Source: Gemmatimonas aurantiaca T-27 (GTDB lineage: Bacteria; Gemmatimonadota; Gemmatimonadetes; Gemmatimonadales; Gemmatimonadaceae). From it: a stretch of 64,000 nucleotides of DNA. The notes below the pieces were generated by a model. That model did no database searches and was not told where the DNA came from. It saw nothing but the letters and a program-made list of their open reading frames with translations. The DNA is taken from assembly GCF_000010305.1 (NCBI RefSeq), contig NC_012489.1:2611646-2675645 (forward strand), read 5' to 3'. Shown here in pieces: positions 1 to 64,000 of this stretch (position 1 is its first letter; each line of letters opens with the position of its first letter). Made by a program: the position numbers and the translations under genes.

Positions 1-2
1 CA

Positions 3-956
3 CTGGCGGGGTGCGGCCATGTGGGTGGCAGCTTGCTCGATCTGCTCAGCGCCCGACACGCCGAACGCACCAGCCGGGTCAGCGACACGCCGGATGTGCA
101 CGTGACACGCATTCTCGTGCGTGACGCCTCGCGCGAACGCCCAGCGCTGGCACGTGCCATTGGTGAGGGGATCACATCGGACGATGCCTGTATCACCGAA
201 GCGCAGCACCTGCTGGACGGCGACATCGATGTACTGGTGGAAGCCATTGGTGGTACCACCACCGCGCGCGTCCTCGTCGAAACGGCGTTGCAGCGCGGCA
301 TTCGTGTGGTCACGGCCAACAAAGCGCTGCTGAGTGAACAGGGTGAGGCGCTGCAGACACTCGCCAGCCAACATGGTACGCGCATCGATTTCGAGGGTGC
401 CGTGTGCGGCGCCATTCCCATCGTACGTTGTGTCCGCAGTGGCGCGGCGGGTGTCGGCATCACCCGCGTGAGCGGCATCCTGAATGGCACCAGCAACTAT
501 GTACTGGAGCAGATTGCCGACGGTCTTTCCCTCGACGCGGCCGTCGCGGCCGCGCAGGAGCTGGGGTATGCCGAAGCTGATCCGACGCGTGACCTGAACG
601 GTCAGGACATCGAAGACAAACTGCGCGTGCTCGCCTGGCTTGCGTTTGGCATCGATCCGCAAACCCTGAAGGTCACGCGGCGTGGACTCGACGCCGAGAT
701 CGCCCTGTGGGCCGCCCAGGCGGCCGCCGAGGGCGATCGCGTGAAGCTGATCGCCACCTGCGAACGTGATGGCGATGGTTTTGTCGCGCGCATCCTGCCC
801 ACACGCGTACGAGGCGACGATGCATGGGCAGCGGTGCGCGGTCCCTTCAATCGCGTCGTGATCGAAAGTGAATCGGCAGGGTCCATCGCATTTCAGGGAC
901 CAGGCGCCGGCGGCCTGGCTACGGCGGGAGCGGTGCTGGCAGACGTGCTGCAGTAG
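3..956 (+). CDS. hom: Homoserine dehydrogenase (5' end cut by window edge)
   Basis: NAD(P)-dependent reduction of L-aspartate semialdehyde to L-homoserine, in the cytoplasmic pathway to threonine and methionine. The reading frame is open from base 3, and its first residues LAGCGHVGGS form the end of the dinucleotide-binding Gly motif, so the true start lies just before the window. Family signatures follow: VTANKALL, then GILNGTSNYVL and GYAEADPTRDLNG, which hold the substrate-binding and catalytic region. The protein ends soon after the catalytic domain, so the C-terminal ACT regulatory domain of the long form is absent. It converges on the peptidase gene downstream with only 33 bp between them. 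Confidence 0.93.
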   Translation: MAGCGHVGGSLLDLLSARHAERTSRVSDTPDVHVTRILVRDASRERPALARAIGEGITSDDACITEAQHLLDGDIDVLVEAIGGTTTARVLVETALQRGIRVVTANKALLSEQGEALQTLASQHGTRIDFEGAVCGAIPIVRCVRSGAAGVGITRVSGILNGTSNYVLEQIADGLSLDAAVAAAQELGYAEADPTRDLNGQDIEDKLRVLAWLAFGIDPQTLKVTRRGLDAEIALWAAQAAAEGDRVKLIATCERDGDGFVARILPTRVRGDDAWAAVRGPFNRVVIESESAGSIAFQGPGAGGLATAGAVLADVLQ

Positions 957-989
957 CGACGTCGGATCGCGGGGGACCCGCCATCGCCC

Positions 990-2201
990 TTACCGGATTC
1001 CCCGCGCCCGCAGCAGCAGCCTGACCGAATCCACCGGCAACGGATTCACGCGCGACGAACGACTCGACACCGGGGTCGCCATCAGCAACGCGTTGTAGAG
1101 CGCTTCTTCGGTAGCTTCGGTGACCGCCTGAAACAGGGCGGACATCTGATCGTTGCCCAGTTCTTCGTTGGTGTTCACGACCGCATCCGGATTGCGACGC
1201 ACCTTGGATGCGGTGGAGAACGCCAGCACATAGTCACCCGATCCGTTCGAGGCGCTGGAGCCCGTGCGCGCCAGCCCCATCACGGCACGCGCGGCCAGTC
1301 GTTCGAGATTGCGTGACAGGATCGGCGCATCGGTGGCAATGACGATCATGCACGACCCGTCACCATGCTCAGCACCGGCATCCCCCGGTGACCGATTGTT
1401 GGCCGGTGCCACATCGCGCTGGAACGCGTAGCGTCCAAGTTGCTGCCCGATCGGCGCCCCCATCATCTGCAGCACACCGCCGTAGTTCCCCTGCACCAGC
1501 ACGCCGATGCGGAATCCGCCCAGCGTGGCGGGCAGTACGCGGGAGGAGGTGCCGATGCCGCCTTTCCAACCAAACATCACCGTGCCATGGCCCGCGCCTA
1601 CGCTGCCTTCCATGACCGGACCATCGGTCGCAGAAGCCAGCGCGCGCTGCACCGCCGCACCAATACCCGGGCGCGCGCGGGTGGCATTGAGTTGGCCATC
1701 GTTGGTTTCGCCCACCACCGGATTGATGGAACGCACGCCGGCATTCTCCGGCCGGGCCAGCATCCACTGCGCAAGCGCGTCGCCGGCCTGCCAGATGCAC
1801 AGGGTGCACGTCAGCACGATAGGCGTTTCGATTTCTCCCAGCTCACGCAACTGTGTCACACCGAGCAACTTCCCGAACCCGTTGCCCACATGCAGGGCCG
1901 CCGGCACACGATCGCGAAACAGGTCGCCGCCGTGCGGTACAATGGCCGTGACGCCGGTGCGCAGCGAATCCCCCTCGCTGATCGTCACCTGCCCCACTTT
2001 GACGCCCTCCACGTCGGTGATGGCGTTGTGTCGCCCCGGTGTGAAGATGCCCGGCGCCAGCCCCAAAGCCCGCGCCCGCGTGGGTTGAGCGTCGACCCGC
2101 GTCCCCATGCCGATCATGAGGAACGCCGCCCCCAATGCTGCCCGTCGCAGTCTCTGTCGCACGTGATGTGAGGTCCAAAGTGAGACATCCCGGCGGCACA
2201 C
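990..2201 (-). CDS. P1/S58 family aminopeptidase (DmpA-like), exported
   Basis: Member of the DmpA/BapA family of self-processing N-terminal-nucleophile aminopeptidases, 403 aa. A basic N-terminus followed by a hydrophobic stretch (about residues 20-38, ending VDAQ) looks like a signal peptide, so it probably acts in the periplasm. Family motifs are ITDVEGVKVG near residue 61, NPVVGETNDG near 160, and EGSVGAGHGT with GGIGTSSR near 198-221. The autocleavage site is visible as DGSCMIVIATDAP: Gly282-Ser283, with Ser283 becoming the N-terminal nucleophile of the beta chain. The natural substrate cannot be told from sequence. It is separated from holB by a 148-bp divergent intergenic region. Confidence 0.88.
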   Translation of the reverse strand: MCRRDVSLWTSHHVRQRLRRAALGAAFLMIGMGTRVDAQPTRARALGLAPGIFTPGRHNAITDVEGVKVGQVTISEGDSLRTGVTAIVPHGGDLFRDRVPAALHVGNGFGKLLGVTQLRELGEIETPIVLTCTLCIWQAGDALAQWMLARPENAGVRSINPVVGETNDGQLNATRARPGIGAAVQRALASATDGPVMEGSVGAGHGTVMFGWKGGIGTSSRVLPATLGGFRIGVLVQGNYGGVLQMMGAPIGQQLGRYAFQRDVAPANNRSPGDAGAEHGDGSCMIVIATDAPILSRNLERLAARAVMGLARTGSSASNGSGDYVLAFSTASKVRRNPDAVVNTNEELGNDQMSALFQAVTEATEEALYNALLMATPVSSRSSRVNPLPVDSVRLLLRARGIR

Positions 2202-2349
2202 TGGCCGCCATTTACCACCTACAGCCTACAGCATAGAACTCCTCCCCTCCAACCTTATCCCCCAAACGCCCGTCTCTCGGCACTATCGCACGAGGATTGC
2301 CGGTCGACCGTTAGATTCCCGGTCTCTTCCCAACTTCACCGCGCGACTC

Positions 2350-3441
2350 GTGTCCTTTCGTCCACTCTACGGCCATCATCCCCTCCGGCAGCGCCTGACC
2401 GCCGCAGCGTCCGACGGTCGACTGCCCGCGAGCCTGCTGTTCCAGGGGCGGCGTGGCGTGGGCAAGCAGCGCCTCGGTCTGTGGCTCGGCCAGTTCCTGC
2501 TCTGTGATCGCGCCACGACGGAAGGACTGCGGGAACCCTGCGGCGCCTGCCAGCACTGCCGCTATGCGGAACGGGGCGTCCATCCCGATCTGCACTGGTT
2601 CTTCCCGCGTCCGCGTCTCAAGGATGGCGATGCGTCGACCGATGACGTGAAGGCCGATGTGGCCGAAGCCGTCGCCGAGCGCATGGGTGATGAAGGGCTG
2701 TGGAGTCCGCCGCCTGGAACGGAAGGCCTGTATGTCGCCACCGTGCGCGCGCTGGTGCACATGGCCTCGCTGCGCCCCGCCATGGCGCGACGTGCCGTGT
2801 TCGTGGTGGGCGACGCGGAGCGGATGGTGAGCCAGGAAGGCGCCGATCAGGCAGCGAATGCGTTCCTCAAGCTGCTCGAAGAGCCTCCCAACGGGACCAC
2901 CCTGCTGCTCACGACGAGTGAACCGGGCGCGCTGCTGCCTACGATCAAGTCCCGTGTGGTGTCCGTGCGGGTGCCACCGCTCACGCCGGCGGACATGGAC
3001 GCCTTTCTCAGCGACGCCGTCGTAGAGCGCAAGTTCGCCCGCACGCCGCGGGAAGAGTTGCTTGCTCGCGCGAATGGGGCACCGGGTGCGCTGCTGGCCG
3101 GAGATTCGATGAGTGCGGCATTCACCGCCGCGCGTCGCATTCTGGAGGCCGCACTCGCGCCCAATACGCCGGATGGCACGGCCGAACGCATCAAGGCGGC
3201 GGCAAAACAAGGTGTGGCCGGGGCACGAGGGTCGTTCAGCGACACACTCGATGCGCTCACGCTGTTGCTGCATGCCCGTGCGAAACAGTTGACGTTGTCT
3301 GGCCACGATGTCGATGCGCGGCGCACCGCGTCGACGTTGTTGTTCGTCGAAAACGCAAAAACGAAAGCGCAGGGCAACGTGAGCCCGCAACTACTCATGG
3401 CCTCGCTGCTCACCTCTTTGCACCAGACGTTGAACCCCTGA
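2350..3441 (+). CDS. holB: DNA polymerase III delta' subunit
   Basis: Clamp-loader subunit of the replicative polymerase, 363 aa, starting at GTG. The AAA+ fold is recognisable from GRRGVGKQ (residues 33-40, P-loop), a four-Cys zinc site (C52, C64, C67, C70), the Walker B-like VFVVGDAERM, NAFLKLLEEPP, and the sensor segment TIKSRVV. The P-loop is closer to consensus than in many delta' proteins, so a gamma/tau paralogue was considered, but the length and lack of a C-terminal extension fit delta'. moaC follows 7 bp downstream, so the two are probably cotranscribed. Confidence 0.87.
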   Translation: MSFRPLYGHHPLRQRLTAAASDGRLPASLLFQGRRGVGKQRLGLWLGQFLLCDRATTEGLREPCGACQHCRYAERGVHPDLHWFFPRPRLKDGDASTDDVKADVAEAVAERMGDEGLWSPPPGTEGLYVATVRALVHMASLRPAMARRAVFVVGDAERMVSQEGADQAANAFLKLLEEPPNGTTLLLTTSEPGALLPTIKSRVVSVRVPPLTPADMDAFLSDAVVERKFARTPREELLARANGAPGALLAGDSMSAAFTAARRILEAALAPNTPDGTAERIKAAAKQGVAGARGSFSDTLDALTLLLHARAKQLTLSGHDVDARRTASTLLFVENAKTKAQGNVSPQLLMASLLTSLHQTLNP

Positions 3442-3448
3442 ACCCACC

Positions 3449-3940
3449 ATGACAGACGCCGCGAGTGGACTTTCGCACCTTGATGGTGCGGGAAATTTCC
3501 AAATGGTTGACGTAGGTCACAAACCGATTTCCGTACGATCGGCGGTGGCATCCGGGCACATTGTTATGGCGCGGGAAACATTCAACGCCATACGTGACAA
3601 TGGGTTGAAGAAAGGCGACGTCATCCCGGTGGCCCGACTGGCCGGAATTCAGGCAGCCAAGAGAACGGCTGAGCTCGTTCCCCTGTGCCACCCGCTCCCG
3701 TTGTCGGGGATCGAGGTTCGGGTTAGTCTCGATGAGTCGCTCCCCGGGTGTCTGGTGGAGGGATCTGTCCGTACCACCGCCCAGACCGGGGTGGAGATGG
3801 AAGCGCTGACCGCCGTGTCCGTCGCACTGTTGACGATCTACGACATGGCCAAGGCGATCGACCGGACGATGGTGATCTCGAACATCACGTTGCGCGAAAA
3901 ACGCGGCGGCGTGTCGGGAGATGTCATCAACCGTCCGTAG
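3449..3940 (+). CDS. moaC: Cyclic pyranopterin monophosphate synthase
   Basis: Converts 3',8-cyclo-7,8-dihydro-GTP to cyclic pyranopterin monophosphate in molybdenum-cofactor biosynthesis. The protein is 163 aa, full length for the family, which forms hexamers. The family active-site residues are all present: LCHPLPLS (C80, H81), GVEMEALTAVSVALLTIYDM (E116, E118, D132) and K135 just after. A run of charged residues near the C-terminus (LREKRGGVSGD) is also typical. It sits between holB and a lytic transglycosylase; no other moa gene is in the window. Confidence 0.96.
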   Translation: MTDAASGLSHLDGAGNFQMVDVGHKPISVRSAVASGHIVMARETFNAIRDNGLKKGDVIPVARLAGIQAAKRTAELVPLCHPLPLSGIEVRVSLDESLPGCLVEGSVRTTAQTGVEMEALTAVSVALLTIYDMAKAIDRTMVISNITLREKRGGVSGDVINRP

Positions 3941-3962
3941 CGACCGTTGAAAGCGAGGGCCT

Positions 3963-4823
3963 ATGCACGACCCAATAGATGCAGTAGCTGCAGTACCGAG
4001 TCTCGATGCCAAGGCTCGTCGCCGGCGAATCCGTCGCCGGGCGGCGCGCCGACAGCTTTCGAAGCTGGGGTTGCTGGGAATGGTGGCGTTGGCCGCGATG
4101 GTGGTGGTCCGCCCCGAGTTTGGAACGTCAACGCAGACCGACGTCGCGCCTGATCATCCCGGCACCGCGGTCTCGCCGCTGGCCGTAGCGGGCAATGGCC
4201 CGCAGATCCCGGTGTCCGGCCCACGTGTGCCGCCTCTGACGGTTCAGCCGTTGTGGCGCCCGGCCGGTGAGGTGCTCAAGCGCTCGCGCAGCAAACAGGC
4301 GAACAAGCCGCAAACCAACACACCCGCGTTTGCGTTCGCCCCCGATCCACGGGAGCGGGAACAGCGGGAATCGCTGGGTCGCTGGCACCACATCTTCACG
4401 TACAGCACCAAGTACCGCATCAAGCCGGACCTGGCTCGTCGGATCTACGACGCCGCCATCACCGCTGGCCTCGAGCCGGAGCTGGCATTCCGCCTGGTGC
4501 GTGTCGAGAGCGTGTTCGACGTCAAAGCCGTGAGCCCGGTGGGTGCCATGGGTCTGACCCAACTCATGTACGGCACGGCGCGGGTGTTCGAACCCAACGT
4601 GACACGTGAGGAGCTGCTCGATCCCGACATCAATCTCCGTATCGGTTTCCGCTACCTGCGCACGCTGATTCGCGATTACAAGGGCGATCTCAAGATGGCG
4701 CTGCTTGTGTACAACCGCGGCCCCACGGCGGTGAACAACGCGATCGCCATGGGTATGAGCCCCGCCAACGGCTACGAAAGCATCATCACACGAGGCTATC
4801 GCGGGCGTGGTACGCTGGACTGA
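3963..4823 (+). CDS. SLT-type lytic transglycosylase, membrane anchored
   Basis: Peptidoglycan lytic transglycosylase, 286 aa, that would cut the MurNAc-GlcNAc bond to leave 1,6-anhydro-MurNAc. A very basic N-terminus precedes one membrane segment (about residues 34-50), followed by a Pro-rich spacer and a C-terminal Slt domain (about 150-280). The catalytic Glu is E182 in VRVESVFD; GAMGLTQL (194-201) and VYNRGPTAV (from 249) complete the family pattern. It begins 22 bp after moaC, and a terminator-like hairpin follows its stop. Confidence 0.88.
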   Translation: MHDPIDAVAAVPSLDAKARRRRIRRRAARRQLSKLGLLGMVALAAMVVVRPEFGTSTQTDVAPDHPGTAVSPLAVAGNGPQIPVSGPRVPPLTVQPLWRPAGEVLKRSRSKQANKPQTNTPAFAFAPDPREREQRESLGRWHHIFTYSTKYRIKPDLARRIYDAAITAGLEPELAFRLVRVESVFDVKAVSPVGAMGLTQLMYGTARVFEPNVTREELLDPDINLRIGFRYLRTLIRDYKGDLKMALLVYNRGPTAVNNAIAMGMSPANGYESIITRGYRGRGTLD

Positions 4824-4850
4824 CCGTCCCGCTTCACCATAGAAACACGA

Positions 4851-4888
4851 CAGGCGGCCTGCGCGATCTCGAGTGGGCCGCCTGCTTT
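4851..4888 (+). terminator. Rho-independent terminator after the SLT gene
   Basis: CAGGCGGCC (4851-4859) pairs with GGCCGCCTG (4876-4884) and is followed by CTTTT. It lies between two converging genes and could serve both strands. Confidence 0.7.
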
Positions 4889-4911
4889 TCCGGGTGACTC
4901 AGAACCGGCGC

Positions 4912-6681
4912 CTACTTCGCCGCCGTGCGGGTCTTGGACTTCGTGGCGCTGGACTTCGTGGCGCTGCTCTTGGGCTTCGTCGACTTGGCCGCACCGGCCT
5001 TCGCTTTGCTCGTCTTGGCCTTGCTGGTCTTGGCCTTGCTGCTCGTAGCCTTGGTACTCTTGGCCTTGCTGGTGCTGGCCTTCGCCTTGCCAGACTTGGC
5101 GGCGCCACTCTTCGCCTTACTGGTCGCCTTGGCCTTGCTGACCGTGGCTTTGCCGCTCGCACCCGACGCCGTGACCGACGACGAGGCCGTGCGCGTGGCC
5201 CCGCGAACCTGCAACGTCTGCCCCGCTATCAGTCGCGTGCCCCGGAGACCGTTCATCGACTGCAGGCGGGCCTGCGTCAGGCCGTAGCGGCGCGCGATGC
5301 CGCCCATGGTCTCGCCTCGGCGCACCACATGCACCCCACGAGACTGTAGCGAAACCTTGGAGCCCGTCCCATACCGTTCGATGGAGGGATCGGGAATCTC
5401 GAACGCGTACGCCAGTGTGGCGGCATCGGGGATGCGCACCGACTGACCCGACGTGAGGCGTCCCTTGGCGGACACCTTGAGGGCGGGGTTGAACCATCGC
5501 AGTTGCTTGAGAGAGATCCCGTGTTTGCTGGCCAATCCACTCGCCGTGGTGGTCGTGCCGGTGATCTTCGTGCTCACGAACCCCTGCACGTCGGCCATGG
5601 TATCGAGCGCCGCCCGCGTCGCGTCAGCGGTACCGACTGGCAACCGGACCCACGCCGACGCATCCGGCGGCGCCATGCCTCGTAACAACGACGGATTGAG
5701 TGTCCGCAGTTCCTTGCTGTCCGTACCGCTCGCCCGCGAAACCACGGCAAGGCTGGTTCCCGGCGCCACCGAAACCGAGTCGTACAAATAGAGCGGCAGC
5801 GAATCGAGGGTGATCCCGTAGCGATCGGGGGTTTTGGCGATCAAGGCGGCCGCAATGAGCTGCGGTACATAGTTCTTGGTCTCTGCCCGCAGGTAGTCCT
5901 GGTCAGCCAGTGCAAAGAACCGATCCTCTCCTTCGAATCCTTCCAGTTCCTCTGCGAAACGCGTCAGGCCACGCGCCACGCGCCCAGGACCGCCATTGTA
6001 CGCGGCCGCGGCGAGATAAAACGAACCGAATTGTTTCTGGAGGTAGCCCAGGAAACGGATGGCCCCATCGGTGGCGCGCGCGGGATCTCGGCGATCGTCT
6101 ACCCACCAGTCCACGCGCATGCCGATGTCGCGTGCCGTACTGCTCATGAACTGCCACATGCCCACCGCCGCCGCGCGGGAGTAGGCATGAGGGTCGTACC
6201 CACTCTCGATCAGGGCGAGGTACGTCAAATCCTCCGGCATCCCACTGGCCCGCAGTTTGGCGCGGATCATGGGTTCATAGCGAGTGCCAGCCGACAGGCG
6301 TGCAGAGAATCGTTCGCGCGCACTGGAGCCGAACAGATTCACGTAGTGCGCGACCCGATCATGCGTCTCATAAGACCGCACGTCGATATCCCACTGCGGA
6401 TCCACGGCCGAATCGGCCGCGGCGACCGCCGTGGAATCACCAAACACCGACACGGCGGTCTGCACCACTTCATCGGTGAGCACGGTGTCGCGGACGGCCA
6501 GACGTGAATCGGCCGTCGGTGCAAGCGACGCAGAAACCGCCACCGGCACCGTCTGAGCGGGCGGCGTGGATGCCCTCGATGGGCCACGCCATGGGGCTGA
6601 CGAGAGGCATCCCGTCAACGCGACCGCAGCGCTCGACAACAGCGCCGCGCGCGGGAACAGCAGGAGGTAGCGAAACGACAT
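4912..6681 (-). CDS. LysM lytic transglycosylase lipoprotein with Lys/Ala/Ser tail (MltD-like)
   Basis: Membrane-bound murein transglycosylase of MltD type, 589 aa from the chosen start. That ATG places a short basic n-region and a hydrophobic core directly before the lipobox VALTGC (Cys25); an upstream in-frame start would bury the signal. The Slt domain carries ALIESGYDPHAYS (catalytic Glu about residue 159), GMWQFM and AAYNGG. Three LysM-like units follow (about 303-348, 372-419, 449-494). The last 95 residues are a low-complexity tail of repeated SKAK, TSKA and SSAT units resembling histone H1 or HU-type DNA-binding tails, which is unusual on a cell-wall enzyme. Another possibility is that the tail binds anionic cell-wall polymers. 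Confidence 0.87.
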   Translation of the reverse strand: MSFRYLLLFPRAALLSSAAVALTGCLSSAPWRGPSRASTPPAQTVPVAVSASLAPTADSRLAVRDTVLTDEVVQTAVSVFGDSTAVAAADSAVDPQWDIDVRSYETHDRVAHYVNLFGSSARERFSARLSAGTRYEPMIRAKLRASGMPEDLTYLALIESGYDPHAYSRAAAVGMWQFMSSTARDIGMRVDWWVDDRRDPARATDGAIRFLGYLQKQFGSFYLAAAAYNGGPGRVARGLTRFAEELEGFEGEDRFFALADQDYLRAETKNYVPQLIAAALIAKTPDRYGITLDSLPLYLYDSVSVAPGTSLAVVSRASGTDSKELRTLNPSLLRGMAPPDASAWVRLPVGTADATRAALDTMADVQGFVSTKITGTTTTASGLASKHGISLKQLRWFNPALKVSAKGRLTSGQSVRIPDAATLAYAFEIPDPSIERYGTGSKVSLQSRGVHVVRRGETMGGIARRYGLTQARLQSMNGLRGTRLIAGQTLQVRGATRTASSSVTASGASGKATVSKAKATSKAKSGAAKSGKAKASTSKAKSTKATSSKAKTSKAKTSKAKAGAAKSTKPKSSATKSSATKSKTRTAAK

Positions 6682-6901
6682 ACGCCAGCGCCGAGGAAGG
6701 GATCGTACGGAGTCGCGAGCAGCAGGCGGACTCCGTCGTCGGAACCGGTCCGCCCGGTATCTCAGACAGAGACAGCGGCGCGGACGTTGCACGTCGTGTT
6801 ATAACCCGGGAGCGCCGCCAGTGATACCCGACCTCCCCAATCCCCGGTGGCGGCCATCACGGACGAGCCTGCCCCAGGCGAACGACGATGGGAAAACGGT
6901 C

Positions 6902-7393
6902 CTAGGAGAGCGGCCCGAGCAGAGGGGCGGCCACGCGGTTGGCGGCATGCAGGGCGGCCCGCACCGCCGCCGCCATGGCATCCCCTTCCACGATCGACGC
7001 GCCCACCACACGACGGGATTCCGCACCGTCCCGGGCCATCGCCGCCACCATCATGACCATCGTATCGAAGGCGCGCACTGGCTTCACCCCGATCAGCTCG
7101 AAACGCATTGCACCGTCCGATGCCGTCACCAGGGCGTCGAAGGTGGCCAAGGCGGCCAGCCGGAGATCTCCCCCTTCGCAGGCGGTCCCTTCCTGCCGGC
7201 AGATATAGCTGCCATCCGCAAAAAAGGGCCCGCTGAAACGCACCGTGACCCGGGTAAATGCGGCAGGCCCCCGCTCCAACTGACAGTCGACGAACTGCAC
7301 TCTCGGGCGCTCTTCCGTGGAAGGCTCAGCTCGCGCGGTCAATGCTACGCCGACGCCATAGGCGTCACGGTCGATCAGCTCGGAGAGGATCAT
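6902..7393 (-). CDS. Conserved-looking protein of unknown function
   Basis: A 163-aa protein if started at the ATG before ILSELIDRDAYG; an earlier in-frame start would add 37 poorly coding residues. I do not recognise the family. It looks like a soluble alpha/beta protein: alternating strands (VRVQFVDCQ, TVRFSGPFF), a pair of Cys around ICRQEGTACEGGD, then an Ala-rich helical C-terminus. The ending VVGASIVEGDAMAAAVRAAL loosely recalls ligand-binding allosteric domains such as that of LeuA, but this is not enough for a call. It lies between the response regulator and the LysM transglycosylase genes on the same strand. Confidence 0.6.
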   Translation of the reverse strand: MILSELIDRDAYGVGVALTARAEPSTEERPRVQFVDCQLERGPAAFTRVTVRFSGPFFADGSYICRQEGTACEGGDLRLAALATFDALVTASDGAMRFELIGVKPVRAFDTMVMMVAAMARDGAESRRVVGASIVEGDAMAAAVRAALHAANRVAAPLLGPLS

Positions 7394-7523
7394 GGTCGGC
7401 AGGGGTGAGGCTGGCGTGACAATCGGTGTCACGCTCTGAGCCCTTTGCGAGCTGACGAACCGTGCTGCGACATGTAACAGCGCAACGCGTGATGTCCGAC
7501 CCACGACACGTGCCCACGCGGGC

Positions 7524-8195
7524 TCACGCGTCGGTGATGATCCCCGTTTCGAGCGCGAAGCGGGTGAGCCCCGCCACGGAGTGGATCTGCAGTTTGCGCA
7601 TCAGACTCTCCCGATGCGCCTCCACCGTCCGGCGGCTGATCCCCAATTCGGCCGCAATGGCCTTGTTGGTCAGACCGCGCGCCACGCCCGCCAGCACATC
7701 CCGCTCCCGAGGGGTGAGCAGATCGAGCTGCGCCGCCGGCGCGCCCTCACTGACCACTTCGGTCGATGTGAGACGCCGCACCACAGCCGGACTGAAAAAT
7801 GTGCCGCCGGCATGCACGGCCCGAATAGCCGCCCGGAGCTCTTCGCCGGCCGAGTCCTTGAGCAGGTACCCGTGTGTACCGATGCGCATGCCTTCGCGCA
7901 CGTACTCGCCCTGATCGTGCATGCTGAGCAGCAGCACCCGGGTGTCCGGCAGTGCCTCCCGCAGCCGCGCCGCCGCCTTGAGGCCCGACTCTTCGGGCAT
8001 GGTGATATCGAGCACCACCACGTCCGGCACGTGCTGCAGGGCGAGGTCCACGGCCGTGCGCCCGTTCGAGGCTTCGCCCACCACTTCGATGCCGGGATCG
8101 GCATCGAGCACGTAGCGAAGCCCCTCACGGACCAAGGCATGGTCGTCCGCGATCAGCACCCGGATCGGGGCGGTGGGAGCAACTGAAGCGTTCAT
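7524..8195 (-). CDS. NarL/FixJ-family response regulator
   Basis: Two-component response regulator, 223 aa: receiver domain (about 10-127) and LuxR-type helix-turn-helix (about 155-215). The acidic pocket D17/D18, phosphoacceptor D63 in VVLDITMP, and K113 in GYLLKDS are all present. The output domain reads LTPRERDVLAGVARG, NKAIAAELGISRRTVEAH and RKLQ. The ATG chosen lies 10 residues before IRVLIADDHA. It is 49 bp downstream of its cognate kinase on the same strand, so the two should form one operon. Confidence 0.94.
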   Translation of the reverse strand: MNASVAPTAPIRVLIADDHALVREGLRYVLDADPGIEVVGEASNGRTAVDLALQHVPDVVVLDITMPEESGLKAAARLREALPDTRVLLLSMHDQGEYVREGMRIGTHGYLLKDSAGEELRAAIRAVHAGGTFFSPAVVRRLTSTEVVSEGAPAAQLDLLTPRERDVLAGVARGLTNKAIAAELGISRRTVEAHRESLMRKLQIHSVAGLTRFALETGIITDA

Positions 8196-8244
8196 CAAGT
8201 CAGGGGTTCCACCAATAATAGCGTGGAGCAGAGCTGAAGCGTTG

Positions 8245-10275
8245 TCATCGGTCGTCGGGTATGCGCGGGACGTAGATCGACAGTTCCGCACCGGGCGTGC
8301 AGTTCACGATGGTCACCGATCCGCCCACCGCCAGCAGCCGCTCACGCATGCCGGTGATCCCCATGCGATGCTCGGTGCTTCTGAGCCGTCCGTTGCGGAG
8401 CGTGGGGAACCCACGACCGTCATCCCGCACCACCAGGGTCAGGGCGTCGTCGTCCACCGAAACGGTGACATCCACACGCTCGGCCTCGGCATGGCGCACG
8501 ATATTGCTCAACGCCTCCTGCAAGGCGCGAAACACCGCGAGGTCGGCCTCTCCGGGCAATGGCGGCAGTGTCGGTGGTGCGCCAAACACGACCAGCAGGC
8601 CGCTGCGTTCGGTGAAGTCGGTGACCAGCGAATGCAGCGCCGGCCGCAGCCCCAGGTCATCGAGCAGCGTGGGGCGCAGGGCGCTGGTGACCTGACGGAT
8701 GCTCGCGATGCCGGTATCCACCAGCGACAACAATCGATCGAGGCGGGGTGACGAATCGGCGGCCAGCAACGGACGCAGGGATTCGAGCTGCATCTTCACG
8801 GCGGAAAACACCTGCGCTGTTTCATCGTGCAGTTCGCGTGAGAGACGCCGACGTTCCTCTTCGTGTTGCCGCAGCATGCGGGCCGAGAGCTGCTCGAGCG
8901 CCTGGGTGCGCGCGGCGAGCTGGCGATCGAGAGCCCACTGATCGAGTGCCGCGCCCACCTGCTGTCCCAGCGCGAGCAGGAAGTCGTCGTCGAGGGCCGT
9001 GAACGGATTGCGCACATCACCGGCCATGACGAGCGCACCAACCAACTGACTGCCCGCTCCAACCGGCAGCACGGCCACGAATGGCTGCTCACCGGCGGCC
9101 GCCACGATCTGCGGTCGCCGTGTCAGCCGCATGCGCGCGAGTGCATCGTGCACTTCATGCTGGGCGGTATCACCAGCCCACGCACTGCACACTCCCGCGC
9201 CGCTCACGAAGCGGCCTCGGGCCAAGGCATCCGCCGGTGGCGCCGCTTCGCCTCGTGTCCGGGCCTGCGACAGCACACGCTCCATCACCTCAGCGGCCGT
9301 CTCTTCTTCCGGACTGCCTTCACTTTGCCCTTCGCTATGGCCTTCACTGCCGCTTTCGCTGGCCGCGTCGCCCGTGTCGGTCGCCGCCGCTGATGCGGTG
9401 ATGCCGTCGGCCGATGTCGACTTCGACATGCTGCGCATCGCACCGGTGGGTGGTACCGCGTCGAACAGGAACATCGCCGCGCCGCGCACACCGGGCAGTG
9501 CGAGTGGACGCACCAGCAGGGTGTCCACCGGATCCCGTTCATGACGCTGGCCCGATGCGCGTCGCTGCAGGTCGCCGGAGAGCGCACTCAGCGCGCGCAC
9601 GCCACGCCCCAGATCGTCGAGCACCAGCAGCACCAATCCGGCGGCCACGAGCAGCACAAAGCTGATATCGAGGTAGTAACCCCACGGCGTCCATGCGCCC
9701 TGCGCGCGCAGGAACGGATAGTCGAGGTGGTGCAGCCCCCACAGCGCAAACGACACCGCCAGCCAACGCGCGCCCGTGGAGTGGGCAATGCGATGATGGC
9801 GCCAGAACACCCAACCGGTCCACGCCGTGGCGCCGCTGAGGAACAGCACTGCGGGCAACGCGGCCCACAGGAAGTGATCGAGCTGGTAGATCGCGATGTA
9901 CGACCACAGCGGCGGGAACAAGGCCCACCACAGATACACCAGTCGTGGGCGCATCTGTCGTGAAAACACCAGCGACGCCCAGAGCAGCGCGAGCGCCGTC
10001 CAACCGGTGGTCACCTGATGCCAGTACAACCACACCCGCTCACCCGTGAGCAGGAAGCTCAGGATGCAAAAGAGCCGTGCGACATACACGCCCCATGCCA
10101 CGGCAAACCACCCGAACCAGGAACGGCGGTACCGCACATACAAATGCGCGCACAGCACCGCCACACCAGTGGTGACGGCCCCCTGCAGCAACGTGGCCGC
10201 CAGTTCCGTCGCCAGCAGTGCCGGGGGAGTGAACTGCACATCGATCTGCAGCACCGCCATCAGCGCCGGCATCAT
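8245..10275 (-). CDS. Membrane sensor histidine kinase (HisKA_3 type)
   Basis: Sensor kinase of the NarX/DesK class, 676 aa. The first about 230 residues contain roughly seven hydrophobic segments with short loops (a 7TM-type sensor). A linker rich in Ser/Glu/Gly follows, then a GAF-like region (around 370-450). The dimerisation domain has SRELHDETAQVF with phosphoacceptor His483. The ATPase domain has the N box ALQEALSNIVRH (Asn about 590) and DDGRGF (618-623). It should phosphorylate the regulator encoded immediately downstream. The signal sensed cannot be read from sequence. Confidence 0.93.
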   Translation of the reverse strand: MMPALMAVLQIDVQFTPPALLATELAATLLQGAVTTGVAVLCAHLYVRYRRSWFGWFAVAWGVYVARLFCILSFLLTGERVWLYWHQVTTGWTALALLWASLVFSRQMRPRLVYLWWALFPPLWSYIAIYQLDHFLWAALPAVLFLSGATAWTGWVFWRHHRIAHSTGARWLAVSFALWGLHHLDYPFLRAQGAWTPWGYYLDISFVLLVAAGLVLLVLDDLGRGVRALSALSGDLQRRASGQRHERDPVDTLLVRPLALPGVRGAAMFLFDAVPPTGAMRSMSKSTSADGITASAAATDTGDAASESGSEGHSEGQSEGSPEEETAAEVMERVLSQARTRGEAAPPADALARGRFVSGAGVCSAWAGDTAQHEVHDALARMRLTRRPQIVAAAGEQPFVAVLPVGAGSQLVGALVMAGDVRNPFTALDDDFLLALGQQVGAALDQWALDRQLAARTQALEQLSARMLRQHEEERRRLSRELHDETAQVFSAVKMQLESLRPLLAADSSPRLDRLLSLVDTGIASIRQVTSALRPTLLDDLGLRPALHSLVTDFTERSGLLVVFGAPPTLPPLPGEADLAVFRALQEALSNIVRHAEAERVDVTVSVDDDALTLVVRDDGRGFPTLRNGRLRSTEHRMGITGMRERLLAVGGSVTIVNCTPGAELSIYVPRIPDDR

Positions 10276-10302
10276 CGTGCAGGTGCCAACATCACCACGG
10301 CA

Positions 10303-11928
10303 TCATTCCACGACATGGGGTGGAAATCCCGGGCCGTGTGTGCCCGGATCCTGTTGCACGTGATAGATGGTGCGCGATGGATAGGCGAACGCCGAACCAT
10401 GGTCCTCGAGGATGCGCAAGAATTCGAGGAACAGGTCGTGTCGGATGCGCAGGAATTCGTTGTAGTCAGTGGTGACGAACCAGGCGACCACATTGAGCCG
10501 GATGGCCGACTCGGTGAAGGCCGTGATATTCGCGCGCACGACATCGGGCCACACCTTCGGATGGGCGCGCAGCAGGGCCTCGACTTCGTCGCGGATGCGC
10601 ACCAGATCCTCACGACTTGTTTCGTACGTCAAGTCGAGATCGGTGCGCAGCAGCATGCGGTCGCGCTCTCCGAACGTTTCGATGCGATCATCGGCCAGTT
10701 TGCCGTTGGGCACGCGCACCACGGTGCGGTCCATCGTTCGGATGCTGGTCGACCGCAAGCCAATGCGTTCCACCGAACCTTCGGTGGTACCGGTCTTCAC
10801 CCAATCGCCAACACGCAAGACTTTGTCGGCCGCGAGACTCACACTGCCGAAGAGATGCTCCACCGTTTTCTGCGCGGCCAATGCCACGGCAATACCGCCG
10901 ATACCAAGGCCGGCCAGCAGCGTACCGACGGGATAGCCGAACTGCGCGAGCGCCACCAGCAACGCCACCACCGACAGCGCCACACGCAGGAAGTTGCCCA
11001 GCAGCGGCACCAACGTACGAGCCTGAGCGCCCTGCCCGGTTTCCCAGGCGGCATTCTCGAGCCGCGACTGCACGATGCGAATGATCTGGAGAATGGCCCA
11101 GAACAGCGCGATCAGTACCATCCCGCGCGTGAACGCACTGAGGAAGGCTGCAACGCGGGCATTCAGCGTGAGCACCGACAGCAATGGCTCTGCCACCACG
11201 GCCGCCGCCCAAAGGCGGAACGGGCCACGCAGGTGCTGCAGCAGTTGTTCATCCCAGGTGGTCACCGTGCGCGCCGTGACCCGCACCAGCACCTGCCGCA
11301 GCAGCGCGCCAAGCATCCAGGCCGCGAGCACCAGGATGGGCAAGGCAATGCCGATGCCGATCCACTGCCACCAGTACACGTTGAGCGGACCTTCCCGCAG
11401 CAACGAGGCCGGCACCCGCTCCCGTACCCAGGGAGCCCCAAGGCCGTCGAACCAGGCGTCGATATTGGCCACCGTGGCCGACGAAAACACCCATCTGGTG
11501 GGCACGCCCGCAGTCCGCACTAGGCGGATCACTTCTTCGTGTCCGTTGGCGGCGAGAATCACGCCCACACGGTCGCCGTTCAGATCCCCGTCCGTGGTGT
11601 CACCCACGACGAGGGGCGAGAGACTGTTCACATCGAGCGCGAGCCGTTGATCGAGCACCGACTTGAGACGGCGCGCGAGCACCGGTCCCCGGGCTTCCTG
11701 CGCGGCAGGCACGGCCAGATAATCCGCAGCGCCAGGCCAGTCCCCGGCATTCGCCAGGCGGAGGAAATCACGCATCGCCGCCCGCGGTGACGCGGAGGAC
11801 TCAGCGGGCGAGGAATCGGCGGGCGACGCTTTCTTCGGGAGGCCGAGCTGTGCGGCGGCCGGAAGTGCAATCGCGGCAAGGAGTGCCGTGAGGACCCACG
11901 GCGTCCAGCGAAACAATGGCGTGCGCAT
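10303..11928 (-). CDS. MscS-family mechanosensitive ion channel
   Basis: Small-conductance mechanosensitive channel family, 541 aa, longer than E. coli MscS because of an N-terminal periplasmic extension. A signal peptide (first 26 residues, ending PAAAQ) precedes about 190 residues of soluble sequence and then several membrane helices. The pore helix and beta domain are recognisable from LAGLGIGGIAVALAAQKTVE, LFGSVSL, VGDWVKTG and VPNGKLADDRIET, and the C-terminal alpha/beta vestibule follows. It begins 20 bp before the attL repeat, so it is the host gene immediately flanking the prophage and is intact. It may share a transcript with the two-component genes. Confidence 0.93.
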   Translation of the reverse strand: MRTPLFRWTPWVLTALLAAIALPAAAQLGLPKKASPADSSPAESSASPRAAMRDFLRLANAGDWPGAADYLAVPAAQEARGPVLARRLKSVLDQRLALDVNSLSPLVVGDTTDGDLNGDRVGVILAANGHEEVIRLVRTAGVPTRWVFSSATVANIDAWFDGLGAPWVRERVPASLLREGPLNVYWWQWIGIGIALPILVLAAWMLGALLRQVLVRVTARTVTTWDEQLLQHLRGPFRLWAAAVVAEPLLSVLTLNARVAAFLSAFTRGMVLIALFWAILQIIRIVQSRLENAAWETGQGAQARTLVPLLGNFLRVALSVVALLVALAQFGYPVGTLLAGLGIGGIAVALAAQKTVEHLFGSVSLAADKVLRVGDWVKTGTTEGSVERIGLRSTSIRTMDRTVVRVPNGKLADDRIETFGERDRMLLRTDLDLTYETSREDLVRIRDEVEALLRAHPKVWPDVVRANITAFTESAIRLNVVAWFVTTDYNEFLRIRHDLFLEFLRILEDHGSAFAYPSRTIYHVQQDPGTHGPGFPPHVVE

Positions 11929-11948
11929 GCGAAGAAGATAGCCGCTCG

Positions 11949-11995
11949 ACCGTGACCGGGGTGGGGATCGAACCCACGACCTACGGATTAAAAGT
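11949..11995. repeat. attL, 47-bp copy of the tRNA-Lys 3' end
   Basis: Identical over 47 bp to 61247-61293. It covers the T arm, variable loop and the 3' half of the anticodon arm of tRNA-Lys, read on the minus strand, and then diverges abruptly at 11996. This is the displaced original 3' end of the host tRNA and not a functional gene. Confidence 0.97.
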
Positions 11996-12016
11996 TCAGT
12001 AGTCGGGTGCCAGCGG

Positions 12017-12101
12017 GGGCGTTCTCAGAGGGGAGCCCGGGTTTGGCGGCTGGCCGCGTCGTTGGGCCTCTCCTCTGAAGGGCGGCCCCGCCGGAACGCC
12101 C
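12017..12101. ncRNA. Possible three-way-junction RNA or DNA structure beside attL
   Basis: GGGCGTTC (12017-12024) pairs with GAACGCCC (12094-12101). Inside, TCAGAGGGGAG (12025-12035) pairs with CTCTCCTCTGA (12068-12078), with one G-U. A short apical hairpin lies at 12046-12057 and a side hairpin, GGCGG with CCGCC, at 12081-12092. It is the only structured part of the leader before the first left-hand prophage gene. It could be a non-coding RNA, a terminator region or part of the attP architecture. Transcription is not shown. Confidence 0.35.
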
Positions 12102-12102
12102 A

Positions 12103-12120
12103 GGTGTCAGTTTCGCGTCA
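12103..12120. promoter_or_regulatory. Candidate integrase arm-type site (left)
   Basis: GGTGTCAGTTTCGCGTCA recurs with one mismatch at 61211-61228, in the same orientation, inside the other end of the prophage. Paired repeats flanking the core in attP are typical of tyrosine-integrase arm sites. Confidence 0.5.
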
Positions 12121-12171
12121 TGGGAATGCGCCGACGCAGGGGCTGGTAGCGCGCCTCCGGGGAGGGTCAGC

Positions 12172-12342
12172 ATGACCCCCAGACCCCTCACCCGTGATGT
12201 GTTTGTGCAGCGTCCACCGCTGCCCCGCAAGCGCCAGGTGGCATGGGGCTGCGTGGGCGCGATCTGCGCCACCGTGCTGGGCTGGGTCGGGGTGATCTTC
12301 GCGGTGTTCGCGTTGGTGGGCACACTGAAGGAGTGGCCGTGA
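12172..12342 (+). CDS. Small membrane protein (56 aa)
   Basis: First gene inside attL. It encodes 56 residues: a basic N-terminal half (RPPLPRKRQ) followed by one hydrophobic helix (about residues 27-50) and a short tail, KEWP. GGGGAGGG lies a few bases before the ATG as a ribosome-binding site. The next gene starts at a GTG that overlaps its TGA. I do not recognise a family. Other small single-helix proteins occur elsewhere in this prophage (from 59436 and 55816). Confidence 0.6.
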   Translation: MTPRPLTRDVFVQRPPLPRKRQVAWGCVGAICATVLGWVGVIFAVFALVGTLKEWP

Positions 12343-12608
12343 AGAAGGGTCACGTCCTGCTCCACCAGCATGCGCGCGCCTGTCCGGATGGCCCGCGCTC
12401 GATGATGTCCGAAGCGCACCGGGCTTGCTGCGCCAATGGGCGGCAGTGCCGAACGCCGAGCAAAACGGGACACTCGCCGCGCGCGGTGTTCTACGCCCGT
12501 ACGCCAGATCGCGCGTTCTATCTCTGCGAGGCGTGCGCGATGGTATTTGCGCATATCCACCAACTGCCCTTCGAGGTGTGCGATGCACCGGAGGTGCGTC
12601 GTGGCTAG
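12339..12608 (+). CDS. Small Cys/His-rich protein, possibly zinc-binding
   Basis: An 89-aa protein whose GTG start overlaps the preceding stop. The N-terminal half holds a cluster of His and Cys (HQHARACPDG, then RACCANGRQCR) and the C-terminal half has YLCEACAMVFAHIHQL, so one or two zinc sites are likely. No family recognised. It is followed by a PD-(D/E)XK-like gene whose ribosome-binding site lies within the end of this frame. Confidence 0.6.
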   Translation: MKKGHVLLHQHARACPDGPRSMMSEAHRACCANGRQCRTPSKTGHSPRAVFYARTPDRAFYLCEACAMVFAHIHQLPFEVCDAPEVRRG

Positions 12609-13023
12609 GCGGCGGATGACTCATGCGGAGGCGGCGGCCCTGACGTTTCAGTTTGCGGCCATCCGATCGATGCTAAGCGGGATCCAGTTCCTGTACAGCG
12701 ACGAGCGGGAGCTGCAGTCGGCCATCGTGACGGTGCTGCAGGAAGCGGGTGAGCCGGTCGCCACCGAAGTGCGCCATGGCCTGCAGGGTCTGCACCGATT
12801 CGACATCGTCGTGCGGGAGCGGATCGTGCTGGAGTGCAAGGTCGGCGGCGCACTGAGCGATGCGCTCCGGCAGATCGATCGGTATCTCTCGCTCGATATC
12901 GTCGATGGGTTGTTGCTGTGCGGGCCGCAGGTGTGGAAGGCCGCGCCATCGGCATGCGAAGAGCTCGCGCGGCGTCACGGGAAGCCGGTTGCCTTCATCC
13001 CCGTGACGCGAGCGGCCTTCTGA
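12601..13023 (+). CDS. PD-(D/E)XK nuclease-like protein
   Basis: A 140-aa protein starting at GTG, six bases after a GGAGG; an ATG five codons later is an alternative. The core HRFDIVVRERIVLECKVGG gives the D...ExK pattern of a restriction-type nuclease fold (Asp in FDIVV, Glu and Lys in LECK). ALRQIDRYL follows, where a Gln and an aromatic residue often complete the site. Related small nucleases occur in phage replication modules. It lies just before a SNF2 helicase whose ATG overlaps its stop, which suggests the two act together on DNA ends or branched DNA. Activity is inferred. Confidence 0.55.
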   Translation: MARRRMTHAEAAALTFQFAAIRSMLSGIQFLYSDERELQSAIVTVLQEAGEPVATEVRHGLQGLHRFDIVVRERIVLECKVGGALSDALRQIDRYLSLDIVDGLLLCGPQVWKAAPSACEELARRHGKPVAFIPVTRAAF

Positions 13024-14789
13024 TGCCCACACATGGCGCGATCCGCTACAGCGGCGATCGGAACATGTTCGTGGTGGCCTGCACACCCATGGTGCGCGCG
13101 CGCCTCCGGCGATGCTTCCCCCGGATCAGCATGAATGCGGCGCATGCCGTGGCGCTCAAAGCCACCGACGAGGTGTGCCGGGATCTCCTGTGGTTCATGG
13201 AGCGATTCCCCCTCGAGGCAGATGCGCATGCGGCTGAACGGCTGCAAGGCGGTGCGGTGCGCCATGTCGATCGGGAGGCGGCGGTAGCGGCCTTGATCGA
13301 TCAGCGACAGCCGATGCTCCCGTTCGATCTCGCCCTGCCACCGCGCGATTACCAACGCCAGGCAGCGCAGTTGTTGCTCACGAGTCGCAACCTGCTGCTG
13401 GCTGACGACGTGGGCCTCGGCAAGACCTGTAGCGCCATCTGCGCCATGCCTACACCGGAAGCCCTGCCGGCTCTGGTCGTGTGCCCGACCCATCTGCCAC
13501 GCCAATGGGCCGCTGAGATCGCGCTGTTCGCCCCTCAGCTCTCCGTGCACATCGTCACCAAGGGCAGCCCCTATCCCATCAAATGGCAGATGCGGGGCGG
13601 CGTGAAAGAGCGTGCGACCAGCATGCCCGATGTGCTGGTGATCAACTACCACAAACTCCGCGGCTGGGCGGAGCAGTTGGCTGGCGTGGTGCGGTACGTC
13701 GTGTTCGATGAGGCCCAGCAGTTGCGTGGCGACGGGACGTCCATCTGGTCGGCCGCGAGGCACGTCGCAGAGCGCGCGACGCTCCGGCTCGGCCTCTCCG
13801 CGACCCCGATCTACAACTACGGGATCGAATTCCATTCGGTCTACGAAGTGCTCGCGCCCGAAGCGTTGGGGACACGCGATGAATTCAGTCGAGAGTGGTG
13901 CGGCGGGAACTTCGGCGAGAAAGCGCGGGTGCACGATCCCAACGTGTTCGGCAATTACCTCCGCGGACAGGGGTTGATGCTGCGCAGGACGCGCGCCGAG
14001 GTGGGCCGTGAGCTGCCGCCGCTGACGAAAGTCGTGCACGAGGTCGACGCCGACAGCCAGACGATCGACGCGGCACGGAAGAGCGCTGTCGAGTTGGCGC
14101 GCATCGTCCTGCAGGCGACCGAGGCGTTCCGGGGCCAGAAGATGCAGGCGGCGGGTGAGCTCGATGCCCTGATGCGCCAGGCCACCGGAGTGGCCAAGGC
14201 GCCATTCGTGGCGGCGTTTGTGCGCCTGCTGCTGGAGAGCGAGCCGCGCGTCGTGTTGTTCGGCTGGCATCATGCCGTGTACGGCATCTGGCGGGAGGCG
14301 CTGCGGGAGTATCGACCGGTGATGTACACGGGCGCCGAGAGTCCCACGCAGCGCGATGCCGCCTTGGCCCGATTCAAAGATCCGAGCGACGAGGGGTCGC
14401 GCGTCCTGATCATGTCGCTGCGTTCCGGAGCAGGCGTCGACGGCCTGCAGCACGCTTGCCGCACCGTCGTGTTCGGGGAGCTCGACTGGTCCCCTGGTGT
14501 GCATGAGCAGTGTGCCGGCCGCGTGCATCGCGACGCCCAGGGCGAACCCGTCACCGCCTACTACATGTGCGCGGACGACGGCGCAGATCCCATCATGATC
14601 GAAGTGCTCGGGGTGAAACGCTCACAGCTCGAACCAGTGCGCAATCCCAACATGCCGCTGGTGGAGCGCTTGGAGACGGGCGTGGACAACATCCGTCGGT
14701 TGGCCGTAGCGGCGCTTGCGCGCGCCGGTGAGGTGTCAGCGCCGGTTCCCGCTGCACCGTCGCTCTTTGAGGCTGAGGTGACCGTATGA
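13023..14789 (+). CDS. SNF2-family DNA helicase/translocase
   Basis: A 588-aa phage superfamily 2 ATPase. After about 100 residues comes RDYQRQAA (Q-motif-like), then DDVGLGKT (residues 128-135, Walker A), VVCPTHLPRQW (motif Ia), VVFDEAQQ (motif II, DEAQ at 229-232) and LGLSATPIYN (motif III). The second RecA domain ends in LSLRSGAGVDGLQ-type motif V and CAGRVHRDAQ (motif VI), with a conserved Arg finger. The start ATG overlaps the preceding stop as TGATG, excluding a longer in-frame start. Phage SNF2 proteins are usually linked to replication fork remodelling, and the neighbours (nuclease, replication protein, resolvase) agree. Confidence 0.9.
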   Translation: MPTHGAIRYSGDRNMFVVACTPMVRARLRRCFPRISMNAAHAVALKATDEVCRDLLWFMERFPLEADAHAAERLQGGAVRHVDREAAVAALIDQRQPMLPFDLALPPRDYQRQAAQLLLTSRNLLLADDVGLGKTCSAICAMPTPEALPALVVCPTHLPRQWAAEIALFAPQLSVHIVTKGSPYPIKWQMRGGVKERATSMPDVLVINYHKLRGWAEQLAGVVRYVVFDEAQQLRGDGTSIWSAARHVAERATLRLGLSATPIYNYGIEFHSVYEVLAPEALGTRDEFSREWCGGNFGEKARVHDPNVFGNYLRGQGLMLRRTRAEVGRELPPLTKVVHEVDADSQTIDAARKSAVELARIVLQATEAFRGQKMQAAGELDALMRQATGVAKAPFVAAFVRLLLESEPRVVLFGWHHAVYGIWREALREYRPVMYTGAESPTQRDAALARFKDPSDEGSRVLIMSLRSGAGVDGLQHACRTVVFGELDWSPGVHEQCAGRVHRDAQGEPVTAYYMCADDGADPIMIEVLGVKRSQLEPVRNPNMPLVERLETGVDNIRRLAVAALARAGEVSAPVPAAPSLFEAEVTV

Positions 14790-15982
14790 AGGCCATCAGC
14801 AGCGAGGAGCTTAGCTACCAGTACATCCCCTGGTACGTCCGCGACTATCTCGAAGATGTGGAGTGTGACGTGCTGTCGGCGGCGGCCGAGGGGTGCCGTC
14901 TGCGCCTCGTGCTACGCCAGTGGCTGCAAGGGTCGATCCCTGCCAACCCCGCGGTCCTCCGTAAGCTCACCAAAGCCACCGAGGCCGAGTGGGTCACGGT
15001 GTGGCCGGAGATCGAGCACCACTTCCCTGTGATCGAGGACGGGGCTGCGCGCCGCAATCCGAAGTTTCACGCGCTGCGGCTCGATCGTGAGGTGTTCCTG
15101 GAAGGGAAGCGGCAATTGGGTGCCAAGGGCGGCAAGGCCCGGGCCGCGAAGTACGGTAGGGGTCAGCAAGACCTCCAGCACAGCCATAGCGACGGTCAAG
15201 CAGGTGCCATACCAGACGGCACGGCGAACGCTCAAGCGCACGGCATAGCGCCAGCTATACCAGATGGTAGAGCGAACGCTAAAGCGCCAGCTATAGCACC
15301 CGGTACAGCAGACGCTCAAGCACACGGTGAAGCGTCTGCCATAGCGAATGGTGTAGCGACACCAGTAGCGGAGCTCAAGCACGGTCCAAGCCTAGAGTTG
15401 TTAGCTGTTGCTGTAGCTATACCCCCATCTCCCACACCTGACGGTGTGGGAGCTTCCCCCACGCCACCGGTACGGCTGGTGCAGGATGCTGATCGGGAAA
15501 GCCCCGCCGATCGGGCCGCAGCCTACAACACCAGTCTCGACGAGGCCGTGCGTCGGTTGCCGGCAGGACCACTGCGCGCGGCCGTGCGGCGCTTGCTCGA
15601 TGAAGCGCGGATCGCACCGGCGAAGTGGGAAGGGTGGGCCGATCGCATCCTCGGCTGGGAACAAGGGCTCGGCACATCGCGCATGCGGGAAGTGCCACGG
15701 GAGGCCATCGTGCTCGGACTCGAGGAGCTGCTGCTGTCGAATCAGCCCGGCCAGTTCATCACGCCGCAGATCGCGCTGATCTTCGCCGAGAAGGCACGGG
15801 CCCGCATGAGCGAGGGTGAGGGTCCGTCAGGGGCCGGACGTGGCGCTCACCCCCCACGCACGTCAGGACCGACCGCCAAAGAGAGCCAGCTACGCGACGC
15901 TATCGAGTACGCTCGGAACGGTGACGAGGCTGCGCGCGCCTGGTGCACGGAAAACGCCGTCGATTGGGAGGTAGCGTCGTGA
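14786..15982 (+). CDS. Phage replication protein with DUF1376-like N-terminus
   Basis: A 398-aa protein. The first about 100 residues (YQYIPWYVRDYLEDVECDVL, then LRLVLRQWLQGSIPANP) match the pattern of DUF1376/YdaU domains at the start of phage replication-initiation proteins. Residues about 133-215 are low-complexity repeats of eight residues (DGTANAQA, DGRANAKA and similar). The C-terminal part is helical and may bind a helicase or DNA. Its ATG overlaps the helicase stop (ATGA). In lambda the origin lies inside gene O, and here too the repeats are conspicuous at DNA level. The initiator role is inferred. Confidence 0.6.
   Translation: MKAISSEELSYQYIPWYVRDYLEDVECDVLSAAAEGCRLRLVLRQWLQGSIPANPAVLRKLTKATEAEWVTVWPEIEHHFPVIEDGAARRNPKFHALRLDREVFLEGKRQLGAKGGKARAAKYGRGQQDLQHSHSDGQAGAIPDGTANAQAHGIAPAIPDGRANAKAPAIAPGTADAQAHGEASAIANGVATPVAELKHGPSLELLAVAVAIPPSPTPDGVGASPTPPVRLVQDADRESPADRAAAYNTSLDEAVRRLPAGPLRAAVRRLLDEARIAPAKWEGWADRILGWEQGLGTSRMREVPREAIVLGLEELLLSNQPGQFITPQIALIFAEKARARMSEGEGPSGAGRGAHPPRTSGPTAKESQLRDAIEYARNGDEAARAWCTENAVDWEVAS
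15185..15452. repeat. Degenerate 12/24-bp repeats plus perfect hairpin: candidate phage origin
   Basis: Within the replication gene, GCGAACGCTCAAGCGC-like units start at 15224, 15272 (one change) and 15308 (diverged), with weaker copies near 15189 and 15368; spacings are about 36, 48 and 60 bp. Interleaved are TATACC and TATAGC boxes. The block ends at a perfect hairpin, CTCCCACACC (15429-15438), loop TGAC, GGTGTGGGAG (15443-15452). Iteron-like repeats inside a replication gene are how lambda-type origins are built. Confidence 0.4.
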
Positions 15983-16557
15983 CCATCCACTTCCCGTTGT
16001 ACAACACCACGCAACAAGCGCTCGGCAAGTTCCGGCGCTACCTGCCGGCGGGGGCGCTGCCGCCGCGCGAGACGCCGGAGCTGGAGAAGGAGGAAGTCGA
16101 GGAGTGGGCCAGTGCGCTCCTCGGCGTGACGTTGGAGGCCATCACTGATGCCGTGAGTCGGTGGCTGCGCGATGAGGAGATGATCGAGCGCGGCCGCACG
16201 CGTGTCCCCACGATCGCTACGTTTGCGCGATACGCCAGGCAGGTCGATCGGGACCACCACCGACCACCGCTGGCGATGGTGGTAGATCGTCCATCGCTGC
16301 AGGACTGCGCGTCGCGCATCGAACAGCTGCAGCTCCGTGCGGAGCAAGTGCTCGGCCGGGAACACGGTGGTCGCGTGTGGGGCATCCTGCTCGACTTTGC
16401 GCGCACGAGCGAAGAACGCGAGCAGATCCGGAATGGAGTGATCGCCTTCGATCGTTTCGACGAGGCCGTCGCGATGGCAAAGCAGCAGGTAGCGGCGGAG
16501 CAAGACGCGGCGGAACGTCAGGCCAAAATGCTGCGCGCGCTCGGAGGTGCGGCGTGA
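15979..16557 (+). CDS. Prophage early protein of unknown function
   Basis: A 192-aa protein started at the GTG that overlaps the previous stop, with GGGAGGT eight bases upstream. It is mostly helical and charged. Segments such as WLRDEEMIERGRTRVPTIAT and FARTSEEREQIRNG look like compact helical bundles, and the C-terminus is a long Gln/Ala/Glu helix. Position between the DUF1376-like protein and a RusA-like resolvase suggests a replication accessory such as a helicase loader, but there is no P-loop, so a DnaC-type ATPase is unlikely. Confidence 0.55.
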   Translation: MTIHFPLYNTTQQALGKFRRYLPAGALPPRETPELEKEEVEEWASALLGVTLEAITDAVSRWLRDEEMIERGRTRVPTIATFARYARQVDRDHHRPPLAMVVDRPSLQDCASRIEQLQLRAEQVLGREHGGRVWGILLDFARTSEEREQIRNGVIAFDRFDEAVAMAKQQVAAEQDAAERQAKMLRALGGAA

Positions 16558-17054
16558 GGGCCGTGCGAGAGTATCGACGCCCGGATGGTATCGGATCCAC
16601 GCGCAGTGCCATCACGCTCGATGTGGAGATTGGGCAGGTGGTGTGCGTGACGCTCCCGCTGCCCCCGGGATTCAACGGCATGCTGGATCTCGCGAAGAAG
16701 CGCACGCGGCGGACGCGCAACGGCGGATGGATGAAGCGCTCGTTGCCCGTGGTGTACGATCAGCACCTCGAACGCTATGAGATCGAGATGTTGGCCACTC
16801 TGCATCAAGCTGGTGTCCGACCACCAGCCATCCCCTGGGACGCCTGGGCCCTGCCCCGCGCTCACTTCCGACTCGACGCACACCGGGACCGCATCGAGAT
16901 GCTGGGTGGGCTCAAGTGGCCCGTCGATGCGTTGGTGCGCCAGGGGTACTTCAAGGACGACTCACACAACGTGCTCGTCGAGATCTGCGTGCCGACATGG
17001 GAGGTCAATCCTGCGCGATCGGGCGTGGATGTCTATCTGGAGCGCCGCGCATGA
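16554..17054 (+). CDS. RusA-like Holliday-junction resolvase (probable)
   Basis: A 166-aa protein from a GTG overlapping the preceding stop. The pattern fits the RusA family: an N-terminal strand followed by LPLPPGFNGMLDLAKK, a basic middle (KKRTRRTRNGGWMKRS), a segment where Asp residues normally bind metal (LDAHRDRIEMLGGLKWPVDAL), then GYFKDDSHNVLVEI and a closing strand GVDVYLE. RusA proteins cut four-way DNA junctions during phage recombination and packaging. Identity to any characterised enzyme cannot be judged here, so the assignment stays probable. Confidence 0.55.
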   Translation: MRAVREYRRPDGIGSTRSAITLDVEIGQVVCVTLPLPPGFNGMLDLAKKRTRRTRNGGWMKRSLPVVYDQHLERYEIEMLATLHQAGVRPPAIPWDAWALPRAHFRLDAHRDRIEMLGGLKWPVDALVRQGYFKDDSHNVLVEICVPTWEVNPARSGVDVYLERRA

Positions 17055-17824
17055 TCAGCATTCATCTCGATGTGAAGCGCGCGGTCAAGGACATCGACAA
17101 CGTGCTGAAGCAGCAGCTCTATGCCACCGAGAAGGCGATCAATGAGACGCAGTTCCGTCGACGCGAACGGATGCAGCATCGCGTAACGTCGACGCTGAAC
17201 ATTCGCCAGGCGGCGGCACGCCGCGATCTCCCGAAGGCCGTGCGCTACGATCGCGAGGACCGCGCCAGCCGAAAGGCGAATCGCTTCACCGGTCAGATCC
17301 GGATCGTCGGTGGTAGTGTGCGACCAGAGACAGAGCTGTACAAGCGATATGGCGGCATCATCCTGCGCCACGATGAAGGTGGACAGTTCTCGTCCAACGC
17401 GCTGTATCGCACACAGAATCGCCAGTTCACGGCGGGCGGCTTTGTCATCCCTGCCCCGGGCCTGCGCAGTGCGGCGAGGGGCATGCCGCGCAGCCTCTAC
17501 CCCGCGCAGATCGGCTTGTCGTCGCGATCCATCAAGTACGAAGACAGCGATGATCCGCAGCGGCAATACAAGGGTGGCAAGAAGAAACGCGGCCGCGGAT
17601 TCAGGAAGAACACGCGCTTCTACTTCGTGAAAGAGAACGTCGGAATCTTCGTGCGCACCCAAGTGGGCAAGGAATCCGAGTATGACGCGGTATGGTTTTT
17701 CCGCCGACAGATCAACATCCGCGGCCGCCTCGAACTGGAGAAGACCTATCAGTACGGGCTCGCCCAAGAGTACCGCAACCGCTATGGGACCGAGTTCGAA
17801 AAGGCCATGAGGAGCGCAAAGTGA
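17051..17824 (+). CDS. Tail-component-like protein located in the early region
   Basis: A 257-aa basic protein starting at an ATG overlapping the preceding stop. It begins with a helix (VKDIDNVLKQQLYATEKAIN) and then a basic stretch. The second half alternates strands: FYFVKENVGIFVRTQVG, then DAVWFFRRQINIRGRL and a final helix around EYRNRYGTEFEKAM. This layout resembles phage minor tail protein Z and similar head-tail completion proteins. Such a gene would be out of place here, between a resolvase and a MazG-like gene, and the call is weak. Confidence 0.45.
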   Translation: MISIHLDVKRAVKDIDNVLKQQLYATEKAINETQFRRRERMQHRVTSTLNIRQAAARRDLPKAVRYDREDRASRKANRFTGQIRIVGGSVRPETELYKRYGGIILRHDEGGQFSSNALYRTQNRQFTAGGFVIPAPGLRSAARGMPRSLYPAQIGLSSRSIKYEDSDDPQRQYKGGKKKRGRGFRKNTRFYFVKENVGIFVRTQVGKESEYDAVWFFRRQINIRGRLELEKTYQYGLAQEYRNRYGTEFEKAMRSAK

Positions 17825-18756
17825 GCATCGAAGAAGTGCTGTCGTCTGTCGGGCTGGTCCACTTCGCTGCGACAGATCAAGAGAAATCCCTCGCTGCGCG
17901 AGTGGTCACCGCCGAGCAGCGCGTGGCGGCGGTGGAGCGCGAGCATCAGGCGTTGCGTCGTCGGATCATGGACACAGTGCCGAAGGGACCACGCTGCCGG
18001 GACTGCGCCGACTGCAATGGCACATGCCAAAACGATGGCAAGACTCCATGCGATCCCGTGGAGCTCGCGTTCAGTCGCTTTGCTGCACTCGAAGCCAGGA
18101 GTGATCAACAGGCGGCGGTGGAGCGCACTATCGCCGCACTGCGCGAGCTTGATCAGCCAGTGTTCGTCGCCGCTTCGAAGGCCGCGTTTGAAGCCAGCAC
18201 TGGCAAGGATGCGAGCACGGCCAACATGGATGAAGTAGACCAGTACGTCGAAGTCGCAGCAGCCGTGATCACAGCCGCCCTCGCCGCCGCCGCGCCGGCA
18301 GCTACTAGTTCGAAAGTTGAGGCCAACGCTTCGAACTCTTCGAACAGTTCCGTTGAGTCAGCCCCGTTTCAGGGCCGAGTGATGCCGTGGCTGCTGGCAT
18401 GCTTCGGCGCAGAGATCGCGTCGGACAAGCTGGAGCGCAGCGATCGCTTCATCGAGGAGGCGCTCGAACTGGTGCAGGCAGGTGGCTTTGCGAAGGATCG
18501 CGTCCTGGCGCTGGTCGACTACGTGTTCAGCCGGCCTCAAGGCGCGATCAATCAGGAAGTGGGCGGCGTGATGGTGACGCTGGCTGCGTACTGCCTTGCT
18601 CACGGTACCGACATGCACGCAGCGGGCGAGACAGAGCTCGCTCGGGTTTGGACCAAGATCGAGAAGATTCGCGCCAAGCAAGCGGCGAAGCCGAGGGGAT
18701 CTGCGCTGCCGGTAGCGACCACCCCCACCCCGGGAGGGGCGCGCGATGGCGAGTGA
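17821..18756 (+). CDS. Phage protein with C-terminal MazG-like NTP pyrophosphohydrolase domain
   Basis: A 311-aa protein from a GTG overlapping the previous stop. The N-terminal part is a coiled coil (about 20-60) with a Cys cluster CRDCADCNGTCQ (about 60-72) that may bind zinc. A Ser/Asn-rich linker follows, whose DNA contains repeated TTCGAA palindromes. The last about 110 residues match a phage MazG-like module: RFIEEALELVQ, ALVDYVFSRPQG, QEVGGVMVTLAAYCLAHG, ETELARVWTKIEKI and a closing RAKQAAKPRGS. The Glu and Asp residues fit the metal site of dNTP pyrophosphohydrolases, which sanitise or rebalance nucleotide pools. Confidence 0.7.
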   Translation: MSIEEVLSSVGLVHFAATDQEKSLAARVVTAEQRVAAVEREHQALRRRIMDTVPKGPRCRDCADCNGTCQNDGKTPCDPVELAFSRFAALEARSDQQAAVERTIAALRELDQPVFVAASKAAFEASTGKDASTANMDEVDQYVEVAAAVITAALAAAAPAATSSKVEANASNSSNSSVESAPFQGRVMPWLLACFGAEIASDKLERSDRFIEEALELVQAGGFAKDRVLALVDYVFSRPQGAINQEVGGVMVTLAAYCLAHGTDMHAAGETELARVWTKIEKIRAKQAAKPRGSALPVATTPTPGGARDGE

Positions 18757-19111
18757 GCTGACGCGAGACCAGAAGAGTCTCATCCTGTACGTCGAGACGC
18801 GCTGTGTTGACCACGACGGCCTTCTCCGTGGCGAACAGATGAACCAGGAAGATCGCGAGAACCTGAAGGTCTTTCAGGAGTCCGGTCATCTCACCTACGG
18901 GCGCGTGCCTGCCATGATGCTGTCGAAGCTGAGTGGCCAGACCCATTGGGCAACACTGACCGATGCCGGCTTTGCGCTGGCACATGCTCTTCGCAAGGAG
19001 CGTGCGTCCCGGATCATCGGAGGGCACCGCAAGGAGATCGACGAGTGGGTAGCGGAACGCCGTGAACGAGCCACCGCGCCGGGCGCGCCGGAGGTGGTCG
19101 ATGGCGAGTGA
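18746..19111 (+). CDS. Small prophage protein, unknown
   Basis: A 121-aa protein overlapping the preceding gene by 11 bp. It contains LTRDQKSLILYVETR and WATLTDAGFALAHALRKER, spaced like the helices and wing of a winged-helix fold, but without a convincing recognition helix. It ends in TAPGAPEVVDGE, a C-terminal sequence shared in part with the next genes because the same DNA segment, which contains the ribosome-binding site of the following gene, is repeated at these junctions. Confidence 0.55.
   Translation: MASELTRDQKSLILYVETRCVDHDGLLRGEQMNQEDRENLKVFQESGHLTYGRVPAMMLSKLSGQTHWATLTDAGFALAHALRKERASRIIGGHRKEIDEWVAERRERATAPGAPEVVDGE
19071..19094 (+). repeat. Gene-junction repeat, copy 1
   Basis: A 24-bp element containing the palindrome GGCGCGCC and ending in GGAGG. 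It is identical to 19297-19320, and shorter versions occur at 19550-19566, 19923-19937 and 59422-59432. Each copy codes for the end of one protein and carries the ribosome-binding site of the next. Confidence 0.7.
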
Positions 19112-19328
19112 GCGCGACTGGGTTGGTCGCTTCGTCGCCAGCGTGCACACCACCGCACGCGCGATGCAAGAGGACTACCGCAACGGGCGGTATGCGTCGC
19201 CCGAGGCGTACCAAGACGACATCGACGCATCAGAGGCGTATTTCGTCGCGCGCCTCATTGGCTCGCTCGACGTCCTGCAATCACTCAATGCACAGCCCAC
19301 CGCGCCGGGCGCGCCGGAGGCCCTATGA
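19101..19328 (+). CDS. Small prophage protein, unknown
   Basis: A 75-aa acidic protein started at the ATG eight bases after the GGAGG of junction copy 1; an upstream in-frame start would lie deep in the preceding gene. Mostly helical (VGRFVASVHTTARAMQEDYR, then DIDASEAYFVARLIGSLDVL), with no recognised motif. It ends in TAPGAPEAL. Confidence 0.5.
   Translation: MASERDWVGRFVASVHTTARAMQEDYRNGRYASPEAYQDDIDASEAYFVARLIGSLDVLQSLNAQPTAPGAPEAL
19297..19320 (+). repeat. Gene-junction repeat, copy 2
   Basis: Identical over 24 bp to 19071-19094. Its terminal GGAGG is four bases from the ATG of the next gene. Confidence 0.7.
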
Positions 19329-19579
19329 AGAAGCGCCAGGTCGATCACAACTTGGAGGCCGAACACGCTCACGCGGACCTCAACGTGTGCGGCGCCATCT
19401 CGTCCATCTGCGAGCGGTCGAACTTCACGACGAAGAGCGGAAAGCGAATCGCGGAAAGAATCAACAAGCTCTGCTGGGAAGAGATCCACCGACAGGTACG
19501 CGCCATGGACCTGCATCGCGAGAAAGCTGGACGCCGTTACGGGCGTAGGCCGGGCGCGCCGGAGGTGGGGAATGGGTAA
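19325..19579 (+). CDS. Small prophage protein, unknown
   Basis: An 84-aa, mostly basic and helical protein whose ATG overlaps the previous stop as ATGA. It contains two Cys (LNVCGAISSICERS) and a third in NKLCWEE. No family recognised. It ends in RRPGAPEVGNG over the third junction element, from which the next gene's start is served. Confidence 0.5.
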   Translation: MKKRQVDHNLEAEHAHADLNVCGAISSICERSNFTTKSGKRIAERINKLCWEEIHRQVRAMDLHREKAGRRYGRRPGAPEVGNG

Positions 19580-19940
19580 GCGCTTACCTAGGGAGTCCAC
19601 GCCGTTGTCTGTGGAGTCCGTGCCGCTATCTGGGGAGTCAGCTCCCTATACAAGCGCGCAGGTCGCCCTCCTGCTGCGCTGCGCGCAGGCTGCTGCGATT
19701 GCACACGAGCTGTACCAGCACCACCAGGGGGTCGCAGAAGCCGTGGAGATCGGCGACGCGGACTGGACCGACGATGATGTCGCGATTGCGCACGACCGGT
19801 ACTACCACGCGATGGACGATCTGTCGGTCACGATTGCGGATCTCGCGAGTATCGTGTCCCCCACGCCGGTGGCGTCGGCGATGGATCGTGGGTTGCCGTT
19901 ACCACGGATCACGCGCGATGAAGCGCCGGAGGTGGGGTGA
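19572..19940 (+). CDS. Small prophage protein, unknown
   Basis: A 122-aa protein overlapping the previous gene by 8 bp. The N-terminus is a Ser/Pro/Glu repeat (STPLSVESVPLSGESAP) and the rest is a helical, acidic domain with several His (HELYQHHQG, IAHDRYYHAMDD), which might bind metal. It ends in EAPEVG over junction element 4. No family recognised. Confidence 0.5.
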   Translation: MGKRLPRESTPLSVESVPLSGESAPYTSAQVALLLRCAQAAAIAHELYQHHQGVAEAVEIGDADWTDDDVAIAHDRYYHAMDDLSVTIADLASIVSPTPVASAMDRGLPLPRITRDEAPEVG

Positions 19941-20200
19941 GCATGGGAACCAAGACGATCCACATGTGCATGGACATCCGTGGCGCACTGCGGTGGGGCA
20001 AGAACAAGATGCGCGGAGTGTTCACAAACGAAGACGGCCGCACGCTCACGCCCGACGAAGCGCAATCGTTCCTGTTCGATTGTCTCGCGAAAGGATGGCG
20101 CGTCATTCCGCTCACACACGAGCCGTGCGAGGGATTCAGCTATGAGACTGGATGCCCAGGCCATGCCACCACGCGCGCCGGCGCGGGGGAGGGGGAGTGA
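19937..20200 (+). CDS. Small prophage protein, unknown
   Basis: An 87-aa protein from a GTG overlapping the previous stop; an ATG two codons later is equally possible. It contains TKTIHMCMDIRGALRWGKNK and a helical segment SFLFDCLAKGWRVIPL, with four Cys in all (including EPCEGFSYETGCPGH), so a small zinc-stabilised fold is possible. No family recognised. Confidence 0.5.
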   Translation: MSMGTKTIHMCMDIRGALRWGKNKMRGVFTNEDGRTLTPDEAQSFLFDCLAKGWRVIPLTHEPCEGFSYETGCPGHATTRAGAGEGE

Positions 20201-20556
20201 GCGTCAACACCGTGCCGAGTTCTCCCGGTCAAACCGGGATACTCACCGCGTATATCGATCACTCTGGAGATTGGGCCGTCGGCATTGCCGAAGCTGTGAA
20301 CCCCTTCGGCTGGGTCACGCGCGTCCGCACGCTCGGGTCAGTCGTGGAGATACCAGACGGGCAACTCCGATACATCGTGCGCCACGAGGATCTGAGTGTC
20401 CCTGCCGAGCAGGTGGCTCAAGATGTTGGCCGGTACACGTGGGAGACCGAGGCGCAACTACGTGCGGCGGTGCGCGAGTACGTCGCAGATAGCCCCTGGG
20501 TGCGGCTCCGGTACGAACAAGACGCACTGGAGGCGCCCCATGACGGCCGGGAGTGA
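20197..20556 (+). CDS. Small prophage protein, unknown
   Basis: A 119-aa acidic protein from a GTG overlapping the previous stop, with GGGGGAG just upstream. The first half reads as beta strands (ILTAYIDHSGDWAVGIAEAV, VVEIPDGQLRYIV) and the second as helices. No recognised motif. It belongs to the run of small early genes with four-base overlaps. Confidence 0.5.
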   Translation: MSVNTVPSSPGQTGILTAYIDHSGDWAVGIAEAVNPFGWVTRVRTLGSVVEIPDGQLRYIVRHEDLSVPAEQVAQDVGRYTWETEAQLRAAVREYVADSPWVRLRYEQDALEAPHDGRE

Positions 20557-20992
20557 GGGGGTGTGGGTGGTGCGGGATCCGAGTGGGAAGGTGCTCGGGG
20601 TATCGATGTCACCCAGCGGCGCAATCGACGATTGCGTGGACCAACTGCCTCCATTGAGGGGGGACATACTGACGCCACTGCGCCCACTGGACCGGGCTCT
20701 GTTGAACGATCCGAATCAGGCATCGTATGAAGCCGACGGCTACACCCTGCGGCGCCTCCCGCTCGCGACGCCGGAGCAAATCCGCGTACTGGAGATGGTC
20801 GCGAAGCTCGTGGGAATCGTCGATGCGTTCGATGAAGCTGCGCGTACGCAGCCGTTCAATCGCACGCAGAAGGCGCAGCACATCGAGGCCTACAACCGCG
20901 CTGTGGACGATGTCGTTGCAGCGCACCGCCCAACCATCAAGGATTCCTTGACCACTGACGCGGCCCGCGCGGCCGACGAGGTGCGCACATGA
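20540..20992 (+). CDS. Small prophage protein, unknown
   Basis: A 150-aa protein overlapping the previous gene by 17 bp. It has an N-terminal beta-hairpin-like segment (GVWVVRDPSGKVLGVSMS) and a helical C-terminal half (TPEQIRVLEMVAKLVGIVDA, then NRTQKAQHIEAYNRAVDDV). It ends in ARAADEVRT, over a second kind of shared junction sequence (15 identical bases at 20959-20973 and 21198-21212). No function assigned. Confidence 0.5.
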   Translation: MTAGSEGVWVVRDPSGKVLGVSMSPSGAIDDCVDQLPPLRGDILTPLRPLDRALLNDPNQASYEADGYTLRRLPLATPEQIRVLEMVAKLVGIVDAFDEAARTQPFNRTQKAQHIEAYNRAVDDVVAAHRPTIKDSLTTDAARAADEVRT

Positions 20993-21225
20993 GCGCGAAA
21001 TACTGGGATGACCGCACCGAGTGGACCGATGTCGAATGTCTGGGCGGTCCATGGGATGGCCGATGGCACGTCATGGCGCCGGGAGTGCGCACAGTCCGCG
21101 ATTCGCAGTGGCGCGGCGACTACTACGAGATCATGCGGTACCGCGCAGGCTACGCCCTCGTGTGGCAGGGCGGCCGTCATCGGTTCGCACACCATATCGC
21201 GGCCCGCGCGGCGGGAGAGGTGTGA
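20989..21225 (+). CDS. Small prophage protein, unknown
   Basis: A 78-aa protein whose ATG overlaps the previous stop. It is rich in Trp and Tyr (YWDDRTEWTDVECLGGPWDG, MRYRAGYALVWQGGRHRF) and looks like a small beta-barrel. Similar short GGPWDG-containing proteins are common in phage early regions, but their role is unknown to me. Confidence 0.55.
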   Translation: MSAKYWDDRTEWTDVECLGGPWDGRWHVMAPGVRTVRDSQWRGDYYEIMRYRAGYALVWQGGRHRFAHHIAARAAGEV

Positions 21226-21347
21226 TGCGATACCCCACCCTCGCCCAGTTGCTCGCCAAAGCCGCCAAGCGTGGCATCGGCCTCCGTCTCAGCGCGGCCG
21301 ATGTGCAGCGGTTGTGGCGGGCGTTGATGCGGAAGGAGAAGCGGTGA
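21225..21347 (+). CDS. Very small basic protein (40 aa)
   Basis: Forty residues, starting at an ATG that shares a base with the previous stop (TGATG) and has GAGAGGTG just upstream. One or two basic helices (LAQLLAKAAKRG, ADVQRLWRALMRKEKR). Kept because its start and stop fit the overlap pattern of the operon and the next gene starts inside it. Confidence 0.45.
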   Translation: MRYPTLAQLLAKAAKRGIGLRLSAADVQRLWRALMRKEKR

Positions 21348-21607
21348 CGCGACGCCCAGCACTCCTCTGCGCCGGCTGCGGCGTCGTGATCGAACAGCGA
21401 TGGGGGCGGCAAGCACGATGCGCAGCGTGTGCGAAGGCGCACGATCGCGAGCGGCGCCGCCTGCACATGCGGGAGTATGTCAGACGTCGCGTGGAGCAAG
21501 CTCTGGGCGACGATGGCTGGCGCCCGCAACCGTGGATTCACCCGATACGGGTGCGGGCGATCGACGCTCGCACCCGAGACACGCGTCGCACGGACACACG
21601 TGGATGA
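21344..21607 (+). CDS. Small zinc-ribbon protein
   Basis: An 87-aa protein from a GTG overlapping the previous stop. A CxxC pair, CAGC, and a second, CAAC, about 17 residues later form a zinc ribbon, followed by a very basic helix (HDRERRRLHMREYVRRRVEQ) suited to nucleic-acid binding. HNH-type nucleases just before terminase genes can start this way, but no His-Asn-His set is present. Confidence 0.55.
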   Translation: MTRRPALLCAGCGVVIEQRWGRQARCAACAKAHDRERRRLHMREYVRRRVEQALGDDGWRPQPWIHPIRVRAIDARTRDTRRTDTRG

Positions 21608-21759
21608 GAATCGTGTCAATCAAGGATCGTGCCACGCCAGGGGGTCGCGGGTCCTTCCGAAGCGATATGCCCATCGGGCGGCCGCAGACCCCTGGGTATT
21701 TCTATGTGAACGGCCGCCAGATGTCTCACTTTAGTTTAGTTCGCGGCCGGCATGAGTGA
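21604..21759 (+). CDS. Very small protein (51 aa)
   Basis: Fifty-one residues, with ATG overlapping the previous stop as ATGA and the end overlapping the terminase small-subunit start by 8 bp. Contains MPIGRPQTPGYFYVNGRQMS. No recognised motif. The overlaps are the main support. Confidence 0.4.
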   Translation: MRIVSIKDRATPGGRGSFRSDMPIGRPQTPGYFYVNGRQMSHFSLVRGRHE

Positions 21760-22261
21760 TGGGCATACGTTCTCGCAAACGCAGATGGCGGCCATCCTCG
21801 GAGTGACCTCGCCCACGATTCGGGCGGCGATCGACGAGGGCGCACCCGGGGTGCATGCGCAGGGCTCGCGCGGAACGAAGGGCAAGATCGACGCGACACA
21901 GTTTGTCCCATGGTGGATCGAGCGAGAGCGCAGCCGCGCCCGCGAGAAGGACAAGGGTCAGTCCCAAGCCGCCATCGAGCGCGAACTCGACATCGAGATG
22001 AAGCGCGAGAAGCTGCTCAAAGAAAAGCGGGAAGCGCTGCCCCGCGCCGTCATGGTGAACACTCTGCGCGACGTCGCAACGCGATTGAATGTCACCATCA
22101 CACAAATGCCCGATCGCGAAGCGGACACGATCATCGGGCTACGCGACAGGGAATCGGCCCGGGAGGCACTGCAACTGATCGCCGAGAGCCTGCGCGGGGA
22201 TCTGCGATCGCCAGAGGCGTGGATGCCGCCGGAGCTCCCCCAGCTCGAGCTCTCCGCCTGA
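21752..22261 (+). CDS. Terminase small subunit (Nu1-like)
   Basis: DNA-recognition subunit of the packaging motor, 169 aa. The N-terminal winged-helix segment FSQTQMAAILGVTSPTIRAA is a clear helix-turn-helix followed by a Gly-rich wing (GSRGTKGKID). The middle is a long charged helix (IERERSRAREKDKGQ through MKREKLLKEKREALPRA), as in Nu1/gp1-type small subunits. The C-terminal helix should contact the large subunit, which begins at an ATG sharing a base with this stop. Confidence 0.82.
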   Translation: MSDGHTFSQTQMAAILGVTSPTIRAAIDEGAPGVHAQGSRGTKGKIDATQFVPWWIERERSRAREKDKGQSQAAIERELDIEMKREKLLKEKREALPRAVMVNTLRDVATRLNVTITQMPDREADTIIGLRDRESAREALQLIAESLRGDLRSPEAWMPPELPQLELSA

Positions 22262-24312
22262 TGCTGCTGTCCCTCGAACGTCTGCAGGAAGCCACGATCT
22301 CCGCATATCTGGACGTCGCGGCGATCATGGGCGAAGCCTTCGCGCAGCGAGAGCTCCTCGGCCTCGCCAAGTGGGCGGAGACCTACTACCGCCTGCCGCC
22401 GGACAGCGCCGTCCAGGGGCTATTCCGGTTTGCCCGCTCGCCGTATCTCCGGGAGCCCGCGCAGATGCTGCAGGATCCGCGCGTGAAGCAGGTGGTGGTG
22501 GCCAAGGGGTCGCAGTTGTTCTTCACCACGCTAGCGCAGATTTGGAAGGGTTGGACGATGGATGAAGATCCGGCGTCCATGATCTGCGTCTGGCCCTCTG
22601 AAGGGCTGCTGAAGCGCTATGTCATCACGCGCATCAATCCGATGCTCGAGGATGTGATCCCGTTGAGGAAGATCTTCACCCGATCGGGACTCCGTGACTC
22701 GGACGACAGCTTCAAGTACAAAGGATTCCCCGGTGGCGGCATATCCTTCGTGACCGGTCGGTCGTCGTCGCAGCTGAAGTCGATGACCGCCCAGCGCATG
22801 CACGTTTCGGAGCTCGACGAACTTGAGCCGGACGTGAAGGGCCAAGGTGATCCACTCGATCAGGCACGCCGTGCACTGCGCACGCATCCCCGCGGCAAGG
22901 AGTACTTGGAGTGCACTCCCACCATCGCGGGTCGTTCACGCGTGTGGCAGGAACTCAAGCTCTCCTCGTGGCGCGAGCTGCACCTGATGTGTCCCGGTGA
23001 GAACTGCAACTATCCGCAGGTGTTGCGGTGGCGGGAAGGCCAAGAAGATGGCGACAACGAGGGGGCCGGTCGCTTCAATTTCGTCTACGAGCTCGACACC
23101 GCCGGACGTATCGTGCCGGAGTCTACCCGCTATGTCTGCGTGAAGTGCGGGATGAAGATTGAACACAAGTGGAAGCGCGCCATGGTGACCGAGGGAAACT
23201 GGGTTCCACGCTACCCGGACCGCATCGCCTTCCAGGGCTATCATCTCAGTGCCCTCTACTCCCTCGCGGAAGGCTACGACTGGGACGTCTGTGCCCAGAT
23301 GTGCGTGAATGGGCTCACTGATCCCGCGAAGCAGAAGGTGGCGATCAATACGATCCTCGCCCTGCCCTACGAGGAGAAGGAAGCCAGCGGCAATCCTCGG
23401 GGGATGCAAGCCCGCGCCCATGAGTACGGCGTGGAGATCCCCTTCGGGGTCGTGCTCATCACGATCAGCGTCGACGTGCAGATCGATCGCGTGGAGTATC
23501 AAGTAATGGGCTTCGGCGCGGGTCTCGAATGGTGGTTGATCGAGTGGGGGCGTCTCGAAGGTGATCCGGGCAAGGGCCGTCCTGGAAGAGCTCCCGTATG
23601 GACCGAACTCGAAGATGTACTGAATCGCGACTGGGTTGACGCGGATGGCGTGTGCTACGACCCCAAGGCGATCGCCATCGACGCCGGCTATCTGCAGGAG
23701 CATGTGCGGGCGTTTTGCGCACGCTTCACAACGAAGGATGGTGTCCGGCCGATCCACACCATGGGCCGCGCTGGGCGCGCCCGACCCCTGCTCGAGAAGC
23801 CGAAGGCAGAGACAACCCGCCGCCGCCGGCGAGCACGCAAGCCGTCGTACATTATCGGCACCGACACGATGAACGACCTGCTCTATGCGCGCTTTCGCAT
23901 TGAGCAACCGGGCCCCGGCTACCTGCACACGCCCACCGATCGCGACATCGATCAGGCCTGGTATGACCAGATCTACAACGAGAGCCTGCAGGAAGTGGTC
24001 GAGCGCGGCTTACGCGTGAAAAAGTGGCTGCCGGTGAATGAGGACGCACCGAACGAAGCCATCGACCTGACCCGCGGATGCTATGCGGCGCTGGTGTCGC
24101 TGGGGCAAAAGGTCATGCTGCAGCTCGAGACGATGCGCCCACCGTCGCCTACCGCCGCCGTGAAGCCTCGCGGCGTCGTCAGCAGCACCGAACCCCTGCC
24201 CGAAGCCACGATCGAGCCTGAGGAGGTCCCTGTAGCCCCGAAGCGTGCCGCTCGCATTGCACGTCGTCGGCCTCGTGGCCCCTCTGGCATGATCTCCGAG
24301 GCCGTCGAGTAG
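22261..24312 (+). CDS. Terminase large subunit (lambda GpA-like)
   Basis: Packaging ATPase and nuclease, 683 aa, GpA family. The N-terminal ATPase region shows VVVAKGSQLFFTTLAQIW (P-loop-like, with Ser-Gln in place of the usual Gly-Lys order, as in other GpA proteins) and VSELDELEPD (Walker B region). A Cys cluster (CPGENC, then CVKC) looks like a zinc site. The nuclease domain includes LITISVDVQIDRVEYQVMGF and IAIDAGYLQEHV, with Asp residues for metal. Its TAG is followed at once by a GTG-started winged-helix gene. Confidence 0.92.
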   Translation: MLLSLERLQEATISAYLDVAAIMGEAFAQRELLGLAKWAETYYRLPPDSAVQGLFRFARSPYLREPAQMLQDPRVKQVVVAKGSQLFFTTLAQIWKGWTMDEDPASMICVWPSEGLLKRYVITRINPMLEDVIPLRKIFTRSGLRDSDDSFKYKGFPGGGISFVTGRSSSQLKSMTAQRMHVSELDELEPDVKGQGDPLDQARRALRTHPRGKEYLECTPTIAGRSRVWQELKLSSWRELHLMCPGENCNYPQVLRWREGQEDGDNEGAGRFNFVYELDTAGRIVPESTRYVCVKCGMKIEHKWKRAMVTEGNWVPRYPDRIAFQGYHLSALYSLAEGYDWDVCAQMCVNGLTDPAKQKVAINTILALPYEEKEASGNPRGMQARAHEYGVEIPFGVVLITISVDVQIDRVEYQVMGFGAGLEWWLIEWGRLEGDPGKGRPGRAPVWTELEDVLNRDWVDADGVCYDPKAIAIDAGYLQEHVRAFCARFTTKDGVRPIHTMGRAGRARPLLEKPKAETTRRRRRARKPSYIIGTDTMNDLLYARFRIEQPGPGYLHTPTDRDIDQAWYDQIYNESLQEVVERGLRVKKWLPVNEDAPNEAIDLTRGCYAALVSLGQKVMLQLETMRPPSPTAAVKPRGVVSSTEPLPEATIEPEEVPVAPKRAARIARRRPRGPSGMISEAVE

Positions 24313-24689
24313 TGGATCCGCTGCCCATCCTGCGTGAAATTCGCACGGATCTCGATGTCACCACCAGCGAGCAGGTGGCATTCTGGGCCGCGCTTGAGCG
24401 CCTCGATGTGGTGGAGTGGCGCCGACTGTCGATTACGCAGTTGGAGCGCGAAGTAGAGCGCTTGCAGCACCGCAAAGAGCAACGCATGTCGCGATCAACG
24501 ATCGCACGGGCTTTCAATGGTCTGGTTTCAAAGGGCTACATCCTCCACCAAGAAGACGCAGGCGCCGATTGCTACCGAATCCCGGCGTCCCGCCGTCGCG
24601 AGGACCGCCAGGAGGTGCCATCACCGCACGGTCAACGTCGATCGATTCGGCGCACCCGCGGCGGACTGTTGAGCGAAGCGATTGAGTGA
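24312..24689 (+). CDS. Winged-helix DNA-binding protein
   Basis: A 125-aa protein starting at a GTG sharing a base with the terminase stop. The central part, LSITQLEREVERL through RSTIARAFNGLVSKGYI followed by HQEDAGADCYRI, is a winged helix-turn-helix of the MarR/DnaD-like kind, with recognition helix about residues 60-75. The C-terminus is basic (RRSIRRTRGG). It sits directly before a 273-bp non-coding gap full of inverted repeats, so it is a good candidate to bind them and either control late transcription or aid packaging. Confidence 0.65.
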   Translation: MDPLPILREIRTDLDVTTSEQVAFWAALERLDVVEWRRLSITQLEREVERLQHRKEQRMSRSTIARAFNGLVSKGYILHQEDAGADCYRIPASRRREDRQEVPSPHGQRRSIRRTRGGLLSEAIE

Positions 24690-24962
24690 TCGCGCAACTC
24701 TTTCGTCATCTCGTGTCACGTGAAACGAGGTGACGAAACTACTTTCGTCAGCTCAAACAGTGCTGTTTGTGAAAATTGGTGTCCCACAAATGAACATGAC
24801 GAAAGAGTTTGCCAATTGGCATGCGTTTTCAGAGGAGAAATGCCCTCCATTTCACGACTCTTTCGTCATCTCACTTTATTGATGCAAAGGTGTCCCATTC
24901 GTGGGACAGCAAAATTGCGAAACACATGGCGGAAGTGACTTGCGCTGCTGATACATGCGCAC
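24690..24962. promoter_or_regulatory. Palindrome-rich non-coding gap between terminase and portal modules
   Basis: This is the only long gap in the structural operon and is clearly AT-richer than its surroundings. It holds five copies of TTTCGTCA, at 24701, 24743 and 24861 forward and at 24731 and 24797 reversed. Two of them form TGACGAAA-CTAC-TTTCGTCA (24731-24750), extended to 12-bp arms with one mismatch. A 16-bp direct repeat, ACTCTTTCGTCATCTC, is at 24697 and 24857. Other dyads are CAAACAG-TG-CTGTTTG (24754-24769), TGCCAATTGGCA (24810-24821) and TGTCCCA-TTCG-TGGGACA (24891-24908). It could be a late promoter/operator, the packaging start or a second origin. Confidence 0.65.
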
Positions 24963-25184
24963 ATGACGCGTGCGCAGAAGATCACCGAGGTCGAGCAGTC
25001 GCTTGCTGAAGTGAAGGTCGCCATCAGTCGCATCGTGACTGGCGGACAGGCCTATGGTGCGGAAAACCGGACCATGCAGCGCGCTGATTTGAAAGTGTTG
25101 CAGGATCGTCAGACCGCGCTCGAAGGCGAGCTGGCACGGCTGCAGCGCAAGCATCGCATCTCCACGTACGGAGTGGCACTCTGA
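24963..25184 (+). CDS. Head-tail joining protein (gpW/DUF6148-like)
   Basis: A 73-aa protein. The pattern of an N-terminal helix (QKITEVEQSLAEVKVAISRI), then TGGQAYGAENRTMQRADLKV and a final helix rich in Glu/Arg, matches small gpW-like proteins encoded between terminase and portal in lambda-type phages. Such proteins close the portal ring and connect it to the tail. The portal ATG overlaps its stop. Confidence 0.75.
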   Translation: MTRAQKITEVEQSLAEVKVAISRIVTGGQAYGAENRTMQRADLKVLQDRQTALEGELARLQRKHRISTYGVAL

Positions 25185-27010
25185 TGGCGCGCCGAAATGC
25201 GATGCGCTATGTGGCCGCCCAACGACGTCTACGTGCTCTGAACGCGGATGGTGCGGTGCCAACGCGTTCCGCCATGGTGTCGGGTCCGGTGCGTCGCAGT
25301 CGTGGCGCCTATGAATCTGCACGCCGCGATGTCCGCGAATTCAAGCTGTGGGACCCCACGCTTGGCTCGGCCGCGACCGATACCCTGCCCGATCTGCCCA
25401 CGTTGCGCGCTCGCGCCTACGACGCTGATCGGAATCAGCCGCTTGCCGCAGGCATCACCGAGACCAACCTCGATCACGTCATCGGGACTGGGCTCTATCC
25501 GGTGCCGACACCGGATCGCGAGCTACTCGACATCACCGAAGATCAGGCACGGACCTTTGTTCGGCAGGTACGTCGCCTGTGGCGCATGGTGAACGACACC
25601 ACGCGTCTCCACTACAGCGATCGCCTCACGGGACTGCAAATGCAGTGGGGCATGCTGCGATCGGCGATCGCCGGTGGTGACACCTTCGCGGTGCGTCGGT
25701 TTCGTGAGCGGCCTGGGGATCTGTTGGGCCTCAAGCTGCAGTGGCTCGAAGCGCCTCGCGTGTCCAATCCCAATGGTGGATGGGATAGCGAGTGGCTGCA
25801 AGACGGCCTCGTGTTCGACGAGGAGCGCCGCAACTCCCATATCTGGGTTGGGTCGCAGCATCCCGGCGAGCGCCTGTTCTATGCTCCGACGACGTGGGAA
25901 CAGTTGCCGGTGTACGGGCCCGACACAGGCGACCGACAGATCCTGCACATCCTCGAACAGCGGCGCTTCGATCAGCCCCGTGGCGTGCCGCTGCTTGCGA
26001 CGGTGCTGCGCAATCTGCGCCAGTCGGACGAAGGGATCGCGAATGAGTTGACGGCGTCGCTGGTACAGTCGCTGTTCACCGTATTCGTCAAGACGCAGCT
26101 GGGCGACGAGTTCGATGACCAGGAGATCATCCAGTCGCTCGGCAACGGCGATGGTCGACATTACGGCCCGCCGCCCGATAAGCAGGAGCTTCGCCTTGGG
26201 CGCGGCGCAGTGGCGCGATTGGAGCCTGGTGAAGACATCACGCTCGCCGGCACCAATCGCCCGAACATCAACCTGACCGCGTTCCTCGGTGAGGTATTGG
26301 CGCACACCGGCGCCGGCGTCGGCATGCCGCCAGAGCTCATCCTCAAGCGGTTCCAGACGAGCTACACCGCTGCACAAGCGGCGATGCAGGAGGCCTATCG
26401 TGCCTTCGATCGGCGTCAGACGTGGGCTGTTGAAACGGGCGTTGGTCCGATCTACGAGATGTTCGTCGACGAGTGCGTGCTGCGCGGTTACGTCGACGCG
26501 CCGGGCTTCCACGACGATCCGCTCATGCGAGCCGCGTGGCTACGCGTGGAGTTCCGTGGCCCGTCCAAGACGCAGCTCGATGAGCTAAAGGCCGTTCTAG
26601 CGGCGGAGCGTCGCGTAGCGGCTGGCTTCTCGACGATTGAACACGAGACAACGGCTCTCACCGGGTTGGATGCAGACCAGGTCCACGAAGTCCGCGTGCG
26701 CGAGACGCAGCGGCGCGTCACCGATGGGTTGGAAGTTCCCGCCACAGCCACTGCTCTGCCGAACAAGCCCACCCGGCCGCGTGACATGATGCGTCCCGAC
26801 GACACTGGCCGTGAGGATGACGAGGGGGGTTCGGACGACGATCGCGAGGCGGTCCCAGAGCGTGAACGCACCGACGGACGGCTCGCACGCCGCCGACCGC
26901 GCATAGCCGCTAGCCGCACCGCCAAGCCGAAGCCTCGCGCCAAGCGCTCCCTCGCGGATGCGGCGATTGATCACCTCATCCAGGGGACGTTGCTCGATGC
27001 CACGCGATGA
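25184..27010 (+). CDS. Portal protein (lambda gpB-like)
   Basis: Dodecameric portal through which DNA enters and leaves the head, 608 aa. Recognisable segments are RARAYDADRNQPLAAGITET, VGTGLYP-type motif (VIGTGLYPVP), FAVRRFRERPGD, the stretch with QHPGERLFYAPTTWEQL, and DQPRGVPLLATVLRNLRQ. The C-terminal about 60 residues are a Lys/Arg-rich tail that may contact DNA or scaffold. The overlap with the protease gene downstream is 14 bp. Confidence 0.9.
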   Translation: MARRNAMRYVAAQRRLRALNADGAVPTRSAMVSGPVRRSRGAYESARRDVREFKLWDPTLGSAATDTLPDLPTLRARAYDADRNQPLAAGITETNLDHVIGTGLYPVPTPDRELLDITEDQARTFVRQVRRLWRMVNDTTRLHYSDRLTGLQMQWGMLRSAIAGGDTFAVRRFRERPGDLLGLKLQWLEAPRVSNPNGGWDSEWLQDGLVFDEERRNSHIWVGSQHPGERLFYAPTTWEQLPVYGPDTGDRQILHILEQRRFDQPRGVPLLATVLRNLRQSDEGIANELTASLVQSLFTVFVKTQLGDEFDDQEIIQSLGNGDGRHYGPPPDKQELRLGRGAVARLEPGEDITLAGTNRPNINLTAFLGEVLAHTGAGVGMPPELILKRFQTSYTAAQAAMQEAYRAFDRRQTWAVETGVGPIYEMFVDECVLRGYVDAPGFHDDPLMRAAWLRVEFRGPSKTQLDELKAVLAAERRVAAGFSTIEHETTALTGLDADQVHEVRVRETQRRVTDGLEVPATATALPNKPTRPRDMMRPDDTGREDDEGGSDDDREAVPERERTDGRLARRRPRIAASRTAKPKPRAKRSLADAAIDHLIQGTLLDATR

Positions 27011-28505
27011 AGCACAGCGCAGTGCCAGCGCGCCACGGTCTCCCCGTGCGGCACGATTCCCAGACACGATCCGAAATGCGGTGCTGTCGACTCCGTGGGC
27101 CATCTCGGAAGCGGGATTGCAGCGGCTGTTGGCTGTCGTGTCGCGCATCGAGCCCACGGCGCTCGAGCAGCTCGCCGGCACGCCACTTCCCAACACGCGT
27201 CTGGTCACGATGCGGGATGGAATCGCTTCTATCCCGGTGACCGGCGTCCTCACGCGCCGGGCCAGCTGGTTCGATGCTGTGTGTGGGGCGGTCGACTACA
27301 CCACGCTCGCGCTGGAGCTGCGCTCTGCGCTCGACGATCACCGAGTCGAGGCGGTGGTGCTGCAGTTCGATTCCCCTGGCGGTGAAGTCTCCGGCTGCTC
27401 CGAACTCGGAGAGCAGATACGTGCTGCGCGAGAACGGAAGCCGGTCTACGCCTACGTCGGCGGCGACTGCTGCAGCGCGGCGTATTGGCTCGCGGCGCAG
27501 TGCACGGAGATCCATGTCAACAACACCGCATTGACGGGGAACCTCGGTGTGCGAATGACGGCACACGATGTATCGCGCCGCCTGAAGCGTGAAGGCATCG
27601 ACGTTATCACGATCGTGTCAAGTACTACTCCGGCAAAACCACACGATCCGACCACCGACGAAGCGAAGGCCCGATGCCAGAAGATCGTTGACGACCTGGC
27701 GGCTGTGTTTCACGCCCAGGTGGCCCTCGGTCGCAGCGTCGAGGAATCGCAGATCTACGAGCAGTACGGCCGTGGCGCCGTGTTTGTCGGCGTCGACGCC
27801 GTTTCCCACGGTCTGGCCGATGCGGTCACGACCTACGAGGCCTTGCTGGCCTCACTGACCGCTGCAGATCGCAGCGACTCTCTGGAGGTGACCATGCCCG
27901 TTGCAAAGAAGACCGCTCCGAAGGCCAAGCCCAAGGCGGCGGCGAAGCGTTTCACCACGGCGGCGCCGAAGTCCACGCCCGCGAGCACCACAGCAGACGA
28001 GGAGAAGGACGAGGACGACGAGGACCTCAATGCAGCCGAGGATGGCGCAGGCGATACGGACGACGAGGAGAAGGACGAAGAGCTCGACGCGGCCGACGAC
28101 GGCGCCGAGGAAGACGATGACGAGGACAAGAAGAAGCCCGAGAGTACCAAGGCGAAGGCGCACGCGGCCGGTGTGAAGGCCGAGAATGCCCGCGTGATGG
28201 CCATCGTCGGTGCCTACGGTGAGCGCTTTGGCATCGAGGCGCTGCAGCCGTTGCTGGCTGATCCGTCATGCACCAAGGAGCAGGCCGCCATGCAGTTGCT
28301 CGAAGGGGGCGATCGACGCCGCATGACACGCCTCAAGGCGCTGCGCGGCGACGACGCCAGCCTCCAGAACGCACCGAAGGTGAGCGGCAATGCCGCACCC
28401 GCCGGCATGAAGGCGGGCGCGGGCCGCCTGCTCAGCACCTACGCGAAGGTGAACCCGCAGTCCGTGCCTGCCGCGCTCCGCGGCAGCACATCCGCGACGC
28501 GCTGA
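26997..28505 (+). CDS. S49-family head maturation protease fused to scaffold-like region (lambda gpC-like)
   Basis: A 502-aa protein with three parts. Residues about 1-290 are a signal-peptide-peptidase-A type protease: VVLQFDSPGGEVSG, then GGDCCSAAYW with nucleophile Ser160, and Lys214 in TTPAKPHDPT as the probable general base. Residues about 300-395 are a Lys/Ala segment followed by a highly acidic run of Glu/Asp repeats. The rest is helical. In lambda the same arrangement produces gpC and, from an internal start, the scaffold Nu3. The ATG chosen lies within the end of the portal gene; a start 13 codons earlier is less likely. Confidence 0.87.
   Translation: MPRDEAQRSASAPRSPRAARFPDTIRNAVLSTPWAISEAGLQRLLAVVSRIEPTALEQLAGTPLPNTRLVTMRDGIASIPVTGVLTRRASWFDAVCGAVDYTTLALELRSALDDHRVEAVVLQFDSPGGEVSGCSELGEQIRAARERKPVYAYVGGDCCSAAYWLAAQCTEIHVNNTALTGNLGVRMTAHDVSRRLKREGIDVITIVSSTTPAKPHDPTTDEAKARCQKIVDDLAAVFHAQVALGRSVEESQIYEQYGRGAVFVGVDAVSHGLADAVTTYEALLASLTAADRSDSLEVTMPVAKKTAPKAKPKAAAKRFTTAAPKSTPASTTADEEKDEDDEDLNAAEDGAGDTDDEEKDEELDAADDGAEEDDDEDKKKPESTKAKAHAAGVKAENARVMAIVGAYGERFGIEALQPLLADPSCTKEQAAMQLLEGGDRRRMTRLKALRGDDASLQNAPKVSGNAAPAGMKAGAGRLLSTYAKVNPQSVPAALRGSTSATR
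27894..28505 (+). CDS. Nested in-frame scaffold protein (Nu3-like), internal start
   Basis: An ATG at codon 300 of the protease gene is preceded by GGAGGTG (27884-27890) three bases upstream, a far stronger ribosome-binding site than needed by chance. Translation from here gives 203 aa that lacks the protease domain and begins with a Lys/Ala-rich segment, then the acidic block and a helical C-terminus ending in TSATR. This is the expected form of a scaffold in phages with gpC/Nu3 organisation. Expression is inferred. Confidence 0.7.
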   Translation: MPVAKKTAPKAKPKAAAKRFTTAAPKSTPASTTADEEKDEDDEDLNAAEDGAGDTDDEEKDEELDAADDGAEEDDDEDKKKPESTKAKAHAAGVKAENARVMAIVGAYGERFGIEALQPLLADPSCTKEQAAMQLLEGGDRRRMTRLKALRGDDASLQNAPKVSGNAAPAGMKAGAGRLLSTYAKVNPQSVPAALRGSTSATR

Positions 28506-28557
28506 GGCGACGCAATCCAGGCGCCGCATCAGTGGCGCCACAACTCAGGAGGTGATC

Positions 28558-29211
28558 ATGTCGTCGTTGGCGCACTACACACAGCATCCGCCCTACGTGC
28601 CGAGCGCGTTTCTGCTCTCAGGGGATGCGTTGAACGGCAAGTTCGTACTCATGGCGGGCTCGCTGAAAGCGGGCGCGGTATTGGGTCGAGTGCTCGGTAC
28701 GGCCACGCCGGCCGCCAATGCGGGCAACACCGTGGGCAGCGGCACCATTGGTGCTGTGACTCTGGGCGCTGGCGTGAAGGCCGGCGTCTACAAACTCACC
28801 TGCATCGAACCGGCATCGAATGCGGGAGTCTTCGAGCTCGAGGGTCCGGACGGCATCGTCGTGTCCAGCAAGGTGACGGTCGCTGTCGCGTATGCCGGGC
28901 CACTCGGCTTCACCATCTCCGACGCCACTGACTTCGTCGCGGGCGACGGCTTCACGATCACCGTGGCTCTCGCAGGTGATGATGCCAACCAGGTGAAGCT
29001 GTCAGCGACAGCGGCCACCGACGGGAGTCACTTGCCGCAGGTGGTCCTCATGCACGACGCCGATGCCACGGCGGCCCCGGTGGAAGTGCTGGCCTACACC
29101 CGAGGCGACTTCGCGAGTTCGGCCCTCTCGTACGGCGCGGGGCACTCCCTCGCCACGGTCCGCGAGCCGCTGCGGCTGCGGGACATCCACATCATCCCGA
29201 CCGCGTCGTAA
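28558..29211 (+). CDS. Head decoration protein (lambda gpD-like)
   Basis: A 217-aa protein whose ATG follows GGAGGTG. It opens with LAHYTQHPPYVPSAFLLSGD, typical of the extended arm of decoration proteins, then a Gly/Ala/Val-rich beta domain, an inserted domain (GAVTLGAGVKAGVYKLTCIE through TVALAGDDANQV), and the ending LRLRDIHIIPTAS. It lies in the canonical place between protease/scaffold and capsid. Such trimers clamp the expanded capsid. The protein is about twice the size of lambda gpD because of the insertion. Confidence 0.8.
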   Translation: MSSLAHYTQHPPYVPSAFLLSGDALNGKFVLMAGSLKAGAVLGRVLGTATPAANAGNTVGSGTIGAVTLGAGVKAGVYKLTCIEPASNAGVFELEGPDGIVVSSKVTVAVAYAGPLGFTISDATDFVAGDGFTITVALAGDDANQVKLSATAATDGSHLPQVVLMHDADATAAPVEVLAYTRGDFASSALSYGAGHSLATVREPLRLRDIHIIPTAS

Positions 29212-29240
29212 GCGCGGCGTTCACGGAGACTCCACACACC

Positions 29241-30443
29241 ATGCGTACCAAGTACTTCGGCGCCTTCGCGCTCTTCCTGTTGGCCGCGCTCTGCTCGATG
29301 GCGTGGCTGATGACCGCCACGGGCGGTGCGCCCCCGACACAGGTCACAGCTCTGCCGAGTGGCAGTCCGGATCTGGTCCCGTTCCTCGGCGGCGTCGCGT
29401 TGATGGGCACTCTCAACGTCATGTACGACACGGCCGAGCTCTCGCAGACGATCAATAGTTTGATCTCGCTGCAGAACGGGCTGCACAAGATGTTCTTCAG
29501 CAACGTGAAGACCCACAAAACGGAAACGGTGGTCTTCGACGTCAAGACAAAGCGCCGTGTGACCGCTCGTTATGTGCATCCGCGTTCGCCGGGAAAGCCG
29601 CGCCAGCTCACGGGATTCCGCACCGACTCGTTTCAGCCGGCGTACATCAAGGAGCTCACCGCGTTCGATCCGGATCGCGCCTTCAAGCGCATGGCCGGTG
29701 AATCGCTGATGGGCACCATGTCTCCCCAGGAGCGCGTCGACGCCGCGATCGTCGAGGAGCTCACCGAGCACCGCGACGTCATCGATCGCACGCTCGAACG
29801 CCAGGCGGTGGAAGGCCTGCGTGATGCCAAGGTCATCATCTCGGGCGAGGACTACCCGACCGTCGAAGTTGACTTCGGTCGCGACGAAGACCTGAGCAAG
29901 GCCGAGAACACCCTTACGGGGGGTGATCGTTGGGGGCAGACCGCCACCGCCGACCCGCTCAAGACGCTGCGCGGTCGCAGTCGCAAGCTGGTCCAGTTGT
30001 CGGGATCGGCGGGTCGCCACGTGGTGCTGGAATCGGCGGGCTATGACGCGTTCCGTTCGATTCCGCGGATCGACGACATCTTCGATACGAAGGACATCAA
30101 GGTCGGTGACCTCAACTTCAACGAGGCGCAGACGGAAGGCCTGATTTATCGCGGTAAGGCCGATGGGTTCTTCTTCTACACGTATGACGCGTGGTTCGAA
30201 GATGAGAACGGTGAAGACCAGCCCGCGCTGGCCGAAGGCGAGGCGCTGATGCTCGGTGCGGTGGAAGGCACGACGCACTACGGCGCCATCAAGGATTTCG
30301 AGGCGCAGTTCGAGCCCATGCCGATCTTCACGAAGATGAAGACGGAGTGGAACCCGTCGAGCCTGCAGGTACTCTCGCAGTCCTCGCCGCTGGTCGTTCC
30401 GGTGCGCACCAACGCGACCTGCGCCATGCAGGTCCTCGGCTGA
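29241..30443 (+). CDS. Major capsid protein (lambda gpE-like) with hydrophobic N-terminal extension
   Basis: HK97-fold capsid of the gpE family, 400 aa. Family-like sequence begins around residue 56-61 (MYDTAELSQTINSLISLQNG, then FFSNVKTHKTETVVFDV) and includes QTEGLIYRGKADGFFFYTY and the ending PLVVPVRTNATCAMQVLG. The preceding about 55 residues contain a basic start and a 20-residue hydrophobic stretch resembling a signal anchor, odd for a capsid protein. An ATG at 29404 would remove it, but GGAG upstream of 29241 supports the long form. The extension might be a cleaved delta-like domain or an artefact of start choice. Confidence 0.85.
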   Translation: MRTKYFGAFALFLLAALCSMAWLMTATGGAPPTQVTALPSGSPDLVPFLGGVALMGTLNVMYDTAELSQTINSLISLQNGLHKMFFSNVKTHKTETVVFDVKTKRRVTARYVHPRSPGKPRQLTGFRTDSFQPAYIKELTAFDPDRAFKRMAGESLMGTMSPQERVDAAIVEELTEHRDVIDRTLERQAVEGLRDAKVIISGEDYPTVEVDFGRDEDLSKAENTLTGGDRWGQTATADPLKTLRGRSRKLVQLSGSAGRHVVLESAGYDAFRSIPRIDDIFDTKDIKVGDLNFNEAQTEGLIYRGKADGFFFYTYDAWFEDENGEDQPALAEGEALMLGAVEGTTHYGAIKDFEAQFEPMPIFTKMKTEWNPSSLQVLSQSSPLVVPVRTNATCAMQVLG

Positions 30444-30446
30444 TCC

Positions 30447-30758
30447 GTGCCGTCCCCGTACGCGCCCGACGACGCAGACACCGTCTTAGACGATTTCGCG
30501 AAGGCGGTGGTCTGCAGCGCCGCGCCCCATGTCACGCGGGCGCTCTTCGACGACGCCGTCGTCGAAGGCGACGTCGGCGGCCGTGCCATCACGAGCAAGC
30601 AGGAAGTGCTCAAGGTGAAGCGCGGCGCGTTCGCCGGCGTGGCGTGGAAGGGGAGCACGGTGGCCGTGCCCGCCGAGTCCCTCACCTACCGCATCGAGCG
30701 TGAGCTCGAGCGGCCGTCCTCGTTGTTCGACTACTACGCCATTCAACCGCTGCGATGA
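30447..30758 (+). CDS. Head-tail connector (gpFII-like, probable)
   Basis: A 103-aa protein starting at GTG three bases after the capsid stop. An N-terminal helix (VLDDFAKAVVCSAAPHVTRA) is followed by strands (VLKVKRGAFAG, GSTVAVPAESLTYRIERE). Small beta proteins between capsid and tail genes in lambda-type phages are the gpFII attachment proteins that dock the tail. The call rests mostly on position and size. The next gene overlaps it as ATGA. Confidence 0.55.
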   Translation: MPSPYAPDDADTVLDDFAKAVVCSAAPHVTRALFDDAVVEGDVGGRAITSKQEVLKVKRGAFAGVAWKGSTVAVPAESLTYRIERELERPSSLFDYYAIQPLR

Positions 30759-31291
30759 TCACGCCTGAACTGCCGTTCTGGATCACTCAGGTCCTCGCGC
30801 ACGCCGAGACGGGCATCAATATCCTGATCCCGCTGGTACCGCGTGCAGTTGGGCGTCCTGCTCCGCCGTTGGTGCAGATCTACAACAGCACCGATGACGA
30901 TCTCGTGGCGTCCGGTGCACCGCCGGTTGCGAGTGCGGACGTGTGGGTGCTACAGGTCGGCATTGGCCTCAATGTCGACGCATTTGGCAATCCGCACACC
31001 GACCTGCAGTCGGGCCCACGCATCGCGCCGCTCGTGCTGCAGTTGCAGGGCATCACCGTGCAGGGCAACTCCGCGACTACGCTTGCCTCCGCGTGCCGCA
31101 TCATGCGCGCCGCCGAACGCTGCATCCGCAATGCGTTTCGTGCGATGGGTATGGGCGTGCTGCTCCTCGACGGGCAGCAGATCGATATGCCCATGGAAAT
31201 GCAACTGATCGTCGCAGAGCCCGAAGCCGGCGCGGGGCAGTTCGACGTCATCCTCAACATTCCGTTCGAATACACCGATAGCTGGGTCTAA
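30755..31291 (+). CDS. Tail terminator or completion protein (probable)
   Basis: A 178-aa protein. It starts with a helix (PFWITQVLAHAETGINIL) and then strands with VWVLQVGIGLNVDAFGN and ITVQGNSATTLASACRIM, ending VILNIPFEYTDSWV. The position between the connector and the tail tube, the size and the alpha/beta pattern all fit a gpU-type tail terminator, which stops tail growth and joins the head. No sequence motif is decisive. Confidence 0.5.
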   Translation: MITPELPFWITQVLAHAETGINILIPLVPRAVGRPAPPLVQIYNSTDDDLVASGAPPVASADVWVLQVGIGLNVDAFGNPHTDLQSGPRIAPLVLQLQGITVQGNSATTLASACRIMRAAERCIRNAFRAMGMGVLLLDGQQIDMPMEMQLIVAEPEAGAGQFDVILNIPFEYTDSWV

Positions 31292-31303
31292 CCCGAGGTT
31301 TCT

Positions 31304-32041
31304 ATGCGCTCCATTGCTGACGACGCGGAGATCCTGAGTCGGCTGATCTCCATTCAGAAGTTGGTAAAACCCCTGACCACGCCACTCACCACGCTGGTGA
31401 CGGCGGACGGAGATATCGACGATCCGTCGCTCGCCTTCGCCAAGGCTGGCTTTTCGGCAAGCAAGTACATCCAGGTGGGCGAAGGCCTGCGCCAGTGCGT
31501 GTATCAGATCGATTCGATTCCGGCCGATGCGGCGCCCATTCCGCTCAAGGTGCCGCTGTTGTTCGCGCATGCCGAAGACGAAGTGGTGTCGCTGCTCAAC
31601 GACATCAATCTCGGCTACATCGAAGAAGGCTCGGCCACCGAATCCGGATCCTCGTCAACCGCTTCGGTGGGTGCCGCGAATGCCAACGGCAAGATCTGGC
31701 AGAGTGCTCCCGAGATGGGCGACATGGGCATCAGTTGGGGCCAGCGCGCCTATTCGCTGGAGAACGTCCTCTCGCAGTACGGCATTGACGAGAGTCACGT
31801 CCGTGGCGATGGCACGGCAGGTGATCCGTACCGCGCTCTCGTGCATCCCGACAACATCGGCACACAGCGTGACTATGCGTACCTGTTGACGGGGCTGTAC
31901 AAGAACAACAAGGTCTGCAATCTGCTCCTGCTGAATCCCGTGCCGACGATCACGGTCAATTCGGCATTCGGTGCGAAGAACAATCCGGCCGTCGTGACGG
32001 TCGGCTGCATGTACACCCACAAGGCCCTCTGGGTCGAGTAA
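31304..32041 (+). CDS. Major tail (tube) protein
   Basis: A 245-aa protein placed directly before the tail chaperone and tape measure genes. It contains ITVNSAFGAKNNPAVVTVGC and an acidic middle with a Ser/Thr/Gly loop (SATESGSSSTASVG), and begins with a helical region. A tube protein is expected here; the beta-rich C-terminal half fits a tube subunit, but family motifs cannot be checked. Confidence 0.6.
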   Translation: MRSIADDAEILSRLISIQKLVKPLTTPLTTLVTADGDIDDPSLAFAKAGFSASKYIQVGEGLRQCVYQIDSIPADAAPIPLKVPLLFAHAEDEVVSLLNDINLGYIEEGSATESGSSSTASVGAANANGKIWQSAPEMGDMGISWGQRAYSLENVLSQYGIDESHVRGDGTAGDPYRALVHPDNIGTQRDYAYLLTGLYKNNKVCNLLLLNPVPTITVNSAFGAKNNPAVVTVGCMYTHKALWVE

Positions 32042-32042
32042 G

Positions 32043-32909
32043 GTGTCCAATCGCGCCAGGCGGCAGCACTCACTCTCCGGGCTTCGGGATCGCTGCACGA
32101 AGCTCCGGCGAGTGTTGTGTGCAGTCTCTGCGCCTCTGGCAACAGAGGAAGAGGCGGCCGCCGCATTCCCCGGTGGGGCAAACAACCCCCTGACCGGTCA
32201 CGACGCGTGGATCGAATGCTATGCGCAGCTCACGGCGTTCGGTGAGCGCCGCACAATGCGGGAAGCTGGCCGTGAACAGGCACGCGAGCGTATCGCCGAA
32301 GTGGTGGCGCGATCCTCAGCGCGGCAGCCCCGGCCGGTCGCGCTCTCGATCGGAGACGACTACCTCGTACATCCCAAGGCCCCGTATGCGCTCGCCTGGC
32401 TCGATACCATCGACCGGATCGCCGCGCCATTGGCATCACATGCATTGAGCCTCGTGTCGCTGTTGGAGTCGACCGATGCAGATGATGTCGCAGCCAGTCG
32501 CTGGGCACCGCTGGTTCACAGCAAAGCCATGCGCACCTGGGCGTGGATCCTGTTGAGCGAGGGGGCAGAGCTACCGTTCGGTGACTCTGGCGCGATCGAG
32601 CCACCGGAGTGGACGCAGTCCCTGCTCTGGCCCGACTTCATCGCGATCTACATCGAGCATCGGACGCTGCATGCCGATGATGTGATGGCCATGATGGCCG
32701 CGACACAGAGCGAACCCGGTGAGGAGCGCTCCCGCCTCGGTATGGGCGGTTTCTACGCTGGCATGGCGCTGGAAATTAAGATCGACGCAGCCCACCTGAT
32801 TCGTCGCTGGTCGTTCCCGCAATCGGTGGCCGCCAACTTCACCGCGCATGAACAGCAGCGCATCGGTGAAGCCAATGCGAAGCGCAAGGCGCAGCGAGGG
32901 GATCGGTGA
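32043..32909 (+). CDS. Tail assembly chaperone candidate
   Basis: A 288-aa protein from a GTG one base after the tail tube stop; the tape measure GTG overlaps its end. It is mostly helical (AHALSLVSLLE, then RTWAWILLSEG and DFIAIYIEHRTLHADDVMAM). Position between tube and tape measure is that of gpG/gpGT chaperones, normally made as two proteins by a programmed frameshift. I saw one continuous frame and no convincing slippery heptamer, so either the phage uses a single chaperone or this is another tail component. Confidence 0.5.
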   Translation: MSNRARRQHSLSGLRDRCTKLRRVLCAVSAPLATEEEAAAAFPGGANNPLTGHDAWIECYAQLTAFGERRTMREAGREQARERIAEVVARSSARQPRPVALSIGDDYLVHPKAPYALAWLDTIDRIAAPLASHALSLVSLLESTDADDVAASRWAPLVHSKAMRTWAWILLSEGAELPFGDSGAIEPPEWTQSLLWPDFIAIYIEHRTLHADDVMAMMAATQSEPGEERSRLGMGGFYAGMALEIKIDAAHLIRRWSFPQSVAANFTAHEQQRIGEANAKRKAQRGDR

Positions 32910-35900
32910 GTACGAAAGTCACCGAAATGGTCGCCACGCTCACCGGCGACGTGGACAATGCGGTTGCAGAACTGAAGCGTGTGCGTTCAGAGCTCGAAGC
33001 GCTGGGCCCTGCCGCGCAGCAGTCGACGCAGAAAGGCGGCCGTGGTGTCGGTGAGCTGGAGAAGTACACGGAGAAGGCCGCCAAGGGCGTTGCAGCACTC
33101 ACCCAGGCGTTCTACGCCATGGAGGCACAGGGATCGGCAAAGGTCCTCGCCCTAGGCGGCGCAATCAGCAACTTCGCCGACATCCTCGGTCCGCAGGGGA
33201 AGGTGGTTTCAGGGATCGCGATCGTCATCACATCCTTCGCGGCGCTCTTCCTTCAGGCCCAAGAGCGGAGTCGTGAGGCGGCCGAGAGCATCATCGGTGA
33301 CATTCGGCGCATGGCAAGCGCTGGAGATGTTGCCGGACTCGCGAAGCGTCAACAGAGCCTGTTTAGCGGCAATGAGCTGTACGATGATCCCAACGAGGGC
33401 AAGAACGAATCTCTCAAGGCCCGTGCTGATGCAATCCGACGCGGTGGTCTTCTGGTCGTCCGAAAGGAGATCGCAGAGCTGGAAGCGGTACTGAAGAAGC
33501 TGCCGCCTGCTCTCGACGCGGGTGGTGCGGCGATGGAGGCATTCAATCGCCGTCGTGCAGCGGCAGAAGAGAACGCGGGCACGCTCCGCAATGTGGAGCG
33601 TGCGCTCTCTCAGGAATACGCGGAAACGACAAAGCGTTTGAACGGCGTTACCGCGGCGGCCGTGAGTCGTGACGCGACCCTCAACAAGCAAGAGGGACTA
33701 GAGAAGGCCGCTGCCGCTGCGGAGAAAGCGACGGAAGCCGAAAAGCGCCTAGCAAAGCAGATCGCGGATCTCGCGGATCCAATCGCCCGGGCAGCCGAAG
33801 ATGTCAGTGACGCCGTCGCCAAGCGTCTCGAGCAATTCCAGAAACAGTCCACCTTTGTGGACGACTTGAAGCGCGACAGCAAAGAGTCCGCCGAGCGGTT
33901 AATCGAGGAAGCCACCGCAGCTAGTAAGGGCGCGAAAGCCTACAAGGAATACACCGAGGCCCGTGATCGCGAAGCGGCGGGCAATGCCGCGCAACAGGAC
34001 GCGATTGCTGCGGCGCAGAAGCTCGGCATCAAGTTGACGACGGAGCAGAAGGCCGAGATCAAAAGCGCCGCCATGCATGCCTTCGACATGCGCCAGCAGA
34101 TCGATGCGGCGAAAGAAGGCTGGAAGCAGATGGCGTCCGATCCGGTGGCCGTGCAGATGCTGCAGGCGGCCGAGCACGCCGGCACCCTGGCGCTCCACAT
34201 CGCTGATGTGGCCGCCCAGGCGACGAGCATCGCGACGAGTCTTGGTAAGAGTGGCGAACACATCGCCCGCGTGGCTGGCATCATTGGCCCGCTGATGGGG
34301 GGTGTTGGCAGCATCCAGTCGGCCATCGCTGCAGATTCGCCCTTCAACATCGGCGGCAGCGCATTCCTGCGTTCCGTGAAGGGTGACAACGGCGCGGCGT
34401 CGCAAGCGAAAGCGATTGCGGGCTCGTTCCAGGTCATCGGTGCCGTCACGCAAGTTGCTGACGCGCTCGATCTGTTCGGGACGCGAGCCAAGCAGCGTGC
34501 CGAGGAGATGCGGGAGGCTGCCCGCCAGTTCGGGGCGGCCCTGGAGGACTTCGTGGCGGCGGCCAATCCGCAGACGGGCGCTGCTGAGGCGATCCGTAGT
34601 GCGCAGCGCCAGGCGAGGGAGTTGGCCAGCCAGGCGGCTGCTGCCGGCGGGATGAAGCTGAACGTCGACGATCGCTCACTCGACAGCGCGCGCCTGCGCG
34701 AATTGCGCGACGAGATCACCGGAGCGATTGCGGCGATTGGCGGGCTATCAGAGAAGGGGCGCAAGCAGCTCGCGACCGTGGCGTCGGGATTCGACGAGCT
34801 CGCGCGGTCGTTGGAAGAGGTCGAAGCCGCCGCCCGTGAACAGGTCCGCGAGAACATCAAGGACCTCGGCGTGCGGCGGCTCATTGCGGCCGGCATGCCA
34901 GAAGCGGCCGAGCAGCTCCGCACGCAACGGGAGCTTGAGAAGGAACTGCGTGCTGCGCGCAAGGACACCACCGATGTGGGTCGCGAGTACCTTGACGCCT
35001 TGGAAGACATCATCGCCGCCGAGACGATGGCCGCCGCAGCGGCGCGTCACCGTGCTGGGGTTATGCAGCGTGTCGAGGACGACAACACGTTCCTTGGTGG
35101 CGATGCGAATCAGCGTTTGCAGCGCTCCGTTGGCGCGATGGTACAGCTCTTCGACAAGTCGATCTGGAGTGCGTTCGACGGAGTCGATTTTAGCAGCGAG
35201 GAAGGCCTCAGCGCTGCCCGCAAGATCGTGGCGGGTATCTACCAGTCGATGACCGCTGACGGCGTGATCGACGAGCAGGAGCGCCAGGTCCTCGACTTCT
35301 TGAAGGGATTTGTGGGCGACATCGACGGCGCGTTGTCATCGTTGCCGGACGTGCTGGATCCGCTTGCTGCCAAGCTCGAACGCTTCAACGATCGCGTGCG
35401 GTTGTTCGGGCTATCAGCCGCGGAGCAGTTTGAGCAGCTGCGCACGATCTTTGCGGACGCGCCGTTTGCGAGTGGTTTGGTGGGCGACATCAACACCGGC
35501 GCGGGCCGCGAGAATCTCAAGGCCACCATCGAAGCGCAGATCGCAGCGTTGCTGTCCAACGACACGTTGGACGCTGAGCAGCAAGTCTATCTGGATGCGC
35601 TCGAGCAATTCCTTGGCGTCATCAATAGCGCGATCGCCGAAGCTGCGGCGCAGGTGGCGGAACAGGCGGCGCAAGCGCGTGCCGATCGGGATGGCCGGCG
35701 TGTCTGGGCGGCGAATCGCATCGAGCTGTTTGGTCTGGAGGGCGGCGAGGCACTCGTGGCGCAGATGCAGTCCTTCGGCGCCGTGTTCACCGAGCTGTCC
35801 AAGGAATTCGACACCAGCTCCGCGGCAGGCCTTGATGCCGCACGTTCCCATCTGCGTGCCATCTACGATTCGCTCGTGGGCATGACGGACGACGAGGTGA

Positions 35901-36715
35901 TGCAGCGTTTTGGCATGACCCGCGATGAGGTGGTGTCGGCGATTCTCGCCACGAACAATGGCCTTGGTGGCTTGGTCGCCTCGCTGCAGCAAACGGAGGA
36001 GGCGGCCCAGGCAGCGGCCCGCGCCACGCAGGACTTCACCGACCAGGTGATAGACGACTACCTGCGGTCGTCGGGGCGGGATCGTGAAGCGGATCTTCGA
36101 GCGGCGCAGAAGAAGCGTGATGACGCCTTGGCGCGAGCCGAGGAGCTGCAGTTGTCTGCGGCCATCATCGCGCAAATCAACGATACGTATCGCAACGAAG
36201 TCGGGCGTATCGAATCCCGCTATGCCGTAGCGACGCAGGACGTGCAACAGGCCGCTGCGTCCAATGGTGGCGGTAGCGGTGGCAGTGCTAGCGCGGGCCG
36301 CCCCTTGAGCGACAGCGAGGCCATTGTACGTCCGAGAACACGCAGCACCACCGTGGTCGGTGACTTCATGACGGCGAGCGAGCTGACAGCGCAGTCCATG
36401 GCCGGCCTCCTGTCGGACATCCGGTATAACACCGGTCGCGAAGGGGAGCTGGCGTCGCTATTGCGCGCGCTCGGCCCTGCGCCGTCGCTCGCAGCGCTCT
36501 CGTTCCCCGCGTTCCCGACGCGCACGATGGGCTCCAGCGAGGGAGCCGTGATCATCGGCCCGATCACCGTGCATATCGGCGCCCTCAGCCCTGAGGGCAA
36601 AACGCCGACGGTGGCCGCTCGGGAATTGGTCGATCTCGTGGTGCGGCAGCTAGGCGAGCGGGCAGTCACCGATGTCAAGTTCCGCGGCTCCGCCAAGTAT
36701 CGGGGGGTGCGATGA
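32906..36715 (+). CDS. Tail tape measure protein
   Basis: A 1269-aa protein from a GTG start. The first about 800 residues are almost entirely Ala/Glu/Lys/Gln coiled coil (for example around LEKAAAAAEKATEAEKRLAK), with hydrophobic segments near residues 90-115 (VVSGIAIVITSFAALFLQ) and around 440-470 (IARVAGIIGPLMGGVGSIQS), as in proteins that line the tube and enter the host membrane. The C-terminal part has a beta segment, VIIGPITVHIGALSPEG. Length would set a tail of roughly 190 nm at the usual 1.5 A per residue. Confidence 0.9.
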   Translation: MSTKVTEMVATLTGDVDNAVAELKRVRSELEALGPAAQQSTQKGGRGVGELEKYTEKAAKGVAALTQAFYAMEAQGSAKVLALGGAISNFADILGPQGKVVSGIAIVITSFAALFLQAQERSREAAESIIGDIRRMASAGDVAGLAKRQQSLFSGNELYDDPNEGKNESLKARADAIRRGGLLVVRKEIAELEAVLKKLPPALDAGGAAMEAFNRRRAAAEENAGTLRNVERALSQEYAETTKRLNGVTAAAVSRDATLNKQEGLEKAAAAAEKATEAEKRLAKQIADLADPIARAAEDVSDAVAKRLEQFQKQSTFVDDLKRDSKESAERLIEEATAASKGAKAYKEYTEARDREAAGNAAQQDAIAAAQKLGIKLTTEQKAEIKSAAMHAFDMRQQIDAAKEGWKQMASDPVAVQMLQAAEHAGTLALHIADVAAQATSIATSLGKSGEHIARVAGIIGPLMGGVGSIQSAIAADSPFNIGGSAFLRSVKGDNGAASQAKAIAGSFQVIGAVTQVADALDLFGTRAKQRAEEMREAARQFGAALEDFVAAANPQTGAAEAIRSAQRQARELASQAAAAGGMKLNVDDRSLDSARLRELRDEITGAIAAIGGLSEKGRKQLATVASGFDELARSLEEVEAAAREQVRENIKDLGVRRLIAAGMPEAAEQLRTQRELEKELRAARKDTTDVGREYLDALEDIIAAETMAAAAARHRAGVMQRVEDDNTFLGGDANQRLQRSVGAMVQLFDKSIWSAFDGVDFSSEEGLSAARKIVAGIYQSMTADGVIDEQERQVLDFLKGFVGDIDGALSSLPDVLDPLAAKLERFNDRVRLFGLSAAEQFEQLRTIFADAPFASGLVGDINTGAGRENLKATIEAQIAALLSNDTLDAEQQVYLDALEQFLGVINSAIAEAAAQVAEQAAQARADRDGRRVWAANRIELFGLEGGEALVAQMQSFGAVFTELSKEFDTSSAAGLDAARSHLRAIYDSLVGMTDDEVMQRFGMTRDEVVSAILATNNGLGGLVASLQQTEEAAQAAARATQDFTDQVIDDYLRSSGRDREADLRAAQKKRDDALARAEELQLSAAIIAQINDTYRNEVGRIESRYAVATQDVQQAAASNGGGSGGSASAGRPLSDSEAIVRPRTRSTTVVGDFMTASELTAQSMAGLLSDIRYNTGREGELASLLRALGPAPSLAALSFPAFPTRTMGSSEGAVIIGPITVHIGALSPEGKTPTVAARELVDLVVRQLGERAVTDVKFRGSAKYRGVR

Positions 36716-39700
36716 GCTGGGCGTGCACCGTCATGGACGGTTGGACGTCAGCGGGTGGTCGGCCGCTGGCCGATCTCGGTGTCGCGCTCGATGGCACAGA
36801 GCTGGTGCGGGACATCACGGGCCGGGGTGGGGCGCAACTCGTATTGCTCGCAGAGATCGCGTGGCCGTGGCTCGAAGGGAGGCCGGTCATTCGCATCGAT
36901 CGCCGGGAGCGCAACGACTATGTCGAGATGCGTTGCGTCGGTCGGCAACGCGCTACGCTGGGCCCCGAGGGATTGCAGTGCATCGCGACACTGCGGCCGA
37001 GGGTGTACGAGCTCTCCGATAGCGATGTGATTCGCGAGTTTCTCGGCGGCCGCTGGGTCTACTCGTTCGATGTGCGCGCCACCGTGCGTGAAGTGTTGGA
37101 GCGCTTCGTCTTCACGAACCTCGTCTCCGATCGCTTAGACGGGATTGTGCTGGGCAGCGTGTTGGAAACAGAGCCGCTGCAGTGGGCATGGAAACGACAG
37201 ACCCGCGGCGAGCTGCTCGAACAGGTCCTCGACCGCGGAGTGTGTGAACCGCGGTGGAGTTACCGCCCGGATGGTCGCGAACAGCTCGACCTCGTGTCCG
37301 ACCTGGGTATCGAGGCGGAGATTGTACCGTTGCGGTATGGCGACCGCCTGGCGCGCCTTGGCATCAACGAAGACACGCAGGCGCTGCCGACGCTGTATCG
37401 GTTGGCTGGGGATGCCGTCACACCCGACAGCGAAGCGGCCTCGTTTGCCGAGAACGCCTGGCGCGTCGCCAGTGTGGGTGCGCCCAGTGGGGGGCTTGTG
37501 GCGGTAGAGCTGCGCGAGATCACCGGCACGCGCTCGCCCATCCTGCAGGATGGCATGTGGGCCGGCCATCCCGCCCTGCGCCTCGATCCGTGTTGGTTGC
37601 AGCGCGCTGAGGGCTTGGTGCGCATGCCGATCGAGGCGTCGAGTGCGAGCGCCAGCACCGTCACCGTTGCCGCCGCACAAGCGCCCGCAGTGGGCGAGAT
37701 CGTCAGCCTAGTTGCCGATGGCATCGGCACGCCGCTCGAGTTGATCCCCCTGCCGGCATCGATCGCCCGATGGGGCTACGCGGTTGGCGATCAGGAGGTG
37801 CCGGGTGGTCGCCCGGAGCGGCAGTATCTCGTGAACGCCGGCCACGAGAATGGCCTCACCGGCTGGGAGGCGTTCGGATTCGTGCCCGCGACCGGCGTCG
37901 CCGTGCAGCGCGACGAGATGGGGGTGTCGTTCAGCTTCCGCGCGAACGGGAGTCGAGCCGGAGGCACGGGCACTGGGACGCCTATGCTGGTGGATGGCAT
38001 CACGCCGCCCGGGCGACGCATCCTCGCCCACGATCGCATCACGCAGGAGGGCTGGAGCAGCGCGCTGACGGCCGCCGCGATCCCCGACGCGAACGGCGCC
38101 TTGTCCGTGCCGCTGGCGTCGGGCCTGCCGGCGCCGATGGCTGACAACGATGCCATTCGCATGCGGCGTCTAGAGACGGCCGCGCTGGCGATTGTGGCGG
38201 GCACTCCGCACAGCAGCGGGCGGCTGCATCTCGATGTGGGCAATGCCGCCCTCGCGCAGCGGCTCGCGGCCTTCGCGCGATGCGACCGCTATGGCGGCGG
38301 TGCCCCAGGGGACCTGCGCCTGGTCGGTCCGAGTGGCGAGCGATTCGACGGCAATCTCGTCGCACTGGATATCCATGAGGACGATGCGGAGGTGCTGGTG
38401 GCCCGGTACGCCGCATACGGCGCAGGGGCCGAGTATCCGCCCATCGTGGCATTGGGCACCAACGTGCAGGTCGTCAGTGCACATCGGCTGCGTATCTACA
38501 CCGCCGATCACACGATGACGGGCACGCTGCTGTTCGACTTCGTGCGTCACGGCGGCGGTGTCAATCTCCCTGAGTGGTTGTGGCACCCCGGCGGCGGAAG
38601 CGTGCTGCGGTTTATCGGTACCATCGTCGGCGGTGGGGTGTTCGCTGGGGCGCCGTATCTCGAGGCGGATCTGATCGGTGCGCCGGCCGCGCTCGATTTC
38701 GTGGGACTGACGGGCGCGGTCGCGGGTGTGCCGCTGTTCGATGGCGAGGGCCGGTGGATCGGCAACGAGCAGCGCATCTACGTCTACGGCGACGCGTGGG
38801 CCGGAAGCTGTGCGCTCACGTGGCTGCGCGAGACGCGCACGATGCGCGTGAGCGGAGCCCATAGCGGGGGCGCGACGACCCTCAACCTCAAGCCCATCGC
38901 CGCGTTGGCCACACACAACTGGTCCGGTGCCGACACGCTGCACACGCCAGACCGATCGTTTGTCGTGGGGGGGATCGGGACATGGCTCGCCGACGGCACC
39001 GTCTCAGTGCCCTGCACCGTGCCCGGAGGGGTCACCGTGCGCGCCGGCACGCGGGTCTGGAGCGGTTGGCATGGTGTGGGGCCGGCGGATGCGTGGATGG
39101 TCGTGGCGGCCACAGTCGTGGGTCCAGCCAGCGCGATCCTCGTGCGCGGCGGGGATCGCTATCCCAGCGCGTGGGATGGGGTCTCCACTGCCCCCACCGC
39201 GCTGTATCGCGTGCCCAGCGAGACGGTATTTGAGCTCGATGGCAATGTGCTCGAGGTGGCGTCCACGGTGACGTCCGATGGCAGCGGCGCCGCGAGCCTG
39301 GTGCTGACCGCTCCCAACGGTGCGCCCGTGCCGAACGACGCGCTGCTACACATCACACGCCCGGTGGTGCTGGGGCCAACCGATCGCCAGACCGGGGGGC
39401 TGCTACGCCTGATGTGCGCAGTCGGCGGAAGTGGAGAGATCTTCGGCTTCACACCGGGCTGGCGTTCACCGCAGTGCTGGTTCCACGTGATGCCCGGCGC
39501 GACGCGCACGATCACGTTGCGGTCGCAGTTTCGATTGTCGATGGCGGACTGGTATGCCGGCGAAGGTCCAAGTTGTGCGATCGAGGATGCGGCGTTGCAG
39601 ATCCTCGGCTGGGGCGCACTCGGAGACGACGGCATCCTCATCGACACCGAGGCGGGCACCGTCACAGTGATCGCACAAGCGGTGATCTCGGCGAGCGGCT

Positions 39701-40131
39701 GGTATCGTGCCCGGCTGTGCGGCGGGCCCACGAGCGACGCGTCGAAATGGGTGCTGCACGACGAGTCAATGTTCTACGCCGGCGACGCAAAGGATGCGCC
39801 GTACACGCGTGATAGCTACCCCAGCAAAATGCTGCTGCGCTGTGCGCCGCTGTTTGACGAGCGAGCGCAGCCGCGTGTGCAGGACTCCGTCGACATCGAA
39901 GAGTTGTCGACGATGTTCGCCGCCGCCATCGGGCTCACGGGCATGATACCGCCGCTCGTCCTGGGCGGGCGCGTGCATATCGAGGAACTCGATCGCCTCG
40001 AGCGGCTCACGACCATTGTGGAGCGTCCAGGAGTGCCAGTAGCCCGCGTGGAGATTGGCCAGGTGGGGCGCGATGGCGCCCGCCTGTTGGGTGAGACCGT
40101 GCTGGCCGGAAACGTGGGAGGGGTGCGCTAG
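36712..40131 (+). CDS. Large tail-tip / hub protein
   Basis: A 1139-aa beta-rich protein overlapping the tape measure gene as ATGA. The first about 300 residues (MSWACTVMDGWTSAGGRPL, GRPVIRIDRRERNDYVEMRC) look like a baseplate hub with a split-barrel pattern. The long middle is rich in Gly, Thr and Val and includes carbohydrate-module-like stretches (LVNAGHENGLTGWEAFGFVP, and WSGWHGVGPADAWMVVAAT). Likely roles are the tail-tip hub and host contact. No enzymatic motif stands out. Confidence 0.6.
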   Translation: MSWACTVMDGWTSAGGRPLADLGVALDGTELVRDITGRGGAQLVLLAEIAWPWLEGRPVIRIDRRERNDYVEMRCVGRQRATLGPEGLQCIATLRPRVYELSDSDVIREFLGGRWVYSFDVRATVREVLERFVFTNLVSDRLDGIVLGSVLETEPLQWAWKRQTRGELLEQVLDRGVCEPRWSYRPDGREQLDLVSDLGIEAEIVPLRYGDRLARLGINEDTQALPTLYRLAGDAVTPDSEAASFAENAWRVASVGAPSGGLVAVELREITGTRSPILQDGMWAGHPALRLDPCWLQRAEGLVRMPIEASSASASTVTVAAAQAPAVGEIVSLVADGIGTPLELIPLPASIARWGYAVGDQEVPGGRPERQYLVNAGHENGLTGWEAFGFVPATGVAVQRDEMGVSFSFRANGSRAGGTGTGTPMLVDGITPPGRRILAHDRITQEGWSSALTAAAIPDANGALSVPLASGLPAPMADNDAIRMRRLETAALAIVAGTPHSSGRLHLDVGNAALAQRLAAFARCDRYGGGAPGDLRLVGPSGERFDGNLVALDIHEDDAEVLVARYAAYGAGAEYPPIVALGTNVQVVSAHRLRIYTADHTMTGTLLFDFVRHGGGVNLPEWLWHPGGGSVLRFIGTIVGGGVFAGAPYLEADLIGAPAALDFVGLTGAVAGVPLFDGEGRWIGNEQRIYVYGDAWAGSCALTWLRETRTMRVSGAHSGGATTLNLKPIAALATHNWSGADTLHTPDRSFVVGGIGTWLADGTVSVPCTVPGGVTVRAGTRVWSGWHGVGPADAWMVVAATVVGPASAILVRGGDRYPSAWDGVSTAPTALYRVPSETVFELDGNVLEVASTVTSDGSGAASLVLTAPNGAPVPNDALLHITRPVVLGPTDRQTGGLLRLMCAVGGSGEIFGFTPGWRSPQCWFHVMPGATRTITLRSQFRLSMADWYAGEGPSCAIEDAALQILGWGALGDDGILIDTEAGTVTVIAQAVISASGWYRARLCGGPTSDASKWVLHDESMFYAGDAKDAPYTRDSYPSKMLLRCAPLFDERAQPRVQDSVDIEELSTMFAAAIGLTGMIPPLVLGGRVHIEELDRLERLTTIVERPGVPVARVEIGQVGRDGARLLGETVLAGNVGGVR

Positions 40132-41051
40132 TGTTTACCGTCGGCCCCATGTCCTGGTTGTTTCAGCCGCCTCCGACGGGCAGCGCGATCACGCCGCGTC
40201 CGCCGGCGCCACGGCGCATCGAGACGATGCTATGGATCAACGACTGCCCGCTCGAGAGGCTCGGCTTCGTGTTGCAGCGGCCGCAGGGCTGGCTTGATGA
40301 CGTGACGCGCGTGCTGCCGGAGACGCTGCGCATTCAGGGCCTCACCGGTGGCCAGTATCAGGAGCTCGCCCCTGCTCCGGCGCTCGATATCGTGCTCGAG
40401 GGCGCGTTGATCGATGTGTCGATCGATCAGTTGCAGATGCAACTCGCGATGCTGCGCGACTGGCTGAGCGGATTGCTGGAGCTGCGGTGGCCGCATGCAC
40501 CGCAATCGGTGCGCCGTGGGCGTGCGGGCCCAGTGACGGTGCGCGCGCTCAAAGAGACGTCGGCGTTTGTGTCGCCCGATCGCCAAGCGTGGTTGGTGTC
40601 GGTCACGATTCGCTGCGCCGATGCGGTGGCGTACCATCGCCACCCGCGTCGCGTGCGCCTCTCCACCACGCCGCGGCCAATCATGGTTGGGGGCCTGTCG
40701 GTCGGTGGCGTCATCACGCTCGTAGGTCCGCTCTCTGGAGAGGTGCGGCTGATCCTGGAATCGCCAACCGGTGTGCGCCTGGCGCAGCTCGCGTTGGTGA
40801 TCCCGGGCCCGGAAGCGTTGGTCGATGCACAGGACACGGCGACGATTCGCATGGACGCGCCGAACACCATCGTGCGACGCAATGGCAGTGGCGAAGAGAC
40901 AAACGTCTACCACTGGCGGCCCCTCGCACTGAATAGCGGCTGGTGGAAGGTGTCGCCGGAACACGCCGATCGGTGGAATGGCCAGTATCCCCGTGCACGC
41001 CTGTCTACCGGCAGCGGATGGTGGCGATACCACCTGGCGGAGGCCGCGTGA
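40131..41051 (+). CDS. Distal tail protein (Dit-like, probable)
   Basis: A 306-aa protein from a GTG sharing a base with the previous stop. It contains LWINDCPLERLGFVLQRPQGW, followed by a central region LALVIPGPEALVDAQ, and ends with a Trp-rich segment YHWRPLALNSGWWKV. The alternation of strands and its place next to the hub fit the Dit ring that connects tube and tip, although in many phages Dit precedes the hub. Confidence 0.5.
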   Translation: MFTVGPMSWLFQPPPTGSAITPRPPAPRRIETMLWINDCPLERLGFVLQRPQGWLDDVTRVLPETLRIQGLTGGQYQELAPAPALDIVLEGALIDVSIDQLQMQLAMLRDWLSGLLELRWPHAPQSVRRGRAGPVTVRALKETSAFVSPDRQAWLVSVTIRCADAVAYHRHPRRVRLSTTPRPIMVGGLSVGGVITLVGPLSGEVRLILESPTGVRLAQLALVIPGPEALVDAQDTATIRMDAPNTIVRRNGSGEETNVYHWRPLALNSGWWKVSPEHADRWNGQYPRARLSTGSGWWRYHLAEAA

Positions 41052-41851
41052 CTCTCATCCCACCACTCGGCTCCGAGCAAACCGACGTCAAATACGATGG
41101 TCGGCAACCGACGCTGCGCAGCCGCTCGCGCTGGGGCTGGCGGGCGTGTGATGGTGTCGCGAGTCCGCTCAATCCCGGCATGCGCGCGCTGTATGCCGGT
41201 CGTACGGTGGCCGCCACGATTCACGATAGCGATGGCGTGAGTGGCACCATTCCCACCGCCGATCTCGCGTTCACGTCGACGGACTGGGATGGCGATACAG
41301 TGCGTGAGGAAGACACGCTGCTCCTCAGCGCCGAAGAAGCGTTGATCTACAACGATCCGCACACCGATCGCCTGCACTGGGACAACGGCCCACTGACCCT
41401 GCGCTACGAGTGGGTGCACCTCGGCCCGGGGCCGTTGTGGTCGTTCTGTGCCGAGAGTGGCCTGGGGGCCTGGCTGCGCCTCGCCGGAGAGCTCGACGAC
41501 GCTGGCGAGGAGGACGTGCACACCATCGTGTGGACACACGACAACGACACGTCGGCGGTGACGTCGGTGGTGCCGGTCGCCATTGGAGATCGCTGCAGTG
41601 CGATTTGCCACCTCCATGCCGATGGGCGTGTGCAGCTCGAGCTCGTGCGCAACGGCGCCAGTGCGGTGCGTGGCGATCGCTCCGCCGCGCTCGCGATCCT
41701 GGGCGTCTGGGGCAACGGCGGCACGACCTGTGTGCGGGTCAACGAATGGATCGATGCCGAGGGCGAGCCGGTACGCGGCACGCAGCAATGGCGCACGGGC
41801 TTCGTCTTCGGCGGCGTGCTACCGCGTCGTCGTGTGCTGGAGCTGCTCTGA
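41048..41851 (+). CDS. Tail-tip protein with beta-sandwich pattern
   Basis: A 267-aa protein from a GTG overlapping the previous stop. Strand-rich throughout: TLRYEWVHLGPGPLWSFCAE, HTIVWTHDNDTSAVTSVV, ICHLHADGRVQLELVRNG. The sequence from about residue 120 resembles a laminin-G/concanavalin-type fold, which in phage tails is usually a carbohydrate-binding module. It ends in PRRRVLELL. Structural role inferred from position. Confidence 0.5.
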   Translation: MTLIPPLGSEQTDVKYDGRQPTLRSRSRWGWRACDGVASPLNPGMRALYAGRTVAATIHDSDGVSGTIPTADLAFTSTDWDGDTVREEDTLLLSAEEALIYNDPHTDRLHWDNGPLTLRYEWVHLGPGPLWSFCAESGLGAWLRLAGELDDAGEEDVHTIVWTHDNDTSAVTSVVPVAIGDRCSAICHLHADGRVQLELVRNGASAVRGDRSAALAILGVWGNGGTTCVRVNEWIDAEGEPVRGTQQWRTGFVFGGVLPRRRVLELL

Positions 41852-42228
41852 TGGCACGTCTACCGGACGGCTACACGATCGAGCCTATCACTGGGCGTCT
41901 CGTGCCGATCACCAGCCGGAGCATCTCGCGGCGCCGTTTCATGGGCCGTTTGTCGTTTGTCGAACAGGTCGCACTCAACGTGATGCGGGCCAATGTGGTC
42001 GGCGATCCAGAACTGGCGGCTGCACTGCAGACACTGGCCGACCTGCGCGATCTGTCGCAGTCCATCAACCTCGACGACGACGACACGATCGCGGGCGCAC
42101 AGTTCTCTGTGCAATGCCTCACGGCGCTGCCACCGGAGCACCCGGCACACATCACACCAGAGGATGCGCCGTCCCGCATCGCCGCGTGGCTTGCAGACTA
42201 TCCCCAACCCGGAGAGCCGACCACATGA
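41851..42228 (+). CDS. Small protein at the tail-lysis boundary, unknown
   Basis: A 125-aa protein with ATG sharing a base with the previous stop. A basic N-terminus (ITSRSISRRRFMGRLSF) leads to helices and an acidic segment SINLDDDDTIAG. It may chaperone the tail tip or be a small tail component. No family recognised. Confidence 0.5.
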   Translation: MARLPDGYTIEPITGRLVPITSRSISRRRFMGRLSFVEQVALNVMRANVVGDPELAAALQTLADLRDLSQSINLDDDDTIAGAQFSVQCLTALPPEHPAHITPEDAPSRIAAWLADYPQPGEPTT

Positions 42229-42569
42229 GTCCAGGGCTTGAAATCACCTTGGCTGTGCTCGGGGGAGGCAGCGCGTTCACCGCGATCAGCACGGCCGCGA
42301 TCAAGATCGGGGCGTGGATCCTGAAGCGATTGATCCGCGAAGAGATCACCCCATCTCTCTCGACAATGACCGACGAGATCCGCGGCATGCGCTCGTCGTA
42401 TGATCTCGCCCAGCTCTCGCACGAGCACAGCACGGAGTCGCTGCATGAAAAGCTGTCCGTGCTGAGCAACGAAGTGCGAGCGGTAAATGAGCGCGTGGAT
42501 TTCGTGGAGTCCACGACCGATGCGATCTCGGTCCGTGTGGAGATGCTCGAAGCAGCGGAGGGGACATGA
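42225..42569 (+). CDS. Membrane protein with coiled coil, holin-like
   Basis: A 114-aa protein overlapping its neighbours by 4 bp on each side. One hydrophobic segment (LEITLAVLGGGSAFTAIST, extending to about residue 30) is followed by a basic turn (KRLIREEI) and a long coiled coil (ESLHEKLSVLSNEVRAVNER). A single helix with a cytoplasmic coiled coil, just before lysis genes, suggests a class III-type holin or an anti-holin. Function is inferred from place. Confidence 0.5.
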   Translation: MSPGLEITLAVLGGGSAFTAISTAAIKIGAWILKRLIREEITPSLSTMTDEIRGMRSSYDLAQLSHEHSTESLHEKLSVLSNEVRAVNERVDFVESTTDAISVRVEMLEAAEGT

Positions 42570-43030
42570 GCACATCAAAGATCATGGTGGTGGAAGGCAT
42601 ACGTGTGCGAGCCACGACGAATGCACGCGTGCCCCGTGCGATCACCTGGCTGCGCTATTTGCCGCGCCGCGTCAACGACTGGGCGCTGCGGCACACCGGC
42701 CGCACACCTCTGCCCGAGCACCTGCGCCCGAGTCGTCTCACACTGGGTGTCACGCTGGGTGTGCACATGCGATTCAGCGAAGACGGCCCCGACGTGTCGC
42801 CGCAGCTGTTCACGCACGAATTCCAACACGTCCTGCAGCGCAAGCGCCTGGGCTTCTGGGAGTACTACCGTCGCTATCTCGTCGATTTGGTGCGGGATGG
42901 CTATGACCATGACCACGATCTCGAACGGGAGGCGCGAGAATATGCGCGGGACAACGCGGCACGCTTTGCTCGGTATTGCGATATGCTGCCTCGGCGCAGC
43001 GGCCACCTCAACGATCAGCAGGCCGCCTGA
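42566..43030 (+). CDS. HExxH metallopeptidase-like protein
   Basis: A 154-aa protein with FTHEFQHVLQRKRLG: H84-E85-x-x-H88 is a zinc-binding gluzincin-type motif in a helix. The following DHDHDLEREAREYARDN offers a third ligand Glu. The pattern resembles the DUF4157/peptidase-like proteins where HEFxHVxQ is common. It lies between a holin-like and an endolysin gene, so it may help lysis, mature virion proteins or act on the host envelope. Activity is not shown, and the fold may be degenerate. Confidence 0.55.
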   Translation: MSTSKIMVVEGIRVRATTNARVPRAITWLRYLPRRVNDWALRHTGRTPLPEHLRPSRLTLGVTLGVHMRFSEDGPDVSPQLFTHEFQHVLQRKRLGFWEYYRRYLVDLVRDGYDHDHDLEREAREYARDNAARFARYCDMLPRRSGHLNDQQAA

Positions 43031-43743
43031 TGCACGACGCACTGACGAACGCACGCCGACGACGGGCTTTGTCACGCCCCCTCGCGTGGCTGTTGGTGGT
43101 CAGCGCACTGGCGCTGAGCCTCTACCCCTCGCTCTCACGCGAGCACGCTGTGCGCGCCCAGAGCAGCGACACCACTGGGTTGCGCGTGGTCACGCCGCCG
43201 AATGGGAATCCGTTCGTTGCACTGCCGAAGCCGTGCTGGCCCGAGCACTCGCTCACCGGGCGCGACACGCTGTGGCACTACGTACCCTGTCGCTCACTTG
43301 ATGTCTATCCGCCTGGCATGCGCATCCAGGTCGAGTGCGTCCTCGATCGCGTGCGAAAGGGAGGATGGGGAGAGCCGCTCATCGCAGAAACGTGGCGGTC
43401 CCCTCCACTGCAGTGGTACCACTGGGAGAAGGGGCGCACGCGCCCTGGGCAGATCGTCACCAACGTCAGTGATGCGCGCACCGGGTTCCACTATTGGGGC
43501 CTCGCCATCGACATCGTGCACGGAAAGCGCGGCTGGGCGTATCCGCGATTCTTCGAGTGGCTCGCGCGCTACTACGAGGCGTGCGGGCTCGTCGCGGGCG
43601 GTTACTGGAAGAAACTCAAGGATTGGCCGCACGGACAATTCGCTGCGTGGGAGTCGATGTCGCGTGCGCCAGTGTGGGCACGACGGCTCATGGCCGAAGG
43701 CAAACGGGATTCGCTGTGGAAGATGGCGGGGGCGATGCCATGA
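43030..43743 (+). CDS. M15-family endolysin with signal-anchor N-terminus
   Basis: A 237-aa peptidase of the D-Ala-D-Ala carboxypeptidase / L-Ala-D-Glu endopeptidase (VanY, T5-lysin) group that would cut peptidoglycan stems. The zinc site is visible: HYWGLAIDIVHG (H154, D161) and DWPHGQF (H201). Residues about 15-32 form a weakly hydrophobic helix rich in Ala, Ser and Leu ahead of AQSSDT, typical of a signal-arrest-release anchor, so export by the host Sec system is likely. It is followed directly by a spanin-like gene. Confidence 0.8.
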   Translation: MHDALTNARRRRALSRPLAWLLVVSALALSLYPSLSREHAVRAQSSDTTGLRVVTPPNGNPFVALPKPCWPEHSLTGRDTLWHYVPCRSLDVYPPGMRIQVECVLDRVRKGGWGEPLIAETWRSPPLQWYHWEKGRTRPGQIVTNVSDARTGFHYWGLAIDIVHGKRGWAYPRFFEWLARYYEACGLVAGGYWKKLKDWPHGQFAAWESMSRAPVWARRLMAEGKRDSLWKMAGAMP

Positions 43744-44333
43744 TCCCCTTCGCTTCGATCGGCGCTGCGATCCTCAAACACGTGCCGGCACCGGTGTTGT
43801 GGTCCATGGTGGGCGTGAGCGTTTTCATCGGCGCTGTGTGGGCACACGGTTCCGCCGTCGATCGTTTCGGCGCGGCCGAGTATGCGCGCGGCAAACGCGA
43901 TGCACAGCGTGCGGTAGCAGCATCCGATTCCCTGTTGAGGGCACGCCTTGCGGAGAACCAGCAGCGTGCGGAAGCGCGGACAGACACCGCGCAGCAGTCA
44001 CTGCAACATGCGCGCACGCGCCTCGCGCCGGCCATCGCGGCGCTTCCGGCGCCCGTCGCGGCTTTGCCTGAAGTGCGCCTGCTCGTCGTGGCGGCGACGG
44101 CCGTCGAAACCACAGCGAGTGAACTCCGCGCCGCGGCCATCGCAGAGCGTGCGGCGGTGCATCTCCGACAAGCGGCCGACTCGGCCGAGATCGTGCGGCT
44201 CACTGTGCTGACGCATGCGCGCGCGGACACCATCGCGATGCGTGATCACGAGCTACAGAAACGCCCCACGTGGGGCATCGTCGCTGGCAGTACCATCCTC
44301 GGACTGATCGTGGGGTTCTTCGCACATGAGTAA
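43740..44333 (+). CDS. Spanin-like membrane protein
   Basis: A 197-aa protein overlapping the endolysin stop (ATGA). It has an N-terminal membrane helix (about 16-36), a long Ala/Arg/Gln coiled coil (about 45-170) and a C-terminal hydrophobic segment (GIVAGSTILGLIVGFFA). The N-terminal half is like an i-spanin, but a second membrane helix at the end makes it unlike Rz; it could span both membranes. No separate o-spanin lipoprotein was seen. Confidence 0.5.
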   Translation: MIPFASIGAAILKHVPAPVLWSMVGVSVFIGAVWAHGSAVDRFGAAEYARGKRDAQRAVAASDSLLRARLAENQQRAEARTDTAQQSLQHARTRLAPAIAALPAPVAALPEVRLLVVAATAVETTASELRAAAIAERAAVHLRQAADSAEIVRLTVLTHARADTIAMRDHELQKRPTWGIVAGSTILGLIVGFFAHE

Positions 44334-45993
44334 GGCCATGCTACTCACGCGGCGGCGCTACCAGCCGCCGATCGGGACGGCCCCGGCGGGCATCCCCGCA
44401 CAATTGAAGCGCTATGACGGTGGGAGCGGAAACGCGCGCTTTCGCGGGGCCGTGCCCTTCGCCAAAGGAGTACTCACCAGCAGTGAGGGCGTGAGTGCGT
44501 TTCGCATTCTCGTCAACGGCGTAGAGCCCGCGGGTGGCGTGTTCGCAAAGCTGCTGGATACGCGGCACCGGGATGGCAGCTATCGCAGTGTGTACGTCGA
44601 GTTCGACGCCGAGTGCGCGCCCTTCGAAGAGATCCCCTGTGTCGTGCACCTGGGAATGTCGCGCACCGTGCCCGATATGGAGGCACCAGCCGATGCGGTC
44701 GAGTTGTCCCCGCGCAGCTGGCAGGCAGCGGCAACGCTGTTCGGCATCACGGACGATCAGTATCTGTGCGATGCGGAGATCGTCCCCATGCCACTGGTGC
44801 CGCTCCGTCACCCAGGGATCCCGGACAACGTGCGGGAGTTTCTGACGACGGGGCACGACATCTGGAACGCCCGCACCGAAGCAGCCAAAGCGGCGCAGTA
44901 CGACGAGCAGTATGCCCTCGCGTGTCGCTACATCTGCACGGGCAATCTCGACTACCTGGCGGAATGCCTCCGGCGGCATCAAAGCGACAATGTGCCGACG
45001 ACGCTCACTCGCATGCCGTTCTCGTACTACATCGTCTCCTCCACGTTCGACCCCGGCGTCGATCCGGGGCTCATGATGAACCCCAGTGGCTACGAATCCA
45101 CCGGCGATGAGGCGGGTCGCACTGGGGAGCAGTGGAGTGTTGGGTTGACGTGGTTCCCGATCTATGTGCTGACCGGCTGGGAGTATGCCCGCATCGGCCT
45201 CGAGCGATGTGGGGCGGAGAGCATGTCCGATATCGGGTACAGCTCCGTGGGATCGTTTGGTGGGGACGGGAGTTGGGTGTATCCGCGCCAACTCTCTCGA
45301 CGCAAGCTGCGCGGGGCGGCACTGGGCGCCACCATCGAGCAGCATCGCCACATTAACCTGAGCAGCGGGGTGCATTTCCAACGTCCGGGCGGCGCGCAGG
45401 TGGCGGTCTCGATGCGGACCCGCGTGCAGGCGTTGATCACGCGCTACAAGAACCTCGCGGCGAGCATCGTGCCCGGAGCGGGCGGTGTCCCAGCGTGGAT
45501 ACCGGAAAACCTGTGGCTGTGTGGACCGAACGCACTGAACGGCACATACGACATGTTGCCGACCTTTCAGTTTATCACGGCCGAGGCGTTGTGGATCACG
45601 TACAATGCCGGCATCGACACGCGCGACGAAATCCTCGCGGCGCTGGATGTGATCGCGGACCTGTGCCTCTCACAGCTCCGACTCGCGGGCAATAGCACCG
45701 CGTCAGGGTACCCGATCTATGGGATGCCGTACGGCCTCACCAATCCGCCGGAGAACACCACGGCAGAAAACGGCACCTACTCCATCATGACGGCGTGGTT
45801 GTATGGGTGGAAATGGGCGCGACAGGGAGACGAAGCGGCACGCGATATGTGCGCGCATGTACTGGATATTCGCCATATCCGCTACGCGCTGAACGCCGTT
45901 GAGGGCTTCGATCGCAAGACCACCGGAGAGATCTACTACATGGCGTATCACGCGGCTGCGTTGCTCGCTGGCGCCCCAGCGGTGGAGGAATAG
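44326..45993 (+). CDS. Putative tailspike or glycan-active protein
   Basis: A 555-aa protein overlapping the previous gene by 8 bp. After about 150 beta-rich residues, the rest is helical with repeated Tyr/Trp-rich pairs (ALACRYICTGNLDYLAECLR, TWFPIYVLTGWEYARIGLER, EALWITYNAGIDTRDEILAA, TAWLYGWKWARQGDEAARDM), the pattern of an alpha/alpha toroid as in glycosidases and polysaccharide lyases. Placed after the lysis genes and before other likely tail appendages, it may be a depolymerase that degrades host surface polymers. Catalytic residues cannot be named. Confidence 0.5.
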   Translation: MSKAMLLTRRRYQPPIGTAPAGIPAQLKRYDGGSGNARFRGAVPFAKGVLTSSEGVSAFRILVNGVEPAGGVFAKLLDTRHRDGSYRSVYVEFDAECAPFEEIPCVVHLGMSRTVPDMEAPADAVELSPRSWQAAATLFGITDDQYLCDAEIVPMPLVPLRHPGIPDNVREFLTTGHDIWNARTEAAKAAQYDEQYALACRYICTGNLDYLAECLRRHQSDNVPTTLTRMPFSYYIVSSTFDPGVDPGLMMNPSGYESTGDEAGRTGEQWSVGLTWFPIYVLTGWEYARIGLERCGAESMSDIGYSSVGSFGGDGSWVYPRQLSRRKLRGAALGATIEQHRHINLSSGVHFQRPGGAQVAVSMRTRVQALITRYKNLAASIVPGAGGVPAWIPENLWLCGPNALNGTYDMLPTFQFITAEALWITYNAGIDTRDEILAALDVIADLCLSQLRLAGNSTASGYPIYGMPYGLTNPPENTTAENGTYSIMTAWLYGWKWARQGDEAARDMCAHVLDIRHIRYALNAVEGFDRKTTGEIYYMAYHAAALLAGAPAVEE

Positions 45994-46673
45994 TGGGACT
46001 ATCTGTCTCCAACGTCATAGCGTGGGACTTTACCAGCGCCAGCACGCCGCTCGCCTCGAAGATCGGCCAGGCCGCCACGTTTTCGTTGCTCAACGGCGCG
46101 GACATCACCGAAGCCAATGGCATCCGCTTACTCACATCGGGCGACCGCGCCGATCTCTCGTGCGCGGCGGGCGGGCGCTTGGTTGGGTGGACGCATCCCT
46201 ACACGATGGTGTCGGTGTTCATCTGTCCGCGCACTGGTAGCGCGGTCTCGATTCCCATGGGCCGGCGAGTGACGTCCGCCGGCGCGAACATTCTGGGCAA
46301 TGGCGCCAGCGGTAGTAGCGGTGCCATTCACGTCGTGAATAGCGGCACGGGGATCAATCCGACGGCCACCGCGCCGAATGGTACCCCCGTCGTGCTGATC
46401 ACGGAGTTCCGCGCGAACGGCACTGCGGTGTGGTTCGGCGCGACGAGCATGTGGTCGAATGCCGTGAGCTACACGATGCCCGCCCTGAATACCACGGACA
46501 TCATCCGTTTCGGTCCGGGCGACGGCAACACGGCAGCGATGACCGCACAAGGATTTGCGCTGGTTCCCGGTGTCCTCTCGGCCGCTGATCGGACGGCGCT
46601 CGCCGCCAACTGGCGGACGGCGCTGTTCCAGCCGCGACGTGCGGCCACGGTCTATCAACTTCTCGCCGCCTGA
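45993..46673 (+). CDS. Putative receptor-binding protein (jelly-roll-like)
   Basis: A 226-aa protein from a GTG sharing a base with the previous stop. It is Gly/Ala/Ser/Thr-rich with regular short strands (VSNVIAWDFTSAS, MVSVFICPRTGSAV, VVLITEFRANGTAVWFGATS). This is the appearance of a LamG/concanavalin-type jelly roll. It ends in a helical segment (LSAADRTALAANWRTALFQ), which is common after such modules. Likely part of the tail adsorption apparatus. Confidence 0.5.
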   Translation: MGLSVSNVIAWDFTSASTPLASKIGQAATFSLLNGADITEANGIRLLTSGDRADLSCAAGGRLVGWTHPYTMVSVFICPRTGSAVSIPMGRRVTSAGANILGNGASGSSGAIHVVNSGTGINPTATAPNGTPVVLITEFRANGTAVWFGATSMWSNAVSYTMPALNTTDIIRFGPGDGNTAAMTAQGFALVPGVLSAADRTALAANWRTALFQPRRAATVYQLLAA

Positions 46674-46687
46674 CGGCAGGAAACTCT

Positions 46688-47617
46688 ATGGCACGCGACT
46701 ACATGCGACAGGCGGGCACGGCCAGCCTGATTGTGGATGTGCAGTTCATCGACGGCAGCACAGGGCTGCCCGTGACGACACTGGCGCACGATACGGCTAA
46801 CCTGCAGGTGTACGCGAAGCGGGCCGGTGGAACCAAGGCGGCCATCGCTCTCGCGAATGCAACACTCGGTGCCTACACGAGCGGTGGATTCAAACACGAT
46901 GCGTACGGCCGCTATGAGCTCGGCGTGCCCGTCACCGTTATCGAACCCGGCGCAGAATTCGTGGACATCTTCGGTGGGAAAAGCGACGACGCCAATATCG
47001 TCATGATCCCTGTGTCAATCACGCTCACGGAGTATCCGCCGTTCGAAGACAACACCACGGCGATTGCGGAGGCCTCCGGCAACAGTGCCACATTCACCTC
47101 ACCGCCGATTGCTCGCAACGAAGAGAATGCCCTGCGGCGCCGCATCTTTTTGCTCATCGAGAACGCAAGTGGCGGTGCGTGGGAGGGCGACGTCGAGGGT
47201 GTGAAGGCGCTATTCACGCGCAGCGGTGTGTTGATCGAGGATGAAGAGACGCTCTCACCGGCCGATATTGTGCGCGTTGGTGGCAAGCTGCACTGGGTTG
47301 ACCCGGGCCAGGCCTACACCGATGCGGAGATCGGCACGGCGATTACGGCGCGCGTGCCGGCGGCAGAGGGACGCCGCGAGGCAGCGACGGTGACGTCCAT
47401 CGGTACCGCCGGCGCCTCGGTGGCCACCGAAAGTGTTGACGAAATCGCGAAAGCCATGTTCAAGGCCGTGCACGGGATTGGCGGCTACGGCACCCGACCG
47501 GTCGAGGCCGAGAACAAAGTGCTCGTCACGATCCCCGGCGAAGGCACGGTCGAAGTGCCCGCGCAGTTTGCCGAGGTGTTCCGGGCGATGGTCGCACTCG
47601 GTGCGGCTGTCGCTTGA
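46688..47617 (+). CDS. Putative tail appendage protein
   Basis: A 309-aa protein, GGAAA upstream of ATG. Strand-rich N-terminal domain (ASLIVDVQFIDGSTGLPVTT, YELGVPVTVIEPGAEFVDI) resembling a BppU-type baseplate upper module, then a mixed middle and an ending with TIPGEGTVEVPAQFAEVFRA. It is the last plus-strand late gene and is followed by a strong terminator. Confidence 0.45.
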   Translation: MARDYMRQAGTASLIVDVQFIDGSTGLPVTTLAHDTANLQVYAKRAGGTKAAIALANATLGAYTSGGFKHDAYGRYELGVPVTVIEPGAEFVDIFGGKSDDANIVMIPVSITLTEYPPFEDNTTAIAEASGNSATFTSPPIARNEENALRRRIFLLIENASGGAWEGDVEGVKALFTRSGVLIEDEETLSPADIVRVGGKLHWVDPGQAYTDAEIGTAITARVPAAEGRREAATVTSIGTAGASVATESVDEIAKAMFKAVHGIGGYGTRPVEAENKVLVTIPGEGTVEVPAQFAEVFRAMVALGAAVA

Positions 47618-47630
47618 GACGTGAAAACAG

Positions 47631-47656
47631 AACGGCGCCCAATGACGGGCGCCGTT
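47631..47656. terminator. Bidirectional terminator closing the late operon
   Basis: Perfect 10-bp stem, AACGGCGCCC (47631-47640) and GGGCGCCGTT (47647-47656), loop AATGAC. It separates the last late gene from the converging PEP-CTERM gene. Confidence 0.8.
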
Positions 47657-47675
47657 GACATGCAGAGGCTCTGGA

Positions 47676-48275
47676 TCAGCGTGTTCTGCGACGGCGCAGC
47701 GCGAACACCCCCAACAATCCCGTGGCCAAGAAGGCGTAGGTGCTGGGCTCAGGGACTGCCGTCAGACGCAGTGTCGAGAATCGGAGTTGTTCCGTGTCCC
47801 ACGGGTACACTCCCCGCGGGCCATCCAGATACACGAGATGGAGGTCGATCCACTCCGGGCGCCATGGCGTCGGCCCGTCCAAATGCAGGCCGTTCTGCCA
47901 GGGATCGACGCGACCGGGTTCGCACCAACTCCGGTCCATGTTGCCAACCCAATAGCATGAGTTGCTGGCGTGATGGACGTCGGCCTGCATCGCAGGAGCA
48001 TAGCCGTTGATGTACCAAGCCGATCCGAGCCCACTATCGTGAAAGCCCCCGGTCGCGTACCACGTGCTCGTCGCCACCAGGTTGAGCACCGGGCCGTAGA
48101 GCGTCCCGCCGGCATCCTGATGCTGCGTACCAGTCACCCGTATTTGGTGGCAGGATCCCAGGCCCACATCGCACCCCGCAAAGGTGAGCGGGGGGAAGAG
48201 GTTGAATGTCTGCTGCGCTCCCGCGCGCCCCGTGAGTCCAACCGCCATCGCAATTGCCGCGATCAGTTTCCGCAT
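47676..48275 (-). CDS. PEP-CTERM secreted protein (cargo gene)
   Basis: A 199-aa protein with a signal peptide (first 20 residues, ending RAGAQ) and a C-terminal sorting signal: VPEPSTYAFLATGLLGVFAL followed by RRRRTR. This PEP motif, hydrophobic helix and basic tail is the target of exosortase/EpsH systems. The mature domain is beta-rich with several Cys (TFAGCDVGLGSCHQ, SNSCYWVG, RSWCEPG). The gene lies inside the prophage on the strand opposite to the lytic genes, so a role in the lysogen, at the cell surface or in the exopolysaccharide, is likely. The exosortase must come from the host. Confidence 0.85.
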   Translation of the reverse strand: MRKLIAAIAMAVGLTGRAGAQQTFNLFPPLTFAGCDVGLGSCHQIRVTGTQHQDAGGTLYGPVLNLVATSTWYATGGFHDSGLGSAWYINGYAPAMQADVHHASNSCYWVGNMDRSWCEPGRVDPWQNGLHLDGPTPWRPEWIDLHLVYLDGPRGVYPWDTEQLRFSTLRLTAVPEPSTYAFLATGLLGVFALRRRRTR

Positions 48276-48459
48276 TGCATCACCCCATAGCAGACACGCC
48301 AGTTGCCGCCCATCGGCACTGGCCGCCCTCGTCGCGTGGCTGCGCGGCGGGGGCGAATTGCAGGGGAATGTGCAGTCCGGGCGGGAGCCTGACGAGGGCC
48401 GGAGATGCCCCCTTGGCCCAGTGGGTTTGCCACCGTGCCAAGGGGAACTGCTGACTGGG

Positions 48460-48678
48460 CTATCTCCGGTACCACAGGAAGAGCACCTTCAAGACCTCGA
48501 AGATCAGCGTATCACGCAGCACGACGCCGACGCAGATCAAGACCGCCTGTGTCCAGCGGTACGTCATGCAAGGCCGTCGACGCAACGACCGAGCGTGTCT
48601 GGTGGAGCTGGTGCGGCCGCCGCCGCGGTAGTACTGCGCATTGGGGCGCTTGGGGCGCCGATTGTGCTTCTGTGCCAT
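48460..48678 (-). CDS. Possible small membrane protein
   Basis: Seventy-two residues, or 35 from an internal ATG at 48567. The basic first half precedes a hydrophobic segment (TQAVLICVGVVLRDTLIFEV, ending KVLFLWYRR). No family and no clear ribosome-binding site. Kept only because the hydrophobic helix and strand agree with the cargo block. Confidence 0.3.
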   Translation of the reverse strand: MAQKHNRRPKRPNAQYYRGGGRTSSTRHARSLRRRPCMTYRWTQAVLICVGVVLRDTLIFEVLKVLFLWYRR

Positions 48679-48952
48679 TGGACGTTCCGTGGATCACACA
48701 TTCATCGCAGATCGTGGCAGATCTGCTTCGGGTCAGCTCCCGCAACGAGCGGCCCCAATCGGGATCGCTCGGTCGTATTTATGGCTGGCGGTTAGTGGGC
48801 TCCTGGGATTGGGAATGGGGGATGAGGACCAGCGGCCGCGCTGTTGGTCCTACTCTAGGGGGAAATGGGTCAATCCCTCCAACAAGGAGACGGTGGGAGC
48901 CAGCTTGGTTCTATTGCGGCACCCATTGCGTCAACCCACAGGGGCCAGGCCT
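48679..48952. other. Gap without confident gene
   Basis: No convincing coding frame. On the minus strand it follows the beta-rich cargo gene. It contains AGGACCA (48825-48831) with TGGTCCT (48845-48851), and CGAGCG near 48746 with CGCTCG near 48767, which may be terminator stems. Nothing else is evident. Confidence 0.4.
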
Positions 48953-49624
48953 TCAGGTCGGTCGTCCCACCACGAGATCCCGCGCCATCACGTGGTCCTG
49001 CCCCCGGAAATCGACATACCGGAACGACAGCACATAGGCCCGCTCAGGCCCCTGTTCCTCGAGGACGAGTGTCACCCGCCCACCTACATCGATGCGCTGC
49101 GGGCAGCGGCCCTGCAGGAGCCCGGAAACCAGGTCCTCGCCGGACAGCAGGTCCATCGAGCAGTCACGCAGGATGGATGTGCCCTCGTTGATCAGCGTGA
49201 TGACACGCCGTGGCCCCTGACCGGTGAGGACGAGCGTGACCTGGGTTGTCGTGTCCTGCATGAGGCGCTGCGGCCAGGGTGGTATCGCAGGCACGTGGAA
49301 GCCACCAACGAAGACCCAGCCCCGCCATCGCTGCAGCGCCGCGCCGGCGATGGCCGTGACGGAGACGTGCACGCAGCGACGGTGCACGGTGAGGCGCAGC
49401 AGCGCTTTGGCTCGGCCATCCGGCGCCAGCTCGGTCGGGAGACCCTCCGCAATCTCTCCCGTGTAGCGATTGCTCTCGCGGTCCCACAGGCGTCCCTGGT
49501 CCGCGACCTGCAGCCGCAGACGCTTGAGAGGCTCGGTGCCGGCGTTGCGCACGTGGATCTCGCACTCGGTGCCCCGATCCACGACGGCGATCCGGAGGGG
49601 TGGGAGAGGGGCGGAGCTTGTCAT
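48953..49624 (-). CDS. Cargo protein with repeated beta domains, unknown
   Basis: A 223-aa protein started at the ATG before TSSAPLPPLRIAVV; an upstream start is possible but would cross the palindrome at 49626-49638. It appears to contain two or three related beta-sandwich units, each with a pattern like CEIHVRNAGTEPLKRLRLQV, TLVLTGQGPRRVITLINEGT and TLVLEEQGPERAYVLSFRYV, resembling CARDB/Ig-like repeats. No signal peptide is obvious. Function unknown. Confidence 0.6.
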   Translation of the reverse strand: MTSSAPLPPLRIAVVDRGTECEIHVRNAGTEPLKRLRLQVADQGRLWDRESNRYTGEIAEGLPTELAPDGRAKALLRLTVHRRCVHVSVTAIAGAALQRWRGWVFVGGFHVPAIPPWPQRLMQDTTTQVTLVLTGQGPRRVITLINEGTSILRDCSMDLLSGEDLVSGLLQGRCPQRIDVGGRVTLVLEEQGPERAYVLSFRYVDFRGQDHVMARDLVVGRPT

Positions 49625-49625
49625 T

Positions 49626-49638
49626 CCGAAAGTTTCGG
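49626..49638. promoter_or_regulatory. Palindrome before the beta-repeat cargo gene
   Basis: CCGAAA-G-TTTCGG lies where the minus-strand gene's ribosome-binding site would be, in the divergent region shared with the gene at 49713. A repressor here would block translation initiation or transcription of the cargo gene. Confidence 0.4.
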
Positions 49639-49712
49639 GATATCTTCGGTTTTGTCTACCGCCCGTGCGTGGGAAACTGACAGCCGTCTGACGCCCTTGA
49701 GTAGCATCCCCC

Positions 49713-49895
49713 ATGCGCTACTACCTCGATCTCGGCCACGGCCCACTGGTGGAGTGCGAGGATGCGCACCAGGCGGCGTCCCTCGGCTCGCTGTGGCTGA
49801 CCGCGCAGCGGGTACCGGACCCGCTCTATCATCGACTGATCGCGGTCAGAATTCGCGCGATTGCAGCGGTGGGACGTGGAACGATTGTCGCTTAG
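49713..49895 (+). CDS. Small protein (60 aa), unknown
   Basis: Sixty residues starting MRYYLDLGHGPLVECEDAHQ, with an acidic N-terminus and a basic helical end. The stop overlaps the end of the converging SRAP gene by 4 bp. It is the only plus-strand gene in this part of the cargo block besides the three-Cys gene. No family recognised. Confidence 0.4.
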   Translation: MRYYLDLGHGPLVECEDAHQAASLGSLWLTAQRVPDPLYHRLIAVRIRAIAAVGRGTIVA

Positions 49896-50596
49896 AGCAG
49901 GCGCGTATCATCGACGGGCGCCAAGCATTCGGGCCCTTCGTTGCGCGCGTTGCTGACATGCTTCGAGACTTCGTACGCCTTGAACTCGCCGGGATCCCAT
50001 TTGCGAATCAGCGCCATCGCCTGGTCGGGATCGGTGTCCGGCGAGAGCCATGCCGCGTAGTCCTCAGGCGGGAGGATCATGGCCATGCGATTGTGGAGCG
50101 GCGCAAACAGCGCGTTCGGCTCAAGCGTGATGATCGTGGCACTAAGGCCTGCAGATCCATCCTCGAAAATTCCGGCAAACGCAAATGGCGCACGATCACG
50201 GCGCAGGATCGCGTGGGGCTTCTTCGCCGTGCCCACCTTCTGCCATTCATACAGCGCATCAGCGGGAATCAAGCACCGCTTGCCACGTTTCCATGCACTG
50301 CGGAAGGATGGTGCCGTGGCAATAGTCTCACTGCGCGCGTTGAACGTGGCAGCTTTCTTCATCCAGTCCTTCGCGTCGGTCACGAATGGCGGCAGGAGCC
50401 ACCACAGGGCATCGTCGGCAACCACGCCTTCATCGGTCGTTCGCAGCACACTGATCTGCGAGGCCGGCGCGATGTTGTACCGCTCGCGCAGCATCCCTTG
50501 GCCACGGTAGATGATACGGATGTCATTGAACCCGCCGATCTCTGGGTTCCCATCCGCGTCGTACTTCAATCCCTTCTTCACGAATCGGCCGCACAT
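49892..50596 (-). CDS. SRAP-domain abasic-site DNA-protein crosslink protein (YedK/HMCES-like)
   Basis: A 234-aa SOS-response-associated peptidase domain. The start is fixed by MCGRF, in which Cys2 must become the N-terminal catalytic residue that bonds to abasic sites in single-stranded DNA. Other active-site residues are Asn41 in RYNIAPAS, NARSE (86-90), Glu117 in DALYEW and His168 in LHNRM. It would shield abasic sites at forks. The gene is divergent from the three-Cys-motif gene, with a 113-bp shared region carrying a perfect 16-bp palindrome. Confidence 0.93.
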   Translation of the reverse strand: MCGRFVKKGLKYDADGNPEIGGFNDIRIIYRGQGMLRERYNIAPASQISVLRTTDEGVVADDALWWLLPPFVTDAKDWMKKAATFNARSETIATAPSFRSAWKRGKRCLIPADALYEWQKVGTAKKPHAILRRDRAPFAFAGIFEDGSAGLSATIITLEPNALFAPLHNRMAMILPPEDYAAWLSPDTDPDQAMALIRKWDPGEFKAYEVSKHVSNARNEGPECLAPVDDTRLL

Positions 50597-50660
50597 GTGA
50601 CACACCCTCGATCGAGATGACGGCGCCGACTGGCGCTTTGGGAATACCGCAGTGAAACTT

Positions 50661-50690
50661 GCACCGTGTCGACCGCACCGTGCACGGTGC
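50661..50690. promoter_or_regulatory. Operator-like palindrome in the divergent SRAP/three-Cys promoter region
   Basis: GCACCGTGCACGGTGC (50675-50690) is a perfect 16-bp palindrome, with a further half-site GCACCGTG at 50661-50668. It is central between the two divergent starts and could regulate both. The half-site ACGGTGCA also appears in the immunity region at 54440. Confidence 0.55.
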
Positions 50691-50709
50691 ACCCTCTCCA
50701 GGCGGACTT

Positions 50710-51462
50710 ATGGGTACGAACACTGGCATTGAATGGACCGACGCGACGTGGAACCCGATGACCGGGTGCACGAAGATCTCGGCGGGCTGTGATCACTGCT
50801 ACGCGGCCATCGTGGCCGAGCGAAAGACGAAAGACGTCTACCTGAAGCGGCTGCCGGTGAAAGACACGCCGGCGAATCGGGAAGATCCGTTCGCGCCGCG
50901 CTTCTGGGACGATCGCCTCCTGTTGCCGCTGACGTGGCGGGAGCCCCGGCGGGTCTTCGTGAACAGCATGTCGGATGTGTTCCATGCCCAGTTCTCGCTG
51001 GACATGATCCGCGCGGTGTTCGACATCATGGCCATCGCCTCACAGCATCAGTTCCAGCTGTTGACGAAGCGGCCCGAGCGCGCCGCGCGCCTCGCGTCCG
51101 AGTTGCACTGGCCGGAGAACGTGTGGGTCGGCACCTCGATCGAGAACATGGACGTCGCCCGCCGCGCCGATGCGCTGCGCGAGATCCCCGCCGCAGTGCG
51201 CTTCATCTCGGCCGAGCCGCTGTTGGGTCCCGTCGACACGCTGGATCTGACGGGGATCGACTGGGTCATCGGCGGCGGGGAGAGTGGTGCCGGCGCCCGG
51301 CCGTGTGATCCGGCCTGGGCGCGGGGTCTGCTGCAGAACTGCCGACGGCACGACGTGGCGTTCTTCTGGAAGCAGTGGGGCGGCTTCACGCCCAAGGCCG
51401 GCGGGCGGCTACTCGACGGCGAGACTTACTCGGAGTTTCCCCGAGAGTTGATCAGCGCCTGA
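50710..51462 (+). CDS. Phage Gp37/Gp68 family (DUF5131) three-Cys-motif protein
   Basis: A 250-aa protein of the family known as phage protein Gp37/Gp68. The defining motif is WNPMTGCTKISAGCDHCYA: Cys20, Cys27 and Cys30, a CX6CX2C cluster resembling an iron-sulphur or radical-SAM site. Later family segments are FVNSMSDVFH, FQLLTKRPERA, VWVGTSIEN, FISAEPLLGP, WVIGGGESGAGARP and FFWKQWGG. The fold is probably a TIM barrel. It converges with the TcmP gene, overlapping its end by 11 bp; the pairing of these two families is a known association. The reaction is unknown. Confidence 0.9.
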   Translation: MGTNTGIEWTDATWNPMTGCTKISAGCDHCYAAIVAERKTKDVYLKRLPVKDTPANREDPFAPRFWDDRLLLPLTWREPRRVFVNSMSDVFHAQFSLDMIRAVFDIMAIASQHQFQLLTKRPERAARLASELHWPENVWVGTSIENMDVARRADALREIPAAVRFISAEPLLGPVDTLDLTGIDWVIGGGESGAGARPCDPAWARGLLQNCRRHDVAFFWKQWGGFTPKAGGRLLDGETYSEFPRELISA

Positions 51463-52630
51463 GAAAACGCACGATCGCGCGGTCGTAGTTGCTGTTCGTA
51501 ACCGGACCTATCTCGAGCCGCCCCGAATCCCGCAGGCGCTTCAGCGCTGCGTTGTGGTCCTTCTGGCGTAGAGTTGTGCCAAAGCGTCGCACGAGTGCCG
51601 CGCGGATCTCGATAAACTCCGCCCCTCTAGATCCTTTCGCTTCAGCAGCGTCCAGCAGAGCAGAGTCAATTTCGCTATCGGGGATGCGGAGGGACGGAAC
51701 CGGTGCGAACAGGTTCCCCTGGCCACTGCGATTCTGTTTGCGCGACTGTTCCTGCAGATCCTGCCCTTCCAGCAGCTTGCTCACGACATCGTTCATCATC
51801 ACATATCCGTGCGGGCTTTCGCTCACATGGAGTAGATAGTACTTCGGAGCAGCACCGTGAGTCGGGCGCACTGGCAGATACTGAGCGTACGCGAAACGCT
51901 TGGCGAAAGCCGCTTGATAGCGAGAAAGCACCACCTCGCGGCGACGGTGCCGCAGCCATTGGCGACGGTCCTCAAGGGAGTCTGAGATCACATCGGGATC
52001 GATGTTCATGCGCTTGAGTAGGTCCGCAAAGGCCTCAGCAGTTTGCCGATACTCCGGGTGATCGCGACCCTTCCGCACCTGTCCAGCGAACCGAGTGAGA
52101 AGCGTGGCGTCCACGCGCAGCAGCAGTTCAAGGGGGGCCGAACGCACCGAATTCAGCAGCGGCTGGAGGCTGTCGATGGTCACCCCAGCCCCGAACGGAT
52201 CGAGAAAAATGAACGTCGGGATGCCCGCCGAACGCGCGGCGATTTCGTCGACATAGTCGGCAAATCCCCCCGGCATGACCCACGCACGCTGCGGCACACG
52301 AGTCCACGGCTGCAGCGCCTCTTGGAGGGACTTCACGCACTCGGGATCCTGCTCGATCGCGTGGACATTGATGGCAATGCCACGATCCTTCATCGCAAGA
52401 TCCTGATTGAGTTCGACGGCGAGCAGTGGCGACCCAGGGCTGCCGTCCGCATATCGACCAGCCCCAGCAAATCCATCCACCACAAGAATGGTGTCGGATG
52501 CACGCTGCAGCTTGTACACGAAGACGCGAAGGTACCCCGACAGGATCTTGTGCTTGATCTGTGCCCACTCAGAGGGGCCTTCGTTGAAAAAGCGCTCCGG
52601 TTGATCGGAGGCCTTCTTGGGCACCATCAC
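51452..52630 (-). CDS. tcmP: Three-Cys-motif partner protein TcmP
   Basis: A 392-aa protein, start GTG overlapping the upstream stop (an ATG one codon later is equally good). The N-terminal domain has a methyltransferase-like Rossmann pattern: ILVVDGFAGAGRYADGSPGS (about 48-67), NVHAIEQDPECV (acidic end of the second strand), and FIFLDPFGAG. The C-terminal about 100 residues form a winged-helix-like domain (FIEIRAALVRRFGTTLRQKD). TcmP proteins are typically encoded beside a Gp37/Gp68 protein, as here. Whether it methylates DNA, RNA or protein is not known. Confidence 0.88.
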   Translation of the reverse strand: MMVPKKASDQPERFFNEGPSEWAQIKHKILSGYLRVFVYKLQRASDTILVVDGFAGAGRYADGSPGSPLLAVELNQDLAMKDRGIAINVHAIEQDPECVKSLQEALQPWTRVPQRAWVMPGGFADYVDEIAARSAGIPTFIFLDPFGAGVTIDSLQPLLNSVRSAPLELLLRVDATLLTRFAGQVRKGRDHPEYRQTAEAFADLLKRMNIDPDVISDSLEDRRQWLRHRRREVVLSRYQAAFAKRFAYAQYLPVRPTHGAAPKYYLLHVSESPHGYVMMNDVVSKLLEGQDLQEQSRKQNRSGQGNLFAPVPSLRIPDSEIDSALLDAAEAKGSRGAEFIEIRAALVRRFGTTLRQKDHNAALKRLRDSGRLEIGPVTNSNYDRAIVRFLRR

Positions 52631-52923
52631 CGCAGAGTTCCTCCGTCAGGGGACGTTCGGGTGCGCTGCAATTCAGCCGCAATCTCACGACTGCGCGCGC
52701 CGCCCTTCTCGGCCGAGCGCTTCAGTTGTCCCGATGCGTGGAGGCGACGCCCCACGGTCTGCCCGCCGCGCACTCGGACTTCATCGGGCAGCATGGCGTT
52801 GAGTTCGCGCGCTCCGCCGGCTGCCATCCACTGGAGTTGATGGACCTTGTTGACGAAGACCCTCCGCGCAGCGATTGGCTCACCGCATCCGCACTTGCAG
52901 AGCTTCTGGGCGCCCACAGTCAC
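52627..52923 (-). CDS. Small Cys-rich protein in the TcmP operon
   Basis: A 98-aa basic protein with an N-terminal zinc-type cluster KLCKCGCGEPIAARRVFVNK followed by HQLQWM, a pattern seen at the start of many short bacterial and phage DNA-associated proteins. The rest is basic and helical (KRSAEKGGARSREIAAEL). It overlaps the gene before it by 4 bp and the TcmP start by a few bases, so all three are translationally coupled. Confidence 0.7.
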   Translation of the reverse strand: MTVGAQKLCKCGCGEPIAARRVFVNKVHQLQWMAAGGARELNAMLPDEVRVRGGQTVGRRLHASGQLKRSAEKGGARSREIAAELQRTRTSPDGGTLR

Positions 52924-53513
52924 TGGGACTTCATCCGGCTCGCGAGTTCACGAAACGCGAGTCGCGCCTGCTGATCGAACTCGAACTCGTCGCGGCACAA
53001 CTTCGCTTCGACCTTGGTGGCGTTGGCCATCGCAATGAGTGCTGCCGGAGGGAGCATGACAGTCACCGTCTCGCCAACACCCGGGCGAAGTACCCGGCCA
53101 TCGTGATCGGCTGCAGGCGTTTCGAAGGGCTTCCCATCGACAAGAAACAGGAGATCGTGGCAGCGGAGATATTCCCACTGGGCACTGCGCGATTGCACCA
53201 TCAGCAGTACGAAGTCAGGGACTTGTGGCGTCTCACCCTTGTACACGAAGTGCGCTGATGGCCGTAGAGTGGTGAACGATCGGCCGTCGGCCGTGCTCGC
53301 CCGCACCGGTGGAAGTTCGAGCGATGCGACGGTCTGTTGCTTGAAGCGATCGAATTCCACGCGAACAAGACTCGCAATCTTCGAGTCTCCTGTCGGAGAA
53401 GGAACGGCAATTTCGACCGCAGTCTGTGCCGATAGCGGGGTGGCGGCGACCGTAGCCGCAAACAAAACGCAGCGAGCGAACTCAATCGTCCTCCCGATTC
53501 CACGGAGCAACAT
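52920..53513 (-). CDS. Exported protein of unknown function, first gene of the TcmP operon
   Basis: A 197-aa protein started at the ATG five bases after GGAGG. A signal peptide (about residues 1-30: basic start, hydrophobic core, ending TPLSAQ) directs it to the periplasm or outside. The mature part is beta-rich (LVRVEFDRFKQQTVASLELP, VPDFVLLMVQSRSAQWEYLR) with two Cys. An exported protein coupled to a cytoplasmic methyltransferase-like protein is unexpected. No family recognised. Confidence 0.65.
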   Translation of the reverse strand: MLLRGIGRTIEFARCVLFAATVAATPLSAQTAVEIAVPSPTGDSKIASLVRVEFDRFKQQTVASLELPPVRASTADGRSFTTLRPSAHFVYKGETPQVPDFVLLMVQSRSAQWEYLRCHDLLFLVDGKPFETPAADHDGRVLRPGVGETVTVMLPPAALIAMANATKVEAKLCRDEFEFDQQARLAFRELASRMKSQ

Positions 53514-53805
53514 GTACACCTCCAGAATTGGTGATTGATGCAACGATTCTTCACACATCTCACTGCGCTGCGCTGGCTGCACTCTCGCCCGCCCTCCTTC
53601 TACCGTGTGCTAGCGCCCCTATTGCTCTTCGGCCTACGCGCACGAACCGGAGACATCTTAATTGCGTGGCCTGGGCACCCCACTCATTCGCTGGCAGTCA
53701 GCACCGGTGTGTCGCCGCGAAGATCGTTGCAGTACCGAGGGCGCCTCCGCCTCGCGCTATTGCGCACGACATTGGGCGAATTAGAAACACAGCAAGCGAT
53801 CGTGC
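53514..53805. other. Gap upstream of the TcmP operon, no confident gene
   Basis: Must contain the promoter of the minus-strand operon and the end of the repressor transcript. I see no strong promoter or terminator. Frames open on the plus strand here run into the repressor gene antisense and look non-coding. Confidence 0.4.
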
Positions 53806-54342
53806 CTATTCTGCCCTGCCCTTCTTCTTCGGCTTCGCCTGTGCGTTCTCTTGCTCGACGCTCGCCAAGAGGTCACCGGCAGCGTCGCCCAATTCTGCCA
53901 CGGCGTCCGCGCTGAGATTCGCCGCGATGTAGTTCGCCTCGATGTTCGACCACGGCTCAAGGTCGTCCACAACCGTCTGTTGATCGGCTAAGACGGCCTT
54001 GAGCATCGACACCAAAGACTGCGCGCGCCCACGAATCTCGGCGAGGCGTTTGATGTTCCGTGCAGTACGTGCCTCAGCGGCACCGAGCACCCCTTCAGCA
54101 ACCCGCAAGGGTGCTCCCGAACGCTCGGCGTAGGTCGTGTCGTAGCTGGATTGGCGTGCCTTCTTCGCGCGCGCGGTGGCCCATTTCAGAAGCGCCTCCT
54201 TGTTCTCCCCCTGCGGGCGCTTCCCGCCCTTCCAGCCCGCTGCGGTGGAATACGGGACCGGCACGCGCGCCGCCGCCCGTCGCAGGGAGCTCCCGGCGAC
54301 CTCCTCCCAAAACAGCTCCAGCGCCCTGTCCAGCTGATCCAT
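53806..54342 (-). CDS. Candidate prophage repressor
   Basis: A 178-aa protein transcribed leftwards from the immunity region. Its N-terminus (ELFWEEVAGSSLRRAAARVP, then YSTAAGWKGGKRPQG) has a helix-turn-helix-like spacing, and the rest is helical, with a long coiled segment and a Lys-rich end (AKPKKKGRAE). There is no LexA-type peptidase domain, so induction would not be by self-cleavage. It faces the Cro-like gene across a region packed with repeats, which is the main reason for the call. Confidence 0.55.
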   Translation of the reverse strand: MDQLDRALELFWEEVAGSSLRRAAARVPVPYSTAAGWKGGKRPQGENKEALLKWATARAKKARQSSYDTTYAERSGAPLRVAEGVLGAAEARTARNIKRLAEIRGRAQSLVSMLKAVLADQQTVVDDLEPWSNIEANYIAANLSADAVAELGDAAGDLLASVEQENAQAKPKKKGRAE

Positions 54343-54355
54343 TACCCCTCGCGTC

Positions 54356-54398
54356 GATCAAAAGGGATCACTGACCCTTGCGGTGATCCCTTTTGATC
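54356..54398. promoter_or_regulatory. Immunity-region dyad
   Basis: GATCAAAAGGGATCAC (54356-54371) and GTGATCCCTTTTGATC (54383-54398) are perfect 16-bp arms around an 11-base loop, ending 14 bp before the repressor start. On the minus strand AGGGATCA-type units recur about every 10-13 bp. It may be an operator, and in the repressor mRNA a leader hairpin next to the ribosome-binding site. Confidence 0.7.
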
Positions 54399-54414
54399 CC
54401 TATTGTTCCCTTGC

Positions 54415-54449
54415 ACGGTTCAACACGGTTCAACTCTTAACGGTGCAAC
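54415..54449. promoter_or_regulatory. Triple direct repeat before the Cro-like gene
   Basis: ACGGTTCAAC at 54415-54424 and 54425-54434, then ACGGTGCAAC at 54440-54449. Tandem 10-bp spacing places two copies on the same face of the helix, just upstream of the rightward early gene. Likely operator of the rightward promoter. Confidence 0.6.
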
Positions 54450-54459
54450 CCGAGAACAT

Positions 54460-54687
54460 ATGCCGAGCATCGACCGGCGGAAGCCGTTCAAGGCAGCATT
54501 GGCGGCATTGGGCGAAACCCAGACGGCTTTCGCCGAAAAACACGACGTGACGCTGCAGCACCTCCAGCTCGTAGCGAAGGGTGGTCGCGACAGCATCCCG
54601 CTCGAGGCGGCGATCGACGAGCTCATTGCGCGCGCCGAGCACGTGACCGCCATGCCTGCCGCAGCGTCCCGCCCCACGGCCGCCTGA
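54460..54687 (+). CDS. Small Cro-like DNA-binding protein
   Basis: A 75-aa protein, first gene of the rightward early operon. FKAALAALGETQTAFAEKHD followed by VTLQHLQLVAKGGRD has the Cro/CI-type pattern in which Gln-Thr-Ala-Phe-Ala begins the HTH. An upstream in-frame start would run through the operator repeats, so this ATG is preferred. It is divergent from the candidate repressor, as cro is from cI. Confidence 0.65.
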   Translation: MPSIDRRKPFKAALAALGETQTAFAEKHDVTLQHLQLVAKGGRDSIPLEAAIDELIARAEHVTAMPAAASRPTAA

Positions 54688-54692
54688 CGAAC

Positions 54693-55250
54693 ATGGCCAC
54701 CACAAACTCGATGACCAACCAAAGCGGCGCGGCCGTTTTGGAGCGTCCACGGCCACTGTCGGTGCGGGAAGCCGGCGAGCAGTTCGCCGCCATGGTGCGG
54801 CAGGACGTGCGCGCGTGTGGCCAGCGCTCGCCGGCAGGGCGCTTCCCCCAGCCCGCCGGCGCGTTCTACGAGATGGGGCGCGACGATGCCGATGTGCGGG
54901 GGCTGTCGCTGTCGGTGATCGGCTGCGCCATCATCGCCATCGCGCAGTCGCCAGCGACCGATCCCGGCGCGCTCGAGGCACTGTTTTTCAAGTGGCTCGC
55001 CTGGGCGGAGTCGTATCGCCCGGACACGCCGGACTGCTACGCCACCGAATGGCAGCGCGAGACGCGCCAGGGCGCAGAGACGGATGTCGCCCAAGCTCGG
55101 GCACTGCGCGCGTTGGAGTTACTGGACCTGCCGGGGATCGATGCCGCACTGGCTGAGAACGCCGAGCAGGGCGCGTCCCTGCGTCGCATGTCGGCCCGCC
55201 TCCACGTGATGCGCCGAGAAGTCGTGGCGCTTCGAGGGATGAGAACATGA
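54693..55250 (+). CDS. Early prophage protein, unknown
   Basis: A 185-aa protein five bases after the Cro-like gene. Mostly helical, with a weakly hydrophobic helix (GLSLSVIGCAIIAIAQ) and an acidic C-terminal half. In lambda-like phages this place often holds anti-termination or replication regulators, but nothing in the sequence supports a specific role. The next ATG overlaps its stop. Confidence 0.5.
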   Translation: MATTNSMTNQSGAAVLERPRPLSVREAGEQFAAMVRQDVRACGQRSPAGRFPQPAGAFYEMGRDDADVRGLSLSVIGCAIIAIAQSPATDPGALEALFFKWLAWAESYRPDTPDCYATEWQRETRQGAETDVAQARALRALELLDLPGIDAALAENAEQGASLRRMSARLHVMRREVVALRGMRT

Positions 55251-55819
55251 GCGAGACGAACCAATCGCTGAGGCAGCAGGTTCGCCAACTCGATGCCGAA
55301 ATCGCGGATGCGAAGACGGCCAAGAAGCTCGATGTGGCCGGGCAGACCGACCGTTCGCTCACGGCATACGTGCATGGCGATCAGCCAGCGCCGCTCCCAC
55401 TGGGCCCGGGTGTTGTCGTCCCGTTCGACGTTGAGGCTTTGCCGCCTGTGCCCGACGGTCAGGAGCGGCGCACCGTGGAGTATCAAACTTCCGAGGGCGA
55501 GACCTTCTTGGCGTGCTACGTGCCCGGTGCGCCCCGGCCGTGGTATCGCAGTCGATTCGGCGGCGCCGAGTCCTTTGTCGCGCTGTGGGGATTGCAGCCC
55601 GACGACAATAGCGTCGCGGCGGTGAAGGAGTTGCTGCACCACCCGTTCCGGGACATTGAGGTGCCACGCGATGAGGCGTGGGCGCAGCTCACCCAAGAGC
55701 TGGCGGCACTGGTGCGCGAGTGCGACGGCAACACGTACGCCGGCGAGATCAATCCCTGTGCGGAACGGATCCTGCGCCGGCAGATGCAGCCACGGGTGTT
55801 GCCGGGAGTACCAGCATGA
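55247..55819 (+). CDS. Early prophage protein with N-terminal coiled coil, unknown
   Basis: A 190-aa protein beginning with a coiled coil (SLRQQVRQLDAEIADAKTAK) and followed by a beta-rich middle (GPGVVVPFDVEALPPVPDGQ) and a helical acidic end with two Cys (LVRECDGNTYAGEINPCAER). No family recognised. Overlaps its neighbours by 4 bp at both ends. Confidence 0.5.
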   Translation: MSETNQSLRQQVRQLDAEIADAKTAKKLDVAGQTDRSLTAYVHGDQPAPLPLGPGVVVPFDVEALPPVPDGQERRTVEYQTSEGETFLACYVPGAPRPWYRSRFGGAESFVALWGLQPDDNSVAAVKELLHHPFRDIEVPRDEAWAQLTQELAALVRECDGNTYAGEINPCAERILRRQMQPRVLPGVPA

Positions 55820-56037
55820 GCGACTGCTCGTATGCGTTTCGCGTGCTGCTCACGGCGGGACTCACGGTGCTCGTGTCCCGCCTGTGGCTCGGCATCATCA
55901 TGCACCGTCACCCTGACCCCAAAGCCGCGCCGCTGCGCGCCCAGTCCATCGGTGGCCTGTTGACGATCGCCCTGGTGATGGCATTGGCCGCCATCGTGTG
56001 GGGCATCGTGGCCGCCATCTGGATCTGCGGACAATGA
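55816..56037 (+). CDS. Small two-helix membrane protein
   Basis: Seventy-three residues with two hydrophobic segments (about 8-27 and 45-70) and a short polar loop with a His-Pro pair (MHRHPDPKAAPL). ATG and stop both overlap neighbouring genes. Early membrane proteins of phages may act in superinfection exclusion; that is only a possibility here. Confidence 0.55.
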   Translation: MSDCSYAFRVLLTAGLTVLVSRLWLGIIMHRHPDPKAAPLRAQSIGGLLTIALVMALAAIVWGIVAAIWICGQ

Positions 56038-56453
56038 GCGCTGCCCGTCGCCTCACCTATGTCAGCCTCGGCTCGGGTCGCTCCTCGTCATACACGTGGG
56101 ACCGTGGCACCGTCGCGCCAATGGAATGGGTCGGCCGTCTCGGGTCCGATGCATCGATCGCGCTACGCAAAGTGCTGGCGTGGGATGAAGCCGCGACTGA
56201 TGACGAAAACCTCGAACTCGCCCGCAACGCACTGCAGTGTGTGTGTCTGGTGGGCACGGCGCGCGCGGTCCCCATCGAGCTGCTGCGGCGCGTGCTGGAT
56301 GGAATTCGGCGTCGCGATCCCAACGCCGCACACCTGGCACAACTCGGCATTCATGGGCCGGTGACGCGTCTGCGGGCCGAGCTCGCGGGCGAAGCGTATC
56401 TGGATGGCCTCGGCGCTGCGTTTGTCGCAGGACCGGTCGAGGTGGCGCGATGA
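56034..56453 (+). CDS. Early prophage protein, unknown
   Basis: A 139-aa protein overlapping its neighbours by 4 bp on each side. It has a Gly/Ser-rich start (VSLGSGRSSSYTWDRG) and then helices (LELARNALQCVCLVGTARAV, IELLRRVLDGIRRRD). It may partner the RecT-like protein that follows. No motif recognised. Confidence 0.5.
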   Translation: MSAARRLTYVSLGSGRSSSYTWDRGTVAPMEWVGRLGSDASIALRKVLAWDEAATDDENLELARNALQCVCLVGTARAVPIELLRRVLDGIRRRDPNAAHLAQLGIHGPVTRLRAELAGEAYLDGLGAAFVAGPVEVAR

Positions 56454-57442
56454 GTGAACCCACCGCCGTGCGCGATATCCTCGGGCCGAGCGCGATGCCG
56501 GTACCGGAAGTGCCAGACCGGCCGCTGCGCGCGATCGACCATCACGACCTGGTGCTATTCAAACGACGCGTGAATGCGCTGGCCGAGCGGTCGTGGAAGC
56601 TGCTCAAAGCGCAGGAGGGCTCGACGGGCCGGGCACTCACGATCCCCATGCTCGTGGCACCCGTGCTGCAGGAAGTGCTGCGCACGCGCGAGCTCACCAC
56701 GTTGGGTGACGAAGAGCTGTTCCGGTGCCTCTGGGTGCCGGCCACGACCACCGCGACGCTCGGGAGCGATATCCGGCCGTCGGTGGACTACGAACCGCCG
56801 CTCCGCATTCCGCGGGTGCAGTTCGTGCCGACCACCCGCTATCGCCTGGCGCGCCTGCAGGGCCTGGGCGCCACCGCGATCAAGTACGGCATCGTGCACG
56901 CCGGGGATCGGTTTCGGTGTGACGTCGAGTCGCATCAGCGCACCGTCTCCCACCAGATGGCGTCCGGTGGACGGCGTGGGCTGCCCATCAAAGCGTTTGT
57001 GTCCGTGTTCGCGCACGGCCGGTACCTCGGACAGGTCGAAGAGATGGTCGCCTGGCGCCAACGGATCGCCACGCGCCCCCATGCATGGCATCGCACGTGG
57101 CGGGACCACGCGTCGCAACACCTGCTGGCGAGAGCCATGAGCCAAGTGGAGAGCCAAATCCATGCGGCGAAGCCTGTGGCTTTCACGGACGTCGCGCGGG
57201 CCGCCAGCGAGCTCCTACCGGGCAATGCGGCCGACTTCGAGGGCTATGGCGGCCAAGCCATTGGCCTCGTGCCCACGCCGATCCTGCGCCGCATGCGGCA
57301 GTGGATTGCCCTGTCCCCCGCGCGCCAGATCGCACACCAGCGGCTCGATGCCGCCATCACCTGCATCATCGCCGCCCGCCGTGCGGCGGCCACGGCCCCC
57401 GCTCCAGCCCCCACCGAAGCCTCAACCGAGATCGAATCATGA
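56450..57442 (+). CDS. RecT-like single-strand annealing protein (divergent)
   Basis: A 330-aa protein whose central part follows the RecT/Bet plan: RYRLARLQGLGATAIKYGIV, then HAGDRFRCDVESHQRTVSHQ with the GDxF element, a strand AFVSVFAHGRYLGQVEEMVA ending in the VEEM element, and then a Trp/His region PHAWHRTWRDHASQHLLARA where RecT proteins have an amphipathic helix. Such proteins anneal single strands during phage recombination-dependent replication. No exonuclease gene is visible next to it, though a nuclease-like gene lies across attP. The match is by pattern only. Confidence 0.45.
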   Translation: MSEPTAVRDILGPSAMPVPEVPDRPLRAIDHHDLVLFKRRVNALAERSWKLLKAQEGSTGRALTIPMLVAPVLQEVLRTRELTTLGDEELFRCLWVPATTTATLGSDIRPSVDYEPPLRIPRVQFVPTTRYRLARLQGLGATAIKYGIVHAGDRFRCDVESHQRTVSHQMASGGRRGLPIKAFVSVFAHGRYLGQVEEMVAWRQRIATRPHAWHRTWRDHASQHLLARAMSQVESQIHAAKPVAFTDVARAASELLPGNAADFEGYGGQAIGLVPTPILRRMRQWIALSPARQIAHQRLDAAITCIIAARRAAATAPAPAPTEASTEIES

Positions 57443-59184
57443 GCCCTGTCGTGGTCACTGAAGGCGTGGACATCGCCCCGGACAACGTCGCTGGCACCGT
57501 CGAGCCGTACGCTCCCGAAGCGGCCCCAGAAGCCACCGTGCGCCGGGCGGCGGTGCCGATGCGTGTCGCGCTCAGACAAGTGCACGCCTCCCCTTCGAAC
57601 CCCCGCAAGATCATCACGCTCGACGAGATCGAGGCGCTGGGGGCGAGCCTGCAGCAGCACGGCCAGTTGACCCGCGTGTTGCTGCGGCCGATGGCGACGC
57701 CCAAGGGCGCGGATCCGTCGGTGCAGCACTACGAGCTCGCCGCAGGCCATCGGCGCTCGTTGGCCGCATTGCATCTGGGCTGGACCGACATCGATGCCGA
57801 TGTTCGGGAGATGGACGACCACTCGTTCTTGATGGTGTTGTGGGCCGAGAACCTCCAGCGTGCCGATGTCCCCCCGATGGATGAGGCAATCGGGATCCGC
57901 GACTTGCAGGCGGCGGGCTGGGATCTCGCGGCCATCGCCGCAGAAATCGGACGCCCCGAGGCCTACGTGCGCGGGCGGCTCGCCCTGCTGCAGTTGTCGC
58001 CGGCCGCCCAGCAGTCCATGCACGTCGGTCTGCTGCCGGTGACGCACGCCCAGGAGCTGGCCAAGCTGCCCAGCGCGGTCCAGGATGACGTGCTGCGGGA
58101 GGTGTTCAACCTGTCGCCGGTCAAACTCACCGACGTGGATGCGGCGCCTGAGATCGAAGAAGACCTCCCGCCGGACGAGGACCTCGCTGCGGTCTTCACG
58201 GAGGACAATCCGCACGGCTATCTCGCGGAAGAAACGTGGAAGCCCGTGCGCGTGCCGACGCTCGAGGACCTGCGCGCCGATCTCAAGGCGCGGTTTTACC
58301 GCCGCTTGTCGGTGGTGTCCTGGCCGCTCGATGACAGCACGCTGCTGAAGGGCGCCGGCGCGTGCACGACCTGTGAAAAGCGCAGTGGCCATGCGCCGAC
58401 GCTGTTCCCCGAGCTCGTGAACGCGCGTGGGGAAGCGTGCCTCGACGTCGCCTGCTTCCGGGCCAAAGAGAAAGCATTCGCCCGGCGCATCGAACAGCAG
58501 CAGCTCGCGGCGACGCTACCGGAAGGGGCGCCAATGCCGAGCAAGAAGGAACTCAAGGCGAGGGAAGCAGAAGCGCGCGCCGCTGAGAAGGCCCGTAGCG
58601 AGCAGGAATCCGCGAAGGCCCAGGCTCAGCGCGAGCAGCGCTATCAGATCAAGTCTCGGGCGCGGATCGCCGGCGTGCGGGCCGTGCTGGCGGAAGTGAC
58701 ACCGGCCGGTCTTCACAGCGTCCCGCTCCTGCGCGCGCTGCTCCACCTCATCATCGACTGCACCAAGGTGTTCGAAGGGCCCAAGGACATCGTGTTGCTC
58801 GAGGTGCTGGGCCTGGCACTGCCCGCGCCACTGACGGCCAATTGGCATTGGCAGGCCGAGGAAGTGCGGACGTGGGTGGATGACCCCACGCGTACGGAAC
58901 GGCATCTGGTGCGCGCGCTGGTGCTGATGGTGCTCGCCACGTCGGGAGATGTCCGGGTGAGCGACTACTTCGCCGACCGTCAGTATCCGGCCCTGCTGCA
59001 GTTGGCCGAGGTGATGGGCGTGAACATTGTCGACATCATGGCCGCCACGGAGCGGGAGACAAAGGAACAACTGGTGGCTGCGGCCAAGGCCGAGAAGCAA
59101 GCCACCAAGGCAGCGGCGAAGAAGCCGAAGCGGAAGGCGCAGCCGGCGTCGAGTGAGGACGACACCGTGGCGGCGGTGGCCTAA
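57439..59184 (+). CDS. ParB/Spo0J-family protein
   Basis: A 581-aa protein. The N-terminal ParB domain (about 45-150) has SPSNPRKIITLDEIEALGAS, YELAAGHRRSLAALHLGW and LWAENLQRADVPPMDEAIGI. The KorB-like HTH follows (AIAAEIGRPEAYVRGRLALL). After this come an acidic stretch, a Cys set (CTTCEKRSG, CLDVACF) that may bind metal, a Lys/Ala-rich coiled coil and a C-terminal helical domain. There is no ParA gene nearby, so plasmid-type partition is unlikely. Phage ParB-like proteins may act as nucleases or in transcription. Confidence 0.8.
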   Translation: MSPVVVTEGVDIAPDNVAGTVEPYAPEAAPEATVRRAAVPMRVALRQVHASPSNPRKIITLDEIEALGASLQQHGQLTRVLLRPMATPKGADPSVQHYELAAGHRRSLAALHLGWTDIDADVREMDDHSFLMVLWAENLQRADVPPMDEAIGIRDLQAAGWDLAAIAAEIGRPEAYVRGRLALLQLSPAAQQSMHVGLLPVTHAQELAKLPSAVQDDVLREVFNLSPVKLTDVDAAPEIEEDLPPDEDLAAVFTEDNPHGYLAEETWKPVRVPTLEDLRADLKARFYRRLSVVSWPLDDSTLLKGAGACTTCEKRSGHAPTLFPELVNARGEACLDVACFRAKEKAFARRIEQQQLAATLPEGAPMPSKKELKAREAEARAAEKARSEQESAKAQAQREQRYQIKSRARIAGVRAVLAEVTPAGLHSVPLLRALLHLIIDCTKVFEGPKDIVLLEVLGLALPAPLTANWHWQAEEVRTWVDDPTRTERHLVRALVLMVLATSGDVRVSDYFADRQYPALLQLAEVMGVNIVDIMAATERETKEQLVAAAKAEKQATKAAAKKPKRKAQPASSEDDTVAAVA

Positions 59185-59439
59185 ATGGCACGGCGCAGCT
59201 ATCGCACCGGCCAGTGGACGCCGAAGGAAGAACGCGAAGAGCAGATCCGCGAGCAATTGCGCGCCGGCGTCACGGATCCCGCCACAATCGCCTCGGCGTT
59301 GGGCTGCACGAAAGACCTGGTCATGCTGCGCGCCCGCGAGATGCCGGATGTGGAGCGCCGCATGCGCCGTCCCGACAGCCGCACCCGACGTGCGGTCATT
59401 CTCACACTACGCCCGACGCGGGCGCCGGAGGTCGCATGA
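59185..59439 (+). CDS. Small early protein with HTH-like segment
   Basis: Eighty-four residues beginning right after the ParB-like stop. DPATIASALGCTKDLVMLRA has helix-turn-helix spacing, and both ends are basic. It ends in RAPEVA, over a further copy of the GCGCCGGAGGT junction element (59422-59432), which serves the next start. Confidence 0.5.
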   Translation: MARRSYRTGQWTPKEEREEQIREQLRAGVTDPATIASALGCTKDLVMLRAREMPDVERRMRRPDSRTRRAVILTLRPTRAPEVA

Positions 59440-59555
59440 GGTTGTCCGAGTGGACCATCGCGTTTCTCATCGCCATTGCGGTGGGGCGTGCGTGCGCGCG
59501 CCTGATCCTGCGCTGCTGTGGCATGCCCACGGGAGGCCATCGTGGCCACGCCTGA
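59436..59555 (+). CDS. Very small membrane protein (39 aa)
   Basis: Thirty-nine residues with one hydrophobic helix (about 6-27) and two adjacent Cys (RCC). ATG overlaps the previous stop as ATGA, and GGAGGTC precedes it. Kept because of this coupling and the hydrophobic helix. Confidence 0.4.
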   Translation: MRLSEWTIAFLIAIAVGRACARLILRCCGMPTGGHRGHA

Positions 59556-59859
59556 CGAGATCGAACGCGAGCTCGAGGAGTGCCGACTCGATGCGAATTG
59601 GGCCGCGTTGGTGGAGGTCATGCGCGCCAAGCACGGCTCCGAGTATTCCTCGGCGCGTGTAGCGGCGGCGTTTGACGCGTACATCCAGCACAGTCCCCGC
59701 GACTGCGGGCTGTGCGGCGAGCCCATCACCCAGGGCATCGACCATCAGCTCTGGATTGCCACCCGCGTGCAGGAGGGCGAGACGTTGGCCTGCCGCCCGG
59801 AGACGTGGTGCCCCGGCTGCGCGCGCCTGATCAGCATCAGCCCACCGAGGATTCACTGA
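59542..59859 (+). CDS. Small protein with zinc-finger-like Cys pairs
   Basis: A 105-aa protein from a GTG preceded by GGGAGG at proper spacing. The N-terminal half is helical (EIERELEECRLDANWAALVE). The second half carries CGLCGEPI and CRPETWCPGC, giving two CxxC-type pairs that should bind one zinc, plus a His between (GIDHQLW). It is similar in layout to small HNH-like or zinc-ribbon phage proteins. The excisionase-like gene follows with TGATG overlap. Confidence 0.5.
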   Translation: MATPDEIERELEECRLDANWAALVEVMRAKHGSEYSSARVAAAFDAYIQHSPRDCGLCGEPITQGIDHQLWIATRVQEGETLACRPETWCPGCARLISISPPRIH

Positions 59860-60104
59860 TGGCACGGGCTCTGGTGCTGAATCCCTCCACCGAAGTGGCG
59901 TCCATGCGACCACCCAAAGGGCGGCCACGGACCGCCGAGGAAATCGTGCAGCGCCATTTCACGACGGAGGATGGCGCGCCGTTTCGCACGCGCGAATGGG
60001 TGCTGCGCAACGTGCGGCCGCGCCACAAGCTCGGGCGCACCTGCGTGATCTTCTACGACGCCGATGTCGAGTCGTTCATCGCGACGCGACGCGAGGAACG
60101 GTAG
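59859..60104 (+). CDS. Excisionase-like DNA-binding protein
   Basis: An 81-aa basic protein directly before the integrase. The segment FRTREWVLRNVRPRHKLGRT followed by VIFYDADVESFIATRREER matches the MerR/HTH_17 excisionase pattern (helix, wing, strand, then a C-terminal helix). As Xis it would direct integrase towards excision. Its stop shares a base with the integrase start, so both are made from the early rightward transcript. Confidence 0.65.
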   Translation: MARALVLNPSTEVASMRPPKGRPRTAEEIVQRHFTTEDGAPFRTREWVLRNVRPRHKLGRTCVIFYDADVESFIATRREER

Positions 60105-61195
60105 TGCCGCGCATTCGCCATAACCTCAAGCGCCTCGGCCTCGGGCTGCTGCAGATCGAATCCCACGCCAGCACCAAGCGGGTGCATGATCGGCGCGTGG
60201 CCCTCATCGGCAGCTTGATCGCGGAATCGCAGACGGATGTCCTGCGCGCGCTCCAGGAGCGCATCATCACCATCGAGCAGCTCGATCACTACGCGCGGGA
60301 AAACCCCGAGCTCGGACAGCGCGCACTCCTCGGTTACGTCCGCTTGGTGGCACCGCTCGATGCCACCATCGACAACACCTTGCCGTTGATGGGCAAAGGC
60401 TTCACCCAGAAGCGGTACGGGGTCTCTGCACACGCCTTGTTGAACGCGCTGCTGGAGCAGTGCGAGGATCCCGAGGCCTTGCAGGTGGCCAGCCTGCGCA
60501 CCGTCGACTGGGAAGATCTCAAGGCGGCATGGCTCGACGAGCGCTCGCCGTCTGACTGGATGCACATGCGGCGTTTCCTCAGTCGGTTCCTGACCATCCT
60601 GCTCGGTGGCAAGACGCACCCGATGCGCTTGGAGATCATGGCGCGCGTGCCCTACGCCAAAGAAAATGAGCGCGTACCGGATCTGAGTCCCGACCAGTTT
60701 CTGGCCCTCGTCGAAGAGCTACGGGAGGACCTACGGCCAGCAGCCTGGACGATCGTGCTCACAGGCATGCGCGCGAAAGAGTACCTCGCGTGCGACGAAA
60801 GCAATCTGTTGCCCGCCACGTACAGTGTTCGCATCCCAGGCACCAAAACCGACGACGCCAGCGGCATCGTGCAGGTCCCGGCCGAATACTGGGCATGGAT
60901 CGAAGCGGGCGTCCCATCGCGCCTCCGCTACAAGTGGCTGCGCATTCAGTTCATGCGCGCCGCAAACGCCATCAAAAAACCGGACGTCACGCTCCACAGC
61001 CTGCGTCACTGCTACGGGCAATGGGCGGCAGACGGGAACGTCCCAGAAGCCCGTATCCAACGCGGCCTGCGCCACACCAATCCCCGCATGACACGCCGCT
61101 ACACCGCGAGCCAAGAAACCGGTGCGGTTTCAGAGGCCGTGGGACGGGCACTCACCAAGGCCGCAACGGCCCGCAACAACAAGGAATCCGCATGA
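60104..61195 (+). CDS. int: Tyrosine integrase
   Basis: Site-specific recombinase, 363 aa from a GTG sharing a base with the preceding stop. The catalytic set is visible: Arg223 in VLTGMRAKEYL, Lys248 in the beta-hairpin (PGTKTDD), His298 and Arg301 in LHSLRH, His324 in GLRHTNPRMT, and nucleophile Tyr333 in RRYTASQ. The N-terminal about 190 residues hold the arm- and core-binding domains. It ends 51 bp before attR, as expected for an integrase that uses the tRNA-Lys site. Confidence 0.95.
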   Translation: MPRIRHNLKRLGLGLLQIESHASTKRVHDRRVALIGSLIAESQTDVLRALQERIITIEQLDHYARENPELGQRALLGYVRLVAPLDATIDNTLPLMGKGFTQKRYGVSAHALLNALLEQCEDPEALQVASLRTVDWEDLKAAWLDERSPSDWMHMRRFLSRFLTILLGGKTHPMRLEIMARVPYAKENERVPDLSPDQFLALVEELREDLRPAAWTIVLTGMRAKEYLACDESNLLPATYSVRIPGTKTDDASGIVQVPAEYWAWIEAGVPSRLRYKWLRIQFMRAANAIKKPDVTLHSLRHCYGQWAADGNVPEARIQRGLRHTNPRMTRRYTASQETGAVSEAVGRALTKAATARNNKESA

Positions 61196-61210
61196 GGCTC
61201 CATGCAGTGG

Positions 61211-61228
61211 GGTGTCAATTTCGCGTCA
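61211..61228. promoter_or_regulatory. Candidate integrase arm-type site (right)
   Basis: GGTGTCAATTTCGCGTCA, one mismatch from 12103-12120. It lies 18 bp before the attR repeat, just after int. Confidence 0.5.
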
Positions 61229-61246
61229 GTGAGGAGGCTCCGCTTC

Positions 61247-61293
61247 ACCGTGACCGGGGTGGGGATCGAACCCACGACCTACGGATTAAAAGT
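61247..61293. repeat. attR, 47-bp repeat within tRNA-Lys
   Basis: Identical to 11949-11995. The phage-borne copy restores the 3' part of the tRNA gene, so integration does not destroy it. Confidence 0.97.
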
Positions 61294-61323
61294 CCGCTGC
61301 TCTACCGACTGAGCTACCCGGTC
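61251..61323 (-). tRNA. tRNA-Lys (anticodon TTT)
   Basis: A 73-nt cloverleaf on the minus strand: acceptor GACCGGG pairs with CCCGGTC, discriminator A, D arm GCTC...GAGC, anticodon loop CTTTTAA with TTT, T arm GTGGGTTCGATCCCCAC. CCA is not encoded. The 5' part is host DNA and the 3' 43 nt lie in attR. Confidence 0.97.
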
Positions 61324-61405
61324 GTACGGCAAGCGGAATCTGCTCACATGCGCCGTGGAAGGATCACCGGTTTACGAGTGGGGGTCAACTGGGGGCAGAC
61401 AACAC

Positions 61406-61438
61406 GAACGGCGCGAGAGCAAAGCTCCCGCGCCGTTC
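61406..61438. terminator. Terminator hairpin between tRNA and OmpA-like gene
   Basis: GAACGGCGCGAGAGC (61406-61420) and GCTCCCGCGCCGTTC (61424-61438) pair over 14 of 15 bp with loop AAA. It probably ends the minus-strand ompA-like transcript. Confidence 0.7.
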
Positions 61439-61505
61439 GCCTCACCCACCGTCTCGACCAGCACCGGTGCGCCATGCGCGGTGGTGCCGGTCGATGGACG
61501 ACGGG

Positions 61506-62174
61506 TTACTCCGGCGACGTGATCGCCGCGACCGTGGCCGTCGTGCCGCCCGACGATTCGATGACAAACGTCACCCGGCGATTCAGCTCCGCGCCCGACT
61601 CGTCACCCTTGGCACCCGGCCGCACCAGACGCGCCTTGCCATATCCCACCGTGCGGAGGGCCGCGCCATCCATGCCCTTGGTCACGAGGAAGTCGCGCAC
61701 CGCATCGGCCCGTTCGCGCGAGAGGCGCAGGTTGTACGCCGCACTACCGGCCGGATCCGAGAACCCTTCCACGGTGATCGTCGCGCCCGGATAGTGCGAC
61801 TGGGCCACCTGGGCGAACTTCTCGAGCGCGGCCTGATCTTCCTGACGCACCGCTGCGTCGTCAAAACCGAAGTGCACCGGCATCGCAAACTTCACCGCGC
61901 CTTCGAGGGCCGTGATCTTGGCGCCGTATTCCGTGCGCAGCGTCTGGAGGTCCGTACGCAGAGCGTTCAGGTCGGTGCGGAGGCTGTCCACGCTGCCGCG
62001 CACACCACGCACATCGTTCTGCAGTGCGTTGTCGGCGGTCGTCCGCTCCGTGCGCTCCGTGGAGAGCGCCACCCGCTGCTCTTCGAGACCACGACGGACG
62101 AAGCCCTTCGTGGCACAGGCGCTCAACGTGGTGGCCGCGAGCACCGCTGTGGCTGCAAACTTGACGTATCGCAT
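61506..62174 (-). CDS. OmpA-family peptidoglycan-binding lipoprotein
   Basis: A 222-aa outer-membrane lipoprotein. The ATG chosen follows AGGAGA and gives a signal peptide with lipobox TLSAC. A coiled coil with heptad Leu (VDSLRTDLNALRTDLQTLRT) follows, then an OmpA/Pal domain: FGFDDAAVR, ITVEGFSDPAGSAAYNLRLS, RERADAVRDFLV, VGYGKARL and ELNRRVTFVI. The Asp and Arg that hold diaminopimelate in this family are present. Trimeric-stalk anchors to peptidoglycan of this shape are common in Gram-negative envelopes. Confidence 0.9.
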   Translation of the reverse strand: MRYVKFAATAVLAATTLSACATKGFVRRGLEEQRVALSTERTERTTADNALQNDVRGVRGSVDSLRTDLNALRTDLQTLRTEYGAKITALEGAVKFAMPVHFGFDDAAVRQEDQAALEKFAQVAQSHYPGATITVEGFSDPAGSAAYNLRLSRERADAVRDFLVTKGMDGAALRTVGYGKARLVRPGAKGDESGAELNRRVTFVIESSGGTTATVAAITSPE

Positions 62175-62452
62175 GGGTGATCTCCTCTGTTTCGTGTAGG
62201 CCTGCACACCAGCTTTACTCGGTGTGATCGGGGTTGGCGTCCGGCGTTGAGCGCGCCGACGTGCGCGCTGCGTTGGGTGCCAACCACAGGCTGAAAGTGC
62301 TCACGAACAGAGGGCAGCGAAGTGCTTCATATCACGAATTCCGTCCCATTTTCCATCGTCCGTGATAACAATCACCCGGAAAGGGGGGATTTTTTCGTTT
62401 TTGGGCGAAAACATGACGCACGCGTCGCGTCATGGGCCGTGTTCGGGGCTTT
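62175..62452. other. Intergenic region between SDR and OmpA-like genes
   Basis: Holds the terminator described below and must hold the ompA-like promoter. It includes an AT-rich stretch, GGATTTTTTCGTTTTTG (62387-62403). No coding frame is convincing and no clear -35/-10 pair was found. Confidence 0.4.
62413..62433 (-). terminator. Terminator-like hairpin after the SDR gene
   Basis: ATGACGC (62413-62419) and GCGTCAT (62427-62433) flank a 7-base loop, followed on the minus strand by GTTTTCG. It lies 20 bp after the SDR stop. Confidence 0.5.
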
Positions 62453-63298
62453 TCAGGGGCCCTGACGGCCGCCTTTGGAGAGCCATTCGCCGCCGTCCAC
62501 CACAAAGATCGCGCCCGTGATCCAGTCGCCGGCGGGTGACGCCAGGAAGGCCACCATATTGGCGATATCGCGTGGCGTGCCCCATCGCCCGAGGGGAATC
62601 CCGGTCCGCGCATACTCCGCCATCTTCTCTTCGGCCGCCGCAAACAGATCCGGCACGCCACTCTCGGCGGGTGGCGTGAACGCCTTCTTGACGCCCTCGG
62701 TGGGAATGGGGCCCGGGGCAATGGCATTCATCCGAATGCGCTCCGGCGCCCACTCCACGGCCAGCGTGCGGGTCAGCGCATCCACACCGGCTTTGGCAGC
62801 CGTCGCATGGGCCATCAGTGGCCAGCCGCGGTAATGCAGCGTCATCGACGTGCTGATGATGCGACCGCCGCCCTGCCCGGCCATGACGGGATACACGGCC
62901 TGCGAGCAGTGAAAGGTGCCGTACAGGTCGATCTCCACCACGCTCTTCCAGGCATTCGGCGAGAGCGTCGCACTGGGCGCATAAAAATTGCCGGCGGCGT
63001 TGTTCACCAGCACATCGATGCGACCGAGTCGCTGCGCGATGTCCTGCACCACCTGCTTCACCTGGTCGGCATTCCGCACATCGAGCGTCACGGCGCTGGC
63101 CGACTGGCCGCGCGCCACGATGCCCTGCACCGCACGCTCCACGTTGTCGGCTTTGCGGCTCGCAATGACCACATGCGCTCCGAGCTCGGCCAACAGTTCG
63201 GAGATTCCGAGTCCGATCCCGGTCCCACCTCCGGTCACGAGTGCAACCTGGCCATTGAGCAGGCCGGGACGAAACACGGACGCGAGCGACTCAATCAT
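62453..63298 (-). CDS. SDR oxidoreductase, 2,4-dienoyl-CoA reductase type
   Basis: NADPH-dependent short-chain dehydrogenase, 281 aa from the chosen ATG, which overlaps the rnhB stop. Rossmann motif TGGGTGIGLG, then NNAAGNF, and the DECR-type stretch HATAAKAGVDALTRTLAVEW followed by IAPGPIPTEG. The usual SDR YxxxK has Ala/His where Tyr is expected (HATAAK), as in mitochondrial and peroxisomal 2,4-dienoyl-CoA reductases, where a different Tyr acts. It would therefore reduce dienoyl-CoA in unsaturated fatty-acid oxidation. Substrate inferred. Confidence 0.85.
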   Translation of the reverse strand: MIESLASVFRPGLLNGQVALVTGGGTGIGLGISELLAELGAHVVIASRKADNVERAVQGIVARGQSASAVTLDVRNADQVKQVVQDIAQRLGRIDVLVNNAAGNFYAPSATLSPNAWKSVVEIDLYGTFHCSQAVYPVMAGQGGGRIISTSMTLHYRGWPLMAHATAAKAGVDALTRTLAVEWAPERIRMNAIAPGPIPTEGVKKAFTPPAESGVPDLFAAAEEKMAEYARTGIPLGRWGTPRDIANMVAFLASPAGDWITGAIFVVDGGEWLSKGGRQGP

Positions 63299-63977
63299 CG
63301 GACAGTTCCGGAAGGAGGAGGAGTTCATCGCCGTGCGGCGCAACTGGGTCGAGGGCCAGCGATGTCTGCACGTTGAGACAGAAGCTCCGGCGATGGTGTG
63401 CCGTCAAACCATGCTGACTGATGCCATCACGATGCTGCGTGGTGCCATACCCCGCGTTGCGTTCCCAGGCATAGTGCCCATGGCGCTGCGCGAGGGCCGT
63501 CATCAGCCGATCGCGGGTCACTTTGGCCACGATCGATGCGCAGGCAATGCCATAACACTTGGCATCGCCCTTCACGACCGCCGTATGCACAACGCCCAGG
63601 GTGCGCAGCGGCTTGCCGTCCACCACCACATGATGAGGCTCCGCGCCGAGTCGCTGCGGAATGCGCGCCAGCGCCCGCTGCATAGCCAGCACGGTGGCGT
63701 GGTAGATGTTGAGGCGATCCACTTCCCGTGCGCTGGCGGCGCCCAGTGACAGCGCCAGGGCGTGGTCGCGGATCCGCGCGGCGAGCGTCACCCGCGTGCG
63801 ATGATCGAGGCGCTTGGAATCGTCCACCCCGGCGATGGCCCGCCGATCGGCCGGCATGACAATGGCACATGCGACGACGGGGCCCGCGAGCGGGCCCCGT
63901 CCGACTTCATCCACCCCGACAAGGAGTGAACCGTATTGTGCACGCAGCGTGCGCTCGATCGGGCTCCAGCGCGCCAT
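63291..63977 (-). CDS. rnhB: Ribonuclease HII
   Basis: Removes ribonucleotides from RNA-DNA hybrids, 228 aa. The family catalytic carboxylates are at GVDEVGRGPLAGPV (Asp-Glu), HHVVVDGKPL (Asp) and CASIVAKVTRDR (the following Asp). GIACASIVAKVTRD and GYGTTQHRDGI complete the pattern. It ends in LLLLPELSDD and its stop overlaps the SDR start, so the two are coupled. Confidence 0.95.
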   Translation of the reverse strand: MARWSPIERTLRAQYGSLLVGVDEVGRGPLAGPVVACAIVMPADRRAIAGVDDSKRLDHRTRVTLAARIRDHALALSLGAASAREVDRLNIYHATVLAMQRALARIPQRLGAEPHHVVVDGKPLRTLGVVHTAVVKGDAKCYGIACASIVAKVTRDRLMTALAQRHGHYAWERNAGYGTTQHRDGISQHGLTAHHRRSFCLNVQTSLALDPVAPHGDELLLLPELSDD

Positions 63978-64000
63978 GGCGCAGCCGTTGACTCGACGAA

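Follow-up and report, generated by a model that had tools for sequence, protein, structure and literature searches.

The locus described here lies within a lambda-type prophage of about 49.3 kb in the chromosome of Gemmatimonas aurantiaca T-27, and was analysed as part of a 64-kb stretch of DNA, hereafter termed the window. The prophage ends are two copies of a 54-bp direct repeat (96%; 11942-11995 and 61240-61293), the second of which falls within a tRNA-Lys gene. The late genes follow the order TerS, TerL, a 125-aa ORF, the segment 24690-24962, gpW, portal, an S49 protease, and the head decoration protein D (Table 1). A previous interpretation made without database searches, here called the sequence-only reading, placed the segment between the terminase and portal genes and just after a gene for a winged-helix (wHTH) protein. 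The second of these statements holds to the nucleotide, the wHTH gene stopping at 24689 and the segment starting at 24690, and the first can be made more precise: the segment separates the wHTH gene from gpW, and portal starts only after gpW.

Table 1. Features of the TerS-to-portal region of the prophage (positions are those of the window)
Feature	Position	Strand	Basis or remark
Cos-like 16-mer GGTCGCGGGTCCTTCC, upstream of TerS	21643..21658 (first base maybe 21644, at most one off)	+	exact scan of IMG/VR
TerS	21752-22261		
TerL, gpA type	about 22300-24312		
125-aa winged-helix (wHTH) gene	24312..24689	+	GTG start overlaps TerL stop
Noncoding, AT-rich, repeat-dense region between wHTH gene and gpW	24690..24962	.	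repeat and GC analysis
38-bp inverted repeat from boxes 1 and 2 (19-bp arms, 2 mismatches)	24701..24738	.	
14-bp inverted repeat	24696-24709/24796-24809		
TTTCGTCA box 1	24701..24708	+	inside 16-mer ACTCTTTCGTCATCTC, 24697-24712
28-bp near-perfect dyad from boxes 2 and 3, operator-like	24727..24754	.	core TGACGAAA-CTAC-TTTCGTCA
TTTCGTCA box 2	24731..24738	-	exact-match scan
TTTCGTCA box 3	24743..24750	+	exact-match scan
Perfect dyad CAAACAGTGCTGTTTG	24754..24769	.	
29-nt inverted pair at 76%	24764-24792/24896-24924		contains GTGTCCCA
TTTCGTCA box 4	24797..24804	-	exact-match scan
Perfect dyad TGCCAATTGGCA	24810..24821	.	
TTTCGTCA box 5	24861..24868	+	inside 16-mer 24857-24872; about 100 nt 5' of gpW start
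Perfect dyad TGTCCCATTCGTGGGACA	24891..24908	.	has GGTGTCCCA in common with 24778-24786
gpW head-tail connector gene, first of proposed head-tail transcription unit	24963..25184	+	phrog_118 head-tail adaptor, E 1.9e-9
Portal gene, second in proposed unit	25184..27010	+	Phage_portal_2, E 8.5e-85

The segment has a GC content of 46.9% against 64.9% for the window, in line with the earlier remark that it is AT-richer than its surroundings; in fact, it is the lowest-GC place of the 64 kb, and the two dozen lowest-GC windows of 273 bp all overlap it. Its description as a dense cluster of palindromes and repeats within 273 bp also stands, with every listed item present. These include five exact TTTCGTCA boxes alternating in orientation (+,-,+,-,+) within 168 bp, a 16-bp direct repeat of which both copies, at 24697 and 24857, are identical, and three further perfect dyads; the 28-bp dyad is likewise there, but is near-perfect rather than perfect, with one mismatch in its 12-bp arms. 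The segment includes a 20-bp 8-4-8 palindrome, and three inverted repeats that the earlier description did not contain, of 38 bp, 14 bp, and 29 nt, are listed in Table 1. Pairs of matching 8-mers number 37 in the segment versus 2.6 expected, a value reached in none of 400 dinucleotide shuffles.

TTTCGTCA occurs eight times in the window, where 1.29 copies are expected (eight or more in none of 100 shuffles), and 86 times in the 4.64-Mb genome, a single contig of 4,636,964 bp. At this genomic frequency, five copies in one 273-bp stretch are not a product of chance (Poisson P about 3e-14, or about 5e-10 genome-wide), and no second cluster of such boxes is present in the genome. When two mismatches were allowed, boxes of the TTTCGTCA type showed no clear enrichment elsewhere in the prophage (20 vs 13.5 expected), and helical phasing of the five boxes was not significant (P 0.08). 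A search of the segment against Rfam gave no match. The dyad TGTCCCATTCGTGGGACA fits TGT-N12-ACA, the form of P2 Ogr sites; as a candidate terminator it was ruled out, as no T-run follows the dyad. Also set aside, as a chance occurrence, was a 32-aa ORF with a good ribosome site (24840-24938), which overlaps the repeats, had no counterpart that we saw, and has a third-codon GC of about 47% (counted by eye) compared with about 70-80% in phage genes.

The ORF adjoining the segment codes for a small, basic protein (125 aa, pI 9.6). Its AlphaFold model, built from an alignment of eight sequences, has a mean pLDDT of 82, with values exceeding 90 for most residues from 11 to 90, and is predicted to adopt the H-H-H-H-E-E order of a winged helix. 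A profile of the eight homologous sequences matched MarR/SlyA chains in the PDB (best E 1.2e-5), and MarR_2 was matched at E<0.1 by five of the eight family members; the window protein itself had no Pfam MarR match at E<0.1. Foldseek comparison of the model with the PDB returned generic winged-helix matches only, none at E <= 0.001. Searches of Pfam, PHROGs, and NCBIfam yielded no assignment above cut-off, the protein scoring below every Pfam gathering threshold and the Ltr and RinA families being absent among its matches, and a single-sequence search for relatives in IMG/VR and the phage collection found none. The segment and the wHTH gene together constitute a real, well-defined, regulatory-looking module, of which the wHTH protein is the proposed cognate DNA-binding regulator.

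For comparison, portal homologues were gathered from 80 loci each of GTDB and IMG/VR and from seven Gemmatimonadota genomes, that of the host among them, and the TerL-portal junction was compared in the 156 loci that have TerL and portal in order. Homologues of the wHTH gene that overlap the TerL stop were found in nine other gpA-terminase loci, eight of them distinct (L224, L235, L132, L133, L140, L227, L260, and the pair L237 and L242, which represent the same phage). All nine matched the family profile at E 5e-17 or better, including L140, which had been left out of profile building. The homologues are remote, with 15-32% identity to the window protein, and those of L224 and L235 have close relatives only in the form of near-identical copies. 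In all of these loci, about 50-190 bp of noncoding DNA separate the wHTH gene from gpW/portal. Unlike small HTH-like ORFs, as judged by eye, occupy the same place in L256, L245, L265, L268, L291, and L253. The same layout is also found in an isolated phage, Sulfurimonas phage SNW-1, in which a 108-aa ORF that overlaps the TerL stop is followed, after a gap of 124 bp, by a gpW-sized gene and portal, although the SNW-1 gap differs from that of the window in having no TTTCGTCA boxes. Most phages of the set have little or no TerL-gpW gap, and the arrangement is therefore facultative. The earlier statement that no standard element is known at this place in lambda-type phages thus fits lambda itself, where W overlaps A without a gap, but not the other gpA-terminase phages, where gaps are common. 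A further homologue was seen in another prophage from this genus (L310, 1483-1830), where it lies directly before TerS-like and TerL-like genes.

In every wHTH-bearing locus the gap is AT-richer than its flanks. By the shuffle test, repeat content is significant in the gaps of the window, L235, L237, L260, and L250 and borderline in that of L224, and no enrichment was found in the gaps of the wHTH-bearing loci L132, L227, and L140. The gap of L235 contains TTCGCA boxes and an imperfect 30-bp direct repeat (P 0.0075), that of L237 a 32-bp near-palindrome (P 0.025), that of L224 copies of ACGACAAC (P 0.05), and that of L260 a 31-bp sequence twice in tandem (0 of 400 shuffles); L224, L235, and L237, with their AT-rich, repeat-bearing gaps, are the three wHTH relatives closest to the window by portal. 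Related excisionase-like HTH proteins are encoded after TerL in L245, L265, and L268, whose gaps have TGTGCA-containing direct repeats in common, and these proteins and repeats possibly form another cognate pair. A search for conserved TTTCGTCA boxes at the same spot in related prophages, proposed in the sequence-only reading as a check, found none in any relative; it is the layout that recurs instead. Among the loci compared, then, the sequence of the boxes is not conserved, yet the pairing of a repeat array with a neighboring HTH gene recurs.

Signals of transcription are also evident at this junction in the relatives. In L224, L235, and L237, a TATAA(A/G) hexamer starts exactly 101 nt upstream of gpW, and three loci with the hexamer at one distance arose in none of 3000 shuffles of the nine gaps. 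L224 and L235 have CATCTATAAAGCG in common in otherwise dissimilar gaps, and in L235 the hexamer directly follows a TTTTCGCA box; box 5 of the window (TTTCGTCATCT) is about as far from gpW as the L235 hexamer. No -35 element is evident in these three gaps, which would fit an activator-dependent promoter. In the window gap, a scan for sigma70-like promoters found none, no hexamer on either strand matches TATAAT at five of six positions, and no intrinsic terminator, i.e. a GC hairpin followed by a T-run, is present; the minus-strand sequence CATCAATAAAGTG at 24873-24885 matches the promoter-like 13-mer of L224 and L235 at 11 of 13 positions in the wrong orientation. Of the 63 pre-gpW gaps that reach 60 nt or more, 15 contain a terminator-like hairpin, versus 3.7 expected and two in coding controls. 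In Vibrio phage X29, three genes on the opposite strand separate TerL from gpW, so that the head genes are probably transcribed from a promoter located there. The hexamers, the terminators, and the X29 arrangement suggest that the TerL-gpW junction is a transcription-unit boundary in part of the group. The L249 gap makes a clean case for a late-operon leader: a 22-bp palindrome overlaps a promoter of textbook-like form (TTGACT-N18-TACATA), and a strong terminator follows immediately upstream of gpW.

We consider it reasonably probable that the segment is the operator/promoter region of the head-tail operon and is bound by the adjoining wHTH protein, much as in the staphylococcal late regulators. 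A late promoter and operator was one of three functions suggested beforehand, and it is the best supported of them in view of the position of the segment, the adjoining wHTH gene, the repeat-rich gap, and the signals in relatives; its main weakness is that the window itself has no -10 hexamer or terminator. In the mechanism that we infer, as regards binding of the boxes by the wHTH protein, the presence of a promoter in the segment, the direction in which it reads, and whether its control is positive or negative, transcription of the packaging genes would run on into the wHTH gene. The wHTH protein would then occupy the TTTCGTCA boxes, as a dimer on those paired in inverted orientation, and once bound would control a promoter within the segment from which gpW, portal, the protease, and the capsid and tail genes would be transcribed. 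The protein would probably act as an activator in the manner of Ltr, but might instead be a repressor or a self-limiting regulator.

In the Staphylococcus aureus phage phi13, the Ltr gene is situated directly upstream of the late promoter P23, and late transcription requires the repeat boxes of this promoter (PMC13123087). The window module resembles the Ltr/RinA systems in that a small basic DNA-binding protein is encoded directly upstream of a repeat-bearing region leading into structural genes, and also in the number of repeats, about four at the Ltr/RinA promoters and five boxes, inverted and direct mixed, in the window. The differences are several: Ltr precedes the whole packaging/late cluster whereas the window gene lies after TerL and before gpW; the window boxes alternate in orientation rather than being in tandem; and the window has neither a family match nor, downstream of its repeats, the TATA-like -10 that is present in L224, L235, and L237. 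It is plausible by analogy that the module works like phi13 Ltr-P23. The wHTH protein is not an Ltr/RinA family member, because both homology and a -10 were looked for and neither was found. Lambda offers another comparison, its late promoter pR'-tR' having a leader terminator. Several relatives carry an intrinsic terminator directly before gpW as in pR'-tR', making a promoter-leader-terminator layout plausible there, and it is in the absence of such a terminator that the window differs from lambda. Finally, the predicted winged-helix fold, the MarR-type profile matches, and the 8-4-8 palindrome are features in common with MarR/SlyA regulators, from which the window protein departs by falling below the Pfam MarR gathering score.

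The segment might instead be a control region bound by a host protein or by another phage protein, with the wHTH gene serving some other job. The wHTH homologues that adjoin the repeat-poor gaps of L132, L227, and L140, and the L310 homologue, which another phage of this genus carries just before TerS, would accord with this arrangement. We consider it unlikely, however, given that the wHTH gene adjoins the boxes, that wHTH genes and AT-rich, repeat-bearing gaps occur together in the closest relatives, and that the prophage has no further box clusters. The second origin contemplated in the sequence-only reading would entail iteron-like boxes acted upon by the wHTH protein as a small initiator. 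An AT-rich region with iteron-like repeats beside a small wHTH gene has this appearance, and the protein weakly matches profiles of phage replication-initiation families (E 0.03 at best), but its best profile matches are to MarR-type transcription regulators. The prophage moreover carries helicase-like and primosomal-like genes at 12.8-16 kb, the replication-type genes thus lying 8-12 kb from the segment, and the gaps of relatives hold a promoter-like hexamer at a fixed distance from gpW and intrinsic terminators. An origin at this site is accordingly unlikely.

We give still less credence to a packaging element, in the form of a cos or pac site or of a secondary terminase-binding site by the terminase genes. 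The segment does neighbor TerL, and its 16-bp boxes resemble the R sites of lambda cosB, which are short repeated boxes near the terminase genes. Yet a conserved cosN-like sequence, when sought, was located not in the segment but upstream of TerS, at 21643, and this also speaks against the packaging recognition site envisaged earlier. An exact scan of IMG/VR with this 16-mer, GGTCGCGGGTCCTTCC, identified 116 contigs, 80 of which have TerL; in 70 of these 80 TerL lies 300-1300 bp downstream on the same strand, in none is it present only on the opposite strand, and several viral contigs end 20-45 bp from the 16-mer. In lambda, the cohesive end is 12 bases long, and the left end, GGGCGGCGACCTCGCGGGTTTTCGC, has TCGCGGGT in common with GGTCGCGGGTCCTTCC around the end of this stretch. 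As judged from this conservation, packaging most likely starts at about 21.64 kb, and the segment is thus not needed to explain packaging; relatives with the same type of terminase also have no TTTCGTCA box in the TerL-gpW gap. The 16-mer constitutes a simple DNA landmark for the packaging start in gpA-terminase phages. Lastly, that the segment is a small inserted, MITE-like mobile element with no phage role, as its AT-richness, nested inverted repeats (among them GCGCAACTC/GACTTGCGC, close to the two edges), and strong single-strand folding (z -5.9 as DNA) might imply, is barely credible for a sequence that has no second copy in the genome and chance-level matches only in the phage collection, at a position where many related phages likewise have a noncoding gap.

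If the operator/promoter reading is right, the prophage carries a regulator-operator pair dedicated to the head genes, which can be tested in vitro, and many gpA-terminase phages are predicted to regulate their head genes apart from terminase. More tentatively, one may speculate about an undescribed and widespread late-gene switch of gpA-terminase phages, in which a fast-evolving, exchangeable HTH gene between TerL and gpW, together with its own cognate repeat array, would uncouple head and tail from terminase expression, the HTH type and the boxes being replaced together. To our knowledge, late-gene control has been worked out for few phages, and for none infecting Gemmatimonadota; among the titles listed in literature searches, none concerned late-gene control in Gemmatimonadota phages. 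Elsewhere in the prophage, the products of consecutive small ORFs at 18746-19940 end in a similar way, in PGAPE or APEV, and GC-rich repeats at 19071-19104, 19297-19320, and 19549-19575 code for this C-terminal stretch.
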